64,000 bases of DNA from a bacterium (GTDB lineage: Bacteria > Desulfobacterota > Desulfocorpusculales > Desulfocorpusculum), in assembly GCA_037481695.1 (NCBI GenBank), contig JBBFLE010000016.1:1-64000 (forward strand), given 5' to 3'. This document shows, piece by piece, positions 1-64,000 of the stretch; the stretch's first letter is position 1; each line of letters begins with the position of its first letter. The notes beneath the pieces were generated by a model that made no database searches, was not told where the DNA came from, and worked only from the letters and a program-made list of their open reading frames with translations. The position numbers and the translations under genes are program-made.

Positions 1-47
1 GGGAAAGTGCCCAAAAACCTGCCCATATGGCATCGGCTGGAGGCCGG

Positions 48-80
48 AGAATTTTACACAAAATGATTGACACTACCCAC
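48..80. mobile_element. possible IS256-type insertion sequence end (remnant)
   Basis: The stretch with ttttacacaaaatgattg followed by acactaccc resembles the terminal sequence of IS256-family elements, whose ends commonly contain a GTGTNN-TTTTGTGTAAA-like motif. No transposase gene accompanies it, so at most it is a remnant. The rest of bases 1-308 shows no gene I can support: the open frames there lack homology I recognise and lack ribosome binding sites. Confidence 0.25.
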
Positions 81-308
81 CAGTGTGAGCGTTCTGATCA
101 GCGGGCACATCCGCGCCAGGGGAAAACTCTTGGTTCCAGCGTTATCGTTCAAGAGGTGCTCCAGCGCACTTTTTCCGCGCGGCCGCTATCCATCTTTGTG
201 CAACATGCGCGTGTCATGTCGATTCACTGGCTTTATATTGAAGCGCCCCGGGGCACAAGAACAGCGCGGGGGTTCCTGCGGCGGCCGTTCCGCAGCCGAC
301 GCCGGAAG

Positions 309-507
309 GTACTTTCAACGAACATTTAGCACCGGCGACTCAACTCACCGAGAGCCGAGATACGTCCTGGCCTTGGCCCCGCTCAGTCTTACGTCCCCTC
401 CCACCCGTAAAGGTTGTATCACGTTGGAGGGCGGGGACCGGTGTCCAGCCAAGGTTCTACCTCCGATACGCGCCAACCTGTAGCATGACTTCAGCCTCTT
501 GTCAATT
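309..507. repeat. left copy of ~200 bp flanking direct repeat
   Basis: This non-coding stretch is a diverged direct copy of 6014-6215. Both begin gtactttcaa, share cgtcctggcc, cccacccgt, a gaccggtgtccag or gaccggggtccag block and caacctgta, and end at cttgtcaatt. Together they bracket the whole attC-bearing cassette region. This copy lacks the GTTAGCC core that abuts the right copy. Its role is unknown: it could be an old attI-like or leader sequence, or a duplicated non-coding cassette. Confidence 0.7.
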
Positions 508-511
508 TGTC

Positions 512-567
512 GTTAGCATGTGTGTCGTTAGCATGTGTGTCGTTAGCATGTGTGTCGTTAGCATGTG
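512..567. repeat. 15-bp tandem repeat, four copies (last partial)
   Basis: The unit gttagcatgtgtgtc is repeated head to tail at 512, 527, 542 and 557, with the last copy partial. It sits between the left 200-bp flanking repeat and a transposase fragment. Each unit starts with GTTAGC, which matches the core used by the attC-like sites in this island. A translated frame across it gives a low-complexity peptide and is not a gene. Confidence 0.85.
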
Positions 568-696
568 AAATGTCCGGTTGATATAGCAAGTGATGTGTCC
601 GCTTTTTGCGGTTATGGGGGTAAGATAGGGGCTCATGGAAAGGAGGGCCTTGGGATGGAGACCTACTATTACCCCAGAGCTGCTATGTAGCGGGCC

Positions 697-800
697 ATGA
701 AGATCCAGGAGGTGATTTTGAGGGCCATGGACGGCAGGCTTAAGTGGTATGAGGCGGCTGAGAACCCAGGGATCTCTCATCGGCAGATGCGAAGATGGAA
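697..800 (+). pseudogene. 5' fragment of a transposase-like gene (helix-turn-helix part)
   Basis: The first ~35 codons read MKIQEVILRAMDGRLKWYEA and continue to a QMRRWK stretch, which resembles the N-terminal helix-turn-helix of ISNCY-type transposases. Similarity stops abruptly at about position 800, where the frame runs into an attC-like sequence. The open frame continues to 1035 only by chance, antisense to the OsmC gene. I read this as an insertion-sequence remnant that truncated the outer end of the OsmC cassette's attC. The family assignment is from memory of the motif and is tentative. Confidence 0.5.
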
Positions 801-847
801 GTTCAGCGGCGGCGCGCAGCGCCGTCCGCTGATGCTATTGTTAAGGC
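801..847 (-). other. attC-like site A, truncated (3' of the osmC-like gene)
   Basis: A hairpin formed by ttcagcgg and ccgctga around ggcgcgcagcgcc is followed by a GTTAAGGC core at 840-847. It lies immediately downstream of the OsmC stop codon on the minus strand, where a cassette attC is expected. The partner core at the other end is missing because transposase-like sequence begins at about 800. Confidence 0.55.
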
Positions 848-855
848 CACGAGCC

Positions 856-1422
856 TTACTTAGGCTCCATTTGGATGTCTACCTTTACGCCGTTGATCAG
901 CGTGTTATAGACTGGAGAGAACGAAACCAAAGATTTCAGCGTCTCGATGTTCTCTTCAGCTGTCTTCACTTTGAACTTCACGCGAATCGCAGTGTAGCCT
1001 TTCGGTACGTCGGCCAACCCGAAAAATCCGCGTAGGTCTATATCGCCTTCCAGTTCGGACTCCAGTTCTTGGATTTCGATACCGCGGACAGCCGCGTGGG
1101 CTACGATGCTCGTGGTGACACAACCGGCAAGAGCGTTCAGCAAATGCTCCACTGGGTTCGCGCCTTCATCGTCACCCGCAAGAATGGCGGGCTCGTCGCA
1201 GTGCAATTCAAACTCCTGTTTGTGGGCGATCTCCTGTTTGGCCGCATAAAACCCCTTCACCGTAGTGCAGTTGTGAGCGGCGTTTACCCATTTGTTGGTC
1301 GCTCGGAACTTGCAACGGCCAAGTTCCGGATCGCTCTTTACTGCGTCGACTGTCCCCAGCAGCACATCAAGCCTGATCCCGTTCACTCGCCTGCCATCCC
1401 CATCTGCGGTCTTTGTTGACAT
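856..1422 (-). CDS. OsmC family protein (cassette gene)
   Basis: The 188-residue product matches the OsmC/Ohr fold family, small cytoplasmic proteins that reduce organic peroxides with a pair of thiols or otherwise act in redox defence. The visible core is the GANPVEHLLNALAGCVTTSI segment near residues 88-107, containing the conserved cysteine, in the helix where OsmC proteins carry it. The C-terminal half has the usual alternating strands ending in a VYNTLINGVKVDI stretch. A clear aaaggaga ribosome binding site precedes the ATG. It is the last gene in minus-strand order of the cassette array, with a truncated attC-like site directly after its stop. A detoxification role is inferred from the family. 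Confidence 0.85.
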   Translation of the reverse strand: MSTKTADGDGRRVNGIRLDVLLGTVDAVKSDPELGRCKFRATNKWVNAAHNCTTVKGFYAAKQEIAHKQEFELHCDEPAILAGDDEGANPVEHLLNALAGCVTTSIVAHAAVRGIEIQELESELEGDIDLRGFFGLADVPKGYTAIRVKFKVKTAEENIETLKSLVSFSPVYNTLINGVKVDIQMEPK

Positions 1423-1472
1423 GGCTGTCTCCTTTCGATCTTTTGGTTGTGAGCGTTGTCACTCGTGAATGG

Positions 1473-1530
1473 GCCTAACGGTTGAACTCAGCGGTGGCTA
1501 CAAGCCATCCGTTGCAGTCTCTTGTTAGCC
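1473..1530 (-). other. attC-like site B
   Basis: GCCTAAC and GTTAGCC cores bound a 58-bp imperfect inverted repeat. The inner arms cagcggtggct and agccatccgttg pair with one unpaired base, a typical attC feature. It lies just downstream of the broken toxin gene on the minus strand and upstream of the OsmC gene. Confidence 0.75.
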
Positions 1531-1816
1531 TCTCATCAATCTATCTCTTATCCAGCTTGGGTTACAACGGCAATCAAGAACAGCAAAAACCACGACCGCA
1601 TCATCGATAATTGTATGTAGCGAACGGAAACCGTTTGGATAGCTGGCGATGGTATCCGAAAACGACTTGGTGAATGCCCCCAAAGTATGCCAGCCGGTCA
1701 ATATCAGAATAAAGGGAATCAAGGAAATACGATCCAAGACCAGAAGACTGCGACTCGTAGAATCGGTAACCTTCTTCGGGATCGGCTTCAGCAGCACTGA
1801 GGATTCTCATCTTCAC
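1525..1816 (-). pseudogene. RelE/ParE-type toxin, frameshifted
   Basis: The first frame, from a GTG at 1816 (ATG at 1810), encodes a RelE/ParE superfamily toxin core: residues near MRILSAAEADPEEGYRFYES, then a VFGYHRQLSKRFPF strand. It then stops at about 1611. The rest of the fold (AVVVFAVLDCRCNPSWIRDR) is in the next frame and runs to 1525, so a single-base indel near 1620 has broken the gene. The start overlaps the stop of the antitoxin remnant (GTGA), as in an intact toxin-antitoxin operon. Intact family members are ribosome-dependent RNases or gyrase poisons; this copy should be inactive unless the indel is a sequencing error. Confidence 0.75.
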
Positions 1817-2033
1817 GAGACCTTCTTTTTAATCCCTTTTTTGGCTTGTTCCCAATCCTATACGGTCGCTTTGCCGGTTATGAAGGCTTCCCCGAGATCC
1901 TTGAGCACGTTTCATACCAAGCCGGTGATTTAAGTTTCTTCTCGTCTCGGCTCAGATCCGCCCATAGAGCCTCCATCAAGTTCAGCTTCTCGGCAAGCGA
2001 TAGTTGGGAAAGAGGTAGATCAATCTTTTTCAT
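1813..2033 (-). pseudogene. addiction-module antitoxin, frameshift plus stop
   Basis: From an ATG at 2033 the frame gives MKKIDLPLSQLSLAEKLNLM and then EALWADLSRDEKKLKSPAW. This is the signature of the short 'putative addiction module component' antitoxins paired with RelE-like toxins. After that point the expected continuation (DVL, GEAFITGKATV, DWEQAKKGIKKKVS) appears only in another frame, interrupted by a TAG codon, before ending at 1813 inside the toxin start. At least one indel and one nonsense change are therefore present. Both members of the pair are decayed, which suggests genuine loss rather than a single base-call error. Confidence 0.7.
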
Positions 2034-2237
2034 TTCTTCGTCTGACAGGAACAAGCAGCACCGTTCCACCCCCTTCACAGGAGGTAGTCTCTTTCCAGTA
2101 ACCCGGGCTATAAATACCGGGCAAAGAAATTTCTGAATTATTGGAAAGAGGATTCTTTGATTATCTGTAATGTGATCTTTTTCCTTCACATCAACAAAGA
2201 AATGATCTCCCCTCTTTCAAAGGAGTTGCAGATGGGC

Positions 2238-2405
2238 TCAATCGTCATCATCCTCGTCTTCGTCATCTTCGTCAGGGTCATAGCAGTTGAGGCAGAGGAA
2301 TCGCCTATTCCTCCAGTTACCGTGTTCTTCGCAGTAACCATCGCGGCACTCCGCGCAGTAGTAATCAACCGACCCGTGACAATTCTTGTAATTGCATTTT
2401 CCCAT
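2238..2405 (-). CDS. small Cys/His-rich zinc-binding protein with acidic tail
   Basis: The 55-residue protein starts at an ATG preceded by a strong aaaggaggg. It carries paired ligands in the order C, C, C-x2-C, C-x3-H, C-x2-C (KCNYKNCHG, YYCAECRDGYCEEHG, FLCLNCYD), resembling a small AN1 or B-box-like zinc finger. It ends in a run of Asp/Glu. It lies between the attC-like site following hicA and the broken toxin-antitoxin pair, with no attC of its own that I can see, so it may share a cassette with that pair. Zinc binding is inferred; the function is unknown. Confidence 0.65.
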   Translation of the reverse strand: MGKCNYKNCHGSVDYYCAECRDGYCEEHGNWRNRRFLCLNCYDPDEDDEDEDDDD

Positions 2406-2429
2406 GTGGCCCTCCTTTCGTTCCCATGT

Positions 2430-2504
2430 GGCTAACGCCCGCAATGAGCGGCTGGCCTGAAGCCCAGCGGAAGGCCAGTCCAACTCGATTGCGTTGTTAG
2501 GTGC
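2430..2504 (-). other. attC-like site C
   Basis: GGCTAAC at 2430 and GTTAGGT at 2496 bound a ~75-bp imperfect palindrome. Outer arms aacgcccgcaat and attgcgttgtt pair, as do the inner arms ctggcct and aggccag. It follows the hicA stop codon directly on the minus strand, as the attC of a hicBA cassette would. Confidence 0.85.
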
Positions 2505-2510
2505 TCCATT

Positions 2511-2717
2511 TCACAGTTCACTTTCATCAATTCCTGCGACCTCCATGAGGTGTTTCAACAAACCAATCTTGAGCTGGGTATTTCCATGTATGGGTACCGA
2601 AATTCGAGCGGGGTGTCCCGCTTTGGCGTAGATGTGGTGACTTCCCTTCGTTGGTCGCAACTCCCAGCCCTTCTTCTCGAGCAACTTTGCGAAGTCCTTC
2701 CCGGAAATGGTTTTCAC
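2511..2717 (-). CDS. hicA: HicA-type mRNA interferase toxin
   Basis: The 68-residue product starts at a GTG at 2717 that overlaps the hicB stop codon. It has the dsRNA-binding-like HicA fold: [20 protein letters not shown], then the catalytic histidine segment KGSHHIYAK and a C-terminal helix [11 protein letters not shown]. HicA toxins cleave mRNA and are neutralised by HicB. The longer upstream frame to 2783 lies inside hicB and is not the start. Gene order is hicB then hicA. The pair forms a cassette bounded by attC-like sites; toxin-antitoxin cassettes are known to stabilise sedentary cassette arrays. Confidence 0.9.
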
Positions 2718-2917
2718 ACCGCAATCTCCAGAACTCGATCTTTTTCTGTTACCTTGATGTCCTTTATATCCACGGACAAGCAACCTTCGACAGCTTCATA
2801 AATGTTTTCAAGTAATTCTTCGAACGTTTCGCCCTGGGTGGCACAGCCCGGAATGGAGGGCACTTCAGCCCAATAGCCTCCTTCTTCCGCTTCATGAACG
2901 ATCACTTTGAGTTTCAT
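2714..2917 (-). CDS. hicB: HicB-type antitoxin
   Basis: This 67-residue protein matches the short HicB family: N-terminal [20 protein letters not shown], then [19 protein letters not shown] and the helix YEAVEGCLS. The partial RNase H-like fold binds and blocks HicA. A gaggtgat ribosome binding site precedes the ATG. It has no separate C-terminal DNA-binding domain, so autoregulation, if any, is not obvious from the sequence. It is translationally coupled to hicA through the overlapping stop and start. Confidence 0.9.
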
Positions 2918-2945
2918 CGAATCACCTCATTTATGTTTCCAGAAG

Positions 2946-3007
2946 CACATAACAACGAATTAACCGGCAGGGCGATAGCCCTGTCCGGTTGAATGACTGG
3001 TTAAACG
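2946..3007 (-). other. attC-like site D
   Basis: A GTTAAAC core at 3000-3006 and a weaker acataac partner bound a strong hairpin (aaccggcagggc and gccctgtccggtt). It lies between the 4Fe-4S gene and hicB in minus-strand order. The left core deviates from the consensus, so confidence is moderate. Bases 3008-3116 hold no gene. Confidence 0.6.
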
Positions 3008-3116
3008 TCTCTTTTCCTGAATGGCTCCGTAAACAACAGCACGATATTTTCTTCTCCAGTCAGGTTGCACTCTAAGCAATTTTCCTTACCTCGTGAGTCA
3101 CGGGCTTTCTCCGCAA

Positions 3117-4088
3117 TTATTTTGGAAGAGATCGCTCCATTCCGTTCACTATCATGACTTCTTTATTGGCATTCCGCCTGGCTTTTGTTTCAGCCTTGGA
3201 ACCTGCCGTAACGTATACCCGTTCCTGACGATCCCTCAGAGGTTTGAGTATTCTTTCGATATATTCTTTCTTGTTTTCCAGGTAAACGGGTTTCACCTCT
3301 TCTCCCGCAGGGCATACTGCCATGCAATAGCCGCAACGGTAGCTTATCCGAAACATCAATGACTGCCACATGAAAGCAGTCTCCTTATCATCGAAATGGG
3401 AGCGGTATTCCTGCATATCCTGAGAGGTAACGATGGCTTCCACCATATTATTAAACCCGACGAAATTGTCTCTGTACGAGTGAGTAATGCAGGACATAAA
3501 ATCAAAGGGTTGGTCTTTGGTGATGGCTCCCGTGGGACAGACGGCAGCGCATAGATTACACTTGATGCAGGGATTTCCCTTAACAGGGTGATCATATTCA
3601 TCCATCACCCCATTTACCAAGATACTTTCCAGTTGGACACAGCTGCCATACTTCGGATGAAGGACAAGCCGATTTATCCCCATGTTTCCAAGACCAGCCT
3701 CAACTGCCATGATTTTGTGACTGACATCCCATATTTTACCCGGATACCGATCCATAGCCATCGGCCAATCCCTGTTGACTACTACTCCACGGATGCCGAG
3801 TTGGTTCAGACGGCGCAGAATATCCCGCGCAACTCTGGAAGTCCTGTCTCCCGTATGATGATATTCTTCATTTGCAACATATCTGGCCGGACTCTGAATA
3901 TTCTCGCGGTTGTTTGCTATAATGATGGAAATGATGCTGCGTGTATGAGAATAGACGTGCAAAATTCCTTCTCTTTCCTTGCACAATGAATCCCGTTCAA
4001 TATCCACCAGACCCACATCATCAGCCCCTGCGTCTATACAGATTTTTTTTATCGTCAATGCAGAATAAATTCCGTTCGGCTTGGACAT
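3117..4088 (-). CDS. 4Fe-4S protein related to epoxyqueuosine reductase
   Basis: The 323-residue protein carries two 4Fe-4S cluster motifs, CIKCNLCAAVCPTG near residue 175 and CGYCMAVCPAG near residue 253. The N-terminal region, including a GLGNMGINRLVL segment near residue 135, is typical of the QueG / reductive-dehalogenase-like superfamily. QueG itself reduces epoxyqueuosine in tRNA using cobalamin and two clusters. Whether this homologue does so is uncertain: its cassette location and divergent C-terminus suggest a paralogue of unknown substrate. A ggagaaag site precedes the ATG. The sequence is visibly more AT-rich than the host genes after 6700, consistent with transfer as a cassette. 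Confidence 0.75.
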   Translation of the reverse strand: MSKPNGIYSALTIKKICIDAGADDVGLVDIERDSLCKEREGILHVYSHTRSIISIIIANNRENIQSPARYVANEEYHHTGDRTSRVARDILRRLNQLGIRGVVVNRDWPMAMDRYPGKIWDVSHKIMAVEAGLGNMGINRLVLHPKYGSCVQLESILVNGVMDEYDHPVKGNPCIKCNLCAAVCPTGAITKDQPFDFMSCITHSYRDNFVGFNNMVEAIVTSQDMQEYRSHFDDKETAFMWQSLMFRISYRCGYCMAVCPAGEEVKPVYLENKKEYIERILKPLRDRQERVYVTAGSKAETKARRNANKEVMIVNGMERSLPK

Positions 4089-4151
4089 ACTCTTTCTCCT
4101 TTTCCTTATCTTTTCCGCTTATTCTCACATATTTTTGCTCTTTGCTATGAC

Positions 4152-4223
4152 GTTTAACGGCCAAGCTCACCTGCCGCTGTGGAGCGCAGCGGAAAAGCGG
4201 ACAGGTGGAGCCAATGGTTAGAC
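4152..4223 (-). other. attC-like site F
   Basis: GTTTAAC and GTTAGAC cores bound a 72-bp imperfect palindrome whose arms include agctcacctg and caggtggagc, plus an inner gccgctg/cagcgg stem. It separates the 4Fe-4S gene from the mini-cassette in minus-strand order and is one of the best-formed attC-like sites of the array. Confidence 0.85.
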
Positions 4224-4304
4224 CAGTTCAACCGGATTTCAATCGGTCTCGAAGCTTAACAATATATTCCTCTTTGAGCATATTTTTTCATGTCCTTCCC
4301 TCCT
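4224..4304 (-). other. mini-cassette between two attC-like sites
   Basis: Only about 80 bases separate two attC-like sites. On the minus strand they contain a strong aggaggga ribosome binding site and an ATG at 4291 that opens an 11-codon frame (MKKYAQRGIYC). A second ATG in another frame opens 17 codons (MLKEEYIVKLRDRLKSG). Either a micro-peptide cassette or the remains of a deleted gene would fit. I cannot choose between them from sequence alone. Confidence 0.4.
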
Positions 4305-5260
4305 GCCTGAACGATGCGCTCAGCCGCGTCGGCTGCAGCGAGGGGTTAGGCTTCACGATCTTCAAGCGTTCATCCGTCATGGGTTGGACACCCTTGAGTT
4401 GTTCGCTGCATTTCTTCCATATCGGGACGCCAGACATATCCCACTTTTCCAATGCCTGAGTATGCAGGGTAGTAAGAGGGAAGTAATTCAAAACGCGCAG
4501 AGTTGCAAGCGCCGGATTGAACGCGAACATTAGCAGTTCAACAAATGTTCTGTGGTACTCGACTAATAAGTGATTGATAACACCCTCGTCTTGCTTAGCT
4601 CGGAGTTCCATCGTGTTCCCATCAATCGGATGCAGCCACATCCAGACTGAACTGGCGCCTGGGTGGGTCAAGTCGCAAAGGGCTTGGTAGCACGGAATTA
4701 CGTCAGCAACTCTCCCCTTTTTCCAATATGTCAATGTAATCCCGGACTTTCAAGGCCTTATGCGATTGGGGAGCTGCTTTGAGTTCAGCTTTCGTGAGAT
4801 GACGAGCATATGCGTAGTGGATCAGAGTCTCTTCAAGTTCTGGAGCCAGAATGATCTGCGAGCGGGCTTTTCCAGCCAAGGCCAGTAGTACATGAGGATG
4901 ATCTCGAGCTAGCGTCAGCGCAACTGATCTAAGAGCGGTTGAGGAATCAGCAGCGGATTCGAGAAGACCTCGAAAGGACGCCGCAAACGAAAGGAGGTTT
5001 GGTGTCATTGCGGCGACGCGCATCGCTTCGATCCACTGTCTGCTCCTCAGGATCGCTGTGGCCGAGGCCAAGTGTGCACGGGCTAGGATTTCATTCCAAT
5101 AAATTTCCATCGCACGGCCGAGATCCGCTTTGATGAGTGCTTCGTATTTGTCTTTTGGAAAAAAGCTATAGCGGGTGGACCAGCTCGCTACACCCAGCTG
5201 ATCGATCATCTCAATGAAGCGCGTGGCGTCTGGATCAATAGCCGATTTAAAATCGAGCAC
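4288..5260 (-). pseudogene. hypothetical cassette gene split by a frameshift
   Basis: Two overlapping frames appear to be one ~320-residue protein. The first (5260 to 4703, 185 residues) ends ...VRDYIDILEKGESC. The second (to 4288) continues in another frame as KGRVADVIPCYQALCD. Removing one G from the aaaaagggg run near 4722 restores a continuous reading frame. The first part is helical and the second contains HPGASSVWMWLHP and a C-terminus reading through the attC-like site (PNPSLQPTRLSASF). I do not recognise the family. It is either inactivated, programmed to slip at A5G4, or affected by a sequencing error. Confidence 0.6.
4305..4351 (-). other. attC-like site E (overlaps 3' end of the split gene)
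   Basis: GCCTGAAC and GTTAGGC cores bound a compact 47-bp hairpin (cgctcagccg and cggctgcagcg). The coding frame of the split hypothetical gene runs through it, as is common where the cassette stop codon lies within attC. Confidence 0.75.
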
Positions 5261-5276
5261 CGCGGAGCCTCGTGAA

Positions 5277-5338
5277 GCCTAACGGCCGGCCGTTCAGCTG
5301 CGCCGCGGAGCGGCGTCGGCTGGAGCGGCGGGTTAGCC
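5277..5338 (-). other. attC-like site G
   Basis: GCCTAAC at 5277 and GTTAGCC at 5332 bound a 62-bp, very GC-rich imperfect palindrome (ccgttcagctgcgcc / ggcgtcggctggagcgg). It lies directly at the 3' end of the nuclease-like gene on the minus strand. Confidence 0.85.
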
Positions 5339-5989
5339 CGCTTGAGTGATTTGCAGGACCTTCACCACCAATGAGCGAAACTCTCCGTAACTTTCAGAAC
5401 TTGGATGGGAGTAATCCGACCATTGAAGGTGATATTTGCCTTGTAACCCAAGTGGCTGTTCACGGTTCTTCTTTGTGCCGTCAGAAGCTTTTGCATCCCA
5501 AGCCAGAGAACCTTCGAGCATCCTCCCATCGTGAAGTCGAAAAGCAGCATCAACAGTGCTGGGACTAGCGGGTTTTATCCAATAGGCACTGTCATTTGTG
5601 AGTAGGATAGCGTAACCTGTCAAATTCCGGTATGTGGCAGCCAATTGCTCCAATCTTTGGATGTCCTTCACGAAATCATATCTGCCAATATCTTGAGCGC
5701 TTTGGTCTTTCAGCCTGTATTGCTCATTCCCAATTCGAACCGCCAAGGCACGAGTTTTATATTTCAATTCAATCGCCGAAATCGCATCTTGATAAGCAAC
5801 CCAAATGTCAACGTGGAGAGATTGATTCTGGACTTGAACAGGCAGCTCGAGTCGAATGGATGCGGATGGCAACTTCTGATGAATTTCCCAAGCAAAGGCG
5901 TGTTGAAAATCAGCTTCCGAGTGGAAGACAGGTCGTTGTCTTGCGAGGGAGGAAAACACTTCTCTAATCTCTATCATAGAGTTCGCCAT
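5333..5989 (-). CDS. hypothetical protein with PD-(D/E)XK nuclease-like core
   Basis: The 218-residue cassette gene has a segment HVDIWVAYQDAISAIELKYK near residue 60. It places an Asp about 14 residues before an E-L-K triad, which fits the D...(E/Q)xK pattern of PD-(D/E)XK nucleases. A nearby QDIGRYDFVKDIQRLE helix and an upstream E residue are also compatible. No DNA-recognition domain or partner methylase is seen. It is the first cassette in minus-strand order, next to an isolated GTTAGCC core. A role in nucleic-acid cleavage, possibly defence, is an inference from the motif only. Confidence 0.5.
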   Translation of the reverse strand: MANSMIEIREVFSSLARQRPVFHSEADFQHAFAWEIHQKLPSASIRLELPVQVQNQSLHVDIWVAYQDAISAIELKYKTRALAVRIGNEQYRLKDQSAQDIGRYDFVKDIQRLEQLAATYRNLTGYAILLTNDSAYWIKPASPSTVDAAFRLHDGRMLEGSLAWDAKASDGTKKNREQPLGLQGKYHLQWSDYSHPSSESYGEFRSLVVKVLQITQAG

Positions 5990-6006
5990 TGCCGTGATGA
6001 AAGCGG

Positions 6007-6013
6007 GCTAACG
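6007..6013 (-). other. isolated cassette recombination core (attI-like position)
   Basis: A GTTAGCC core on the minus strand lies 17 bases before the first cassette gene and immediately after the end of the right 200-bp repeat. This is where an attI/cassette junction would be. No attC-like hairpin partner is visible on its other side. Confidence 0.45.
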
Positions 6014-6215
6014 TACTTTCAATGATCATTCGGCACTGGCGAGTGCACTCACCAGCGGCAGAGATGCGTCCTGGCCCTGGCCCGGATCAGACTTACGGCT
6101 CCCCCCACCCGTCCGTAAAAAGTGTATCATGTTCGAGGCGTGGACCGGGGTCCAGCACAAGATTGTGTCTTCGACATGTGGCAACCTGTACCATGACCTC
6201 AATTTCTTGTCAATT
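6014..6215. repeat. right copy of ~200 bp flanking direct repeat
   Basis: This is a diverged direct repeat of 309-507. On the minus strand it leads exactly into the GTTAGCC core that precedes the first cassette gene. Its position suggests an attI-like or promoter-bearing leader of the array, but I see no confident promoter hexamers and no integrase gene nearby. Confidence 0.7.
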
Positions 6216-6416
6216 GAATTTTGCCAAGGATCTAGAGCCACTTGCACTCTTAAGGTTTTGGCAAAAATGGTTGGCTATCCTCTCATCAAGAATCCCCTTG
6301 AGGGCCTCACGACTCGCCACCCGATAGTCAGCCTACCACCCCTGAGCACTAAGCCCCATCTCCTCCATTACCCCAAAGGCCTGCGGCAAACTCCGAATCA
6401 TCAGCCCCTGCCTCAT
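6210..6416 (-). pseudogene. transposase-like N-terminal remnant with internal stop
   Basis: A strong aaggaggg site precedes an ATG at 6416. The frame reads MRQGLMIRSLPQAFGVMEEM, meets a TAG at 6333-6335, then continues as ADYRVASREALKGILDERI, a helical stretch reminiscent of IS256-type transposase N-termini. It then runs into the right 200-bp repeat and stops. The nonsense codon and abrupt end indicate a dead fragment. The family assignment is weak. Bases 6417-6589 contain nothing I can support. Confidence 0.35.
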
Positions 6417-6545
6417 GGGATACCCTCCTTCACCGGTCTTCCATCAGGTCCTAAGGAGCTACCCCTTTCCCACCCCTGACACAAGAAGGTTTATGGCTGG
6501 CCGGACTTGACCCTAGAGGTCATGTTGAAGTATTTTAAGACCAAA

Positions 6546-6562
6546 GCGGGCACGAAGCCCGC
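6546..6562 (+). other. short GC-rich hairpin upstream of the ABC operon
   Basis: gcgggc and gcccgc pair around a five-base loop. It lies ~30 bases before the terminator-like structure and may be part of the same leader RNA or a remnant of a lost upstream gene. Confidence 0.3.
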
Positions 6563-6589
6563 GCAGAATCTTAGGCTTAGAAATCAGAA

Positions 6590-6643
6590 GGGCCACGAAG
6601 GCCAAACCCCTGAAGGGGACCGGTCTCGTGGCCCTCTTTTTTT
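6590..6643 (+). terminator. rho-independent terminator ahead of the ABC operon
   Basis: gggccacga (6590-6598) pairs with tcgtggccc (6626-6634), enclosing a second small hairpin (cccctgaagggg), and is followed by tcttttttt. There is no intact plus-strand gene directly upstream. It either ended a gene lost when the island arrived or acts as a leader attenuator for the downstream operon. Confidence 0.8.
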
Positions 6644-6750
6644 GGGTTTTCTCGTGCTGAGCCCCTACCCTTGGCAGAGGCGGACATCCCCATGGGTGGA
6701 ACGTGTCTGAAAAAAGAGATCTCAATCCATTGGCTTTGGAGGTAAGAGCC

Positions 6751-8334
6751 ATGACCAAAAGAAATTTGTTCTTTCATGCCCTCTTTATCTCATCCTTGCT
6801 CCCCTTCCTGGTCTCTGTACCATGGGCCCAGACTACTGAGGTCCGCATCGCCGACAGCAAAGGCGACTGGGGCTACCCCAACCCCTGGAGGCACTACCCC
6901 AGGGGACCTGGGTACGTGCGCATGAGCTGGGTCTTGGACACATTGATCTGGAAGGATGAGAAAGGCATGGTGCCTGCCCTGGCCAGATCCTGGTCCTACG
7001 ACCAAGGCCGGAAGGCATTCGTGTTCCAGATGGAGCCCCATGCCAAGTGGCACGATGGTAGACCGGTGACCCCTGAGGATGTGGCCTTCACCCTGGCATA
7101 TTTCAAGAAGTACCCGTACGGCTGGGTGGTCCTGGAAAAGGTGGAAAGGGCCGAGGCCACAGGGCCCCACCAGGTCACCTTTTTCCTCAAGGAGCCTTAT
7201 GCACCATTTCTGGAGGACGTTGGTGGGACCATGCCCATCTTGCCAAAACACGTGTGGGAGAAGGTCTCTGATCCCAAGGCCTACGAGGACCCCGAGGCCT
7301 ACGTGGGGAGCGGCCCCTTTGTGTTCAAGGACTTCGATGTGGCAAAAGGGACCTATCTTTACGAGGCATTTCACGGGTACTACCAGGGAAGACCCAAGGT
7401 GGAGCGCCTCGTTTACGTCAAGGCAGCGGATCCCATCGCTGCCCTGTGCTCAGGGCAGGCGGACCTGGCCAGCATAGAACCTGAGATGAGGCCCTTGCTG
7501 GAACAGCGGGGGATGAAGGTCATAGAAGACAAGGCTGGCTGGGTGAAGAAGCTCATGATCAACCATCGCATGGCCCCCTTCGACGACAGGAGATTCAGGC
7601 AGGCCCTGGTTCACGCCATCTCCCAGGAGGAGATCATACAGAAGGCACATCGGGGAAGGGGCCGTCCGGCCTCTTATGGGCTCCTCTCTGCTGATCATGA
7701 TTTGTACAATCCGGCTACCCCCAAGTACGCCCACGATCCAGGCCGGGCCCGCCAGATACTGGAATCCATGGGGTTTCAGCGCGGCACCGATGGCTTTTAC
7801 GTGAAGGATGGCAGACCGTTCAGGGTGGAGCTCCTGGCCTCTTCCATCACCGTGGCCGGCCAACCCAGCTCTGACCGTGACGGAGAGGTGATACGCCACC
7901 AGTTGGAGGCTGTGGGGATCCGGGTGGATCTTCGTAACATGGAGCAGCCCACCACGGACGCCAAGGTCAAAAACTGGGATTTCCAACTGGCCGTATCCGG
8001 TCATGGGGGTATCATGGGGGACCCAAAGATCCTCAACGAGATGATCTCCGAGGAATATGCCGCGGGATCTGTAAACAGCGCCCGCTTCCAGGCCAACAAG
8101 GAGCTCTTGGATCTGCTGGATGCCCAGTTGAGGGAGATGGACCCAGACAGGCGCAAGGCCATGGTGTACAGAATCCAGGAGATCTTCGCCCAGGAACTCC
8201 CCTCCATCTGCCTCTATTATCCGGAGACCCTCTCGGCCTACAACCCCAACAAGGGAATCCGGTGGTTCTACACCAAGGGAGGGATCAGCAAGGGGATCCC
8301 CATCCCCCAGAACAAGCTGGCCTTGATTCGCTGA
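6751..8334 (+). CDS. ABC transporter substrate-binding protein, family 5 (DppA/OppA type)
   Basis: The 527-residue periplasmic protein has an N-terminal signal peptide (positively charged TKR, a hydrophobic stretch, cleavage near PWAQ). The body follows SBP family 5, with the AKWHDGRPVTPEDVAFTLAY segment and KGIRWFYTKGG near the end. This family binds oligopeptides, nickel chelates, glycosides or other small solutes. The ATG at 6751 is chosen because tggaggt precedes it and it gives a proper signal peptide; the in-frame upstream ATG at 6703 does not. It begins a four-gene operon with tightly spaced or overlapping genes. The true ligand cannot be told from sequence. Confidence 0.9.
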   Translation: MTKRNLFFHALFISSLLPFLVSVPWAQTTEVRIADSKGDWGYPNPWRHYPRGPGYVRMSWVLDTLIWKDEKGMVPALARSWSYDQGRKAFVFQMEPHAKWHDGRPVTPEDVAFTLAYFKKYPYGWVVLEKVERAEATGPHQVTFFLKEPYAPFLEDVGGTMPILPKHVWEKVSDPKAYEDPEAYVGSGPFVFKDFDVAKGTYLYEAFHGYYQGRPKVERLVYVKAADPIAALCSGQADLASIEPEMRPLLEQRGMKVIEDKAGWVKKLMINHRMAPFDDRRFRQALVHAISQEEIIQKAHRGRGRPASYGLLSADHDLYNPATPKYAHDPGRARQILESMGFQRGTDGFYVKDGRPFRVELLASSITVAGQPSSDRDGEVIRHQLEAVGIRVDLRNMEQPTTDAKVKNWDFQLAVSGHGGIMGDPKILNEMISEEYAAGSVNSARFQANKELLDLLDAQLREMDPDRRKAMVYRIQEIFAQELPSICLYYPETLSAYNPNKGIRWFYTKGGISKGIPIPQNKLALIR

Positions 8335-8359
8335 AGGCCAATATGTCTCGGAGACTTGC

Positions 8360-9340
8360 ATGGGGAAGCACTCGGGCCTGACACGTGCTAAAGTAGGTCA
8401 CCTCTTCACCTTCGGCCTGGCTGCCTGGGTCCTGATTTGCTTGAGCTATGCCCTTCCGCGCCTCATGCCAGGGGACTTCGTCACGGCCATGTTCGCAAGC
8501 TCCCATGTGAGCCTGACCCAGGAGCAGGAGTCCCAGGCCAGGGATTACTTCAAGCGGGAGGAGGGTTTTGCGACATATCTCCTGCGCCTCCTGAGGCTGG
8601 ACTGGGGAAGATCTTACGCCCTTTCGCAACCGGTCTCCTCCCTCATCTTCCAGGCCCTTCCCTGGACCATGCTCCTGGCAGGGGGAGCACACCTCATCGC
8701 CTCCTTGCTAGGCTTCGTGATCGGCGTGGAGGCGGCTTGGCGTCGCAACAGCAGGACCGAAAAAACACTCGTGGGGGCCATGACCTTCATGGAGGGCGTG
8801 CCCGAGATGGCCTTGGCCGTGGTGATATTGGGCCTTTTCGCCTTCCAGCTCCATTGGTTTCCCACAGCAGGGGCTCAGACCCCTTATGCTCAGCTTTCCC
8901 TGGGGGGTAGATTGGCCGATATGGCCCACCACCTGGCACTGCCCATGACCACTTTGATCCTCTCTTATTTCCCGGGAAACTTCCTCCTGGCCCGCAACTC
9001 CATGGTGATGGTCCTGGGAGAGGAGTTCATCCTGACTGCTAGGGCCAAAGGACTTCCGGAAAGGAGGGTTAGATACCATCACGCAGCCAGAAACGCACTG
9101 CTCCCTGTGGTCACCCGATTCGGGCTGAGGCTTGCCTTCATGGTGACCGGGGTCGTGGTGGTGGAGACCATATTCTCCTACCCAGGGCTGGGCACCTTGC
9201 TCTTCAATGCCATACGTAGCCGCGATCTGCCCCTCATCCAGGGTGTGGTGCTCTTCTCATCCGCGGCGGTCCTGGCCGTGAACCTGGCCCTGGAACTCCT
9301 ATATGCAAGAATAGACCCGAGGGCAGGCCATGCATATTGA
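8360..9340 (+). CDS. ABC transporter permease, DppB type
   Basis: The 326-residue inner-membrane protein has about six transmembrane segments. The BPD-type permease EAA loop sits near residue 230 (TARAKGLPERRVRYHHAARN), the point of contact with the ATPase. The N-terminal part (YALPRLMPGDFV) is typical of DppB/OppB permeases. It starts 25 bases after the binding-protein gene and overlaps the next permease by 11 bases, so the operon is translationally coupled. The ribosome binding site (cggaga) is weak. Confidence 0.9.
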   Translation: MGKHSGLTRAKVGHLFTFGLAAWVLICLSYALPRLMPGDFVTAMFASSHVSLTQEQESQARDYFKREEGFATYLLRLLRLDWGRSYALSQPVSSLIFQALPWTMLLAGGAHLIASLLGFVIGVEAAWRRNSRTEKTLVGAMTFMEGVPEMALAVVILGLFAFQLHWFPTAGAQTPYAQLSLGGRLADMAHHLALPMTTLILSYFPGNFLLARNSMVMVLGEEFILTARAKGLPERRVRYHHAARNALLPVVTRFGLRLAFMVTGVVVVETIFSYPGLGTLLFNAIRSRDLPLIQGVVLFSSAAVLAVNLALELLYARIDPRAGHAY

Positions 9341-10172
9341 CGTGAAATCCATGCTCTTGAAGGATAGGCTCTTCTTGATCGGGGCCTCTCTGGTCTCCCT
9401 CCTCTGCCTGATCTGCCTTGTAGGGCCTCACGCAGTGCCCTTCGACCCCACGGACATGTCCTTTCAACCATTTGCCAGGCCATCCTGGGGGCACCCCCTC
9501 GGGGTAAATGACGCAGGACAGGACATCCTCTCAGAGCTGGTCCATGCGGTTAGAAACTCCCTGGCCTTCGGCGCATCGGTGGGGCTCCTGGGGCTGATCT
9601 TGGGCGTGGTACTTGGGCTGGCAGCAGGCTGGTTCGGGGGAATCACCAACAGGGTGATCATGAGCAGCGCCGATGTCTTCATGGCCACACCGGCGGTCAT
9701 GATCCTCATACTGGTTGCGGCCCTGTTCATGCCATCCCCCACTGTCCTGGCCTTGGTCCTGGTGGGCCTGAGCTGGCCCACCACGGCCAAAGCGGTCAGG
9801 GCGCAGTCCCTGGCCCTAAGGGGAGAACAGCACGTGAGGGCATCGGCTCACATGGGAGGCTCGGCCTTCTACGTGATATCCCGGCACCTCATCCCAGAGA
9901 TGTTCCCCCTCTATGTTGTCGGTTTCGTGGCCAAGGCCAGGATGGCCATCTTCATGGAGGCGTCCCTGGCCTTCCTGGGACTGTTCGATCCGGGCAGGAA
10001 GTCCCTGGGGGGAATGATCTACTATGCCCTCAGGTATTACTACATGGATGTCTGGTGGAACTGGCTGGCCCCGGCCGTGGTTTGCCTGTGCTCGGCCATG
10101 ATGGCCGCAGGCTTCCTGGCCATCAGCCTGGAGAAGATCATGGATCCCCGTCTGAGATCGAAATGGGCCTGA
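9330..10172 (+). CDS. ABC transporter permease, DppC type
   Basis: The 280-residue permease follows the DppC/OppC pattern: an N-terminal segment with the RPSWGHPLGVNDAGQDILSE motif near residue 49 and an EAA loop (RAQSLALRGEQHVRASAHMG) before the last membrane segments. It pairs with the DppB-type subunit to form the translocation channel. Start choice is between ATG 9330 and ATG 9351; the first overlaps the preceding gene. Its stop overlaps the start of the ATPase gene. Confidence 0.9.
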   Translation: MHIDVKSMLLKDRLFLIGASLVSLLCLICLVGPHAVPFDPTDMSFQPFARPSWGHPLGVNDAGQDILSELVHAVRNSLAFGASVGLLGLILGVVLGLAAGWFGGITNRVIMSSADVFMATPAVMILILVAALFMPSPTVLALVLVGLSWPTTAKAVRAQSLALRGEQHVRASAHMGGSAFYVISRHLIPEMFPLYVVGFVAKARMAIFMEASLAFLGLFDPGRKSLGGMIYYALRYYYMDVWWNWLAPAVVCLCSAMMAAGFLAISLEKIMDPRLRSKWA

Positions 10173-12112
10173 GGATCAAGGGACTCAGCGTGAGCTTCGG
10201 CAACGGTGAGCACATGGTGCGTGCCGTGGATGAGGTGGATATCCACGTCCCTCGAGGAAGATGCCTTGCCATGGTGGGGGAATCGGGCTCGGGAAAGACC
10301 ACCACAGGGCTTGCCTGTCTGGGGCTTCTCCCGGCCAACGCCGCTGTGGAAGGCGAGATAGAACTGGATGGGGTCAGGCTAGACTACACAGACCAGGAGC
10401 TGGCCAGAAAGACCCGCTGGGCTCGCATCTCCATGGTCTTCCAGTCGGGGGCGGCGAGCCTAAATCCTGTAAAGTCGGTCCTGGACCAGGTGGCAGAGCC
10501 TCTGGCGGTGAATCTGGGGATGGCTTGGCAAGAGGCAAGAAAGCAGGCGGCCCAAGCCATGGAGCTAATGGGGCTTGGGCCAGATCTTCACCGAAGATTC
10601 CCCCACCAGCTCAGCGGCGGGCAGGCCCAGCGCGTCTTGCTATCCATGGCCACCGTATTGGATCCCCCGGTGATCATACTGGATGAGCCCACGGCCAATC
10701 TGGATGCAGTGACCAAGGCCTTCGTAGGAGAGGTCCTAAGGGGCGCCAAGGACAAAGGCAAGGCCCTGCTCCTCATAGGCCACGATCTGGACTTCATATT
10801 CAGATGGGCTGACGAGGTGGCGGTGATGTACCTAGGCCAGGTGATGGAGTACTTGCCGGCCAGGACACTGCTCAGCTCACCCCGTCATCCCTATACCTGG
10901 GCCTTGGCGAAGTCATATCCTTCCATGTCCCGCACCAAGGACCTAGGCGGCATAAGGGGAGAATCCCTTCGAAGGATGGTGCATCGCCACCCCAGCTTGG
11001 GCCCCGCTCCCCATGTCCACGGCATTGGAACTGGCCAGGGGGTTCATTCGGCACACGCCCCAGAGGCAGGATGCCTCTTTTGGCCCCGCTGCACACAGGC
11101 CGTGGAGCAATGCAAGACAGGGAAGGTAGAAGTGGAACGGGAGGGCTCCCATGGGGTGAGGTGCCTTCGCGGCGGCCTGGTGGAGCTCGTGCGCCTGACG
11201 GGGGTCAGCAAGAGATACGGCAGTAGCTGGGCCCTTCACCCCTCGGACCTTTCGGTCCTGGCAGGGGAGACATTGTGTATCGTGGGCGAGACCGGGTCCG
11301 GAAAGACCACTCTTTCCATGATAGCCGCCGGGGTCCTGAGACCTGACAGCGGGGCCAGGCTCTTGGACGGCGAAGACATGGACCAGTTACTCCGGCGGGA
11401 CAGGATGGCCCTTGCCCTACAGGTGGGCATAGTTTATCAGGACCCCGTCAGCTCCGTGAGTCACCGCTTCACCGTGAAAGAGATCATCGAGGAGCCCCTC
11501 AAGATCTACAATCTGAGTCCTTGGAGAGGGCCGGTTCAAGAGAGAATCCGGGAGCTTTTGGCCTCGGTTCACCTGCCCACAGACGAGGACTTCATGAGAA
11601 GCTATCCCCACGAGCTCAGCCAGGGGACAGTGCAGAGGATCTGTCTGGCCAGGGCCCTTGCCCTCGGCCCGAGGATCCTGGTGGCCGACGAGCCCACCAG
11701 CGCTCTGGACCCAAGCGCCCAAGCCAAGGTGATGAGGCTCCTCATGGAACTCCAGACAGAAAAGGGACTCACCTTGCTCTTCGTGACCCACGACATAGGC
11801 CTGGCCCGCAAGATCGGGGACAGGCTGGCGGTGATGCTGGCAGGTAGGATAGTGGAGCTCGGCCCCGCAGCTAGGCTCCTGGCCAACCCCTTGCACCCTT
11901 ACACAGAGTTCCTCATCAAGGCGGCCGAGGGCCATGCTGGAGATGGCAAGGCTGGCCAAGGAGTCCCCAGCCCCGAGGGATGCGCCTTCGCCCCTCGCTG
12001 CAGATGGGGCGACAAACGCTGCGTTTCGGAGCCGCCCCCCTGTCTCGAGCTGGAAGACGCGGATCGCACGGTCCGATGTTTTCGGGCCCTGGAGAGGGAA
12101 GGCGCATGCTGA
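10163..12112 (+). CDS. fused double ATPase of a dipeptide-type ABC transporter (DppD-DppF fusion)
   Basis: The 649-residue protein contains two complete ABC domains that are separate DppD and DppF genes in most systems. Domain 1 has Walker A GESGSGKTT near residue 39, signature LSGGQAQRV, and Walker B VIILDEPT. Domain 2 has Walker A GETGSGKTT near residue 377, a degenerate signature LSQGTVQRI and Walker B ILVADEPT. Each ends in the cysteine-bearing oligopeptide/dipeptide C-terminal segment (GCLFWPRCTQAVEQC and GCAFAPRCRWGDKRC). The ATG at 10163 overlaps the permease stop; the longer frame to 10055 lies within that gene. Fusion fixes a 1:1 ATPase ratio. Confidence 0.93.
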   Translation: MGLRIKGLSVSFGNGEHMVRAVDEVDIHVPRGRCLAMVGESGSGKTTTGLACLGLLPANAAVEGEIELDGVRLDYTDQELARKTRWARISMVFQSGAASLNPVKSVLDQVAEPLAVNLGMAWQEARKQAAQAMELMGLGPDLHRRFPHQLSGGQAQRVLLSMATVLDPPVIILDEPTANLDAVTKAFVGEVLRGAKDKGKALLLIGHDLDFIFRWADEVAVMYLGQVMEYLPARTLLSSPRHPYTWALAKSYPSMSRTKDLGGIRGESLRRMVHRHPSLGPAPHVHGIGTGQGVHSAHAPEAGCLFWPRCTQAVEQCKTGKVEVEREGSHGVRCLRGGLVELVRLTGVSKRYGSSWALHPSDLSVLAGETLCIVGETGSGKTTLSMIAAGVLRPDSGARLLDGEDMDQLLRRDRMALALQVGIVYQDPVSSVSHRFTVKEIIEEPLKIYNLSPWRGPVQERIRELLASVHLPTDEDFMRSYPHELSQGTVQRICLARALALGPRILVADEPTSALDPSAQAKVMRLLMELQTEKGLTLLFVTHDIGLARKIGDRLAVMLAGRIVELGPAARLLANPLHPYTEFLIKAAEGHAGDGKAGQGVPSPEGCAFAPRCRWGDKRCVSEPPPCLELEDADRTVRCFRALEREGAC

Positions 12113-12299
12113 AGGTTCAAAGGCCGCTTGTGAAATCCGCCCTAAGAATGGGACAGCGAGTCATGCCCAGATCTCGGGAGCCTCCCTGGGCCCTTGAAAA
12201 TTCACCGGCATTGACGCTGGTGCGTCAGGATCACGGCGGGGACGTTGTAATAGGCCGGGTATGGAGTTGATTTTGCGATGAAGCGAAAGGAGCCATGAC

Positions 12300-12917
12300 A
12301 TGGTAGTTGCGCCCTTGAGTGAGGAACAAGTCAAGCAGGTGATTGCCTTCCATGGACACTCTTGTCCAGGCCTGGCCATAGGGATGAGGGCAGCACAGAT
12401 AGGACTTCAAGAGGTCGGCCCTTCTTCCCAGGACGAGGAGGTGGTGGCCGTGGTGGAAACAGACATGTGCGGCGTGGATGCCATCCAGGTGCTGATGGGA
12501 TGCACCTTTGGCAAGGGAAACCTCATCCACCTGGACTATGGAAAGAATGCCTTTAGCTTCTACCGCAGATCTGACGGCAAGGGGATCCGAGTGGTCACCA
12601 GGGCGGATATCTTCAACCGACCCGAGGAGGAGATGGTGAGGCTGCGCACCAAGATGGAAGGAGAAGGGCTAAACGCCGAGGAGAAGGCCAGGCTAAAGCA
12701 ACTCACTGCGGCCAAGGTAAAAGAGATAATGGAGGCCGACCTCGAGGCCCTCTTCCACGTGGGGGAGGCCTGTGGCCCCATCCCTAGGAAGGCCCGCATC
12801 CTGGCCGGACTCATCTGCGAGGGCTGCGGGGAGAGGACCATGGAGAGCCGCATCCGCAGGTTCATGGGCCAAAACCTATGTCCGCCTTGCTTCGCAAGGT
12901 TTGAGGCTAGATCATGA
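12300..12917 (+). CDS. FmdE family protein with C-terminal zinc finger
   Basis: The 205-residue protein has the FmdE signature HGHSCPGLAIGMRAAQIGL at residues 18-36 and a following ETDMCGVDAIQVLMGCTFGKGN segment. A C-terminal DksA/TraR-like zinc finger (CEGCGE, then CPPCF) spans residues ~173-200. FmdE was named from methanogen formylmethanofuran dehydrogenase operons; its exact role in molybdenum or tungsten enzymes is unsettled. A gaaaggagcc site lies before the ATG. It follows a peptide-type ABC operon by ~190 bases, a pairing that hints the transporter may import a metal or cofactor-related compound. That link is inference. Confidence 0.85.
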   Translation: MVVAPLSEEQVKQVIAFHGHSCPGLAIGMRAAQIGLQEVGPSSQDEEVVAVVETDMCGVDAIQVLMGCTFGKGNLIHLDYGKNAFSFYRRSDGKGIRVVTRADIFNRPEEEMVRLRTKMEGEGLNAEEKARLKQLTAAKVKEIMEADLEALFHVGEACGPIPRKARILAGLICEGCGERTMESRIRRFMGQNLCPPCFARFEARS

Positions 12918-12976
12918 CTTAAAGATCGGCCCCCACAGGTCGCAACCGGATGGGTTAAAAACCCGAGTTCCAGGGA

Positions 12977-13014
12977 AGCCTCAAGCCAAGAGGCTGGCGC
13001 CAGTCCATGGACTG
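12977..13014. other. nested inverted repeats upstream of the zinc-ribbon gene
   Basis: agcctc/gaggct (12977-12995) is followed by tggcgcca and by a perfect 14-bp palindrome cagtccatggactg (13001-13014). All lie 60-95 bases before the small zinc-ribbon gene. They could be a structured leader RNA or protein-binding sites. I could not match them to a riboswitch class I know. Confidence 0.4.
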
Positions 13015-13071
13015 TGGCAAAATAATGGCTGGCTGTGGGAGAAGAATAACCGGGGGGGAGGCACAAGCTCA

Positions 13072-13266
13072 ATGCCAAGGTGCAGGGAGCATGAATGGAT
13101 AAGCACCGTAGAGGGATGGATTTGCCGGATTTGCAAAGAAAAAGCGGCCAGTGAGCACCCTCAGGTTCAGCCTTGCCCACGCTGTGGGGCCAAGCCCGAT
13201 GGAAACCTGGTTTACTGCCGAGTTTGCCTGGATAGGATATATGGCTTGGAACTCCAGGATGCTTGA
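13072..13266 (+). CDS. small zinc-ribbon protein
   Basis: The 64-residue protein contains three C-x2-C knuckles (CRICKE, CPRCGAK, CRVCLDR), enough to bind one or two zinc ions. The ATG at 13072 follows gggggagg at suitable spacing; the longer in-frame extension upstream runs across palindromes and the end of the FmdE gene and is unlikely. FmdE-like proteins also carry zinc knuckles, so the two may act together, but no function can be assigned. Bases 13267-13819 contain no convincing gene. Confidence 0.6.
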   Translation: MPRCREHEWISTVEGWICRICKEKAASEHPQVQPCPRCGAKPDGNLVYCRVCLDRIYGLELQDA

Positions 13267-13819
13267 CCTGCTGGAATTACCTCCTGGAACACCCCGAGAC
13301 TGCTCCAAATCTTTGAGCGAACCATTAGAAGAAATCCGTGAGCTGGTAGGAGGAAGCCTTTGGCATGGTGGGTCTCTTGCCAAGGCCATCTCAGGACCAC
13401 CAGCCCCCATCATCTAGGAGACTTTAGCAGCTCCCATTGCTTAAGATGGGCCAGGGATGAAGCAACTGACGATCTTCTGAGATGAAATGATTTGTTCTTA
13501 AATGCAGCCTGGTTTCCCGTACCAGATCCCTCCCTGCTCAGGCCTCAAAACCGCCAAAGGCACCTGGGGCTGCGGCCTCTAATCTCAGGAATCCCGGGCA
13601 ATAGCCTTGGCAGGAACCAAATGAAAGGGCTGCACCCTCTTGGGTAAAAAGAGGGCAGATTCATATGCTCAGGAGAGGTGATCTCCCTTGGGGTGTCAGA
13701 GCCTGACAGGCTTGCCCGTAGGCATTATTCTATAAGAAGTGCCACGGGAAACGCTCTCCAGAGCTGGAGGGCTTGTAAGGCAAAGAATTATAACACTTGT
13801 GGCTTTATGTGGAGTTGAG

Positions 13820-14236
13820 ATGGTTGTTTCAGGCAAGATAATCGTGGATACTCGTGGCAATGGAGACACAAGGGACATCACAGAGCTTGTGCAGGAGCAG
13901 CTTCACCGATCGGGTCTTGCGGCAGGCGTTGTAACCTTGTGCGTGGTGGGAAGCACAGCGGGGCTGACAACTCTTGAATTCGAGCCCGGGGCAGTAGCCG
14001 ATCTCCAAATGGCATTGGAAAGAGTGGCCCCGAGGGAAGCTGTTTACAAACATCATTTTCGCTGGGGGGATGACAATGGGCACTCCCACGTGAGAGCCGC
14101 CTTGCTTGGGCCATCTCTGAGTATTCCTTTCCTGGAAGGCAGGCTGACCCTGGGCACATGGCAACAGGTAATCCTGGTGGATTTCGATACAAGAGCCAGG
14201 CGCAGGGAAGTGATTGTGCAGATCATTGGGGAGTGA
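13820..14236 (+). CDS. YjbQ/UPF0047 family protein
   Basis: The 138-residue protein is full length for the YjbQ family. It shows the conserved EFEPGAVADLQMALERVAP segment, the HHFRWGDDNGHSHVRAALLG motif with its metal-binding histidines, and the GTWQQVILVDFDTRARRREV C-terminus. Family members form trimers and some have weak thiamine-phosphate synthase activity; the physiological role is unclear. ATG 13820 is preferred over the in-frame 13739 because it follows a tggag site and gives the usual family length. The next gene begins 9 bases downstream. Confidence 0.9.
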   Translation: MVVSGKIIVDTRGNGDTRDITELVQEQLHRSGLAAGVVTLCVVGSTAGLTTLEFEPGAVADLQMALERVAPREAVYKHHFRWGDDNGHSHVRAALLGPSLSIPFLEGRLTLGTWQQVILVDFDTRARRREVIVQIIGE

Positions 14237-14245
14237 GCAGGCAGG

Positions 14246-15160
14246 ATGTTGGGAATTTCCACCTGTTGGTGGGAGGGGAAGGACATAAAGGGCCATGAGA
14301 TTCCTTCACAGGCTCTGGACATGGGATTCCAGGGCCTGGAGCTGGACTACAGGATCACCGCCCAACTACTTTCACGCCTTAGAACCGCCCTGAGAAGCTC
14401 CATTTCCGTCTGGAGTGTACATAACGTGTTTCCTTGCCCTGTGCCGGTGTCAGGCCGGGGGACTGTCACAGCAGATCCTCTGCTCTTGTCTTCCAGGGAC
14501 AAAGAGGAAAGGGCCCAGGCAGTTCGCTGGGCTGTTAACACCGTGGAGCAGGCCTGTGATCTTGAGGCCCCTGCCGTGGTCTTGCACCTGGGGAAGGTGG
14601 ACATGGAGGACCCCACAGCCGAGCTGCAAGATCTGTTCAGGAAAGGAGCTTCCTGGAGTCCTGAGGCTCAGGAACGCATGAGCCAACTTCGCTCCCTTAG
14701 AGAATCCCGCAGGCAGCCGAATCTGGATGCAGTGCTTTTCAGCCTGGACAGGATCCACAAGGAGGCTGACAAGAGGGGGATCATACTTGGAATCGAAAAC
14801 AGGCTCCACTTTCACGAGATCCCGGATATCTGGGAAATAGGATTCCTTTTGCAGTGCTTCGAAGGGGGGCGCATGGGCTATTGGCACGACGTGGGGCATG
14901 CCAGGGTCCAAGAGAAGCTGGGAATCTTGAAGCAGGAAGAATTGCTCAAGAAATATGCCCCCCAAATGGTTGGAATTCATCTACACGACGTGGTGGACCT
15001 GGAAGACCATCACCCCCCTGGGAAGGGAGACGTGGATTTTGGTGAGGTGGCTGCCCATTTATCTGAAAGGGTCATAAAGATCCTGGAGGTGAAGTCTTCA
15101 GCAAATGTAGGGGAAATAAGAGAGGCCGTGGCATCATTACAGAAATTCGGGATCACTTGA
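14246..15160 (+). CDS. sugar phosphate isomerase/epimerase family (TIM barrel)
   Basis: The 304-residue protein matches the xylose isomerase-like / AP endonuclease 2 TIM-barrel family. Metal-ligand segments are visible: GIENRLHFHEIPD near residue 178, WHDVGHARV near residue 213 and GIHLHDVVDLEDHHPPGKGD near residue 242. These supply the His, Asp and Glu ligands of a divalent metal site. It probably isomerises or epimerises a sugar or sugar acid. It sits next to the YjbQ gene on the same strand and ends 12 bases from the convergent MFS gene. Confidence 0.85.
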   Translation: MLGISTCWWEGKDIKGHEIPSQALDMGFQGLELDYRITAQLLSRLRTALRSSISVWSVHNVFPCPVPVSGRGTVTADPLLLSSRDKEERAQAVRWAVNTVEQACDLEAPAVVLHLGKVDMEDPTAELQDLFRKGASWSPEAQERMSQLRSLRESRRQPNLDAVLFSLDRIHKEADKRGIILGIENRLHFHEIPDIWEIGFLLQCFEGGRMGYWHDVGHARVQEKLGILKQEELLKKYAPQMVGIHLHDVVDLEDHHPPGKGDVDFGEVAAHLSERVIKILEVKSSANVGEIREAVASLQKFGIT

Positions 15161-15172
15161 GAAAAAGGCGAA

Positions 15173-16456
15173 CTATTTTCCCTGTTGAGGAGCCTCCCGG
15201 GTAAACAGATAAGGGAGAAGGGCTGTTGCCACTCCCCCAAAGGTGCTCAGAAAGGCAGCGCTATAGGCTTCCAGGCTAGAGCCTCCTGCCTGAGCCCATC
15301 TGTCCACAACCCACCCCAACCCCTGCAGGAAGCAAGCAGCCCCCAACATCGTGAAGAGGTTTATGCCAGTGAGGGCCATTCCTGTCATGGGCGTGGGGAC
15401 CAGGTCTTTTATGTGAGCATACATCACCTGACCGAAGGCCGATGAGATTCCCAGCCCCACAAAAAGAACTGCCAGCAACAGGGGGTCATCTCCGCATAGA
15501 CCCAAAGCCAGGGCTAGCTCGGCCATGGCCATGACCGCCAACCCTATGATTACCACCTTCTTTCGAGAGCGTATCCACCTGTCCGAGAGAACTCCCCCCA
15601 GGGGTGACCCCAGAACCAATCCCAGGTTGAGAAGCACCAGAATGTTTCCAGACTTCACAGGCCCCAGCCCCAAGACCTGTATCAGGTAAGGCCCTGCCCA
15701 CAGTCCCTGTATGGCAACAAAGGTCCCGTACCTGAAGAAAGTGGCTGTGGAGATCAGCCAGTATTCCCTCAACCTCAAGAGATGACCCACCTGTTTCCAA
15801 GTGGAACGGGGGCTGATCTGAGGAGTCTGCTGAGTCAATGGATGAGGGCTTTCCCTGACCAGAAAAAGAAAGATCAGGGCCAGAGCCCCGGTTCCCAGGG
15901 CCGAGGAGCCTATGGACAGTCTCCATCCCAGCTTCTCCACCATGAGAGCCAGGGGCGTGGCGGCCAGCATGTTGCCTAAGGTACCCAGGGCCAAGAGAAG
16001 CCCAGAGAGAGTGGCAAATTGCTGGGGAGGGAACCAGTTGGATATGAGCTTCAGCGATCCCATGAGGTTTCCTGCCATGCCCATTCCCAGTAGCACCCTG
16101 CCCAAGACTGCCCCCCCCATCCCCCCTGCCATGGAGAAGATCACCCCTCCCGCAGCCCCCAGAAGGGAAAGGATCCCCATGCAAAGCCTTCCTCCGATCT
16201 TGTCCAGCAACAAGGCCAGAGGGACCTGCATCAAAGCAAAGGAATAAAAAAAGCAAGCACTGAGGATGCCCAGGCTTTCTGCCGATATGTTCAGATCCTC
16301 CTTTAGCTCCACTGCGATGATGGCATTGGAAACCCTGTGGAATTGAGAGGATATGAAAAGAAGGGAGCATAGCCCCAGAACCATCCAACCTCTGAGTTTG
16401 GAAGAACTGGCCTCAGGGCAGTGCACCAGGTGTTTCCCTTCTTCCACTGAGTTCAA
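15173..16456 (-). CDS. MFS transporter
   Basis: The 427-residue integral membrane protein has about 12 predicted transmembrane segments and the MFS loop 2-3 motif (LLDKIGGRLCMGI) near residue 84. The second-half equivalent GGVLSDRWIRSRKKVVI lies near residue 300. It resembles the anion:cation symporter branch that carries sugar acids, so uptake of a sugar acid is plausible given its neighbours. It starts at a TTG with ggaggg upstream, four bases after the stop of the aldolase gene, so the two are translationally coupled. Confidence 0.88.
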   Translation of the reverse strand: MNSVEEGKHLVHCPEASSSKLRGWMVLGLCSLLFISSQFHRVSNAIIAVELKEDLNISAESLGILSACFFYSFALMQVPLALLLDKIGGRLCMGILSLLGAAGGVIFSMAGGMGGAVLGRVLLGMGMAGNLMGSLKLISNWFPPQQFATLSGLLLALGTLGNMLAATPLALMVEKLGWRLSIGSSALGTGALALIFLFLVRESPHPLTQQTPQISPRSTWKQVGHLLRLREYWLISTATFFRYGTFVAIQGLWAGPYLIQVLGLGPVKSGNILVLLNLGLVLGSPLGGVLSDRWIRSRKKVVIIGLAVMAMAELALALGLCGDDPLLLAVLFVGLGISSAFGQVMYAHIKDLVPTPMTGMALTGINLFTMLGAACFLQGLGWVVDRWAQAGGSSLEAYSAAFLSTFGGVATALLPYLFTREAPQQGK

Positions 16457-16460
16457 CTTC

Positions 16461-17357
16461 TCATCCCTCCATTAGACCCATGTGTTGGAGGATCAGCCTG
16501 AGTCTTTCTTTGGCCTGTGGGGAAAGGGGTTTTACTGGTCCTCTGCACCTTCCTGGAGCAATGCCCATGATTTCCAGGGCCTCCTTTACCACCACCGGGA
16601 AGGTACCCAGCCCAAAGGCAATCCTTAAGGGGGCCAGGGCCTCCTGACACTTCCGGGCCCTTTCATAATCCCCCCTTGAGAAGGCCTCGTATATCTCAAC
16701 CACCAACCTGGGAGCTACATTTGCCGTAGCCGCAATGGCCCCGGCCGCCCCATGCATAAGAGCCGCAAAGATCAAAGTGTCCCTTCCCATGATCACCCGG
16801 AAACCCTTTGGACAGAGCCGCAGCATCTCTGTTACCAGGGTCAGGTCCCCGGAGCTATCTTTGATGCCAACGAAATTGGGAAGATCCCTGGCCAGCCGAT
16901 CCAGGGTCTGGACCGAGAGGGCCACCCCACCGGTTCGATCCGGGTTGTTGTACGCCAGGACAGGTATCTCCACGGACTCGCAAATGGCTTTGAAATGATC
17001 GTAGAGCTCCTCCTGGGAGGGAGAAATAAAAAAAGGAGTTATCACCGATATGCAGTCCGCTCCCAGGGATTGAGCCAACTGGCTCAGCCTGACCGACTCC
17101 CTTGTGGTAATGGCTCCTGTGTTGGGCATCACAAAAGCCCTTCCGGCAGCCTGCTCAACAGCCAGTTCCATGAGACGTTTCTTTTCATGGAACTCCAGTG
17201 CGTAGAACTCCCCCTGGCTCCCCACAGGGAAAAGCCCATGCACTCCTGCCTGAATCAACCGCTCTATGACTGCCCTGAAGGCCTCCTCGTCGATCTGTTC
17301 CTTCTCATCAAAAGGAGTCACCACTGCAGCGATTATCCCTCCTATGCGCTCTTTCAT
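16461..17357 (-). CDS. dihydrodipicolinate synthase family aldolase (DapA/NanA type)
   Basis: The 298-residue TIM-barrel class I aldolase has PVGSQGEFYALEFHEKKRL for the GxxGE motif, the catalytic tyrosine in VLAYNNPDRTG and the Schiff-base lysine in FVGIKDSSGDL near residue 165. Family members include DapA, N-acetylneuraminate lyase and 2-keto-3-deoxygluconate aldolases. Coupling with an MFS transporter and nearness to a 2-hydroxyacid dehydrogenase favour a 2-keto-3-deoxy sugar acid over a lysine-pathway role. The ATG at 17357 follows a strong aggaggaa; the longer frame to 17390 lacks such a site. Confidence 0.88.
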   Translation of the reverse strand: MKERIGGIIAAVVTPFDEKEQIDEEAFRAVIERLIQAGVHGLFPVGSQGEFYALEFHEKKRLMELAVEQAAGRAFVMPNTGAITTRESVRLSQLAQSLGADCISVITPFFISPSQEELYDHFKAICESVEIPVLAYNNPDRTGGVALSVQTLDRLARDLPNFVGIKDSSGDLTLVTEMLRLCPKGFRVIMGRDTLIFAALMHGAAGAIAATANVAPRLVVEIYEAFSRGDYERARKCQEALAPLRIAFGLGTFPVVVKEALEIMGIAPGRCRGPVKPLSPQAKERLRLILQHMGLMEG

Positions 17358-17468
17358 GGAATTCCTCCTGCTGGTTTCTCCCCTCAGCATTGAAATTGGG
17401 GGAGTCTTCAGTATCTCCAGCTCTCAGCAGGTGTCAAGATGGAGGATGAGGCCATCTCTCGGGCCAGA

Positions 17469-17497
17469 TTGAATGGAATCTACCCCCGGATTATAAT
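17469..17497 (+). promoter_or_regulatory. sigma-70-type promoter for the dehydrogenase-LarA pair
   Basis: TTGAAT (17469-17474) and a perfect TATAAT (17492-17497) are separated by 17 bases. Transcription would start near 17504, giving a ~50-base leader before the dehydrogenase gene. It lies in the divergent gap next to the aldolase gene. Confidence 0.65.
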
Positions 17498-17554
17498 TTG
17501 AGCCTGTTTTCCAGCTTCAAGGCCTAGCTTTCAGAAGACTCGGGGGGTGAAGAA

Positions 17555-18541
17555 ATGGAACCCAAGCCCAAGGTTTTACTTTACGAGCCCATACATGAGG
17601 CTGGCACCAAGATCCTGGCCCAAAGGTGTGAACTGGTATATGCGGATTCCCTGGATGAGGCACGACTGTTGGAGCTGGTTGGAGATGTATCGGGCATCCT
17701 GATCAGGTTCAACGGTAAAGTTACCAGAAGAATCATGGAGGCAGCCCCGGGCCTTCGGGTCATAGGAAGGCATGGAGTGGGGCTGGAGAATGTGGATCTC
17801 CAGGCGGCCAAGGAGCGCAACATCCAAGTGGTGTACACTCCTCAGGCAAATGCCGTAAGCGTGGCGGAGCACTTCCTGGGCTTGGCCTTGGCCCTGGCCA
17901 AACACATTCCCGAGGCTGACCAGGCCGTTAGAGAGGGCAGGTGGAATGTGCGCCACGAGCTGGTAAGCCGGGAACTCCATGGAAAGACCCTTGGAATCCT
18001 GGGTCTGGGCCGAATAGGCATGCAGACCGCCCGGTTGTGCAAGATGGGGCTGGACATGAGGGTCATCTATTTTGATGTGAAAAACTTCCCTGAAGCCGAG
18101 GAAAAACTTGCTGCAAAAAGAGTCCAACTCCGAGAGCTCTTTTCAGAAGCCGATCTGGTGGCCATTCACCTTCCTCTGGTGAGCCAGACTCACCACCTGG
18201 TGGACAGGAATCTTCTGAGATTGATGAAGCCCACGGCTTACATAGTTAATCTGGCCCGGGGGCCCATTTGGAAAGAAGAAGATCTGGCAGAAGCCTTGCA
18301 AAAAGGCTGGATTGCAGGGGCTGCCTCGGATGTATTCGAGGAAGAGCCCCCGCCTCAAGCACATCCCCTCTTGAGCCTAAAGAACTTTCTGGCCACTCCC
18401 CATTCGGCAGCCCACACTGAAGAGAGTCTGATCCGGATGAGTCTGGTAGCGGAAGACATGCTTCGGGTCTTGGAGGGAAAGCCGCCCCAGTTTCCCGTGC
18501 CCGAGGAGGTCTTCATGCAGTACGGGGGAGAGTCAAGATGA
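17555..18541 (+). CDS. D-isomer-specific 2-hydroxyacid dehydrogenase
   Basis: The 328-residue NAD(P)-dependent enzyme shows the nucleotide-binding GLGRIGMQTA near residue 150. The catalytic Arg lies in NLARGPIWKEEDL, the Glu in SDVFEEEPP and the His in ATPHSAAHTEES. The RHGVGLENVDL segment is typical of SerA/glyoxylate-reductase-like members. It lacks the C-terminal ACT domain of PGDH, so serine synthesis is less likely than oxidation or reduction of a sugar-derived hydroxyacid. It overlaps the LarA-like gene by 4 bases, which suggests a joint racemase-dehydrogenase step. Confidence 0.9.
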   Translation: MEPKPKVLLYEPIHEAGTKILAQRCELVYADSLDEARLLELVGDVSGILIRFNGKVTRRIMEAAPGLRVIGRHGVGLENVDLQAAKERNIQVVYTPQANAVSVAEHFLGLALALAKHIPEADQAVREGRWNVRHELVSRELHGKTLGILGLGRIGMQTARLCKMGLDMRVIYFDVKNFPEAEEKLAAKRVQLRELFSEADLVAIHLPLVSQTHHLVDRNLLRLMKPTAYIVNLARGPIWKEEDLAEALQKGWIAGAASDVFEEEPPPQAHPLLSLKNFLATPHSAAHTEESLIRMSLVAEDMLRVLEGKPPQFPVPEEVFMQYGGESR

Positions 18542-19809
18542 AAGCAGAAAAAGCGGTTCCATCCTGGGAGGTCTCCAGGAGCTTTCCTGACATGTACATG
18601 GTGGAGCAGAGATTTCAGGTCCCGGTCCTCTCAGATGTGGAAGCTGCTGTCAGAGAAGAACTTCTAAAGCTCCCCGTGACCCCCCTGACAAGCCCGGGAC
18701 AGACAGTGGCAGTGGGGGTGGGCTCCAGGGGAATTCACGATCTGGTGCCTGTGGTGAAAGCCGTGGTGGGCCATCTCAAGCAATTGGGGCTCAGGCCCTA
18801 CATAATACCTGCCATGGGCTCCCACGGTGGAGCCACGGGCCCCGGGCAGGAAAAGGTCCTCCAAGGGCTGGGAATCACAGAGTCCTCCATAGGTGCCCCT
18901 GTCAAGTCGGACATGGAAGTGATCTCCCTGGGAACAGTGGAGGGAGGGCTAGAGGTCTTTTGCGCCAAGGACGCCCTCACCGCAGATCACCTGGTGGTCA
19001 TAAACAGGGTGAAGCCCCACACGGCTTTCAGGGGGCCTGTGGAGTCTGGTCTTTGCAAGATGCTGGCAGTGGGTCTGGGCAGAAAGGAGGGGGCCACCCT
19101 CATACACCGCTACGGCCTGGCAGAGTCCATAGTCCCGGCAGCCTTGAAGATACTGGAGAAGGCCTCTGTACTTTTCGGCCTGGCCATCCTGGAGAGCCCT
19201 TCGGGGGGAACCTCTCTGGTGCGGGCGGTCCTGCCAGGCGATTTTCCCAAAGCAGATCAAGAGCTCCTGGTGAAGGCCTGGGAGATCTTCCCGAGGGTGC
19301 CTGTGGAAAGGCTGGATGTGCTCTTGGTGGAGCGCATGGGAAAGGACATAAGCGGTGCAGGCATGGATCCCAATGTCATAGGTCTTTGGAGAAGGGAGGG
19401 AGGACCTCGAGTGCCTGACTACAAGACAGTCATAGTACTGGATTTGACACCAGCCTCCCACGGCAATGCAACGGGCATAGGTATGGCTGATCTGACAACA
19501 AAGAAGCTCATGTCCAAGGTGGACCTCAAGGCCACTTACACCAATGCCCTGACATCAGGGGTCTTGAGAAGCGCCAGGTTTCCCATTGCCATGGACTCGG
19601 ACAGGGAGGCCCTTGAAGCTGCCCTTTCCCAAATTCCAGATGTCTCAAGCGTGCGCATGGCCCTAATAAGGGACACCTTGAACCTGGACCGCTTCTGGGT
19701 GAGTCGAGTCCTGCTGCCAGAACTAAAGGGGAAACAGGGACTTGTGGTGCACGAGGATCCCACTGCCCTTGTCTTTGACGAGCAAGGCAACTTGCTGCCT
19801 TTGGATTGA
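18538..19809 (+). CDS. LarA-like protein (lactate racemase superfamily, divergent)
   Basis: The 423-residue protein has the LarA/DUF2088-type N-terminal domain: PAMGSHGGATGPGQEKVLQ near residue 98, then NRVKPHTAFRGPVESGLCKM near residue 158 and LAVGLGRKEGA. The His and Lys there may correspond to the ligand and nickel-pincer-nucleotide-attaching residues of LarA, but the spacing differs from characterised enzymes. It may be a racemase or epimerase of a hydroxyacid, supplying the substrate of the dehydrogenase it overlaps. Pincer cofactor synthesis genes (larB, larC, larE) are not in this window. Confidence 0.75.
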   Translation: MKAEKAVPSWEVSRSFPDMYMVEQRFQVPVLSDVEAAVREELLKLPVTPLTSPGQTVAVGVGSRGIHDLVPVVKAVVGHLKQLGLRPYIIPAMGSHGGATGPGQEKVLQGLGITESSIGAPVKSDMEVISLGTVEGGLEVFCAKDALTADHLVVINRVKPHTAFRGPVESGLCKMLAVGLGRKEGATLIHRYGLAESIVPAALKILEKASVLFGLAILESPSGGTSLVRAVLPGDFPKADQELLVKAWEIFPRVPVERLDVLLVERMGKDISGAGMDPNVIGLWRREGGPRVPDYKTVIVLDLTPASHGNATGIGMADLTTKKLMSKVDLKATYTNALTSGVLRSARFPIAMDSDREALEAALSQIPDVSSVRMALIRDTLNLDRFWVSRVLLPELKGKQGLVVHEDPTALVFDEQGNLLPLD

Positions 19810-20003
19810 TGAGAGCTGGGCTTGATTGTTCCCCGGGCTGGATGACTTGGGGGCCACACCCATACATCCCAAGATTTTAGCCATTTTCAGCTCCAGGACC
19901 GAGACCCCAAAGGGCAAATCAGTCTCCATTGGAGCATGAATCGGTTCATGCAAGGATGTGGTGAATCAGGCTTAGATTATCAATCAGTTTGGAATGATTT
20001 GGG

Positions 20004-20963
20004 CTAGAGGCTATCCAAGAACCTCCTCAACCAGAGCAATCTGCGGTCTCGCTCCAGAAGGGTTTCGGCCGTGGAGCTCTTGGTGTAATCGTAAAAGCCT
20101 CTTCCGGTTTTCACCCCTAGGTGCCCAGCCTGTACCTTTTCCATCAGACTCTTGGGGATCCGGTCCTCGTTGACCAGTTGGATAGAAGGATTCCCCAGGA
20201 ATTTGAGGGCCAGGTCCAGCCCAGTAAAATCATATCTTTGGACCACACCCACCACCGGGATTCTGATTCCCAAAGAGGCTTTCACCGCCTCATCTATTTG
20301 CTCAGGGGTGGCATAGCCCTCATCCAGGAGGTGAAAGATCTCCCTGGCCATGGCCCTTTGAAGACGATTAACTATGTAACCTGGAATGAACCTTTTCATA
20401 ACCACGGGCCTCTGCCCCCAACTTCGCATGAGTTCAAGTAGTTCCTGCAATACCCCTGAAGCGGTACGTGGGTTTGGCACAACCTCCACCAGGGGAATAA
20501 GATGAGGGGGAGCGTAGAAGTGAGCTATGAGGAACCTTTCCAGAAGCTCCTCGGGGGCTAACGCAAAAACGTCTAGGTAAGACGTGTTGCTGGCCAGGAT
20601 CGTTCTCGAGGAGAGTTTGGGGGCTATGGCCTCATAAAGCTTGCTCTTGGCATTGACATCCTCGCTTATGGCTTCCAGCACCAGTGTCGAATCTACCAGG
20701 GGTTCCTCCCAGGAGGTGCTGGTCTTGATCAGTGTCAGGATGCCCTCGGCACCCATCTCTCCCAGCTCTCCCTGGGCTTCCAACCATCGGGTTTCGGCTT
20801 CCAGAAGCTCCCTTGCCTTTATCAGAGCTTTTTGTTCCGTATCCACGAGCCAAACAGGATGCCCGGCCCGGGCCGCCAACAAAGCCAACCCGTGTCCCAT
20901 GGTGCCGGCTCCCAATACCGTGACCGGCTTATCTCCCTGGTGAATCCTATTGATCCCTCCCAT
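20004..20963 (-). CDS. 3-hydroxyacyl-CoA dehydrogenase family protein
   Basis: The 319-residue protein has the Rossmann motif VLGAGTMGHGLALLAARAG at the N-terminus and a dinucleotide-site VDTEQKAL. The catalytic histidine is in IAHFYAPPHLIPLVEVVPN near residue 150, and the second domain follows with GYIVNRLQRAMAREI. These enzymes oxidise L-3-hydroxyacyl-CoA in beta-oxidation; some paralogues act on other hydroxyacids (e.g. L-gulonate dehydrogenase), which the HFYAPPH variant might allow. The ATG at 20963 follows aagaggaggt and gives standard length; the longer frame to 21116 crosses the divergent promoter region. Confidence 0.88.
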   Translation of the reverse strand: MGGINRIHQGDKPVTVLGAGTMGHGLALLAARAGHPVWLVDTEQKALIKARELLEAETRWLEAQGELGEMGAEGILTLIKTSTSWEEPLVDSTLVLEAISEDVNAKSKLYEAIAPKLSSRTILASNTSYLDVFALAPEELLERFLIAHFYAPPHLIPLVEVVPNPRTASGVLQELLELMRSWGQRPVVMKRFIPGYIVNRLQRAMAREIFHLLDEGYATPEQIDEAVKASLGIRIPVVGVVQRYDFTGLDLALKFLGNPSIQLVNEDRIPKSLMEKVQAGHLGVKTGRGFYDYTKSSTAETLLERDRRLLWLRRFLDSL

Positions 20964-21036
20964 GGCAACCTCCTCTTGGGCACACCCCAGCGCATCTTGG
21001 GCCCTCAAAGCCCTTTCCGAGTCAGACGGCTCCCCA

Positions 21037-21042
21037 TATAAT
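21037..21042 (+). promoter_or_regulatory. -10 element of the queD-folE2 promoter
   Basis: A perfect TATAAT lies 35 bases before the queD ATG. A poor -35 candidate (tttccg) is 17 bases upstream. The divergent 3-hydroxyacyl-CoA dehydrogenase gene shares this gap. Confidence 0.45.
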
Positions 21043-21076
21043 AAAGCCAATTGTCGCACAGAAAAGGGGTCTTTCA

Positions 21077-21454
21077 ATGTATGAGATAATGATCCAGGAG
21101 AGCTTTTCGGCTGCACACAGGCTTCGAAACTACGGTGGGCAGTGTGAGGATCTTCACGGCCACAACTGGCGGGTGGATGTGGTGGTCAGGGCAAGGGAGC
21201 TTGACTCCACAGGCCTTGCCATTGACTTCAAGGAACTCAAGAAACACACCCGCGAGATCCTCAGCAGCCTGGACCACGCTTTCCTGAATGAATTGGAGCC
21301 CTTCCAGCAATTGAACCCATCCTCGGAGAACATAGCTCGTTTCATATTCCAGGGCCTGAGGGAAAGGCTTGCGGGCACAGACCTGTCAGTGATGAGGGTG
21401 AATGTGTGGGAGTCTGATCATTCCTGTGCTTCGTATTTGGGAGAAGAGCCATGA
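21077..21454 (+). CDS. queD: 6-carboxytetrahydropterin synthase (QueD/PTPS family)
   Basis: The 125-residue protein carries the zinc and catalytic motifs of the family: FSAAHRLRNYGGQCEDLHGH (first His ligand, catalytic Cys, HGH ligands), TGLAIDFKELK and the LDHAFLNELEPF segment. QueD converts 7,8-dihydroneopterin triphosphate to 6-carboxytetrahydropterin, the second step toward 7-deazaguanine and queuosine. It overlaps the GTP cyclohydrolase gene by 4 bases; together they would take GTP to the QueE substrate. I saw no preQ1 riboswitch upstream. Confidence 0.9.
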   Translation: MYEIMIQESFSAAHRLRNYGGQCEDLHGHNWRVDVVVRARELDSTGLAIDFKELKKHTREILSSLDHAFLNELEPFQQLNPSSENIARFIFQGLRERLAGTDLSVMRVNVWESDHSCASYLGEEP

Positions 21455-22281
21455 TCGATGTTCAAAACCAGCGCGATCACAGAAACATAGACATCCAAAA
21501 AGTGGGAATAAAAAACATTCGCTATCCCATTACGGTCCTGGACAAGGCCAATGGAACCCAGAACACAGTGGCCAGCATAAACATGTACGTGAACCTGCCC
21601 AGGCATTTCAAGGGCACACACATGAGCAGATTCGTGGAGGTCCTCAATGCCCACCGACACAAGATAAACCTGAAGCACTTCGGGGTGATCCTGGAAGACC
21701 TGCGCAAGGCCTTGAAGGCTCAAAGCGCCCATATGCAGATCTCCTTTCCCTACTTTCTGGAGAAGCGAGCACCTGTGTCCGGTGCACCCGGGCTCATGGA
21801 ATACGCATGCGAGTTTTCAGGCTCTGTGGGGGATACGAGGGTTTTTCTGGTGGGAGTCTCGGTCCCGGTAACCACCCTTTGCCCCTGCTCCAAGGAAATA
21901 AGCTCCAGAGGATCACACAACCAAAGAGGCGTCGTATCAGTGAGAGTCTCGTACAGGCGTTTTTTCTGGATAGAGGATCTCATACAGACCGTTGAGGAAT
22001 GCGCTTCTTGCGACGTTTACGCCATCCTCAAGAGGCCAGACGAAAAATTCGTCACCGAAAAAGCCTATGACAATCCCACCTTTGTGGAAGATGTGGTCAG
22101 GAATGTGGCCACAAAACTGGATTTAGACCCTAATTTCGAGGCCTACAGCGTGGAGGCCGAGAACTTCGAGAGCATACACAACCACAGCGCCTATGCCTAC
22201 CTGGAAAAACTGCCCAATGGGCTGAAAGAGGCATGGGCTTCCCTGGAAGTATTGCCCCGAAGGATAGAGGCCATCATCTGA
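21451..22281 (+). CDS. folE2: GTP cyclohydrolase FolE2 (type IB)
   Basis: The 276-residue protein is full length for FolE2. It shows the N-terminal IDIQKVGIKNIRYPITV strand and the conserved VPVTTLCPCSKEISSRGSHN near residue 140, which contains the metal-ligand cysteine; downstream, AENFESIHNHSAYAY supplies Glu and His. It hydrolyses GTP to 7,8-dihydroneopterin triphosphate and works with Mn or Zn, unlike zinc-dependent FolE. Overlap with queD indicates dedication to the 7-deazaguanine pathway, though folate supply is also possible. Confidence 0.95.
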   Translation: MIDVQNQRDHRNIDIQKVGIKNIRYPITVLDKANGTQNTVASINMYVNLPRHFKGTHMSRFVEVLNAHRHKINLKHFGVILEDLRKALKAQSAHMQISFPYFLEKRAPVSGAPGLMEYACEFSGSVGDTRVFLVGVSVPVTTLCPCSKEISSRGSHNQRGVVSVRVSYRRFFWIEDLIQTVEECASCDVYAILKRPDEKFVTEKAYDNPTFVEDVVRNVATKLDLDPNFEAYSVEAENFESIHNHSAYAYLEKLPNGLKEAWASLEVLPRRIEAII

Positions 22282-22362
22282 CTCGTCTTGCTCCCACAAG
22301 ATGCACAAAACTGCCCCACAGCAATCAAGACTCCAAGTCCTGGGAGCTTATCTGAGACTCTC

Positions 22363-22623
22363 TCAAAAGGGGCACAGATCCCCGACCTCTTTCAGGGAAA
22401 TCACTTCCTGCCTGGAGAGCTCCCTAATGGGAACCTCCTTGGCCAGCGCTCTTATGAGCTCTTCCAGTTCCTCCTCCATGTGAGGCGAGAGCAAGATTTC
22501 CACCAGGCCCATTTTTCCATCCAGGGTGCGCACTACCCCCAGCCCCTCATAGGCGTGTATCACAAATCCCACGTAAGCTATCTCCTCAGGCGGGAGCATG
22601 AAATAACGGGCCTTGTCCCTCAT
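22363..22623 (-). CDS. DUF4911 family protein
   Basis: The 86-residue protein resembles DUF4911 proteins found mainly in deltaproteobacteria. It has an N-terminal strand (YFMLPPEEIAYVGFVIHAYE) followed by LGVVRTLDGKMGLVEILLSP and a C-terminal helix. The function is unknown. It is convergent with folE2 and divergent from the next gene. The fold pattern (strand, strand, helix) suggests a small regulatory or ACT-like domain, which I cannot confirm. Confidence 0.75.
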   Translation of the reverse strand: MRDKARYFMLPPEEIAYVGFVIHAYEGLGVVRTLDGKMGLVEILLSPHMEEELEELIRALAKEVPIRELSRQEVISLKEVGDLCPF

Positions 22624-22719
22624 GGCATAAGGGGTTCCTTTTACCGAGGCATTTCTTGAAGCCTGGGTTCTTTTGCGACTAGAATAACCAAGGAAATTCT
22701 ATCAGAAAAGGGTTGACTC

Positions 22720-25820
<3,101 letters not shown>

Positions 25821-26155
25821 CCCCCTGTCTTCAGGATTACGTAATGGGCCTAGGCTCACAATGTCTTGGAAGAAGCTGTCTTGTGCTCCAATGCAAGGTA
25901 ATTTCCATATGGGGCTCTGCCCGGCCCAGGCCGCAAGACGCATCAGGGGGCATGGGGTTGGTGGCGTAGCACCCAAGAGGGTTTGTGAATTAGAAGCACC
26001 AAGAACCGATGCCATTTCGGTTAGAGGCTTTGGGTGGGAGCAAAAGAAAATTCCGGCTCTTATCACATGCAAAGAAATGCTTCTTGGAGAATTCTTGGTC
26101 AGGATCCACTTTTCTTAAATGATTCAGGCTGATAGGATGCACCGGGAGGCTGGCC

Positions 26156-26437
26156 ATGGAGGATTCGGTACAGGCACATGTGTGGATCTCGGGGAGGGTC
26201 CAGGGGGTTTTCTTTAGGTCCAACACCCAGCAACAGGCCCAAGCCAGGGGGCTTAGAGGCTGGGTTAGAAATCTTCCCGATGGAAGGGTGGAGGCTGTTT
26301 TCCAAGGAGACCCAAAGAAAGTGGAGGAAATGCTCCATTGGTGTCATCAAGGCCCCTCGGGGGCCTGGGTGAAAGAGGTGGAGGTGATATGGGAGACGCC
26401 CGCACAGAATCTTGCGGGGTTTCGCATAGCGTATTGA
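26156..26437 (+). CDS. acyP: acylphosphatase
   Basis: The 93-residue protein has the acylphosphatase signature: VWISGRVQGVFFRSNTQQQA with the phosphate-binding loop and catalytic Arg, and GWVRNLPDGRVEAVFQG with the catalytic Asn. It hydrolyses acyl phosphates such as acetyl phosphate or carbamoyl phosphate. The 335 bases between ligA and this gene contain an open frame (25861-26118) with no recognisable features that I do not call as a gene. Confidence 0.95.
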   Translation: MEDSVQAHVWISGRVQGVFFRSNTQQQAQARGLRGWVRNLPDGRVEAVFQGDPKKVEEMLHWCHQGPSGAWVKEVEVIWETPAQNLAGFRIAY

Positions 26438-26493
26438 CCGGGCTGATGGAAAAATGATAAGCACCCCCAAGATCCCCTAGGAAGGAAGACGAG

Positions 26494-27399
26494 ATGGAGC
26501 TTCGTCACATAAGGCTCCTTTGCCTGATACTGGAGCAAGGAAGCGTCTCGGCTGCAGCCAAGTCAGCCGGGCTGGGCCAGCCCACGGTGAGCCAGCATTT
26601 GCGCTCTTTGGAACAGGAGCTGGGCATTTTGCTTTTCGAAAGAAGAGGCCGAAGAATAGTGCCCACCGAGGCGGCACGAGTTTTCCACCCTTATGCCAGG
26701 CAGGCCATTCAGATACTTGAAAACGGCCGCCGGGCCCTGGATGAGCATCTGGGACTCGTGAGGGGAAAACTAAAGCTGGCCGGAAGTACCATACCCGGCC
26801 ATTACATCCTTCCTCCCATAATGGCTGACTTCCATTCTCGATTCCCTGGAGTGGAGATGTGCCTGCAGGTGGGTGATACACAGTGGGTGGTGGAAAGGGT
26901 AAAAGGAGCGGATGTGGAAATTGGATTCGTAGGGGCCAAGATGGAGCAGGAGGGCTTGAGCTTTGAGCCCTTTGCCAAAGACGAGTTGGTGCTGGTCGTT
27001 CCATCCGGCCATGAGCTGGCAGGGAAAAGGCTGGACCTGGAGGGTCTGAAACAATTGCCTCTAGTATCCAGGGAGCAGGGTTCTGGAACTCGCAAGAACT
27101 GGGAAGAGCACCTGAGGAGGGCTGGCGTTGATCTGGATGAGCTTAAGATAGTGGCTGAATTGGGAAGCACCGAGGCCGTGCTCAGAGCGGTGGAGGCTGG
27201 AATGGGTGGAGCCGTAGTCTCCATCTGGGCTGCTCAGGGCCATCTGGTGCGCGGAGAGTTGCAAAAGGTGCATTTATTTCTAGGAAAGATGGGCAGAACC
27301 TTCTACATGGTCACCCACACATCCCGTCCATTGTCTCCTTCGGCCCAGAAATTTCTGCAATTGAGCAAGGCGGCGGCGCCCCTGGAGAAGCTCCCATGA
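26494..27399 (+). CDS. LysR family regulator (selenium-metabolism-associated type)
   Basis: The 301-residue protein has an N-terminal winged helix-turn-helix (ELRHIRLLCLILEQGSVSAA then GLGQPTVSQHLRSLEQELG) and a C-terminal periplasmic-binding-like effector domain from about residue 90 (LKLAGSTIPGHYILPPIM). It most resembles the LysR group that accompanies selenium genes in anaerobes, a judgement from pattern and context rather than a search. aggaaggaaga precedes the ATG. Its stop overlaps the start of the aminotransferase V gene (ATGA), so the two are coupled. Confidence 0.85.
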   Translation: MELRHIRLLCLILEQGSVSAAAKSAGLGQPTVSQHLRSLEQELGILLFERRGRRIVPTEAARVFHPYARQAIQILENGRRALDEHLGLVRGKLKLAGSTIPGHYILPPIMADFHSRFPGVEMCLQVGDTQWVVERVKGADVEIGFVGAKMEQEGLSFEPFAKDELVLVVPSGHELAGKRLDLEGLKQLPLVSREQGSGTRKNWEEHLRRAGVDLDELKIVAELGSTEAVLRAVEAGMGGAVVSIWAAQGHLVRGELQKVHLFLGKMGRTFYMVTHTSRPLSPSAQKFLQLSKAAAPLEKLP

Positions 27400-28601
27400 C
27401 TCAGCATCCTCCAGCAGGGATCCCATTCCCGCAGCCTTGCCGGGATGGACGACAACTCATGTACATGGACAATGCCGCCACATCATTTCCCAAGGCCCCC
27501 GGTGTGGCCAGGGCCGTGGCAGATTATTTGGAACATGTAGGGGCCAGCGCCGGCAGGGGAGCTCACCGTTTGGCCCGTAAGGCCGAAAGTCTCCTGTGGG
27601 ATACCCGCAGCTTGCTGGCCAACTTGCTTGGAGTCTCTGATCCCAGCAGAGTGGTCTTTGCTCTCAATGTCACCCAGGCACTGAACATGGCTTTGTTTGG
27701 ACTGCTGAGAGACAAAGACCACGTGGTTACAACTTCCATGGAGCACAATTCGGTGATGAGGCCTCTACGCCACCTGGAGAAGGTGCGCAATATCAAGATA
27801 TCCATTGCTCAGGCAGACCATGATGGCATCGTGGATCCTCAAAGCATAATCGACCTGATCCGCCCCCAGACCCGATTGGTGGTTATGAACCATGCATCCA
27901 ATGTAACCGGAGGAATTCTTCCTGTTGAGGCAGTGGCAAAGGCCAAGGGCAACACCATCCTGCTTGTGGATGGGGCACAGACCGCTGGAGCGGTACCCAT
28001 CCACATGGAGCAATGGGGAGTGGATCTATTGGCTTTCACCGGACACAAGTCCCTCTTGGGGCCTCCGGGCGTAGGCGGGCTTTGCCTGGCACCCCACGTG
28101 CAGGTCCCACCCCTTATCCACGGTGGCACAGGGACCAGCTCCGAAAGCCCTTATCAGCCTTTGGAGCTTCCCCTGGCCATGGAGGCCGGGACCCATAACA
28201 TGGCTGGCATAGCCGGCCTGAGGTCTGCTGTTTCCTATATCCTGGAAAGGGGCGTGAAATCCATTCAGGAGCATGAGGGAAGACTCCTGGGAAGGCTTCT
28301 GGAGGGTTTGAAGGAGATCCAGGGGTTAAAGGTTTACGGACCCAAGGGCCTGCAAAACAGAGTACCTGTGGTATCCATAAACCTAGGAGGCATGCACCCG
28401 GACCATCTGGCCACGGTCCTGGAGGAAGGCTTTGGAATCCTGGTCAGGTCCGGACTGCACTGCTCTCCCAACGCCCACAAGACTTTGGGCACTTTCCCAG
28501 AAGGTACTGTGCGCATCTCCCTGGGACCCTGGCATGAGGATCAACATGTAGAAAAACTGTTGGAGGCCCTAAAGGAGATCTCCGCCCAGTTGGGTTACTG
28601 A
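27396..28601 (+). CDS. class V aminotransferase / cysteine desulfurase family protein
   Basis: The 401-residue PLP enzyme has MYMDNAATSFPKAPGV near the N-terminus, the PLP lysine in LLAFTGHKSLLGPPGVGGL near residue 220 and the catalytic cysteine in LVRSGLHCSPNAHKTLGTFP near residue 355. That loop is the short SufS-like form. Enzymes of this subgroup are often linked to selenium metabolism, mobilising Se or S from (seleno)cysteine. Coupling to the LysR gene and the presence of YedE, TusA-like and DUF3343 genes in the window support that, but the substrate is not proven. Confidence 0.88.
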   Translation: MTQHPPAGIPFPQPCRDGRQLMYMDNAATSFPKAPGVARAVADYLEHVGASAGRGAHRLARKAESLLWDTRSLLANLLGVSDPSRVVFALNVTQALNMALFGLLRDKDHVVTTSMEHNSVMRPLRHLEKVRNIKISIAQADHDGIVDPQSIIDLIRPQTRLVVMNHASNVTGGILPVEAVAKAKGNTILLVDGAQTAGAVPIHMEQWGVDLLAFTGHKSLLGPPGVGGLCLAPHVQVPPLIHGGTGTSSESPYQPLELPLAMEAGTHNMAGIAGLRSAVSYILERGVKSIQEHEGRLLGRLLEGLKEIQGLKVYGPKGLQNRVPVVSINLGGMHPDHLATVLEEGFGILVRSGLHCSPNAHKTLGTFPEGTVRISLGPWHEDQHVEKLLEALKEISAQLGY

Positions 28602-28775
28602 AAAAAACAAAGTGGTTTGTCAGGGATTTTTGAGTAATGACCCGTGAAGTGTAACTAATAGCCTGGGTGAGCCTTGGAGGATAATCCAGGTTGTAGCCGT
28701 TCTCATTATTGCCCTTGAAGCTCATCCCAAGCTCCTTCTAGCCTTGGAGCATTATCCCGGCTATCATGGAACCCC

Positions 28776-29963
28776 ATGAGGCGAGTTCTAGACAGATATA
28801 TCATGAGAGAAATGGCGGGTCCCTTCGGCCTGATCCTGGCGGTTTTTCTGTTCGTCCTGCTCATGGGCCGCATGATCAAGATAGTTGAGATGATAGTCCG
28901 ACAAGGGGTGGGAGCCCTGGACGTGATTCGTCTCTTGGTATACTTGATGCCTTCTTTCTTGCCTCTGGCCGTTCCCATGGCAACCCTCATTGCGGTGGTG
29001 ATCTGCTTCTCGAGGCTCTCCTCGGACATGGAAATAACGGCCATGAAGGCCTCGGGCATCAGCCTGTACCAGATGTTGCCGCCGGTGGTAATCTTCTCAG
29101 GAACCATGTGCCTGTTCACCTTGTTTCTCACCCTGGAGGGAGCTCCCTGGGGTGCTTACGCCTTCAGGGAAATGGTCTTTCAGCTGGCCAAAAAACATGT
29201 ATCTGTATCCATCAAGGAGGGAGTCTTCAACGAGCTCATGCCGGGGCTGGTGATCTATGCAGAGCGCATTCGACTGGAAGACGGCCTCATGGAAGGAATT
29301 TTTGTGCACGATCAGCATTCCTCTCAGGTGCCAGTGCAGATCCTGGCCAAGAAGGGAATGCTCCTCCAAGACAAGGAGACTGGCCTGGCTTTGCTCCTGG
29401 AAAATGGTACTGTTTACCAGGCCTCCCCCAAAGAGGGCAAGCTTCGTCAGGTCAATTTTGAAAGCTACAAGCTGGACTTGGAACTCTCCATGGCCAGCGC
29501 TCAAGAGAAAATAAAAGGCAAGCGTGCAGAAGAATGGGACCTCAGTGGGATGATCTCCCAGATAAGGGGCAGACTCTCCAAAGGCAAGGGGCTGTCCAGG
29601 GATCTACTCATTGAAATCCACAGAAGGTTGGCTATTCCTGTGGGTTGCTTTATTTACGGAATCCTGGCCTTTCCCCTGGCCCTCCAGTCCGGGCCCAGGG
29701 GTCGATCCCATGGATTTGTGCTGGGGATGTCGGCCATAGTTCTGTATTACATGATCTTCTCGGCAGGAAGAACCCTGGCTGAAACAGGGAAAGTTCCTGC
29801 CTGGGTGGGCATCTGGTTTGCGAACTTTCTTTTTGGGATCATGAGCCTGACACTCCTGGTCAGGACAGCCAGAGAGAGGCCATCGGCGGTCCTCATGCGG
29901 ATTAACGCCATTTTTGATTTCTTACAACGCGTCTTGGCCAGGACCCTAGGGGGACGAGAATGA
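28776..29963 (+). CDS. lptF: LPS export ABC transporter permease LptF
   Basis: The 395-residue YjgP/YjgQ-family protein starts RVLDRYIMREMAGPFGLILA and has three N-terminal membrane segments (including LPLAVPMATLIAVVI). A periplasmic jellyroll domain spans residues ~115-275, and three C-terminal segments follow. LptF pairs with LptG and the LptB ATPase to extract lipopolysaccharide for transport to the outer membrane. It overlaps lptG by 4 bases. The assignment to F rather than G rests on gene order and the first-gene position. The 174 bases upstream hold no gene. Confidence 0.88.
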   Translation: MRRVLDRYIMREMAGPFGLILAVFLFVLLMGRMIKIVEMIVRQGVGALDVIRLLVYLMPSFLPLAVPMATLIAVVICFSRLSSDMEITAMKASGISLYQMLPPVVIFSGTMCLFTLFLTLEGAPWGAYAFREMVFQLAKKHVSVSIKEGVFNELMPGLVIYAERIRLEDGLMEGIFVHDQHSSQVPVQILAKKGMLLQDKETGLALLLENGTVYQASPKEGKLRQVNFESYKLDLELSMASAQEKIKGKRAEEWDLSGMISQIRGRLSKGKGLSRDLLIEIHRRLAIPVGCFIYGILAFPLALQSGPRGRSHGFVLGMSAIVLYYMIFSAGRTLAETGKVPAWVGIWFANFLFGIMSLTLLVRTARERPSAVLMRINAIFDFLQRVLARTLGGRE

Positions 29964-31096
29964 GCCTCCTTTTCCGGTATGTACTGAAGGAAAACGCCAA
30001 AGTACTTGGGTGGATCTTCGGGGTCTTGCTGCTTCTGTGTTTTCTCATAGACTTCTTTGAGCGCTGGGATGATCTCCTGGAACATGATGTTGCGACCTCC
30101 CTGGGTCTTTATTACATGGCCTGCAGGATTCCCCAGTATGTGGTTTACATCATCCCAGTCTCAATGCTTTTGAGCAGTTTCATAACCTTGGGGCTCATGG
30201 GCAGGAGGAACGAGCTCATTGCTTTGAAGGCCTCTGGGGCAGGAGGGCTGCTCATCGTACGACCTATGCTGATAACAGCCGGGCTTCTTTGCGTGGTTTC
30301 ATTTTTCTGGGCCGAGTCATTGGTCCCTGAGGCCAACCGGGAGGCCGCCAGGATATGGCAGATGGAAGTCAAGAAGACTTCTCAACGCAGTATAGTCACC
30401 GGCTCGGAGGTATGGCTTAAGAGCCCCTTTGCACAAGGCATGACCTTTTACCGTATAGGGTTTCTCCCGGTCAATCAAAGCTCTTTGCCAGGCCCGGGGA
30501 AAGAAGAACCCACCTTGGTGCTCAAGGAAGTTACACTGCTTCGTCTGGACAGGGAGTTCAGGCTCCTGCAAAGGGTGGATGCCCGAGAGATGTCTTGGGA
30601 GGGGCAACAGTGGTCATTCTCTGACGGAATCCAGTGGAATTCCGAGAGCCTGGATGAAAGAGGGCCCAGAGTGGAGCGCTTTGAGAAAAAAACCCTGTCC
30701 CTGCCTGAGAAGCCTGAGGACTTTCAATGGGTGCGGCAAGAGGTGGAGACCATGGGTTTTTTCCAACTAAGAGAATACGTGGAGAGGGCCCGGCGTGAAG
30801 GTTTTGAGAACACATCCCAGGTGACGGATCTTCATTTCAAGGTTGCAAGCGCCCTGTTCTCGTTGGTGACAGCGCTTTTCACGATTCCCCTTGCCATGCG
30901 GATCCCGCCCCGGGCAGGTGGGCTGGCCTTGGGAGTGATCCTCTCCATGGGCATAGGATTCCTGTACTATCTTGTTCTGGCCTTGGGCCTGGCTTTGGGA
31001 CGTAGCGGAGCTCTTGCGCCTTTTCCGGCAGCTTGGGGGGCAAATCTGTTGTTCGGCTCGGTGGGGCTTTGGTGGATTCTTCATATGAGGCAATGA
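29960..31096 (+). CDS. lptG: LPS export ABC transporter permease LptG
   Basis: The 378-residue partner permease starts LLFRYVLKENAKVLGWIFGV. It has SMLLSSFITLGLMGRRNELIALKASG, a conserved YjgP/YjgQ loop, then a periplasmic domain and LGVILSMGIGFLYYLVLALG near the C-terminus. It forms the LptB2FG inner-membrane complex with LptF. Genes lptA, lptB and lptC are elsewhere. A GC-rich inverted repeat without a good T tract follows in the ~200-base gap before ahcY, which is convergent. Confidence 0.88.
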   Translation: MSLLFRYVLKENAKVLGWIFGVLLLLCFLIDFFERWDDLLEHDVATSLGLYYMACRIPQYVVYIIPVSMLLSSFITLGLMGRRNELIALKASGAGGLLIVRPMLITAGLLCVVSFFWAESLVPEANREAARIWQMEVKKTSQRSIVTGSEVWLKSPFAQGMTFYRIGFLPVNQSSLPGPGKEEPTLVLKEVTLLRLDREFRLLQRVDAREMSWEGQQWSFSDGIQWNSESLDERGPRVERFEKKTLSLPEKPEDFQWVRQEVETMGFFQLREYVERARREGFENTSQVTDLHFKVASALFSLVTALFTIPLAMRIPPRAGGLALGVILSMGIGFLYYLVLALGLALGRSGALAPFPAAWGANLLFGSVGLWWILHMRQ

Positions 31097-31296
31097 GTTA
31101 AGTGACCACCCGAAATTCTCCATCCCCCGTGGAGCATAGAAAAGGGGGTCCTGGCATCAGGGCCTGGAAGCCCCCTCATTTGGCAAGTATGTATGGCAGC
31201 AAACCTGAAGAATTCAATGAATTGGGAGCTGGGGGCCGAATCTATGCTGGCAAGAGCCTTCGGCCCTCGCAGAGCCTCCTTTAATCTGGGGATGTC

Positions 31297-32604
<1,308 letters not shown>

Positions 32605-32618
32605 TCAGAAGCCCTTTT

Positions 32619-33776
32619 TCAGAGCCCGGCAGCCCTCCTGAGTTGCTCTGCCTTGTCCGTACGCTCCCAAGTGAAATCCGGATCCTGACGGCCGAAGTGC
32701 CCGTAACAGGCAGTCTTTTTGTACACAGGCCTCAGAAGGCTCAGGTGGTGGATCATGTCAGAAGGCTTGAAGCTGAAAAAATCCCTTATGAGCTGGGCGA
32801 TCCTATCAGAAGGAATGCGGCCCGTGCCATACGTGTTCACATTAATGGAGACAGGCTCTGCCCGGCCTATGGTGTAGGCCACCTGTACCTCGCACTCCTC
32901 TGCAAGCCCCGCAGCGACTATGTTCTTGGCAACATATCTGGCCATATAGGAGCCGCTTCGGTCCACCTTGGAGGGATCCTTGCCTGAAAAACATCCTCCA
33001 CCGTGGCTGCCCCTGCCTCCGTAGGTGTCCACAACTATCTTACGGCCTGTGAGACCACAGTCCCCCATGGGGCCTCCTATGACAAACCTTCCGGTGGTGT
33101 TTACAAAGTAACGTGTGTGTTCATCCAACATGCCCTCGGGTATGGCCTTGCGAATCACTTCTTCCAAGATGGCCTCTCGCAGCGTGCCAATTTCCACATC
33201 CGGACGATGCTGGGCAGCCACCACCACCGAGTCCACACGCACGGGCTTTCTGTTCTCATACTGAACAGTGACTTGGGACTTGCCGTCCGGTCTAAGGAAA
33301 TCCAGTATTCCCTGCTTTCTAACCTCGGCCAGCCTCCTGGTGACGCTATGGGCCAGCATTATGGGCATTGGCATGAGCTCCTTTGTTTCGGTGCAGGCAT
33401 ATCCGAACATGATCCCCTGGTCCCCTGCACCCTGCTCTTCTTGGCCATTGACCCCCAGGGCTATGTCTGGGGATTGTTGGTCTATAGAGGTAAGCACCGC
33501 ACAGGTCTCCCAGTCAAAGCCCATGGAAGAGTTGCTGTAACCTATCTCTTTGATGGTCTGGCGCACGATTTGGGGCATGTCCACGTAGCAGCTTGTGGTG
33601 ATTTCCCCGGCTATTATGGCCAAACCCGTTGTGACCAAGGTCTCACATGCCACCCTGCAAAAAGGATCCTGCTCCATTATGGCATCCAAGATGGCATCAG
33701 ATATCTGATCCGCCACCTTGTCAGGGTGGCCTTCTGTGACCGACTCCGATGTGAAAAGGTAGCTCTTCATGCCCAT
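32619..33776 (-). CDS. metK: S-adenosylmethionine synthetase
   Basis: The 385-residue MetK is full length. It has [20 protein letters not shown] at the N-terminus, [12 protein letters not shown] near residue 118 and the P-loop-like [20 protein letters not shown] near residue 255. It makes SAM from methionine and ATP. The ATG at 33776 or at 33770 could be used; cggaggatt precedes the first. It is cotranscribed with ahcY. No SAM riboswitch consensus is apparent upstream, but a strong hairpin is present (separate entry). Confidence 0.97.
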
Positions 33777-33825
33777 GCTGAATCCTCCGGTTGGAGCCTT
33801 TGAGACCCGGTTTTGTATTCAGATT

Positions 33826-33846
33826 CCATGAGCGCTTTGCTCATGG
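33826..33846 (-). other. hairpin in the metK leader
   Basis: ccatgagc and gctcatgg form an 8-bp stem with a five-base loop, about 50 bases upstream of the metK start. No T tract follows on either strand, so it is not a terminator. A leader structure affecting mRNA stability or translation is possible. Confidence 0.4.
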
Positions 33847-34164
33847 CGCATAAGGCTTCAGGCCTTCTAGGTCCTCTTTAGGGGCCTCTACGAAAAAGGG
33901 TGAAAGACCTTCATGGTCCCCACCCATCAAGTGAACTTCTGTTTTGTACCATGCCCCTTGCCCCATGGCAAGTGTGCCTATGGACAAAGGCTTCCATTTG
34001 GCATAATAGCGCTGGCAAGGCCCTGGCGTACAAGGGCTGTTGGAAATTTGCGTGTTATGCTGGTCCTGAGGCTTGGCTCAAAGATGATTTCAAAGGGAGC
34101 CACGAAGCTAAAAGGCAATCTGGAGTCCCGAACGCGAAGTTCATCACTGGGGAGGATCGATACC

Positions 34165-34548
34165 ATGGGAGACGATTTGTTCAAGAAAGGCTTGGAGATA
34201 CGCAGGGAGATTCTTGGGGCAGATTACGTGGACCAGTCCATTTCCAAGGCCGATGAATTCAGCCTTCCTCTACAGGAACTGGTGACCGAATACTATTGGG
34301 GGGTGGTCTGGGCCCGTCCTGGTCTGGATAGAAAGACCAGGAGCCTTATAAACCTGGCCATGCTGACAGCCTTGAATCGGCCCCATGAGATCAAGCTCCA
34401 CGTAAGAGGGGCCCTAAACAATGGCTGCACCAGGGAGCAGATCAGGGAGGTTTTCTTGCAGTGCGCCATATACTGCGGTGTTCCCGCAGCAATGGACGGC
34501 ATGCGCCTTGCCAGCCAGGTATTCCAAGAGATGGAATCCAAGAAATAG
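34165..34548 (+). CDS. carboxymuconolactone decarboxylase family protein
   Basis: The 127-residue protein matches the AhpD/CMD-like fold: VWARPGLDRKTRSLINLAML near residue 50, HEIKLHVRGALNNGCTREQI near residue 75 and the C-terminal CGVPAAMDGMRLA. It lacks the CxxC redox pair of AhpD, so it resembles 4-carboxymuconolactone decarboxylase-type members; the true substrate is unknown. ATG 34165 follows ggggaggat; the longer frame to 33913 has no family similarity in its extra part. Confidence 0.85.
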   Translation: MGDDLFKKGLEIRREILGADYVDQSISKADEFSLPLQELVTEYYWGVVWARPGLDRKTRSLINLAMLTALNRPHEIKLHVRGALNNGCTREQIREVFLQCAIYCGVPAAMDGMRLASQVFQEMESKK

Positions 34549-34650
34549 CAAAGGATCCTTGTCTTGCGATTGGGAATCTTACGAAGGCCATGGGCCTCAA
34601 AGGGACCCTGAAAAGATCTTTCTATCCAGTAACAGGCACCGAAGAGTCCA

Positions 34651-34676
34651 ACCCTGAGGGCTTAGGCCCCCAGGGT
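34651..34676. terminator. hairpin between convergent genes
   Basis: accctg-ggg and ccc-cagggt form a long stem around cttagg, in the gap between the convergent CMD-type gene and the TRAP permease gene. There is no strong T tract on either strand, so termination is only a possibility. Confidence 0.35.
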
Positions 34677-34747
34677 CGACTTTCTGGGTGAGAGTTGGGG
34701 CAGCTTAATTACCCTGATCACCTTTTTAGTAAAATGCTGAAAGGCTG

Positions 34748-36697
34748 TCATGATGGGGCCAGCAGCTTGGCCCTGCATATCACGCGGTGCCTATATGTGC
34801 CATAAAAAGAAGCCAAGAACACCAAGACCCCCACCAAGATGGAGACCGTCTGGTCAGGATGGAGCATGACTACCAGAGAGACAACGGCAAAAACCACGCG
34901 GGCCACAGAGTCCATGGCTCTTGCCTCTGATATTCTCCCGAACATGGAGAAGCTTATGCCCCAGCAGGCCACGGCCACAAGCATCATGTCCAGAACCTGC
35001 CCCCACCCCGGGCTGGTCACTATTTGTGACCTTACGAATATGGCAAAGGTCATCAAGGTGATGGGAAGGCAAAGCTTGAGAGCCTCAAACATGGTTTGCA
35101 TGAAGGAAGCCTCTGCTATTCTGGCAGATACCGCTGCAGTCAAAGAAGTAGGGGGGGAAAGCTCTCCCCACACGGCCAAAAGAAAACAAAAGAAATGGGC
35201 TGTCCATGGGTCTATGCCCAGCTTGCGCATGGGCTCCACTATGATCACGGCCAAGACTATGTAAGTTGCCGTGGGTGGGAGCCCAAGGCCCACCAGCCAT
35301 CCGAAAATCCATGCCATTATCACCAGAGCTATTACATGCCACTCCCCAATGCTGAGAAGCATCCCGCCCATCCTGTTGATAAAACCTGTCACAGTGAAGA
35401 GCCCCACCATGATCCCCAGAGTGCAAAGCAAAAGAGTCAGAAAGGATGTCATCTCAGCATGGGTCATTATCATGGTTTTGACATTACTCAAAAGCGTGTC
35501 CTTGTCAGTGGAGGGGTCCTTGAGGACATGCTTGAAAAAGAGGTAGAGCAAGACCAGAAGCAGGAACATCAATCCGCCAGTATAAAGCCCTGCCAGCTGC
35601 TCTCCCAGGTGCAAGACTCCCATGAGGAATGTGAGAAAGACTATCCCAATGAAAAAGACCGCGGTCTTGAGCTGCTCATAAACCGGGATGGTGCTCTTCT
35701 CTATGGGCTCCGGAGGCATCAATCTTGTGCTTATGAGATAAAGTGATAGGGCTAGAGTCGAGTAATAGGTGAAGGCCAGGGCAAATCCTCTTATTACCAC
35801 GCTCCAGTAAGAGACTCCCAAGAACTCCGCCATGACAAAACCCGCCACAGCCATCACAGGAGGCATTATCAGTCCTCCCATGGACGCTGAGGTCTCCACA
35901 GCCGCAGCTATCTCGCCAGGCATGCCGTACTTTTTCATGAGAGGTATGGTGAAGGCTCCCACCACTGTGGCATTTGCAGCCCCGCTGCCGCTGACCATCC
36001 CCACCGCAGAGGAGGCCAGAACAGCGGTCTGTGGAACCGTGGCCCTGGATTTACCGGCTATCTTTCTCATGAAGTGGACCATGGCCCCCTGGGCTCCGAA
36101 GCCGTTGGCCGCTGCAGCCAAAAGCAAAAATGCGGCTATGGTGGTCAAGGCTATCTGGGCATACTGACCGTAAATACCGGTGGAGAGCTCCACCGTACTG
36201 GAAGTCACGATCCTGTAAAATGTGGTCCCAGGGTGCCAGAAAAAGTCCAGAGGGCTCAGATATCCCCAAAGGGTGTAGAAAACCATGACCAGATTCACCC
36301 AGAAAAGCTCTGGATGCACAAGTCTGGATAGCTCCATGACCAAAAGGAAGACCAAAAGACCCATGACAAAGTCCGTCTTGGTATAGGAGCCCTGACGCCA
36401 AATGGCTATCTCCTCATACTGGACAGTAAAGTGGTAAAAAGCAAACACACAGATACCCAAATACACCATAAGGATGAGATTGTTTGCCAGGGGGGGAAGC
36501 CTCTTGTACATGTATCCTTCTTGGTGCATGCGAAGAATCTGCAACATGAGGGCTATGGGCACAAGAGAAGCTACTAGCTCACTGGGTCCACCAAAACCCG
36601 TGTAGAAGTACCAGCATAGCCAAATAAACATGAACACGGACAAGCCGAATCTCAGGTTCTTCAGGTTTGCATACTGCTGGATCAGTTCTTTCACCAC
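34748..36697 (-). CDS. TRAP transporter fused permease (4TM/12TM, TAXI-associated)
   Basis: The ~649-residue membrane protein fuses the small DctQ-like and large DctM-like permease parts, as usual for TAXI-type TRAP systems. Hallmarks are GSGAANATVVGAFTIPLMKK, the ASMGGLIMPPVMAVAGFVMA segment and GLPPTATYIVLAVIIVEP. It uses an ion gradient to import a solute delivered by the TAXI binding protein encoded just upstream. I prefer the GTG at 36697, which follows aaggagg at 5 bases, over the ATG at 36733, which has no ribosome binding site. Confidence 0.9.
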   Translation of the reverse strand: MVKELIQQYANLKNLRFGLSVFMFIWLCWYFYTGFGGPSELVASLVPIALMLQILRMHQEGYMYKRLPPLANNLILMVYLGICVFAFYHFTVQYEEIAIWRQGSYTKTDFVMGLLVFLLVMELSRLVHPELFWVNLVMVFYTLWGYLSPLDFFWHPGTTFYRIVTSSTVELSTGIYGQYAQIALTTIAAFLLLAAAANGFGAQGAMVHFMRKIAGKSRATVPQTAVLASSAVGMVSGSGAANATVVGAFTIPLMKKYGMPGEIAAAVETSASMGGLIMPPVMAVAGFVMAEFLGVSYWSVVIRGFALAFTYYSTLALSLYLISTRLMPPEPIEKSTIPVYEQLKTAVFFIGIVFLTFLMGVLHLGEQLAGLYTGGLMFLLLVLLYLFFKHVLKDPSTDKDTLLSNVKTMIMTHAEMTSFLTLLLCTLGIMVGLFTVTGFINRMGGMLLSIGEWHVIALVIMAWIFGWLVGLGLPPTATYIVLAVIIVEPMRKLGIDPWTAHFFCFLLAVWGELSPPTSLTAAVSARIAEASFMQTMFEALKLCLPITLMTFAIFVRSQIVTSPGWGQVLDMMLVAVACWGISFSMFGRISEARAMDSVARVVFAVVSLVVMLHPDQTVSILVGVLVFLASFYGTYRHRVICRAKLLAPS

Positions 36698-36822
36698 TTT
36701 ATCCTCCTTCCCCCCTCCAGCATGTCCTGCCATCTAGAACCGATCGGGACTGAGTTTGCAACCCCTGCTTTGCACATCAAGCTTCCTCGAGAGGCCACTT
36801 CTTCTCTGGATCAACTGGGAGG

Positions 36823-36851
36823 GATTTTGGGGGGAGCATCCCCCCAAAATC
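36823..36851 (-). other. perfect 12-bp hairpin between TAXI binding protein and permease genes
   Basis: gattttgggggg (36823-36834) and ccccccaaaatc (36840-36851) form a perfect 12-bp stem with a five-base loop. It stands 21 bases after the binding-protein stop. Such intercistronic hairpins commonly protect the upstream message, allowing more binding protein than permease. The lack of a clear T tract argues against full termination. Confidence 0.65.
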
Positions 36852-36871
36852 TCTTGGAGCAGTCTTCTAAC

Positions 36872-37918
36872 TCACTTTGCGCCCACTACCTTCCATTTGT
36901 CGTCCCAGGCTTTGTGCTCTTTGAGGAACTTGGCCAGCCCCGGATGAACAGGTGCCTGTGGATTCGCGCGTATTCCCTTGACCTGCATGCCCACAAAGTC
37001 CTTTGCCAGGGGCTCGAAACCAGGATCTGCCTTGGCAAGGTTTTCTTTCTCGGCAAAGAACTTGGTTAGCATCTTATACACTATTTCCTCAGGCATATCC
37101 GGACGCACGTTGTAGGCAAAAAGCAGGGGGACCCCCAAAATGGTCTTTACACCCACATCCTTGCTGAAAACTTTGCTGGCATCTATTTCTGTTGGGGCCA
37201 GGTTGGCGGCCGTGAGCTTCTTTATCTCTTCCTGGCTGGGGTTAATTATCCTTATGTCCACCTGCAGCTCTGTTTCTCGCCAGTATGAGGGAAGGGATCT
37301 TCCTGCCGTGGTATAGCACACAGCTCCTACTATGGTTCCGGCCTTGAGGGCATCCCCCTGGGCAGGCTCTCCTATCTGAACATGCTTGAAGTCGTAACCC
37401 AGGGCCTTGAAAATACGCTTGAAATTCAGCCAGTTCATGAACCCAGCCGGGGTAAAAAACACGGGCTTCCCGCTGAAATCCTTCCAGGACTTGAACTGGT
37501 CAGCTTTGGACGCCAGCACCGCCATGAAGGATTCCATGGGATAGGCATACCAGGTGTGCACCAGAAGATCCTTGGCAGGCTTGTAGTCCTTGAAGGCTCC
37601 ATCTTTCTCATACACATCGGTCATTCCCACATCCGCCGTGTACGAAATCTCTGCGTTGCCGTCCATTGCGGCCTTCATTGCCGCAGTGGTAGAAGGATAA
37701 GGGTTCACCGTAACCGTGTATTCTCCCCCCAGGGCATCCTCCAAGACCTTCACCATCTGAGCCGCCACCTTGTACCCGTACGAACCGGTGCTGGATGTGG
37801 CCCAGCGTATGGACTTGCGTTCAGCAGCCTGGACCGATGTGATGGCAAATAGGAAGAAAAAGATTAAGATCAACGATGCTTGCCATGACAAATTACCCGC
37901 TCTTGTTCTTCGCAACAT
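36872..37918 (-). CDS. TAXI family TRAP transporter solute-binding protein
   Basis: The 348-residue periplasmic protein has a long signal peptide (RRTRAGN, then a hydrophobic stretch, cleavage near VQAAE). The mature part starts IRWATSSTGSYGYKVAAQMV, the typical TAXI opening. Other family segments are GNAEISYTADVG and KPVFFTPAGFMNWLNFKRIF. TAXI proteins bind small organic acids such as glutamate or other dicarboxylates; the ligand here is unknown. aggaggtagg precedes the ATG. It forms an operon with the fused permease. The ~430 bases upstream contain no recognisable gene. Confidence 0.92.
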   Translation of the reverse strand: MLRRTRAGNLSWQASLILIFFFLFAITSVQAAERKSIRWATSSTGSYGYKVAAQMVKVLEDALGGEYTVTVNPYPSTTAAMKAAMDGNAEISYTADVGMTDVYEKDGAFKDYKPAKDLLVHTWYAYPMESFMAVLASKADQFKSWKDFSGKPVFFTPAGFMNWLNFKRIFKALGYDFKHVQIGEPAQGDALKAGTIVGAVCYTTAGRSLPSYWRETELQVDIRIINPSQEEIKKLTAANLAPTEIDASKVFSKDVGVKTILGVPLLFAYNVRPDMPEEIVYKMLTKFFAEKENLAKADPGFEPLAKDFVGMQVKGIRANPQAPVHPGLAKFLKEHKAWDDKWKVVGAK

Positions 37919-38351
37919 GACCTACCTCCTAAACGTGATTTGGGCGGAGAGTCCACCATAGATCGGATTTTGACCCCGCCTGGATAAAACTCAATATTTG
38001 CTCTTGCTTGTTGAGGAAGCCCCGCCCATAGGAGCATACACATCCACTTGGCTTCAGAAATCCCAACTACGCTCCCCCTCATGAAACTACCTATGGCCAT
38101 CGAGCGTGCAGGCCAAGAAAGAAGGTGCTTTGGTATGTGGCGGGAAACTTACCAGATATTTACCAACACGTCAACGTTGAGGAAGGACTCCTGGGGAAAG
38201 TTCCTCAGACCGCGGTTGCCGGGGTCCAGAGTTACCACAATGAAAAGTGCTCCCCTAAGCCCCCAAGAGAATGGCAGACAACACAATGTGTTTCCCGCGC
38301 CTCAGCTTTCTGGCTCTTAGCACCAAAGAAGGATGAGGCGCGGGGTTGGGC

Positions 38352-39746
38352 TCACAGGGCTCTTAGAAAGGCCACCAGGTCTTTCTTTTCCTGATCCGTG
38401 AGCTTGAGGCCCTGAATTAGGTTAAAGAACTCCACCGTGTCCTCTAGAGTAAGGAGACGGCCGTCATGCAAATATGGAGGGGAGTCTTTGATGCCTCTGA
38501 GGGTGAAAGTCTTGATGGGACCGTCGGATGAGGCCATTCTACCGTTCACCATTTGGGGCTTGTAAAATCTCTCGGCCTTCAAGTCATGCATAAGATTGTC
38601 TGTGTAGTATGGTGCTGGATGGCAGACTCCGCACTGGGCCTTTCCAAAAAAGATTTCCTGCCCCCTCAGCTCCTCGGGAGAGGCCTTGCTTTGGTCCAGT
38701 TTTCCGTAGATGTTGAGCTTGGGAGCCGGTGGGAAACCCAGAATGGACTGAAACTCTGCCATGAAGTGCACCTGACTGCCCCTTTCCAGCACGTTAACGC
38801 CTTTTTTGGTGGCTATCACCGGGTCACCGTCAAAGTAAGCCGCCCTCTGTTCGAACTCGGTGAAGTCTTCTATGGACTTTAGCGCCCTTTGGGAGCCGAA
38901 GAGCCGTTGAATGTTCACCCCTCTCAAGCTGGGGGTGTCTATTCTGTGACGAAATTCCTGAGGCCTTATGTCACCCACCAGGTGCGTGGCAGCATTGGTG
39001 TGCCCGTTTGCATGGCAATCAAAACAGGCTACCCCTCGGCTGGGCTTCTCCGACCTCCTATCTTCCGTCTGATTAAATTGCTGCTGAGGAAAGGGGGTGA
39101 CCAGCAATCTTAAGCCTTCTAATTGTTTGGGATTAAGAATCCCGTTGAAAAGCTCATAATAGTTGTTGATCGTGACAAGCTTGCCTTGGGAGACGTCTCC
39201 CAGGTCTGGTCTGGTGGTAAGGTATATGGGTGCAGGAAACTCGGGTAGAAAATGGTCGGGCAAATCAAAGTCCAGGTCGAATCTAGTCAGGTCTCTTCCT
39301 TCCTGACGGTTTATCTCTTCTATGACAAACTTGGGGAAGACCATGCCCCCCTCCCCATGATTGGGATGGGGTAAGGGCAGAAACCCTTTGGGCCAAAGGT
39401 TCTTTTCCTTTATTTCTTCGGGAGACAAGGAGGCCAGTTGCTCCCATGTAACTCCTTGGGGCAGCTTGACTCTCACCCCTTCCTGGATGGGCTTTCCTCT
39501 GGACATGGTAATACCCTTGGCAGGACGGTCGGCCAGATCATATCTCTCCTGGAGCAGATCCATCTGCCTTTTCATTACCTCAGGCCTGGCAGCCTTCATC
39601 TTTGCCATGGTTTTCTCAAAGGGCTCCTGAATGTCTACAGGGGCATAGCTGCTCTTTCTCGCATCTTGGGCTGCAACTGAAACCAGCCCCACTGAAAGAC
39701 TTACCCACAGAGTCATCAATACATATGTCATTGGCTTGTGTTTCAT
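38352..39746 (-). CDS. di-haem cytochrome c, cytochrome c peroxidase/MauG-like
   Basis: The 464-residue exported protein has a signal peptide (KHKPMTYVLMTLWVSLSVGL, cleavage near VAAQ). It carries two haem-binding CxxCH motifs, CFDCH near residue 250 and CGVCH near residue 375, each followed by the spacing seen in the CCP/MauG superfamily. LRGIKDSPPYLHDGRLLTLE near the C-terminus is a family hallmark. It probably reduces peroxide or oxidises a periplasmic substrate. The long N-terminal region (~200 residues) before the first haem is unusual. ATG 39746 follows ggagggat. It is transcribed alone. Confidence 0.87.
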   Translation of the reverse strand: MKHKPMTYVLMTLWVSLSVGLVSVAAQDARKSSYAPVDIQEPFEKTMAKMKAARPEVMKRQMDLLQERYDLADRPAKGITMSRGKPIQEGVRVKLPQGVTWEQLASLSPEEIKEKNLWPKGFLPLPHPNHGEGGMVFPKFVIEEINRQEGRDLTRFDLDFDLPDHFLPEFPAPIYLTTRPDLGDVSQGKLVTINNYYELFNGILNPKQLEGLRLLVTPFPQQQFNQTEDRRSEKPSRGVACFDCHANGHTNAATHLVGDIRPQEFRHRIDTPSLRGVNIQRLFGSQRALKSIEDFTEFEQRAAYFDGDPVIATKKGVNVLERGSQVHFMAEFQSILGFPPAPKLNIYGKLDQSKASPEELRGQEIFFGKAQCGVCHPAPYYTDNLMHDLKAERFYKPQMVNGRMASSDGPIKTFTLRGIKDSPPYLHDGRLLTLEDTVEFFNLIQGLKLTDQEKKDLVAFLRAL

Positions 39747-40033
39747 GGAACATCCCTCCCCATCAATAGTCCACTCTTGGGGTAAATAAAGCCTGCTGTG
39801 ATACAAAACGAACCACTGCCCAGTTCAAATACTTAGCCCTGTGTTTGCTTGCTTTACTCCCCAGCCCTCACCCCCTTTCAGATCCCTCAGGTCCTTCCCC
39901 CAAGAGACCCTTCAAGGTGTGCCCCCAGGATCTCCCAAGGCACATTAGGCTGAATTTCTATCCCATCTTCAATGGATGGTTTTACCCAAATGATGGGCGT
40001 TGCCTACCCGGTCTCTCGAGTCCATTACTGTAT

Positions 40034-40058
40034 AAACCCCAAGATCTCTCTGGGGTTT
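40034..40058 (-). terminator. hairpin downstream of the aminotransferase gene
   Basis: aaacccca (40034-40041) and tggggttt (40051-40058) pair around nine bases and could end the minus-strand aminotransferase transcript. The T tract on either strand is short. The remainder of 39747-40129 shows no gene. Confidence 0.4.
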
Positions 40059-40129
40059 TAGGAACCCTCCAAGGCTCAGGAACCAAAATATTTGGTGCTT
40101 TCTGCCCTGGGAATCCGGGGTGATGGCAA

Positions 40130-41299
40130 TCAAAGACGTGATTTGAGAAGACTCAGCCTAGATACGGCCTCGGCCAGGGTCTCTTTTTTCTTGCAAAAGC
40201 AGAAACGGACCTGCTGGGATCCTCGCGTGGGCTCAGAGTAGAAGCTGCTTCCAGGAACTGCTGCCACTTTTATTTCCTTTACCAGAAACCTGCAGAAGCT
40301 TACGTCATCCTGGAATCCAAAATCCGAGATGTCGGTCATGATATAGTAAGCCCCACTGGGCTTGAAAGTTCTGAATCCTGCCTCAGCCAGACCTTTCAGG
40401 AGGATGTCCCTTCGCTCCGCATATCCGGCCGCCAGCTCCTGGTAGTACATCTCAGGGAAATTCATGGCCACCACTGCTGCCTCCTGCAAAGGAGCTGCTG
40501 CCCCAACGGTTAGAAAATCATGCACCTTTCTGATCCCGGAGGTCAGCTCCTGGCAGGCAAGCACGTACCCTATGCGCCAGCCTGTAACGCTGTAGGTCTT
40601 GGACAGACCGTTTATGACGATGCTCCTGTCCCTCATCTCATCCAAGGAAGCTATGCAAAGGTGTTTTGATCCGTCATAAACAATGTGCTCGTAAATTTCG
40701 TCGGTTATGACCACCACATCCCACTTCTTACAAAGGTGAGCCAGGAATTCCAATTCCTCCTTGGAGAAAACCTTGCCTGTGGGATTGTGAGGCGTGTTGA
40801 GTATGAGGGCGCGGGTTCTATGGTTGAAAGCCTTTTCCATCTCCCCGAAATCGAAGGTCCAATGAGGCGGATCCAGGGAAACGTATCTGGGGACCGCTCC
40901 GCACAAGATGGCATCTGGACCGTAGTTCTCATAGAAGGGCTCCAGGACAACTACCTCTTCACCCGGATTCACCACAGCCAGCATAGAGGCGATCATGGCC
41001 TCTGTGGAGCCGCAGGTGACGGTTATCTCTGTCTCTGGATCGTATCTTAGGCCCAGATGCCGTTCTACTTTTGTTGAAATGGCATTTCTAAAGGCAGCAG
41101 AACCCCAGGTTATGGCGTACTGATTTATGTCTGCGTCTATGGCGGCTTTGGCAGCTTCCTTGAGAGGACCCGGGGCCGCAAAATCCGGAAAACCCTGGGC
41201 AAGGTTGACCCCACCATAACGGATGCAAAGCCGGGTCATGTCTCTTATGACAGACTCGGTAAACTGCCTAGCCTTATGGGAGACTTGTTTCTGACTCAT
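40130..41299 (-). CDS. pyridoxal-phosphate aminotransferase, class I/II
   Basis: The 389-residue enzyme has NLAQGFPDFAAPGPLKEAA near the N-terminus, the NTPHNPTGKVFSKEELEFL active-site segment, ITDEIYEHIVYDG and the PLP-binding lysine in VINGLSKTYSVTGWRIGYVL near residue 235. It belongs to the aspartate/kynurenine-type group with broad specificity. ATG 41299 (MSQKQVSHKAR) is preferred; the longer frame to 41389 lacks homology. It lies 200 bases downstream of the DUF3343-kinase pair on the same strand, and may or may not be cotranscribed. Confidence 0.9.
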   Translation of the reverse strand: MSQKQVSHKARQFTESVIRDMTRLCIRYGGVNLAQGFPDFAAPGPLKEAAKAAIDADINQYAITWGSAAFRNAISTKVERHLGLRYDPETEITVTCGSTEAMIASMLAVVNPGEEVVVLEPFYENYGPDAILCGAVPRYVSLDPPHWTFDFGEMEKAFNHRTRALILNTPHNPTGKVFSKEELEFLAHLCKKWDVVVITDEIYEHIVYDGSKHLCIASLDEMRDRSIVINGLSKTYSVTGWRIGYVLACQELTSGIRKVHDFLTVGAAAPLQEAAVVAMNFPEMYYQELAAGYAERRDILLKGLAEAGFRTFKPSGAYYIMTDISDFGFQDDVSFCRFLVKEIKVAAVPGSSFYSEPTRGSQQVRFCFCKKKETLAEAVSRLSLLKSRL

Positions 41300-41499
41300 C
41301 TTTCTCTGACCCAGGCTCTGGAAAATAATCCCTCGTAGGAGGGATTCTTGGCTTGTGCCCAGAAGGGTTTTTAAGAGTATCATCCCCAAGGCCGCAGATC
41401 AACGGGGAGGTGGGAACGATTTCTCTCAAAGGGTAATGCCCACGGGGTTGGGAAGCAAGTCCTTGTTTCTTATTGTCCAGAGCGGGAAGACAAGGCCAA

Positions 41500-42357
41500 T
41501 CATATGCTCAAGACTTCTTTTAATGCCTCGGGGATCTTCTCTATGATCTTGTTTATTTGAGTTGCTGGGGTCGGATGGGCCAGCTTTCCCGCCAGCCTGT
41601 TGGCCTTAGCCGCCGATTCACAAGCCTTTTCCACTGCCATTCCCGAGGCCACCAGAACCGAGGCCATGCCTGTCAAGGTATCCCCGGTGCCCCCTATGGC
41701 CTCCATGGCCTCTACCACAGGCTCCTGGATAACCGAGAGAATCCCTTCCTGGGTGGCCACAAAATCATTGGATCCTTTAACCAAGAGGCACCGTGCCGCA
41801 TCTCCGTTTCTGAAGGCTCTGGCTATTAGTTCTTCAACACGGTTTTCCTCCTTCAAGAGGAATCCTCTGGTATAAAAGGGGTGGGGGGCCTCCTCGTCGG
41901 CCAGAAAAGCCAACTCTCCCACATCAGGAGTGAAGAGCTCATAGGCCTGGGCCTGTCCACTCATCTTGGCCACATACATGTAACCGGCGTCCGCTATCAG
42001 AAGGGGTCTCGCGGCGAGATCCTCCAGGGCCAGAAGCACCCTGTTGTGCCAATCCACATCTGGCAGTATGTAATGAAAAGCTATGGCTCTGGTGTTCCAG
42101 TCTCTGACTCTTTTCACCAGGTGCGCATATAACTTGAGGCTTCCATCTCCGACTCCTATGTCACCTGCCAGACATGCATGGGGCGGAGGCTCACCCAGCC
42201 AGGAGGCGACCTGGGCTGCGGCAGCCAGGAGGGCTGCTGTACCCCTATTTACGGGAAATCCCTGGCCCGCTACAAACAGCCTTTCTCCATCCAGGGAAAC
42301 AGGACCCTCCACTACCTGCGGAGGCCCCTCAGGTATGGTTCCAACTACCGTAAGCAC
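41500..42357 (-). CDS. carbohydrate-kinase-fold protein (ribokinase/NAD(P)HX dehydratase-like)
   Basis: The 285-residue protein shows the ribokinase-superfamily C-terminal motif AIGGTGDTLTGMASVLVASG near residue 218. A VVEGPVSLDGERLFVAG start and FTPDVGELAFLADEEA, analogous to the TPhxxE segment of ADP-dependent NAD(P)HX dehydratase domains, are also present. It starts at a GTG inside the 3' end of the DUF3343 gene (13-base overlap), so the two are coupled. In deltaproteobacteria a kinase-like gene of this kind accompanies selenium-associated DUF3343/TusA genes. Its reaction is not known to me. Confidence 0.75.
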   Translation of the reverse strand: MLTVVGTIPEGPPQVVEGPVSLDGERLFVAGQGFPVNRGTAALLAAAAQVASWLGEPPPHACLAGDIGVGDGSLKLYAHLVKRVRDWNTRAIAFHYILPDVDWHNRVLLALEDLAARPLLIADAGYMYVAKMSGQAQAYELFTPDVGELAFLADEEAPHPFYTRGFLLKEENRVEELIARAFRNGDAARCLLVKGSNDFVATQEGILSVIQEPVVEAMEAIGGTGDTLTGMASVLVASGMAVEKACESAAKANRLAGKLAHPTPATQINKIIEKIPEALKEVLSI

Positions 42358-42971
42358 CTTCTAATCGCCTCTTCAAAAGCCATTTGCAAGGCATATCCGC
42401 ACAATGTGTAACCGAGCTCCAAGGGGCTGCGGGCCTCCCTGAGGTTTTTCCCCACTATTTCTTTGGCCAAATAGGGCACATCAGGGCATCCACCGCCAGA
42501 GACATTGACTATCACTGCGCTGGCTTTGTCCACCGTCAATTTCATGTTGGCAGCCCTCACCATAATATAACCACCCAGATCCTTTACATGAAACAAACCC
42601 ACCGGAGCCAAAAGGGGGCTGCTCACAGGCACTGTTTCCAGTGGCTCCAATCCTGCATCCAAAAGGATCCTCTGTATCTCCAGCTGTTCCATCAAGGGGA
42701 ATTCTATGACCATGTCGCAGCCACTTTGTATCTGTGGCGGCGGGCCCATGACCCTCACCTTCTTGCCTTTGGATGCCAGGAGTCTCTCGGCTCGGATCAC
42801 CTCGCTGGTGTTTCTAAATATTATGATACCCCTTGCTTGCTCCTCCTGCCCTTGGGCCCCAAGAGGCTTCCTGGAGTGCCCTCCCATGCGTTTGAAAAAA
42901 GATTTCAAAGCTGTCTCTCCGAGATAATCCTGTATCCCTCTCCGGTCTCTTCTTGGTGAGAGACTCTCCAT
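42345..42971 (-). CDS. DUF3343 (Se/S carrier-like) domain protein
   Basis: The 208-residue protein carries a DUF3343 domain from about residue 47 (ARGIIIFRNTSEVIRAERLL, then GCDMVIEFPLMEQLEIQRIL). A second conserved half follows, with GLFHVKDLGGYIMVRAANMK and VSGGGCPDVPYLAKEIVG containing a cysteine. DUF3343 is described as a putative selenium/sulfur carrier. The first ~45 residues are unlike the rest and overlap, in another frame, the tail of a decayed TusA-like gene, so the true start may be internal (near residue 33) or the gene may once have been a TusA-DUF3343 fusion. Confidence 0.75.
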   Translation of the reverse strand: MESLSPRRDRRGIQDYLGETALKSFFKRMGGHSRKPLGAQGQEEQARGIIIFRNTSEVIRAERLLASKGKKVRVMGPPPQIQSGCDMVIEFPLMEQLEIQRILLDAGLEPLETVPVSSPLLAPVGLFHVKDLGGYIMVRAANMKLTVDKASAVIVNVSGGGCPDVPYLAKEIVGKNLREARSPLELGYTLCGYALQMAFEEAIRRCLR

Positions 42972-43218
42972 CCTCCCATGAGAGCGCCTTTAACACATTC
43001 TAGCGACTTCTCCTAGCCCAGGCCAATACCTCCAAGGAGCCCTTGCCCATTTCCTTGGAGCCCTCAATGAGCAGTGCCAAAGATCCTGGGCAAGAAAAGC
43101 CCCTGGCCTGGGATGAAGGAACAGACGATCTGCAACAATATTCCACCTGATTCGCCCAAAGCACCGCTGCTCTGGTAAAAATTTCTCCCACCTCAGTCAA
43201 GCCCAACGCAACGACCAA
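42814..43218 (-). pseudogene. TusA-like gene with in-frame TAG, upstream of DUF3343
   Basis: From a TTG at 43218 the frame reads through ARGFSCPGSLALLIEGSKEM then GKGSLEVLAW, which aligns well with the intact TusA-like gene of this window (ARGLSCPQPVLMVIQSLKEM). At 43000-43002 a TAG replaces the expected Glu of the SRENV motif. The same frame continues as NVLKALSWEDGESL and on to 42814. The cysteine is kept but the second Pro of CPxP is lost. I read it as a decayed duplicate that may have been fused to DUF3343. Bases 43219-43384 hold only the open extension of this frame. Confidence 0.55.
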
Positions 43219-43384
43219 GGAGGCTTCTTCTATGCCTGGGTTTAAGCTCTTTTCATGAAGGCTCTTGGGGGGGCATCCAGTAAGCTTTTCTGGGGGCCAG
43301 CCATTTTTGACTGAATGCTGGTCCCAAGGCTCAACACAATGGGCAGAAGGTAGGTTCGCAGGAAAGACATATCAATGCCTGGGA

Positions 43385-44563
43385 TCATCTTTGCACTTCC
43401 ACCTCCCTACCCCCCTTCTCTGCCGACACATAGGCTCCATAGAGCACGGCCACAGTGTCGGCTGCCAGGGTGGGACCAGACTTGGGCTCTTTGCCTGTGG
43501 CTATGGCTTCCATGAAGTCCTGGATCTCCTGGGGATATCCGAACATAAAGCTCTCGTCAGGAGCCGGAAGAGACCAACCCTGTTTGGTGCCGATCTTCTC
43601 GACTATATACACATCTGCCAGTTGCTCCTCTTTGGGATTATAGAGTTCCATGGCGTTATTGGGGCTCAGGTTGCACCTGGTTCTGTGATTGTTAGCAAAT
43701 ATCTCCAGGAAGTTGTAAACTCCGCCCATCACTATCTCCGATGCGAAGACATCGGCCACCATGTCATCCTCAAAGACCACGTGGATCTGGCAGTAGTCCT
43801 CTATGTCGTTGTAATCTGTTCTCAGGAATCCTCTATCCTGGTACATCTGATTCCTGGTTATCTCATGAGTCCTTGCACTGACGGACTTGGGCCTAATGGA
43901 CCTCCCGTAAAGGGTCATGCCCTCGACCTGTTTGAGATAGAGAATGGCCGAAAGTGGATGACAGCTCTTGCCTACCACAGAGCCGCCCCCAGAGAGCCGC
44001 CATATGCCGTATGCAGGGGATGTGCTCCCTGAGTGAGACTGCCCCCCCATGGCCCAAAGGATCTGACCTCGGCTCTTGGATATGATCTCAGCCTCTTTCT
44101 GGACAGCAGGCGCGTATACCCAGTTCTCGGCGTAGCATAGTTTCTTGCCGCTTTTCTCCCAAGACGCAATGATCCTCCTGGAGCTGGCCAAAGCCTCCTG
44201 GAGCATCTCTTCCTTGGGGAAAGAGTTGCCTCGAAAGGAGTCATCTCCGGGAGGCCCATAGTAACCCGTGAAGGGCTTCTCAACTATGACGTGTTTTCCA
44301 GCCTCCAGGGCCGCGATGCTCACCGGCTCGTGGGCATAACCTGGGGTGCAGTTGTCTATCACATCCACCCTCTCCAGCATCTCTTCAAGGGACTCAAAAG
44401 CCCTTATACCCCTTTGGGAAGCGAATTGCTCCCTTTTGGCCGGCGTCAAGGACGTTACCCCAACTACCTCTACACCGACCCCCGTTACCCTTTGGTATGC
44501 TTCATAGTGAAAGGCTGCGGCGTAGCCCGCCCCAACAATTCCAACACGGATCTTCTCCGACAT
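43385..44563 (-). CDS. Gfo/Idh/MocA family oxidoreductase
   Basis: The 392-residue NAD(P)-dependent protein has the N-terminal Rossmann motif VGIVGAGYAAAFHYEAYQRV and the family's EKP motif in HVIVEKPFTGYYGPPGDD near residue 95. A C-terminal alpha/beta dimerisation domain follows. Members oxidise sugars, inositols or sugar acids. It is the last gene of the 17-gene sugar-acid run and 240 bases downstream of the SDR gene, with its own strong gaggaggtg site, so it may have a separate promoter. ATG 44563 is preferred over the in-frame 44593. Confidence 0.9.
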   Translation of the reverse strand: MSEKIRVGIVGAGYAAAFHYEAYQRVTGVGVEVVGVTSLTPAKREQFASQRGIRAFESLEEMLERVDVIDNCTPGYAHEPVSIAALEAGKHVIVEKPFTGYYGPPGDDSFRGNSFPKEEMLQEALASSRRIIASWEKSGKKLCYAENWVYAPAVQKEAEIISKSRGQILWAMGGQSHSGSTSPAYGIWRLSGGGSVVGKSCHPLSAILYLKQVEGMTLYGRSIRPKSVSARTHEITRNQMYQDRGFLRTDYNDIEDYCQIHVVFEDDMVADVFASEIVMGGVYNFLEIFANNHRTRCNLSPNNAMELYNPKEEQLADVYIVEKIGTKQGWSLPAPDESFMFGYPQEIQDFMEAIATGKEPKSGPTLAADTVAVLYGAYVSAEKGGREVEVQR

Positions 44564-44805
44564 ACTAATCACCTCCTCATGCCCTTTGCCCATTGCTCCA
44601 TCTAGGATTATCCTCCAGACCGGTGATGTGGAAGGCTACACCCCCAACCTCCCAGGACATACTGCCATTCCTCAGTTTGAAAACTAGGCCAGACCAAAAA
44701 GGGAGAATCAGGGTATGCCTGAGCATGAATCAAATTGTCCTGGGATGTCCGAAAGTTAACCATATTATGAACTCCCTGTGAGCAACAGGAGCTATTGCCG
44801 ATCTC

Positions 44806-45639
44806 TCACACCCCACTGAAGGCGGAAAATCCCCCATCCACTGGGATCACGGCGCCCGTCACGAACTTGGAAAGAGGAGACAGGAGCCAAAGCACAGCCC
44901 CTACCAGGTCCTCAGGCTCGCCGAATCTACCCATAGGAGTGTGTGCTATTATGGATTTTCCCCTTGGGGTTAGATCCCCAGTAGCCTCATCATAGAGCAG
45001 GTAATGATTCTGCGTTGTGTGAAAAAAACCTGGGGCTACGGCATTGACCCTGATCCCAGCTGAATACTCCTTAGCCATGTGCACCGCCAGCCACTGGGTG
45101 AAGTTGGCCACTGCCGCCTTGGCAGCGCTGTAAGCTACTGTGCGGGTCAGCGGCCTGTAACCTGCCATGGAGGCCACGTTGATTATGACCCCCAAGCTGG
45201 CCTGGGCCATTAGAGATCCGAAGACCTGGCATGGGAAGACCGTCCCCAGGAGATTGAGTTCAATTGCGTAGCGCAGGGCATCCTCGGGAAGGTCGAAGAA
45301 CCTTCTATCTACGGACGTAGTAGCCTCTGGGACGTTGCCTCCAGCAAAGTTCAGCAACCCATATACCTCTCCGAACTTCTCCTGGATCCTATTCCTGGCA
45401 TTGAAAAGCTTTTCCCTTTCGAGTACGTCTGCCTCCAGCACCACCCCCCTTCCAGGAAGGTCGCCAAGGCTCTCCATAAAAGATGAAAGCTTGGAGGGAC
45501 TTCGGGCCAAGATGACAACATTGGCTCCTTCCCTCACCAGTGCCAGGCAAACAACCTTCCCCAACATCCCACCGCCTCCTGGCACCACGATGGTCTTGCC
45601 CTGAAGGTCCCAAATGTTGGAAGCATATGCGTTGTGCAT
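44806..45639 (-). CDS. SDR oxidoreductase, fructuronate/mannonate reductase-like
   Basis: The 277-residue short-chain dehydrogenase has a modified cofactor loop VVPGGGGMLGKVVCLALVRE instead of TGxxxGxG, then NFAGGN for the NAG motif. The active-site serine is in INVASMAGYRP, and YxxxK is in VAYSAAKAAVANF. It resembles SDR-type D-mannonate oxidoreductases that reduce D-fructuronate to D-mannonate. That role fits the uronate isomerase gene in the same run. The assignment is from sequence pattern and context. Confidence 0.82.
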   Translation of the reverse strand: MHNAYASNIWDLQGKTIVVPGGGGMLGKVVCLALVREGANVVILARSPSKLSSFMESLGDLPGRGVVLEADVLEREKLFNARNRIQEKFGEVYGLLNFAGGNVPEATTSVDRRFFDLPEDALRYAIELNLLGTVFPCQVFGSLMAQASLGVIINVASMAGYRPLTRTVAYSAAKAAVANFTQWLAVHMAKEYSAGIRVNAVAPGFFHTTQNHYLLYDEATGDLTPRGKSIIAHTPMGRFGEPEDLVGAVLWLLSPLSKFVTGAVIPVDGGFSAFSGV

Positions 45640-45680
45640 CTTCCCTCTCCGATTCTCTCATTCTTGCCAGCTCATGGAGC

Positions 45681-47198
45681 CTAACGCGCCATTTCCTCCA
45701 AGACCGGACAAAGGCATTCGTAGGCCTTCTCGTACATGGAGAAGAGCCTATCATACAGGGCTCGGTTCACCGCATTGGGATAAACCTCCTCTGCCTGGCT
45801 CACGAGATCGCCCATCTTTTCTAGCTCCATCTCTGCGCTCATGCTCCTGATAGCCCAGAGAGCAGCTCCAAGCACAGATGTCTCTCCCCATCTCGGAACC
45901 CTAAGTGGGATCCCGAGGATATCCGCCATCACCTGGAGCCAGAAGCGGGATTTAGTAAAGCCTCCGGAGGCCATTGCTTCCTCCACCCCAATACCCAGTT
46001 CTGATAGTACCTGCTTTATGCTTCTGAACCTGTAGCCTATGCCCTCAATGAGGGCTCTGCTGAGCTGAGAAAGACCGTGCTCCAGGGTCAAACCCAGGAA
46101 GACCGCCCTGGCATTGGGATTGAAATAAGGACTTCTTTCCCCTGCAAAAAAGGGAAGACAGAGAACACCACCTGCCCCTGGCTCGGCCTTCTGTGCCATC
46201 TCCAGGATCTCATCGAAACCCAGGAGATCCTTTTCCCTTCTCAACATGAGGACCTCGTTCAAGCAGTCCCTGAGCCAGGAAAGAGCCACTCCTCCATTGT
46301 TTATGGCCCCTCCCACAAGCCAGTGTCCCTGGTCAATGGCATAGCACCAGGTGCGGGCCTTGGCGTCTAAGATGGGCACCGCAGAGATGATCCTGAGGGC
46401 TCCGCTTGTGCCCACCATGCAAGTGGCCTGACTGGGTCTGGTCGCCCCTGCTCCCAAGCTGGAGTTAACGGCATCCGAGGAGCCAAGGATAACAGGCACC
46501 TCTCTCGGAAGTCCCAGCTCGCCACCAGCCTCCCCATGAAGCCCACCCAAAACAGATCTCGGACTTGCTGGCTCGGACAACATCTCTTCTCGAATCCCTG
46601 ACAGTTCCAGACATACGGGACTCCAAATCAAAGACCGAACCCCCATGAGCCCTGAACCGGAGGCTACCGAATAATCCACCCGGAACTCCCCGGTTAGTTT
46701 CCAGAGCACATACTCTTTTGCTGAGATCAAACGCCTGGTCCTGGAGAAAGTCTCCGGTCTCTCTTCTCTTAGCCACATGATCTTGTAAAGGGGATACATG
46801 GGATGCACCGGGCAGCCCGTCTCTTGGTAGAGCTGGATGGCAAGGGAGCTATTCTTGATTCTGGCCGCCTGGTGTGAGGCCCTTCCATCAGCCCAGGTCA
46901 GGAGACCCGTGAGCGGTTTGCCCCTCTTGTCCAGCGCTACAAGACTATGGAGGGCTCCTCCCAGGCTGATAGCCCGACAATCTCCAGGGCTTTGGGAGGA
47001 CTTTTCCAAGGCGCTCTTGGCAGAGTCAATGGCAGCCTGCAACAGGGAATCGGGATCCTGCTCCTGCCATCGCCTTCCAACATCCAGGGCAGGATACTCC
47101 GAGAGGGCAAAACCCAATAATTCGAACTCCTCGCTCACGACCAAGCTCTTGCAACTCCCTGTTCCCAGATCTATGCCCAGGTACCAGCCCCTTGCCAT
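45681..47198 (-). CDS. FGGY family carbohydrate kinase (gluconokinase/xylulokinase type)
   Basis: The 505-residue kinase has the N-terminal phosphate loop YLGIDLGTGSCKSLVVSE, VKLTGEFRVDYSVASGSGLM-like domain-linking segments and a C-terminal ASGGFTKSRFWLQVMADILG followed by ETSVLGAALWA. FGGY kinases phosphorylate gluconate, xylulose, ribulose, glycerol and others. In this cluster it would phosphorylate an aldonate or ketose, perhaps gluconate, because no KDG kinase of the ribokinase type is present. The ATG overlaps the upstream dehydrogenase stop (TGATG). Confidence 0.9.
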   Translation of the reverse strand: MARGWYLGIDLGTGSCKSLVVSEEFELLGFALSEYPALDVGRRWQEQDPDSLLQAAIDSAKSALEKSSQSPGDCRAISLGGALHSLVALDKRGKPLTGLLTWADGRASHQAARIKNSSLAIQLYQETGCPVHPMYPLYKIMWLREERPETFSRTRRLISAKEYVLWKLTGEFRVDYSVASGSGLMGVRSLIWSPVCLELSGIREEMLSEPASPRSVLGGLHGEAGGELGLPREVPVILGSSDAVNSSLGAGATRPSQATCMVGTSGALRIISAVPILDAKARTWCYAIDQGHWLVGGAINNGGVALSWLRDCLNEVLMLRREKDLLGFDEILEMAQKAEPGAGGVLCLPFFAGERSPYFNPNARAVFLGLTLEHGLSQLSRALIEGIGYRFRSIKQVLSELGIGVEEAMASGGFTKSRFWLQVMADILGIPLRVPRWGETSVLGAALWAIRSMSAEMELEKMGDLVSQAEEVYPNAVNRALYDRLFSMYEKAYECLCPVLEEMAR

Positions 47199-48226
47199 CA
47201 CCCACCCTCCTGAGATCTCCGAAGAGAATAAACCTCAGGGTTGACTACATGCTCGGGCATCCCTCCTCTGAGCACAGCCAGGCAGGCCTCCACAGACATC
47301 CACCCCATGGCGCTTGTGGCTTCATCCGTGTGGGCCCCCATGTGAGGTGTAAGGAGAACCTGGGGCATCTTGATCAGTGGGTTGGACTCATGGGGTGGCT
47401 CCAGACTCAGGCAGTCCAAACCAGCTCCAGCCAGGTGTCCGGTTTCTAGAGCCTGTATCAAAGCTTCCTCGTCCACTAGCTCCCCCCTGGCTGTGTTTAC
47501 AAGAAAAGCCCCCTTCTTCATCCTGGCCAGGAAATCCCGGTTCACCATCTTTCTCGTGGAAGCCATCAAGGGAAGATGCAGGGAGACCACGTGGCTCCTC
47601 TCCAGTAGTTTCTCCAGGGGCAAGAGCTCGGCTCCCACTTCCCTGGCATCCGCCTCTTTCAAAGCCGGGTCGTGGGCCACCACTTTACAGCCAAAACCCC
47701 TCAACCTTATGGCAACCTCCCTCCCTATCCTTCCCAAACCCACGATCCCCACGGTCTTTCCCCTAAGGCCCATCCCAGAAAGCCTTGGCCAAAGACCCCT
47801 TCTGGTTGAATCCACTGCTTCCAGGAGCCTTCTGGCCAAAGCTATGATCAGCCCCACTGTAAGCTCCGCCACCGCAGCGGAGTTGGCACCCGGAGTGTTG
47901 CTTACTACTATGCCCCTGCGTGTAGCCTCCTGGACATCAATGTTGTCCAGCCCCACGCCGTACCTGGCTATGACCTTGAGCTTTGGGGCTGCTTGGATCA
48001 CAGAAGAATCTATCTCATCCAGTCCTGCTATGAAGCCATCCACATCCCTGACCAGAGGTATGAGCTCCGGGGCCCTCAGGGCACGTGGCAGGGTGTTATA
48101 GATTACTTGGCCCACCGCCTCTTCTAGCTCCAGCCTGAGTTCCCTTGCATGTACGCCGAAGGTAGTGGGGGTTACCAACACCTTGCACTTCTTGAGATCA
48201 ACCACCTCGGGCCTCTCATCTGTCAT
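47198..48226 (-). CDS. D-isomer-specific 2-hydroxyacid dehydrogenase
   Basis: The 342-residue NAD(P)-dependent enzyme shows RYGVGLDNIDVQEATRRGIV and the Rossmann motif GIVGLGRIGREVAIRLRGFG near residue 163. Catalytic Arg lies in VNTARGELVDEEAL, Glu in DCLSLEPPHESN and His in LTPHMGAHTDEA. There is no ACT domain. It is coupled to the kinase and, by a one-base stop/start overlap, to the uronate isomerase. It likely interconverts a 2-keto and a 2-hydroxy sugar acid; the exact substrate is open. Confidence 0.9.
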   Translation of the reverse strand: MTDERPEVVDLKKCKVLVTPTTFGVHARELRLELEEAVGQVIYNTLPRALRAPELIPLVRDVDGFIAGLDEIDSSVIQAAPKLKVIARYGVGLDNIDVQEATRRGIVVSNTPGANSAAVAELTVGLIIALARRLLEAVDSTRRGLWPRLSGMGLRGKTVGIVGLGRIGREVAIRLRGFGCKVVAHDPALKEADAREVGAELLPLEKLLERSHVVSLHLPLMASTRKMVNRDFLARMKKGAFLVNTARGELVDEEALIQALETGHLAGAGLDCLSLEPPHESNPLIKMPQVLLTPHMGAHTDEATSAMGWMSVEACLAVLRGGMPEHVVNPEVYSLRRSQEGG

Positions 48227-49641
48227 TACTGCACCTGAATCCCAAAATAGCCTAGCCCGTTTCTCCAGCAGATATCCTGGACCATCTTGCCCAGCAGATC
48301 TAGCTCAGGCGGAAGTTCTCCCCTTTGCACCTGCTCCCCCAAAAATCTACACAGAAGCCTCCTGAAGTACTCATGCCTGGGGAAAGAGAGAAAGCTCCTT
48401 GAATCAGTGACCATCCCCACAAAGAGACTTAGGAGCCCTATGCTTGACAAGGCTCTTAGCTGGCTCAGTATTCCGAAACTCTGGTCATTGAACCACCATG
48501 CAGGCCCCAACTGGATCTTCCCCGGAATGCCTCCCCCCTGAAAGCACCCAAGGAGTGATGCCACACTATCGTGATCCTTTGGGTTTATGACGTACAGGAT
48601 GGTTTTAGCCAGCCTTCCTTCCTGCTCCAAGGCATCCAGGAATCCGGCCAAACCTCTGGCCAGTGGCTCATCTCCCATGGCGTCATAGCCTGTGTCCGGA
48701 CCAAGAGACCTCCACGCCTCGAAGTTCACGTTGCGCAGGGCGCCCAGATGAAACTGCTGGACCCATCCCCTCTCCCAGTTCATCCTAGCCAGGTCCAAAA
48801 GAAGGGCAGTTCTGTAAGCCCGGATCTCTCGCTGCATTGGCCGCTGGCCTGTCAGGGCCTTCTTCAAGGCCCTGTTGGCATCTTCCTGGTCAAAGGGCTC
48901 AAAGCAAAGCCTCTCCAAACCATGGTCCGAGGCCCTGCATCCCACCGAGTGAAAGGCCTCGTGTCTTTTTCTGAGAGCCATCACCAAAGAATCGTAATCT
49001 TTTATATCTACTCGGGACATCTCCTGGAGCTTTTCAAGCCAAGGAAGAAACGTCTCTGGAGCCTCAACTCCCATGGCCCTGTCGGGCCTGAAGCAAGGCA
49101 ACACCTTCACCGCAAAATCCGGTTCCTCCTGGAGGGAAACATGGGAAGAGAGCCCAGCGGCTGGATCATCAGTGGTAAAAAGCACCTTCACATTCATTTT
49201 TTTTAGAAGGTTCCTTGCCCCGAATGGTTCTGTACGAAGCATGTGGGAACAGTGATCATATATCTCCTTTGCGTTCTCAGGGCAAAGGAGTCTGTCGGAT
49301 ATTCCAAAGTACCGCTTCAGTTCCAGATGCGTCCACAAGAAAAGAGGGTTGCCCACTGTCTTGGGCACGGTTGCTGCCCAGGCCTGGAATTTTTCCTCAT
49401 CCGTGCCATTGCCGGTGATGAGGTTCTCATCCACGCCGCAGGCCCTCATGGCCCTCCATTTATAGTGGTCACCCTCCAACCAAATGCGGGTCATATTTTG
49501 AAATCTGCGGTCAGAGCAGATCTCTGCCACAGGAAGATGGCTGTGAAAATCGAAAATGGGCATGTGCTCTGCGAATTCGTGATATAGGGTCTTGGCCGCC
49601 TTGGTGCTAAGCATGAAGTCCTGGGAAAGAAATCTTGTCAT
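48226..49641 (-). CDS. uxaC: glucuronate isomerase (uronate isomerase)
   Basis: The 471-residue amidohydrolase-fold enzyme is full length for UxaC. It has MPIFDFHSHLPVAEICSD near the N-terminus with the metal-binding HxH, FLWTHLELKRYFGI, LFTTDDPAAGLSSH near residue 155 and KAKGF-region equivalents near the end. It converts D-glucuronate to D-fructuronate, or D-galacturonate to D-tagaturonate. It anchors the interpretation of this run of genes as hexuronate/sugar-acid catabolism. It overlaps the LarA stop by 4 bases. Confidence 0.95.
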   Translation of the reverse strand: MTRFLSQDFMLSTKAAKTLYHEFAEHMPIFDFHSHLPVAEICSDRRFQNMTRIWLEGDHYKWRAMRACGVDENLITGNGTDEEKFQAWAATVPKTVGNPLFLWTHLELKRYFGISDRLLCPENAKEIYDHCSHMLRTEPFGARNLLKKMNVKVLFTTDDPAAGLSSHVSLQEEPDFAVKVLPCFRPDRAMGVEAPETFLPWLEKLQEMSRVDIKDYDSLVMALRKRHEAFHSVGCRASDHGLERLCFEPFDQEDANRALKKALTGQRPMQREIRAYRTALLLDLARMNWERGWVQQFHLGALRNVNFEAWRSLGPDTGYDAMGDEPLARGLAGFLDALEQEGRLAKTILYVINPKDHDSVASLLGCFQGGGIPGKIQLGPAWWFNDQSFGILSQLRALSSIGLLSLFVGMVTDSRSFLSFPRHEYFRRLLCRFLGEQVQRGELPPELDLLGKMVQDICWRNGLGYFGIQVQ

Positions 49642-50906
49642 GAGTCTTTGACCTCCTGGGATTGCCTCAGTCTGTGCAGAATCTCCCCTGCCCTCTTCAC
49701 TAGAAGGATCCCTTCCTCTTCCCTTCCCTCATACTCTTGGGGTCTGAGGCTTCTGTGATCCATGTAGCCCAGGTTGATCTTTCGGCAGAGCTCTTCGGGA
49801 ATTCCCGTGGCCAGCACCACATTGACATCCGGAATCTCCATGCCCTGGCGGTAAGTTCCAGTTCCCTTCACATGGGTCAGGTGAGCCAGGACGCCTCTGG
49901 GCACATGCTTGAACCTGTCCATCTGGACCAGAAAGTAATCCCTCACGTGATAACCTATGTCTTGTATGTATTTGCCCCAGGTCCTGGAGACCTCCCGCAC
50001 ATGGGGTCCGTAGATTATGAGGGTCCCGCCTGGGGCAACCACCTGCTCCAGTTTGTACATGACCTTGCCGGCGGTCCAAAGCTCGTCATAAAGCTCAGCA
50101 GCACATCCCAGAACCAGATGGTAGGTTCTTTCTTTGAGCACTATGTGGAGCTGGGAGGAAAGATCTGCGGCCCTGCTCCAGCTCTCCTTCAGATCCCCTA
50201 CAAAAAGGCCACAGAGACTCTCATCCTGTCTCACCACCATGGCTGCGCACAGCACCGGAACCGGCACCAAGGCTGCGGCCTTATGAATGAGCTCTCTGAC
50301 CGGAGTTTCCTTGACTCCAATGATCTTCCTACATGTTATAACGGCTCCTAGCCAGTGAAAAAAATGGAGGAACTCCCCACCGGATATTCCGGGGAAAAGG
50401 TACTTGGCCCCCCCAGAGAAGCCTACCACCTCGTGAGGGAATACCGGTCCCACCACCAGGATCAGGTCATAATCCAAGACAGCCCGATTGATTTTCACCT
50501 CCACTTCCTCTGCCAGGAGTCCCTCCGAGATGCTTTCCACCTCTTCCCTGGATATGGAGCCAAGGCTGCAAAGAGTTTCAGGCTTGTCCCACCTGTGATC
50601 CAGAAAAGCAGTACCAGGCCAGATATCTCCAGTATGTTGAATCCCGTACAGAGCCACTATCTTGTCTTTTCCCAAAGGTGGATGGGTACCCAATGCCACC
50701 ATGAAGTCCATTTGCTTGCAATTGCTTCCCACCACCTCTTGCAAGGCCCTAACCATCATAGGGAGGGGGCATGTCCTGGTGGCATCAGGGGTAAGCACTA
50801 AAACCTTTTTACCCTGATAAGTCTCCCTGGGGATTCCCCTCATCAGGATCTCCCTGACGTTTTCCAGACCCATGTTTTTTTTTGGTGACCCTTCGCCTGT
50901 GACCAT
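49638..50906 (-). CDS. larA: LarA family nickel-dependent hydroxyacid racemase/epimerase
   Basis: The 422-residue protein has the LarA landmarks: DATRTCPLPMMVRALQEVVG (cofactor phosphate region), MVALGTHPPLGKDK near residue 72, FLDHRWDKP near residue 102 and PHEVVGFSGGAKYLFPGISG near residue 160. The last holds the His and the Lys to which the nickel-pincer nucleotide attaches. Besides lactate racemase, family members epimerise sugar acids, including gluconate/mannonate at C2. In this cluster a sugar-acid epimerase is more likely than a lactate racemase. larB, larC and larE are absent from the window. A ggggat site precedes the ATG. Confidence 0.9.
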   Translation of the reverse strand: MVTGEGSPKKNMGLENVREILMRGIPRETYQGKKVLVLTPDATRTCPLPMMVRALQEVVGSNCKQMDFMVALGTHPPLGKDKIVALYGIQHTGDIWPGTAFLDHRWDKPETLCSLGSISREEVESISEGLLAEEVEVKINRAVLDYDLILVVGPVFPHEVVGFSGGAKYLFPGISGGEFLHFFHWLGAVITCRKIIGVKETPVRELIHKAAALVPVPVLCAAMVVRQDESLCGLFVGDLKESWSRAADLSSQLHIVLKERTYHLVLGCAAELYDELWTAGKVMYKLEQVVAPGGTLIIYGPHVREVSRTWGKYIQDIGYHVRDYFLVQMDRFKHVPRGVLAHLTHVKGTGTYRQGMEIPDVNVVLATGIPEELCRKINLGYMDHRSLRPQEYEGREEEGILLVKRAGEILHRLRQSQEVKDS

Positions 50907-50964
50907 TTAACATCCCCTTTTCTTGTGCCCTTCCCAACCGCTCCATCTTAGCCTGCTGTGCCAT

Positions 50965-51708
50965 TTAGTCCATGAGGGCCCCTCCGTTAACATCTAGAAT
51001 CTCCCCCGTTATGAATGAAGCTTCATCCGAAGCCAAAAACAACACTGCCCTGGCCACATCCTCTGGTTTGCCAAGCCTTCCCAGGGGTATTGAGGCAATG
51101 ATCTCTTTCCTTCGCTCCGGCGTCCACTGGGCGCTCATTTCGGTCTCTATGGCATGGGGGGAGACCCCGTTGGCCCTCACCCCATATGGGGCCAGATGCC
51201 TGGCCAGGGTCTTGGTAAGGGCATCCATCCCAGCCTTGGAAGAGGCATATCCTGGAGCAGAGGTTATGTCCCCCATCTTCCCTGCAATGGAAGAAACATT
51301 GATTATGACCCCTCGAGACTGGGCCTTCATGATCCCCACCACTGCCTTGGAACAAAGGAAAGCTCCCTTGAGGTTCACCTCCAACACCTTCTCCCAGTCA
51401 TCTTCAGTGACTGTCTCGATGTTGCCACGCCTTATGATTCCGGCATTGTTGACCAAGACATCCAGCCGTCCCCAAATCTCCAAAACCCGGGCCACCATAT
51501 CTTCTACATCCACACATCTTCCCACATCACAAGGTACTGCAATGAGCCTTGGTCCCCCCCCCAGTTGTTCCACGGTCTTTTCCAAAAATGCCCTGTCCAG
51601 GTCAGCCAAGGCCACTTTGGCCCCTTCTGCCAGGAAGCCTTCGGCTATGGCTCTTCCAATACCCCGAGCAGCGCCAGTTACGATTACAACCTTCTCAAGA
51701 AATCTCAT
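50965..51708 (-). CDS. SDR family oxidoreductase (3-oxoacyl-ACP reductase/KduD-like)
   Basis: The 247-residue classical SDR has IVTGAARGIGRAIAEGFLAE at the N-terminus, VNNAGIIRRGNIE, the active-site serine in INVSSIAGKMGD and YASSKAGMDALTKTLARH. The GEILDVNGGALMD C-terminus is typical of glucose/gluconate/2-keto-3-deoxygluconate dehydrogenases. Its place among uronate genes favours oxidation or reduction of a keto-sugar acid. It lies 58 bases upstream of larA and 133 bases after the TRAP permease gene. Confidence 0.9.
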   Translation of the reverse strand: MRFLEKVVIVTGAARGIGRAIAEGFLAEGAKVALADLDRAFLEKTVEQLGGGPRLIAVPCDVGRCVDVEDMVARVLEIWGRLDVLVNNAGIIRRGNIETVTEDDWEKVLEVNLKGAFLCSKAVVGIMKAQSRGVIINVSSIAGKMGDITSAPGYASSKAGMDALTKTLARHLAPYGVRANGVSPHAIETEMSAQWTPERRKEIIASIPLGRLGKPEDVARAVLFLASDEASFITGEILDVNGGALMD

Positions 51709-51841
51709 GATGCTCTCCTTCCATCAGGTTTCGTAAGGGAAGGGTTAACTGACCCTTTGCTGGGCGTCTTTGTTCTTACGCCTTGGGAAGAAGGCAGAAT
51801 CTCCGCCTTACCAGAACCATACTAAATCAAGAACCCGGTCC

Positions 51842-53128
51842 CTACCTTCCAAAGAGCAGCTCTGGCACGTACAGGGAAAGCCCTGGGAACATGACCAGAA
51901 GTGCTATTGTAAAGATAGTGGCCAAGAAAAAGGAAAGCGACTCCTTGACGTATTCCTGCACAGAGCAATCCAGGATGGTGCAGCCCGCGTACATGGCTGC
52001 CCCAACCGGTGGAGTCATGTTCCCCAAGGTTATGGCCATTACGAAAACAACACCGAAGTGTACTGGGTCGAACCCCACCTTCTTGGCAATGGGCAGGAAA
52101 ATGGGAGTCAACATCAGAATCAGCACGGAGCCATCCACAAACATTCCGGCCACCAGTAAGAATGCCATTATTATGAGAAGCAACACTTGGGGGCTCTGTC
52201 CGCTTACGCCCATGAGCCAAACCGCGATGCTTTCTGGGATTCTCTCCAGAACTATCCCATAGCCGAATATGGCCGAGAGGGCTATTATGAACATGACCCC
52301 GCCTATGTCAGAGGTCGTCATCCTGTCTACCTCTTTGAAAGTTCCGCTCTTGAGTTCCCTGTGTGCCAAAACCCCAACAAAAAGCGCATAAACCACTGCG
52401 AAAGAACCTATCTCAGAAGGGGTGAAGGCTCCTGTCCTCAACCCGAATAGAAGCGCAAAGGGAAACACAAGGGCCCAAAAGCTCTCCCAGGTAGTTCTCA
52501 GGACTTCTTTGGGCCTTGGAAAGCCTTTTCTTCCTGGCTCGAACCCCTTGAGCCTGGCGTCCACGGCCACTGCCACCATGTAAAGAATAGTTAACAGAGC
52601 CCCAGGCACTATTCCCCCGGCAAAAAGCCTTCCTATGGAAACTTGCCCCACTGTACCGTAAAGTATGAAGCCTATGCCCGGTGGAATGATGGGAGTGATG
52701 ATGGATGTCCAGACATTCACTGCCACCGTATAGCCCCTGGAGTAGCCCCTCCTGAGCATCTCAGGACCCAACATCCTGGTCTCCATGGCTGCATCGGCTA
52801 TGCAGGAACCCGAGACTCCACCCATCAGGGTGGAAAGAAGCACGTTCACCTGGGCCAGACTGCCCCTCATATGGCCCACCAGTACATCTGAGAGGTCAAG
52901 GAGCCTCCTGGTTATCCCAGCCCCGTTCATTAGATTCCCGGCCAGGATGAACATGGGAATGGCCAATAGGGCAAAGTTCTGGGTCTGGGAAAGAGAGACT
53001 TGAATCGGGATGGTGATGGGCAACTCGGGGTGTTGCAAGAAGAATAAGAATCCAGATATGCCGATGGCGAAAGCCACAGGCATTCCCATGGCCAGAAATA
53101 GCACAAAGGTGCAAATTACTATGAGCAA
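51842..53128 (-). CDS. dctM: TRAP transporter large permease (DctM)
   Basis: The 428-residue membrane protein has about 12 transmembrane segments. DctM landmarks are AIPMFILAGNLMNGAGITRR near residue 55, GGVSGSCIADAAMETRMLGP near residue 105, IIPPGIGFILYGTVGQVS and VFVMAITLGNMTPPVGAAMY near residue 365. It starts at a TTG preceded by caggag; no ATG fits. It forms a Na+-driven carboxylate importer with the DctQ and DctP genes just upstream. Confidence 0.93.
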   Translation of the reverse strand: MLIVICTFVLFLAMGMPVAFAIGISGFLFFLQHPELPITIPIQVSLSQTQNFALLAIPMFILAGNLMNGAGITRRLLDLSDVLVGHMRGSLAQVNVLLSTLMGGVSGSCIADAAMETRMLGPEMLRRGYSRGYTVAVNVWTSIITPIIPPGIGFILYGTVGQVSIGRLFAGGIVPGALLTILYMVAVAVDARLKGFEPGRKGFPRPKEVLRTTWESFWALVFPFALLFGLRTGAFTPSEIGSFAVVYALFVGVLAHRELKSGTFKEVDRMTTSDIGGVMFIIALSAIFGYGIVLERIPESIAVWLMGVSGQSPQVLLLIIMAFLLVAGMFVDGSVLILMLTPIFLPIAKKVGFDPVHFGVVFVMAITLGNMTPPVGAAMYAGCTILDCSVQEYVKESLSFFLATIFTIALLVMFPGLSLYVPELLFGR

Positions 53129-53354
53129 TTCAGTGGTCTCCTGTGTTCAGAATTCCATACCTAACCCCTATTATTTGCCGAGAGCTATGATGTCGCGCTA
53201 CTCCCCCAAGCCCAGGTGCATTGAGCTATTCTCAGATGTGAACCATGGCAAGAGTCGAGAGTGAAAATCACAGCGCCCTCAAGCATGAATCAGTTCATCT
53301 TAAGAAATCGTTAAATTGCCCCCCCCATTATTGGCCACCGCTTAGTAATCCAGG

Positions 53355-53819
53355 CTAAGTGCTTTTTATCTCCCGTCTTATCTTGGTCAGAGCCGTCAAA
53401 AACAAGAAAAACGCTCCCACGGGCACGCTCAGGGTGACCCAGGCATAGCTGAATCCAGGAATTCCCTGGAAAGTTCTGATTCTTGTCGTATAGGCCAACC
53501 AGGAACCATATCCCATAAGGTAAATGAGAAAAAGGCTTATGATAAAATAATTGGCCAATCTCAACCTTCTTTGCCAGGCTTTAGGGAACATCCTCACCAA
53601 CACATCCACGTTCATGAGCCTATCCTCCCTCCAAGCCACATCAGCACTCAAGAAGCAGCTCCAAGCGAATAGACAGGTGCTCATGTCTATGGCCCAGTTC
53701 ATGGGAGAGCCCAAGAGCCTAGCCAAGGCGGCAGTGAATATGAGGAGCACCATGGCCCAGAGCGTGGCCCTAGCCACAGCCCATTCTGCTTCGCAGGCAA
53801 GTTCATAAACTCTGCTCAT
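53355..53819 (-). CDS. dctQ: TRAP transporter small permease (DctQ)
   Basis: The 154-residue protein has four transmembrane segments with the DctQ pattern: INWAIDMSTCLFAWSCFLSA-like second segment (here MNWAIDMSTCLFAWSCFLSA) followed by DVAWREDRLMNVDVLVRMFP. The 226-base gap to the large permease gene is unusual, since dctQ and dctM normally touch or overlap. I see no gene in that gap. Confidence 0.88.
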   Translation of the reverse strand: MSRVYELACEAEWAVARATLWAMVLLIFTAALARLLGSPMNWAIDMSTCLFAWSCFLSADVAWREDRLMNVDVLVRMFPKAWQRRLRLANYFIISLFLIYLMGYGSWLAYTTRIRTFQGIPGFSYAWVTLSVPVGAFFLFLTALTKIRREIKST

Positions 53820-53912
53820 GCTCTTACAGTCTCCAGGCTTGACTGGGGTGTGGGACCCTTAGAGGAACAAGCCTGGGCCCTGGTATGCCCCTGGCCCAGG
53901 CCCCTGGATGGC

Positions 53913-54914
53913 TCACTTGGTCTTGCCCAGCTCCTTGTGCACCTTTTGTTTCACATCTGCTATTTTCAAAACCTCGTAGGCCTTTTCTCCAGCTTTTTTG
54001 AAAGCTTCAATATCCACGTCTTCCACAACGATCATGCCCTTGTCCTTGAGCTGCTGCTTTACCTCCTTTTCCAGTTTTTCCAGGATCAGTCTGGAGGTCT
54101 CAACACCAGCCCTCTCACACTCCTCTACCAAAATCTTTTGATAATCCGCAGGAAGGCTGTTGAAGAACTTGGAACTTATCACCTCAAAATTTATGAGCAT
54201 TATGTGCCTGGTCTCGTTGGCATATTTGAGGACCTCGTAAAAGCGGCCTGCAGGAATGTTGTTGTAAACCAGTTCCACTCCGTCTGCCACTTTCTGCTGT
54301 AGGGCCGGATACATGTCTCCGAATGCCAGGGCTACGGGAGTGGCCCCCAGCGCGCGAACAGACTCCTGCCAGATGGGAGCAGGCGGAGTTCTGATTCGCA
54401 ATCCCTTGAGGTCTTCAGGCTTGCGGATGGGTTTGTTGGTAAAGAAATGCCTGTAGCCCTGCACCCAGCTGAAAGAGAGGACCTTGAGGCCGTACTTGTT
54501 GGCCAGCTCATCCAGCCACTGCTTGACCGTAGGAAGTTCCTTAAGTTTCTGAACCTCTTCTAAAGTCTCAGCGAAATAGGGACCGTTCATTATGGCTATG
54601 CCGGGCACGTAATTGCCCATGCGAGCCGAGTCGGTGTTTTGCCCTATGTTAGCCCCTTGGCGGATTTGCTCTATTATGTCCTCCTCCACCCCCAGTTGCG
54701 CGCTGTGAAAAACCTCTATCTTAAGACCTCCTTTGGTCTTCTCTTCCACCGCCTTGGCCCAGTTGAGAAAGCCCTGATGGTAGGGCTCTGAGGGCCCAAG
54801 CACATGATTGAACCTTAAGGTGTATTTCTGCTGAGCCTCGGCAACCCAACCGTACCCAGCCAGGCAGAAAGAAATTACTACCCAAATTCCCTGTGTCCAT
54901 CTCTTGACTTTCAT
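53913..54914 (-). CDS. dctP: TRAP transporter solute-binding protein (DctP)
   Basis: The 333-residue periplasmic protein has a signal peptide (KVKRWTQGIWVVISFCLAGY, cleavage after AEA). The mature part starts YTLRFNHVLGPSEPYHQGFL. The carboxylate-binding arginine region is LKGLRIRTPPAPIWQESVRA near residue 155. Closest in pattern to sugar-acid-binding DctP proteins. ATG 54914 follows aaaggaggg; the longer frame to 55019 reaches the KDPG aldolase stop. The ligand is probably a uronate or aldonate, by context. Confidence 0.92.
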   Translation of the reverse strand: MKVKRWTQGIWVVISFCLAGYGWVAEAQQKYTLRFNHVLGPSEPYHQGFLNWAKAVEEKTKGGLKIEVFHSAQLGVEEDIIEQIRQGANIGQNTDSARMGNYVPGIAIMNGPYFAETLEEVQKLKELPTVKQWLDELANKYGLKVLSFSWVQGYRHFFTNKPIRKPEDLKGLRIRTPPAPIWQESVRALGATPVALAFGDMYPALQQKVADGVELVYNNIPAGRFYEVLKYANETRHIMLINFEVISSKFFNSLPADYQKILVEECERAGVETSRLILEKLEKEVKQQLKDKGMIVVEDVDIEAFKKAGEKAYEVLKIADVKQKVHKELGKTK

Positions 54915-55015
54915 CTTTGCCCTCCTTTCACTTTGAATTGACCTTCCAGATGAACTCTGGCTTCTCCCGTTCCCCCCTGCGAGATCATCTCCCTGGACCC
55001 CAACCAACCCATGGC

Positions 55016-55657
55016 TCATACATTATGAAGGGCATCCAAAACTTCCCTGGTCTTTTGGGTTATGCGATCCAGGGCTCCCTCGGCCACAGAAGCCTTGTCT
55101 ACCAGCTCACCTCCTATGCCCACTGCCATAGCGCCTGCCCTGATGAACTCGGCAGCATTTTCCAGGTTCACTCCTCCTGTTGGTACCATTTCCACCTGGG
55201 GAAGAGGCCCCTTGAGGGCCTTTATGTAAGAGGGTCCGCCCAGGGCGCCTGCTGGGAAGACTTTTACCAAATGGGCTCCAGCCTCCCAGGCACTCAAGAT
55301 CTCGGTAGGGGTCATGGCTCCTGGGATCACTACAACCCCTGCCTCCCGGGCAAACGCAATGACCTGCATGTTCAATGAGGGGCTCACCAGGAACTGAGCC
55401 CCCGCCTCCAAGGCCTCCTCTGCCATCCTGGCGTTTATCACAGTCCCGGCCCCCACAAAAACTCTTTCCCCCATCTCCCGGCGCAACTTTCGGATAGCGT
55501 TCAAGGCCCCATCCACGGTCATGGTGATCTCTATCAGGTGGGAGCCCCCTTTTACCAGGGCCCAGGAGACGTCTATGGCTTCTTTGGATGTGGCCACCCT
55601 AACTACTGGAATGAGCCTTTCAAAACGAATGCAGTCCAGGATACCTTGTCTGATCAT
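55016..55657 (-). CDS. eda: 2-dehydro-3-deoxy-phosphogluconate aldolase (KDPG/KHG aldolase)
   Basis: The 213-residue class I aldolase has RLIPVVRVATSKEAIDVSWA, the catalytic Glu in GGSHLIEITMTV, GAGTVINARMAEEALEAGAQ and the Schiff-base lysine in GAHLVKVFPAGALGGPSYIK near residue 131. It splits KDPG to pyruvate and glyceraldehyde 3-phosphate. It is the common exit for uronate and gluconate catabolism and so ties the isomerase, reductase and kinase of this run together. Confidence 0.93.
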   Translation of the reverse strand: MIRQGILDCIRFERLIPVVRVATSKEAIDVSWALVKGGSHLIEITMTVDGALNAIRKLRREMGERVFVGAGTVINARMAEEALEAGAQFLVSPSLNMQVIAFAREAGVVVIPGAMTPTEILSAWEAGAHLVKVFPAGALGGPSYIKALKGPLPQVEMVPTGGVNLENAAEFIRAGAMAVGIGGELVDKASVAEGALDRITQKTREVLDALHNV

Positions 55658-55669
55658 GGGAAGCTCACC

Positions 55670-56773
55670 TTATATCTCCAAGATGTCCGGCCTTTTAAAA
55701 GAAACGCCCCCCACCTGGAGCTCCAGCACAGGGTAGGTAACAGGGAAGGTTATCATGCAGGGACCTTCCCTGGTAGCCATTATGGTGTCCTCGCTCTTGG
55801 TGCCGGTTATGGAGGGGTTCCAGGTGAAGGGTTGATTCTCTTGAATCAATTCCATGGTCTGGAGATTGGCCCTGTAATCCCTCCCGGTGTAGCCTATTGC
55901 CCCTCCTTGATGGTGTAATCTCCATTCCTCCGGATACCCTTTCTCTTTGTAGGCCCGGATGCCCTGGAACAGAACATCCCTTGCCCATGCTCCCGGGCGA
56001 GTGGCGGCCATGAATATGCAATCTATTTCCACGTTGGCCAGATATCTGGTTCTGAGTTCCGTGGGCAAGCTACCAAAGTGCACAAAACGTGTGAGGGAGA
56101 CTATGAGACCCCATTTCCTGGCGTTCACAGACAGCATGAAATACTTCTCTATGGTCTTTTCTGAGGGAATGGGATGACGGAAGCGCCAGATCCTCTCATC
56201 AGCCGCGCCCATGAGAGTCACGCAGTCTATACGTTCCCTCCAGAGCTCTTGGGAGAGCCTGCCCACCACCTCACATTCCTTTTGCCCTGGCCTGGCCTCT
56301 TGGAGCACTTCTTCCAGAGACTTGGAAACCTTACGACCAAGCCATCTGTACCGATCCACCTCTTGTGGAGTCAAAGAGTAGCGAAGCCTGGCTATCTCCT
56401 CGGTGAGCACATCCGCACCTGGGAAGGGCACGTCGCTGGCGAGCCTGCCGTCCCCTACAAGCTCTCGAACTATGGCAATCTCATTGTCTTCGTGCCACTC
56501 GAAGCTCTTAAACTCGAAACCCTGAGCCGAAAGAGCTTCCTCCTCCATCATGCGGGGGAGCTCGATATTGTTGGAAATCAGAAACTTGGCCTCCCTGAAC
56601 AGAAGCAAGGATGTGGCCCCCACTTCGGTAGTGATCCCCACTAGGTTGAGTCCTCCGCAGGTCATCCAAGAGAAGTTGGCCTGCCTCTTGAGAAGCAGCG
56701 CATGGTATCCTCGGGAATCCAAGAACTCCCTTACCCTTCTATCCTTTTCCTTGATCTCCTCCTGCTCAGGCAT
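55670..56773 (-). CDS. M24 (pita-bread fold) family protein lacking most metal ligands
   Basis: The 367-residue protein has the creatinase/aminopeptidase P two-domain layout: an N-terminal domain from KDRRVREFLDSRGYHALLLK and a C-terminal M24 domain. The M24 metal ligands are largely replaced: MLSVNARKWGLIVSLTR has Ser where both Asp should be, the His is kept in LHHQGGAIGYTGRD, NPSITGT replaces the first Glu and only SEDT keeps the last. It is therefore more like metal-free creatinase or a C-N/C-S lyase-type M24 protein than a peptidase. Starts at 56773 or 56839 are both possible. Confidence 0.8.
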   Translation of the reverse strand: MPEQEEIKEKDRRVREFLDSRGYHALLLKRQANFSWMTCGGLNLVGITTEVGATSLLLFREAKFLISNNIELPRMMEEEALSAQGFEFKSFEWHEDNEIAIVRELVGDGRLASDVPFPGADVLTEEIARLRYSLTPQEVDRYRWLGRKVSKSLEEVLQEARPGQKECEVVGRLSQELWRERIDCVTLMGAADERIWRFRHPIPSEKTIEKYFMLSVNARKWGLIVSLTRFVHFGSLPTELRTRYLANVEIDCIFMAATRPGAWARDVLFQGIRAYKEKGYPEEWRLHHQGGAIGYTGRDYRANLQTMELIQENQPFTWNPSITGTKSEDTIMATREGPCMITFPVTYPVLELQVGGVSFKRPDILEI

Positions 56774-56940
56774 CCGGCTAGGCCCCCTTTCCTTTGCCCT
56801 CTGTGAAACCCGGATCCCCAAAAGCCTGCTGTCTCCCATTATGGCCCCCACCTCTTGGGTGAGGAGGCTTTCTAAGGGGCTGGGGGCATAAGCCCCCAAT
56901 CCGTCCCCCTCGGAAAACAACCAGGCCTGAGAGAAGGCCT

Positions 56941-57945
56941 TTACTGGGCTAGCACCTCTGCCCATGTCGTAACCGGCCACTCTTTCCTAAAAAGCTCCTC
57001 CACTGCAGGCTTGCCCTTATTTCTGAAGGACTGGGCGTCCGGTATAACCACTTGCATGCCCTTTCTTTGGAGATTCACAAGGATCTGCCCCTCGCTCTTT
57101 TTGATCTTATCGTTTGCTTTCTGGCACGCCTCTTTGGCTGCCTTTAGAATCAAAGCCCTATCGCCTGGGGCAAGCCCGTCCAGGAACCTCTTGTTTATGA
57201 GAATGCCCCCTGTCTGCACCAGGTGGTTGGTCATGATGAGGTGAGTTTGAACCTCATCCAGCTTGAATGAGGCAATCTGGGGTAGATCCCCTTCGGAGGC
57301 CTCTGCCTTACCTTCTTTGAGAGATTTGTAAAGATCCGGCAGAGGAATGGGCACCGGATCAGCCCCTATCTCTTTCCAGACAGCTATCCAGGTCCCCACT
57401 GTGGGCAGTCTCAACTTGAGCCCATACACGTCTGCTGGGGTGTAAAGAGGCTTCTTGGCCGTAGTCTGCCTCAGCCCCCGGTACACTATCCCCAAGTACG
57501 TCATGTTTCCCTTGGCCTCCACCAGCTCCCTGGCCTTTTTCCCCAGAGGCCCCTCCCAAACTCTCATGAAATGGTCGAAGTCCTTCATGACATAGGGAGC
57601 ATTAAAGAAGAAGTATTGGGGAGCGAAGACCTCCAAAGGCCTTCCTCCTGTGGCCTGCATCTCCACCTTACCCTGGCTGCACCAGTCATTGATCTCCTCC
57701 TCGGAGCCCGCTCCGGGCTGAACCTCCACTTTAATCCTACCGGCGCTTTCCTTCTCCACGATGGCCTTAAAGATCTCGCTGGCCTCACACAAAATGTGGC
57801 CTGTTTTGAATGGACTTGCCACTCTCACCTGGACCCCTTTGGAAGCCTGTGAGGGCTCTACGGTAGTGGTGACTTCTGCGCAGCCCCAAACTAGGCCCAC
57901 CAGTAAAATGGCAGCCAATGCCCAAAGGCGTGATATGGCTTTCAT
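56941..57945 (-). CDS. DctP family solute-binding lipoprotein (orphan)
   Basis: The 334-residue protein has a lipoprotein signal peptide (ALAAILLVGLVWGCAEV, lipobox cysteine at about 22), then a DctP-fold domain with the VRVASPFKTGHILCEASEIF opening and the LKLRLPTVGTWIAVWKEIGA ligand-contact region. No permease gene follows directly. It may serve the TRAP permease encoded three genes later, giving that system a second specificity, or help the TctABC system. Its membrane anchoring contrasts with the soluble DctP of the same cluster. Confidence 0.88.
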   Translation of the reverse strand: MKAISRLWALAAILLVGLVWGCAEVTTTVEPSQASKGVQVRVASPFKTGHILCEASEIFKAIVEKESAGRIKVEVQPGAGSEEEINDWCSQGKVEMQATGGRPLEVFAPQYFFFNAPYVMKDFDHFMRVWEGPLGKKARELVEAKGNMTYLGIVYRGLRQTTAKKPLYTPADVYGLKLRLPTVGTWIAVWKEIGADPVPIPLPDLYKSLKEGKAEASEGDLPQIASFKLDEVQTHLIMTNHLVQTGGILINKRFLDGLAPGDRALILKAAKEACQKANDKIKKSEGQILVNLQRKGMQVVIPDAQSFRNKGKPAVEELFRKEWPVTTWAEVLAQ

Positions 57946-57972
57946 GGCTTTGCTCCCCCTTTTCCGTGCAGG

Positions 57973-58926
57973 TCACTTCTTCATTTCGCTTATGAGTTTC
58001 CCGTAGAACTCGTGGTCTTGGGCCATGAGCTTCCCGAAATCAGACGGGCTTTTATAATCCAGATTAACGGCCATATCCTTGGCGTTTTTCACAAAGCCAG
58101 GGTCCTCCATGGCCTTCTTGAAACCATCGTGAAGCTTTTTTACCACCTCCTGAGGGGTGCCTTTGGGGGCTACCAAACCCCTCCACATGCCCATGACAAA
58201 ATCAATGCCCTGTTCCTTCACCGTGGGCACATCGGGGAACATCTCCAGGCGCTTTTCCGAGAACAGCGCCATTATCTTTAGTTTTCCTGCCTGCACGTGG
58301 TTTATGCCCTCGGGGGGAGACACTGAGACCGCGTTTACATGCCCTCCTAGAATAGCCGTGACCGAGGGGCCTCCTCCTGAAAATGGAATATGGTTGAACT
58401 TGACCCCTGTCTTTCTTTCAAAGGCCACTGCCACCAGGTGCACCCCTCCCCCGGCGCCAGAGTTTCCAACAGTGATGGTTTCTGGGTTTTTCCTGGCATA
58501 GTCCAGAAAATCTTGGAGGTTTTTCCAGGGGGCATCCGAACGTACCAGAAACATCGATGGATCGCTTACCACATTTAAGATGGGCTCGAAGTTCTGATAC
58601 GTGAATGCTGTCTTGACCTGATGGGGTAGGATGGTCAGGGGGGTCACCGCAGCCGTGAGGGTATAGCCGTCGGGCTTGGCTTGAGCCCCTTCTGTGTACC
58701 CCACAGCCCCTCCCCCACCCGGCTTGTTCACTATCACCACCGCCTTTCCCAGATACTTACCCGCTGGGGTGGCCAGAGCTCTGAAGATGAGGTCTGTGGC
58801 ACCCCCGGCTGCCCAAGGCACTATGATCTGGATCTCCTTTGTAGGAAAATCTGCAGCCCAAGAGGGCGTCGCCAATCCCACCCCCCATGCCATGAGCCAT
58901 AGAGGAAAACACCTTTTCCAGCGCAT
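57973..58926 (-). CDS. tctC: tripartite tricarboxylate transporter substrate-binding protein (TctC)
   Basis: The 317-residue periplasmic protein has a signal peptide ending near PSWAADFPTKEIQIIVPWAA, the standard TctC/BugT start. It continues with GGATDLIFRALATPAGKYLG, VNKPGGGGAVGYTEGAQAKP and GNSGAGGGVHLVAVAFERKT. Bug proteins trap carboxylates such as citrate, glutamate or aromatic acids. aaaggagg precedes the ATG. It lies 27 bases downstream of tctA. Confidence 0.93.
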   Translation of the reverse strand: MRWKRCFPLWLMAWGVGLATPSWAADFPTKEIQIIVPWAAGGATDLIFRALATPAGKYLGKAVVIVNKPGGGGAVGYTEGAQAKPDGYTLTAAVTPLTILPHQVKTAFTYQNFEPILNVVSDPSMFLVRSDAPWKNLQDFLDYARKNPETITVGNSGAGGGVHLVAVAFERKTGVKFNHIPFSGGGPSVTAILGGHVNAVSVSPPEGINHVQAGKLKIMALFSEKRLEMFPDVPTVKEQGIDFVMGMWRGLVAPKGTPQEVVKKLHDGFKKAMEDPGFVKNAKDMAVNLDYKSPSDFGKLMAQDHEFYGKLISEMKK

Positions 58927-58953
58927 GCGAGCCTCCTTTCCGAACCTCGGGGT

Positions 58954-60483
58954 TCACTTTCCTGAGAGATCCTTTTTCCTCCCCCTTTCTCTCGCAAGTC
59001 TTATGATCCCCCTCATCGCGGGGTATGAAAGAAAAAACCCTGTGGCCAGAAGAAAGCCCAGGGAAATAGGCCTCTCAAGGAAGACCTGGAAGTTCCCGTG
59101 GGAGATCATGAGAGACTGTCTGAAGGCCACCTCCAACTTGGGGCCCAGCACCAGAGCCAGAAGAAGCGGCGCCCCTTCGTAGGAGAGCATCCTCATCCAG
59201 TACCCAATGATCCCGAACAGGAGCATTACCCAGATGTCAAAGATGGAGTTATTGACCGTGTACATACCAGTCACACAAAACAGCACAACCATGGGAATCA
59301 GAAACCTTTTGGGAATCCTGAGGATGTTTGCAAAAAGAGGCACAAATGGCAGATTCAGAAAGAGCAAGATGAAATTCCCTATGTACATGCTGGCCACCAC
59401 CCCCCAGAACAGGCCTGGGTGTTCGGCAATAAGGGTGGGGCCGGGGGTGACACCGTGGATGAGCAAAGCCCCCAGCAGGATGGCAGTGGGTGGGGCAAAA
59501 GGGATTCCCAACACAAAAAGGGGAATGAAAGCAGCCTGACAGGCTGAGTTATTAGCGGACTCGGGTCCTGCCACCCCTTCTATGGCACCCTGACCGAACT
59601 GCTCCGGGTGTTTGGAGATCTTCCTTTCCACCATGTACGAGGAGTAAGTGGCTATGACAGGAGCAGGCCCTGGTACGAGGCCCACCCCGAAGCCTATGCC
59701 TGCCCCCCTGAGAATGGCCCCCATGGCGGTCTTTAAGTCCTTCCAATTTGGATAGAGCTCCTTGAGTTTAGGCACAAGCACCTTCTCGGCCTTGGGATCC
59801 TCTTTGTTTCCTATATCGGCCAGAACTTCGCCTATGCCGAACAGCCCTATGGCCACGGCCACGAACTCTATGCCTCCCAAAAGAGAGCTGGATCCGAAGG
59901 AGAAACGCTGGGTGCCGGTGACAGGGTCCATTCCTATGCAGCCTATGATTAGCCCCACCACCGCCATCATGAGTGATTTGAGAAGAGAAGCCCCCGTGAC
60001 ATTGCTGAGGATCACGAAACCAAAGACCATGAGTGAGAAGTACTCTGGGGGTCCAAAGGCCAGGGCGGCCTCTGCCAAAGGAGGAGCCAGGAACACCAGC
60101 CCACATATTCCTAGGCTGCCAGCTATGAAGGAGCCGATGGCGCACATGGCCAGGGCCGGGCCTGCTCTTCCCTTCTGAGCCATGCGATACCCATCTATGC
60201 AGGTGATGACAGAGGCGGTTTCACCCGGCACATTCAAAAGAATGGATGTGGTAGAGCCCCCATACATGGCACCGTAATAGATCCCGGCCAGCATGATGAT
60301 GGCTGAGGTGTGGCTTAACCCGAAAGTGGCTGGGATGAGCAATGCTATTCCCGCTATGGGCCCGATGCCCGGGAGCACTCCTATGAGCGTTCCCACGATG
60401 GCCCCCGTGAGGCAGTAAAACAGGTTGTCTATGGTGGTGGCTATGGAGAAGCCTTCCATCAGATGGTTCAGGGTTTCTATCAT
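58954..60483 (-). CDS. tctA: tripartite tricarboxylate transporter large permease (TctA)
   Basis: The 509-residue permease with ~12 transmembrane segments has GTLIGVLPGIGPIAGIALLI and YGAMYGGSTTSILLNVPGET near the N-terminus. The second repeat includes GLVPGPAPVIATYSSYMVER and AFIPLFVLGIPFAPPTAILL, all TctA landmarks. With TctB and TctC it forms a secondary importer for carboxylates. The start codon follows gaggcatcccg. Confidence 0.94.
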   Translation of the reverse strand: MIETLNHLMEGFSIATTIDNLFYCLTGAIVGTLIGVLPGIGPIAGIALLIPATFGLSHTSAIIMLAGIYYGAMYGGSTTSILLNVPGETASVITCIDGYRMAQKGRAGPALAMCAIGSFIAGSLGICGLVFLAPPLAEAALAFGPPEYFSLMVFGFVILSNVTGASLLKSLMMAVVGLIIGCIGMDPVTGTQRFSFGSSSLLGGIEFVAVAIGLFGIGEVLADIGNKEDPKAEKVLVPKLKELYPNWKDLKTAMGAILRGAGIGFGVGLVPGPAPVIATYSSYMVERKISKHPEQFGQGAIEGVAGPESANNSACQAAFIPLFVLGIPFAPPTAILLGALLIHGVTPGPTLIAEHPGLFWGVVASMYIGNFILLFLNLPFVPLFANILRIPKRFLIPMVVLFCVTGMYTVNNSIFDIWVMLLFGIIGYWMRMLSYEGAPLLLALVLGPKLEVAFRQSLMISHGNFQVFLERPISLGFLLATGFFLSYPAMRGIIRLARERGRKKDLSGK

Positions 60484-60492
60484 CGGGATGCC

Positions 60493-60942
60493 TCACAACC
60501 CCAGCAGGCCCCTGGGAAGGGGCACCTGAAGCCATCGCACGAACACCAGATAAGAGACGCCCGCCACCGCCCAAGCTAGAAAGAAGTTCAAGGCCCAAGC
60601 CTTGGAGCCCGTAAGCCGAAAGAGTACCAAGAGCAGAACAAAGGATGTCAGGGGATAGCCCAGGGCATCCAGAAGCAAGACGCACAAAGCCATTGCCCCT
60701 ACAAAGGGCAGAACTCTTTTCAACGAGGTCCGCCAAGACAAGCTTTTACGGGCGGCCTCATGCTGCCAAATGAAACGCAGAGTCCAGATACCTGAGAGAA
60801 TCATCAAAAGGGCTCCCATGGCCATGGGAAACATGCCGGGCCCCGGCATCCTGAGGTTGCCCAGGGGCATTCCAAGAGAAAGGGCAACGGTTACACCCCC
60901 TCCCAGAAATAGCACAAATCCGCCTGCTATTTCTCCTCTCAT
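60493..60942 (-). CDS. tctB: tripartite tricarboxylate transporter small subunit (TctB)
   Basis: The 149-residue protein has four predicted transmembrane segments in the TctB pattern, with GNLRMPGPGMFPMAMGALLM after the first segment and a C-terminal FVRWLQVPLPRGLL. Its ATG overlaps the stop of the GntR gene (ATGA), placing the transporter under the same transcript as its probable regulator. It lies 9 bases before tctA. Confidence 0.9.
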   Translation of the reverse strand: MRGEIAGGFVLFLGGGVTVALSLGMPLGNLRMPGPGMFPMAMGALLMILSGIWTLRFIWQHEAARKSLSWRTSLKRVLPFVGAMALCVLLLDALGYPLTSFVLLLVLFRLTGSKAWALNFFLAWAVAGVSYLVFVRWLQVPLPRGLLGL

Positions 60943-61700
60943 GCAGGCTGCCTCTCTTCTTTTCCCTCCGAGGCGGTCTTCATGGTCCTCAAGAGATCTT
61001 CCCTTATCATCTCCCTCACATAATCCAAATGCTCCAGCATCGTTGCCTTTGCTGACTTGCCGTCACCTTCTCGGATGGCCTCGAATATGGCTTTGTGCTG
61101 TTTGACTAGATCCTCCTTCCTCTCGCTCCTCGTGGTAAACTGCTTCATCTTGAAGTAGGCGTGGAAGCTCTCCTCGAGGCCTTTCATGAGGTGCATGGCT
61201 ATGACATTGTGGGTAGCGGCGGCTATGGCCGAATGGAACTCCAGGTCCGCCTTCTCCCAGGCCTCCTCCGGGGGCTTGACCTGTTCCATCTTGGACAGGA
61301 AGCCCCTCATCCTCCTGAGATCCCCCCTGGTGGCCTCGGCAGAGGCCCTTTCGGCGCACCAGGCCTCGATGAGCCTTCGGATTTCCAGGAACTCGAATAT
61401 GTTCTCGGCCTGTCCCTCCAATAAGATGGAAAGAGGGGGATTCAAATTGGCCTTTAGAGAGGAAATCACAAAAGTACCTCCTCCCTGGCGAGACTCCAGC
61501 AAACCCTCGGCCCTTGCCCTATGGATGGCCTCCCTCACGGACTGTCTGCTCACACCCATCTCCAGGGCCATGGCCCTCTCCGAGGGAAGCCTCTCCCCTG
61601 GCTTAAGACGGCCGGTTGCGATTAGAGAAACCAGCTGCCTGTAAACCACATCCGTGATCTTCCTGGGCTTCACCGTGGAAAAAAGAGCTCCCTGTCCCAA
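60939..61700 (-). CDS. GntR family regulator, FCD (FadR) subgroup
   Basis: The 253-residue protein has an N-terminal winged helix (IATGRLKPGERLPSERAMAL then MGVSRQSVREAIHRARAEGL). A C-terminal all-helical FCD domain carries the metal-ligand pattern (ADLEFHSAIAAATHNVIAMH, with further His downstream at KQHKAIFEAIREGD). FCD regulators sense organic or sugar acids and usually repress adjacent transport genes. The start is a TTG preceded by aggaggg. A perfect palindrome containing TGGT-ATG-ACCA lies 44-74 bases upstream and is its likely operator. Confidence 0.9.
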   Translation of the reverse strand: MGQGALFSTVKPRKITDVVYRQLVSLIATGRLKPGERLPSERAMALEMGVSRQSVREAIHRARAEGLLESRQGGGTFVISSLKANLNPPLSILLEGQAENIFEFLEIRRLIEAWCAERASAEATRGDLRRMRGFLSKMEQVKPPEEAWEKADLEFHSAIAAATHNVIAMHLMKGLEESFHAYFKMKQFTTRSERKEDLVKQHKAIFEAIREGDGKSAKATMLEHLDYVREMIREDLLRTMKTASEGKEERQPA

Positions 61701-61743
61701 GGCGCCTCAGCCCTCCTGTTCGTTTTAAAGCTCGGGGAAAAAC

Positions 61744-61774
61744 AATGGACGGGTGGTATGACCACCCGTCCATT
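61744..61774 (-). promoter_or_regulatory. perfect palindrome: GntR/FadR-type operator and probable terminator
   Basis: aatggacgggtggt (61744-61757) and its exact complement (61761-61774) flank a three-base centre. The core TGGTATGACCA matches the FadR-subgroup TGGTNNNACCA operator form and precedes the GntR gene. On the minus strand the same hairpin is followed by GTTTTT, so it can also terminate transcription from the upstream yedE-tusA genes. Both roles are compatible. Confidence 0.75.
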
Positions 61775-61849
61775 TCTGTTATCACCCTTCTTTGCCTCTG
61801 TCAAGAGTTTCTGGCCTGCCAGCCTGAGAAGGCCATTGGAATTTTAAGC

Positions 61850-62068
61850 CTATTTCTCTAGGAGAATTTTATATCCCTGGCCTGTATCTTCCTCCTTAGA
61901 GACCCTCCATCCTTCCATGGAGGCAGCCCTTGCCACATTCTCTCGACTGGTCTCAGTGTCTACCAGGACCTCAATGGTACCCTGTCTCATTTCCTTGAGG
62001 CTCTGAATGACCATTAGCACAGGTTGTGGGCAAGACAAACCCCTGGCATCTACGGTCTTGTCAGCCAT
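61850..62068 (-). CDS. TusA-like sulfur/selenium carrier protein
   Basis: The 72-residue protein has the TusA signature TVDARGLSCPQPVLMVIQSL with the catalytic CPxP cysteine at about residue 13, and the SRENVARAASMEGWRVS second half. It matches the N-terminal TusA-like domain of YedF without the C-terminal DsrE-like part. Next to yedE it probably carries persulfide or perselenide sulfur in selenium metabolism. gagaggaggtg precedes the ATG at 62068; the longer frame to 62122 overlaps yedE. Confidence 0.88.
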   Translation of the reverse strand: MADKTVDARGLSCPQPVLMVIQSLKEMRQGTIEVLVDTETSRENVARAASMEGWRVSKEEDTGQGYKILLEK

Positions 62069-62082
62069 TTCATCACCTCCTC

Positions 62083-63168
62083 TCAGACTCTTTTCAAGTT
62101 GGTAAAACCAATGAAAAGACACATGGCAAGAGCCAAAGCCACAGCCACAGCACCGTTAGGACCTATGCCCTGGGGACTGCTGGCCAGGCCAAAGTTATGA
62201 GCCATGGCTGCTCCCACTATCATCCCCAGCACGAAGATCCCGGCATCATTGTCTCCCTCTCCTGCCATAAAAAGCTGTCTGCCCGGGCAACCCCCTGCCA
62301 GAGCAAAAGCCAGGCCTGCCACCAGCATGCCAGCGAAGTTCCAAAGGTGCTGGGAATGCGCCACAGGCTGCTTTTCAAAACCTGGATGGAACTGGCCCAG
62401 GACTAGATTTACAATCCATGCCACCACTAACAGGGCGATCATTCCCGAAAAAAGGTGCACTTGACGAAATAAAAGCAGATCTCGAATCCCGCCCATGGTG
62501 CAAAAACGGCTTCTTTGAGCCAGTATTCCGATCAAAAGCCCAGCACCAAGGGAAATCAAAAGTGGAGCTTTGGCAGCCCCAGGTCCTTGAAGGCTGTAAA
62601 AGAGGATTCCACTCGAGGGCTGGCCCTCAACTGGCGGATATATCAGCCTGAGAGCCAAAAGCCCTGCCATCACGATGGGAATCATGAGGCCCACAGAGGT
62701 GCTCTGCCCGTGGCTTCGACCGAGGGAATAGCCCCCCTTGAAAAAAAGAGTCCCTATCCATATGCCGGTACCCAGTCCCACCAAGCCCAAGATGGCATTA
62801 CCATCTCCGCCTGCAAGCCTAAGAAGAGCCCTCCAGGGACAACCCAGAAAAACAAGAGCGCCCACCATGGCGCAAACACCTAGAAGAAACCTGGCCACCG
62901 GGGCCGAGCCCCCCCTGGGCTTGAATTCTTTAAAGACTAGGGCAGAGAGGAAAGCTCCCAAGACAAAGCCCATTATCTCGGGTCTCAAATACTGGACTAC
63001 CGCGGCCCTGTGAAGACCTATGGCGCCTGCTATGTCCCTTTCCATGCAGGCCACACAGATGCCCATGTTGGGAGGATTCCCCATCTTCTGAAGCAAGGGA
63101 GCCATCAGGCCTATGGCAGCCCCTACCGCCACAATCCCCCAACGCGTAGAGAATATATTGCCCCTCAT
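62083..63168 (-). CDS. yedE: YedE family selenium-metabolism membrane transporter
   Basis: The 361-residue membrane protein has the YedE/YeeE pattern: a repeated half with conserved cysteines (NMGICVACMERDIAGAIGLH near residue 35, FLGCPWRALLRLAGGDGNAI near residue 112, SRFCTMGGIRDLLLFRQ near 225 and AGGCPGRQLFMAGEGDND near 300). YedE proteins of this length are the proposed selenium transporters found with TusA/YedF genes; YeeE homologues import thiosulfate. gaaaggagg precedes the ATG at 63168. It lies 14 bases upstream of the TusA-like gene. Confidence 0.88.
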   Translation of the reverse strand: MRGNIFSTRWGIVAVGAAIGLMAPLLQKMGNPPNMGICVACMERDIAGAIGLHRAAVVQYLRPEIMGFVLGAFLSALVFKEFKPRGGSAPVARFLLGVCAMVGALVFLGCPWRALLRLAGGDGNAILGLVGLGTGIWIGTLFFKGGYSLGRSHGQSTSVGLMIPIVMAGLLALRLIYPPVEGQPSSGILFYSLQGPGAAKAPLLISLGAGLLIGILAQRSRFCTMGGIRDLLLFRQVHLFSGMIALLVVAWIVNLVLGQFHPGFEKQPVAHSQHLWNFAGMLVAGLAFALAGGCPGRQLFMAGEGDNDAGIFVLGMIVGAAMAHNFGLASSPQGIGPNGAVAVALALAMCLFIGFTNLKRV

Positions 63169-63267
63169 CTCTGTGCCTCCTTTCCCCAAACACCAATCGG
63201 CATACAATTTTAGATGGGCTATCCCATGCTCTTAGGGGTTCCAAAATGGCCGAAACATTCCTGGGCT

Positions 63268-63292
63268 AAAAAAAATCGGGACTTGCGAGTCC
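63268..63292 (-). terminator. rho-independent terminator after the tRNA gene
   Basis: On the minus strand ggact and agtcc form a stem with a four-base loop, followed by ccga and eight T residues. It stands 56 bases after the tRNA 3' end and 100 bases before yedE, so the tRNA appears to be a separate transcription unit. Confidence 0.75.
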
Positions 63293-63347
63293 AACTCAAG
63301 GCTCAGCTATATGGGTTATGACCAAGCAAACCGTCTAAATATCCCTA

Positions 63348-63441
63348 AGGCCGGCCTGCGAGTCGAACGCAGCAGGATGGTTGTTAGCCATCCCCATACG
63401 GGTTTGCAGCCCGCGGGGAGCCCCGGCTCCCTTCACCGGCC
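63348..63441 (-). tRNA. selenocysteine-tRNA-like tRNA with GCA (Cys) anticodon
   Basis: The minus strand folds as follows. The acceptor is GGCCGGT/GCCGGCC, extendable by an A-U pair. The D arm has a 6-bp stem (GGGAGC/GCTCCC) with a four-base loop. The anticodon stem is 5 bp (GCGGG/CCCGT) with loop CTGCAAA, anticodon GCA at 63405-63407. The long variable arm is GGATGG/CCATCC, and the T arm is CTGCG-TTCGACT-CGCAG. The long D stem, tetraloop and long variable arm are those of tRNA-Sec, whose loop would be CTTCAAA; only the first anticodon base differs. The discriminator is T (U73), the base CysRS needs, not the G73 of tRNA-Sec. CCA is not encoded. Decoding of UGC/UGU by cysteine is the simplest reading. 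Confidence 0.8.
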
Positions 63442-63724
63442 TCTGCTTCAAGAGAACCTTTCTCAGGCATGTCTGAGGATCCAAGGAAAAACGAGGCGTC
63501 CCAAGGTAAAGGATCCCAAATCCCATGTTTCCACGAGCAACGCATGGTGAGCCGAAATATCCAGACCGGGTTTCTCCCGCATCTCTTGGTATCTGGATCC
63601 CATGGCCATTGCCTCCACTGCGGGTGAATGTCAAAAACCTCTTGGCAGGACTCCTTCGGGCACCACTTGGAGCCTGCGCTACTGGCAAAGCCCTTGGTTG
63701 TGGCGGACCGAGCCTCGAGACTGT

Positions 63725-63753
63725 ATTCTAGCCGATTTAATCGTCTTATGCAA
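63725..63753 (-). promoter_or_regulatory. candidate promoter upstream of the tRNA gene
   Basis: On the minus strand TTGCAT and TAGAAT are separated by 17 bases within an AT-rich patch that stands out from the surrounding GC-rich DNA. Transcription would begin ~280 bases before the tRNA, longer than usual, so a nearer promoter may exist. No protein gene is supported between 63442 and 64000. Confidence 0.4.
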
Positions 63754-63886
63754 TTTACTAAATCGTTTTTTTAATTAAACTTACCATTGAACCTCAGCCC
63801 CTTAACAGCCAGCCTCAAGCCTCAGGGCCCAGTTCCCAGGTCTGGAGCCTTTCCCGAAAGAGCTTTCTCGGATATGATGAGCCATA

Positions 63887-63907
63887 GGGCGCCATAGAAG
63901 GGCGCCC
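63887..63907. other. GC-rich hairpin near the window end
   Basis: gggcgcc and ggcgccc form a perfect 7-bp stem with a seven-base loop. It has no T tract, and its role is unknown. Confidence 0.35.
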
Positions 63908-64000
63908 AAACAAGTATTGAGGATTGCACCGGGTGAAATCATCACTCATAAAAGAGTTCAGGAAGATCCTGGGACAGGATCGCTGTTTGCATTCCCCAGA

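Follow-up and report, generated by a model that had tools for sequence, protein, structure and literature searches.

The window (the whole analysed stretch of DNA, 64,000 nucleotides, contig C16 of the 4.1-Mb genome G000, reported as 100% complete) carries on its minus strand a tRNA gene that combines a selenocysteine-type body with cysteine identity elements. Its cloverleaf is conserved among relatives, it is placed co-directionally with a selenium operon, and a complete Sec set is encoded alongside it in the genome. The tRNA belongs with the published selC* tRNA-Cys / tRNA-ReC (Mukai 2017; Vargas-Rodriguez 2018), as a variant. It probably serves as a Cys fallback for UGA, charged by CysRS, delivered by SelB and expressed together with the selenium genes, a reading to which we assign a probability of roughly 55%.

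A selenocysteine-type tRNA with cysteine identity elements

The gene reads GGCCGGUGAAGGGAGCCGGGGCUCCCCGCGGGCUGCAAACCCGUAUGGGGAUGGCUAACAACCAUCCUGCUGCGUUCGACUCGCAGGCCGGCCU (94 nt) from 63441 to 63348 on the minus strand. Together with the elements that follow it, the annotated features are:

63348..63441, minus strand: selC*/ReC-like tRNA-Cys, 94 nt, 3' CCA not encoded (ARAGORN, Rfam RF01852, fold, covariation in nine relatives)
63405..63407, minus strand: anticodon GCA (sequence and ARAGORN position 35)
63348..63348, minus strand: discriminator U73 (sequence; G73 in the canonical selC of G000)
63268..63292, minus strand: terminator-like hairpin GGACU-CGCA-AGUCC (63292-63279), then a U run (consensus scan)
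62083..63207, minus strand: yedE, putative selenium transporter (TIGR04112 seleno_YedE, 478.6 bits, cut-off 200)
61850..62122, minus strand: small TusA-like sulfurtransferase, 90 aa, equivalent to the YedF N-terminal domain (TIGR03527, TusA)

The tRNA-Cys(gca) at 63348-63441 is the sole tRNA call by ARAGORN in the window, and the sole Rfam match at the locus is tRNA-Sec (RF01852; 50 bits, cut-off 47, E 4.5e-7). An earlier note, made from the letters alone, had proposed a 94-nt minus-strand Sec-like tRNA with GCA and U73, and this is confirmed by both programs and by the fold; the covariance model that it suggested as a check matches over its full length. In the minimum free energy structure (-49.4 kcal/mol, z -2.9) the acceptor has 7 bp, the D stem 6 bp and a tetraloop, the anticodon stem 5 bp, the variable stem 7 bp and the T stem 5 bp. 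U73 and GCA confer Cys identity, and tRNA-Sec carries G73; the sequence thus bears out the proposed placement of Cys identity elements on a Sec-type body. Likewise, the anticodon loop, CUGCAAA, differs from the Sec loop, CUUCAAA, at position 34 only, as had been claimed. The accompanying statement that these features are all typical of tRNA-Sec holds for the D stem, the tetraloop and the variable arm, but not for the acceptor/T branch, which is 7/5 with G8 unpaired rather than 8/5.

Relative to canonical tRNA-Sec (selC, RF01852), the window tRNA retains the body, i.e. the 6-bp D stem, the tetraloop, the long variable arm and a 7-nt anticodon loop (Rfam, fold), whereas UCA and G73 are absent, GCA and U73 standing in their place, and the branch has 12 rather than 13 layers. 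The short class I variable loop of canonical tRNA-Cys is also absent, this position being occupied by the 7-bp variable stem. The Sec-like elongated body is shared with allo-tRNAs, from which the window tRNA differs by its 7/5 branch and Cys identity, in contrast to the 8/4 or 9/3 branch and Ser or Ala identity of that class.

The host genome belongs to the same family as G001 (Desulfarculaceae bacterium JdFR-97) and G002 (Thermodesulfobacteriota RSWS15). All four genes that the earlier note had named for checking are present in G000: a canonical selC (C18:30896-30988, anticodon tca, G73, 74.6 bits), selA on C3, one selB on C20, and a normal tRNA-Cys (GCA) on C12, which adjoins tRNA-Gly. Three CysRS-type genes are encoded in addition, the canonical CysRS being located on C14. 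With the full Sec set, a normal tRNA-Cys and CysRS in the same genome, the window tRNA is thus additional to both systems.

These observations bear on whether the tRNA could be a Sec tRNA with a Cys anticodon, on which SerRS and SelA would make Sec-tRNA for UGC/UGU. Such a GCA-type tRNA-Sec has been published for Aeromonas salmonicida, with Sec inserted at UGC/UGU codons (PMC11415595); it shares with the window tRNA a Sec-type body and a Cys anticodon, and SerRS uses the long variable arm as an identity element. However, the window tRNA departs from the Aeromonas type in its Cys discriminator and in the separate UCA selC of its host. U73 instead of G73 is found in all members of the lineage described below, a canonical UCA selC in 11/11 of their genomes, and the branch of the window tRNA is 7/5. 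Sec insertion, which the earlier note had entertained, is therefore most improbable.

Two lineages and the acceptor/T junction

Published selC* tRNA-Cys have a Sec-like shape, U73 and a GCA or UCA anticodon, and occur in Firmicutes, Thermodesulfobacteria, Nitrospirae and Proteobacteria, including deltaproteobacteria (PMC7609411), in agreement with the earlier note. What the review calls their 'most striking feature' is that the branch is modified to 8/4 and A51a is left unpaired. In Syntrophobacterales and Desulfobacterales the tRNA is followed by a second SelB, and in the latter order also by a second CysRS (PMC7609411). The window tRNA resembles them in its Sec body, long variable arm, GCA, U73 and canonical selC alongside, and in a host among anaerobes including deltaproteobacteria. 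Conversely, it is 7/5, with neither the 8/4 branch nor the A51a bulge, and is adjoined by yedE and the TusA-like gene instead of SelB* or CysRS*.

Of 395 genomes in the phylum, 28 carry a match to a strict core pattern, where a reversed control pattern gave 0 matches; in the phylum to which the Clostridia member belongs, there are 6 carriers in 398 genomes. A further pattern scan added Acidobacteriota, Planctomycetota, UASB270 and Syntrophaceae members; a wider search of Planctomycetota returned only the seed genome (1/343). The patterns required the anticodon arm, so that other variants are missed and the invariance of this arm, being partly forced, is not used as evidence.

The Sec-like tRNA-Cys sequences split into two groups. 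In the classic group the acceptors are mostly of GGGGGC or GGAGGG type and many members have a bulged T stem; among the desulfobacterial carriers found by pattern, 17/22 have a SelB gene within 1.4 kb. The second group, which includes the window tRNA, combines a GGCCGG-type acceptor with a GGGAGC D stem and spans 11 genomes from several phyla. No SelB was found within 8 kb at any of its 11 loci (0/11) in the flanking sequence examined. A lineage living without Sec decoding was nevertheless ruled out, given canonical selC in 11/11 and selA in 10/11 of the genomes; selB scored over the cut-off in 10/11. This co-occurrence is weak evidence of function, since SelB is common in Planctomycetota anyway (83/119, ~70%). 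In the exception, G403 (Bacterium UASB270), selA, selC and selD were found with no SelB over the cut-off and none around selA or selC, which may reflect a gap or a divergent gene. In a separate observation, G039 (Desulfofervidaceae, one 2.54-Mb contig, apparently complete) has selC and selB with no SelA match to TIGR00474, and in G404 two distinct Sec-like tRNA-Cys genes of GGCCGG type are separated by 6 kb (C14:19389 and 25653; L113).

Across relatives, cloverleaf pairing is preserved in 95.1% of cells, with changes on both sides in 11 pairs. The observed pairing was matched in 0/500 shuffles, and slid structures gave 36-56% of cells and 1-5 pairs. The changes in these 11 pairs are compensatory, and selection on the cloverleaf is thus real while the acceptor/T register drifts. 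This has consequences for the suggestion that the window gene is a decaying selC-like pseudogene. It does have one 3' acceptor-side nucleotide fewer than its 8/5 relatives and does not encode the 3' CCA, but its stems are intact, pairing is preserved at 97% identity to G002 and 81% to G001, and the D and anticodon arms are unchanged; decay is accordingly very unlikely.

The junction itself varies within the GGCCGG lineage. In 9/11 members 12 nt lie between the T loop and the discriminator; G039 and G089 have 13 and form a clean 8/5 branch (13 layers), like tRNA-Sec, on the same body. In the window, G002, G001 and G401 the branch is 7/5, with 49:65 paired and position 8 unpaired; for the window tRNA the 49:65 pair probability is 0.99 and the branch has 12 layers. 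In G178, G404 and G399, 49:65 cannot pair and 8:65 could, with a mismatch at 7:66, and in G406 and G403 either register is allowed. The A51a bulge is absent throughout the lineage.

SelB recognises its tRNA mainly through a long acceptor, which also serves as an EF-Tu antideterminant (PMC7609411), and the 7-bp acceptor is consequently the main argument against delivery by SelB. The chief rival to the SelB reading builds on it: a selenium-operon Cys isoacceptor delivered by EF-Tu, in which the 7/5 shortening freed the subfamily from SelB and which reads UGC/UGU, perhaps upon selenium-gene induction. The 7/5, 12-layer, bulge-free branch of G000, G001, G002 and G401, the lack of a nearby SelB* and the match of GCA to UGC/UGU are consistent with this model. 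However, a normal tRNA-Cys is present, leaving no obvious need for another; conservation extends to the Sec-type D arm, the tetraloop and the long variable arm; and G039 and G089, with the same body, keep the 13-layer 8/5 branch. We regard the EF-Tu isoacceptor as possible and clearly less probable than the SelB-delivered fallback. The related and somewhat more tentative proposition is that the GGCCGG lineage as such has left SelB, and that its 7/5 members are EF-Tu substrates constituting a selenium-controlled Cys tRNA that has a task of its own in decoding or metabolism and is no fallback for UGA. In favour of SelB delivery, the G8 of canonical selC cannot pair in G000 or in G001 either, so that the host SelB may not need eight acceptor pairs.

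Selenium gene neighbourhoods

The order 3' of the window tRNA on the minus strand is hairpin, yedE and the TusA/YedF-N gene. The earlier identification of yedE and a TusA-like gene was upheld (TIGR04112, 479 bits for YedE). The listed yedE start is TTG, with a downstream ATG at the MRGNIF start, and the 90-aa TusA-like protein matches TIGR03527 at positions 1-66 of 194 (52 bits) and TusA (35 bits), both below the cut-offs. Of the terminator that the note had attributed to the tRNA, a hairpin with a U run was indeed found, but it is weak, with a fold z of -1.0 and ~1.3 such sites expected by chance in the stretch.

The families recurring around Sec-like tRNA-Cys genes are YedE, TusA/YedF, the Se/S carrier PF11823, an SclA-like cysteine desulfurase and SelD, further recurring neighbours being an acyl-CoA dehydratase activase and a double-cubane reductase. 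Zhang et al. (PMC5322559) have linked these neighbour families with the use of selenium, and the selenium cluster given there, YedE, YedF, DUF3343, Sec lyase, activase and HgdB-like, is made up of the same families that surround these tRNAs. With SelB left out, selenium genes lie within 5 kb at 7/11 GGCCGG loci and 11/29 classic loci, compared with 0/7 normal tRNA-Cys and 0/11 canonical selC control loci. For 7/11 vs 0/18 the Fisher p is 2e-4, a value to be taken as indicative, the genomes being related and the family set having been chosen after seeing the loci. The selenium link drawn by the earlier note is thereby reinforced. In all annotated clusters (11/11) the tRNA and the selenium genes have the same orientation, and the tRNA and the selenium uptake/selenophosphate genes likely form transcription units across phyla. 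The literature search found no paper pairing tRNA-Cys with YedE, Mukai 2017 and Vargas-Rodriguez 2018 being outside its coverage. As far as the comparison reaches, the GGCCGG lineage without adjoining SelB, the 7/5 fold and the selenium-cluster placement go beyond the descriptions of selC* in reviews; primary lists may include them.

Such placement could also reflect a non-decoding or regulatory function. The tRNA would then serve the selenium operon as its leader or as a processing element, or act in selenium metabolism as a sensor or a carrier of Cys. The co-directional position within selenium operons, the tRNA-to-yedE distance of 92-140 nt in G002 and G000 and the weak terminator between tRNA and yedE would fit such a role. 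A cis-regulator should nonetheless hold one position, and the tRNA is found before yedE in the window, G002 and G400, after yedE in G405, between SclA and yedF in G403 and two bases after the activase in G001; moreover, the anticodon loop is preserved. We therefore consider a regulatory function improbable.

The slot just after the activase is occupied by classic tRNAs with SelB* in G046, G330 and G100 and by GGCCGG tRNAs without SelB* in G001 and G002. That both lineages use this slot argues that their tRNAs are the same gene, accompanied by SelB* in one lineage but not in the other. Separately, a double-cubane-cluster reductase and its activase often adjoin these tRNAs in both lineages (L041:3663-4958, L121, L154, L159, L169), and the Sec-like tRNA-Cys of G403 sits inside a yedE-tusA-SclA-yedF-selD run.

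A proposed cysteine supply at UGA and the CysRS-type genes

In the preferred reading, the SelB-delivered fallback, CysRS would charge the window tRNA with Cys through U73 and GCA, and the single genomic SelB would carry the Cys-tRNA to Sec UGA codons followed by SECIS, supplying Cys when selenium is short. Between GCA and UGA, a wobble mispair would be tolerated and held by SelB and SECIS; both the notion of such codon-anticodon mispairing and the name tRNA-ReC reportedly stem from Vargas-Rodriguez in 2018. Such a supply would explain why the tRNA travels with yedE, tusA/yedF, the Se/S carrier, SclA and selD, and co-expression with selenium transport and activation genes fits Cys incorporation at UGA under selenium scarcity. 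There is a tested precedent in Desulfotomaculum nigrificans, where a tRNA-Cys(GCA) of tRNA-Sec shape supplies Cys at Sec UGA via SelB and not EF-Tu (PMC11415595); the Sec set, the selenium neighbours and the shared activase slot point in the same direction. Apart from the short acceptor, the absence of a second SelB, the weak SelB co-occurrence and G403 without a detected SelB count against this reading. Cys insertion at UGC/UGU, which the earlier note had put forward, is not the best reading in view of the published function of such tRNAs, which is to place Cys at Sec UGA codons by way of SelB (PMC11415595), and is plausible for the window tRNA only because of its 7/5 branch.

The selenium-operon link lends support to the view that selenoproteins are kept functional by a swap to Cys once selenium runs out. 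In addition, the natural 8/5, 8/4-plus-bulge and 7/5 forms offer a ready test of what SelB and EF-Tu measure on a tRNA.

A dedicated CysRS* for the window tRNA was considered and rejected, as no CysRS gene adjoins the tRNA; the two extra CysRS-type genes of G000 were discarded as candidates because they are fusions encoded at other sites, and their distribution over the phyla does not follow that of the tRNA. The first of these (G000:C1:594025-595398; L143:6005-8191) is a 728-aa CysRS paralogue with a C-terminal glycosyltransferase-2 domain, in which no DALR or anticodon-binding domain was detected. The other (G000:C14:59995-61365; L145:3075-5390) is a CysM-type cysteine synthase fused to a full CysRS, 770 aa, which stands beside the separate canonical CysRS and has counterparts at L148:3941-6262 and L147:1988-4318. 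Among the genomes searched, open reading frames of comparable length that match CysRS are present in other Desulfobacterota and not in the four genomes of other phyla; the CysM-CysRS fusion could pass newly made Cys directly to tRNA.
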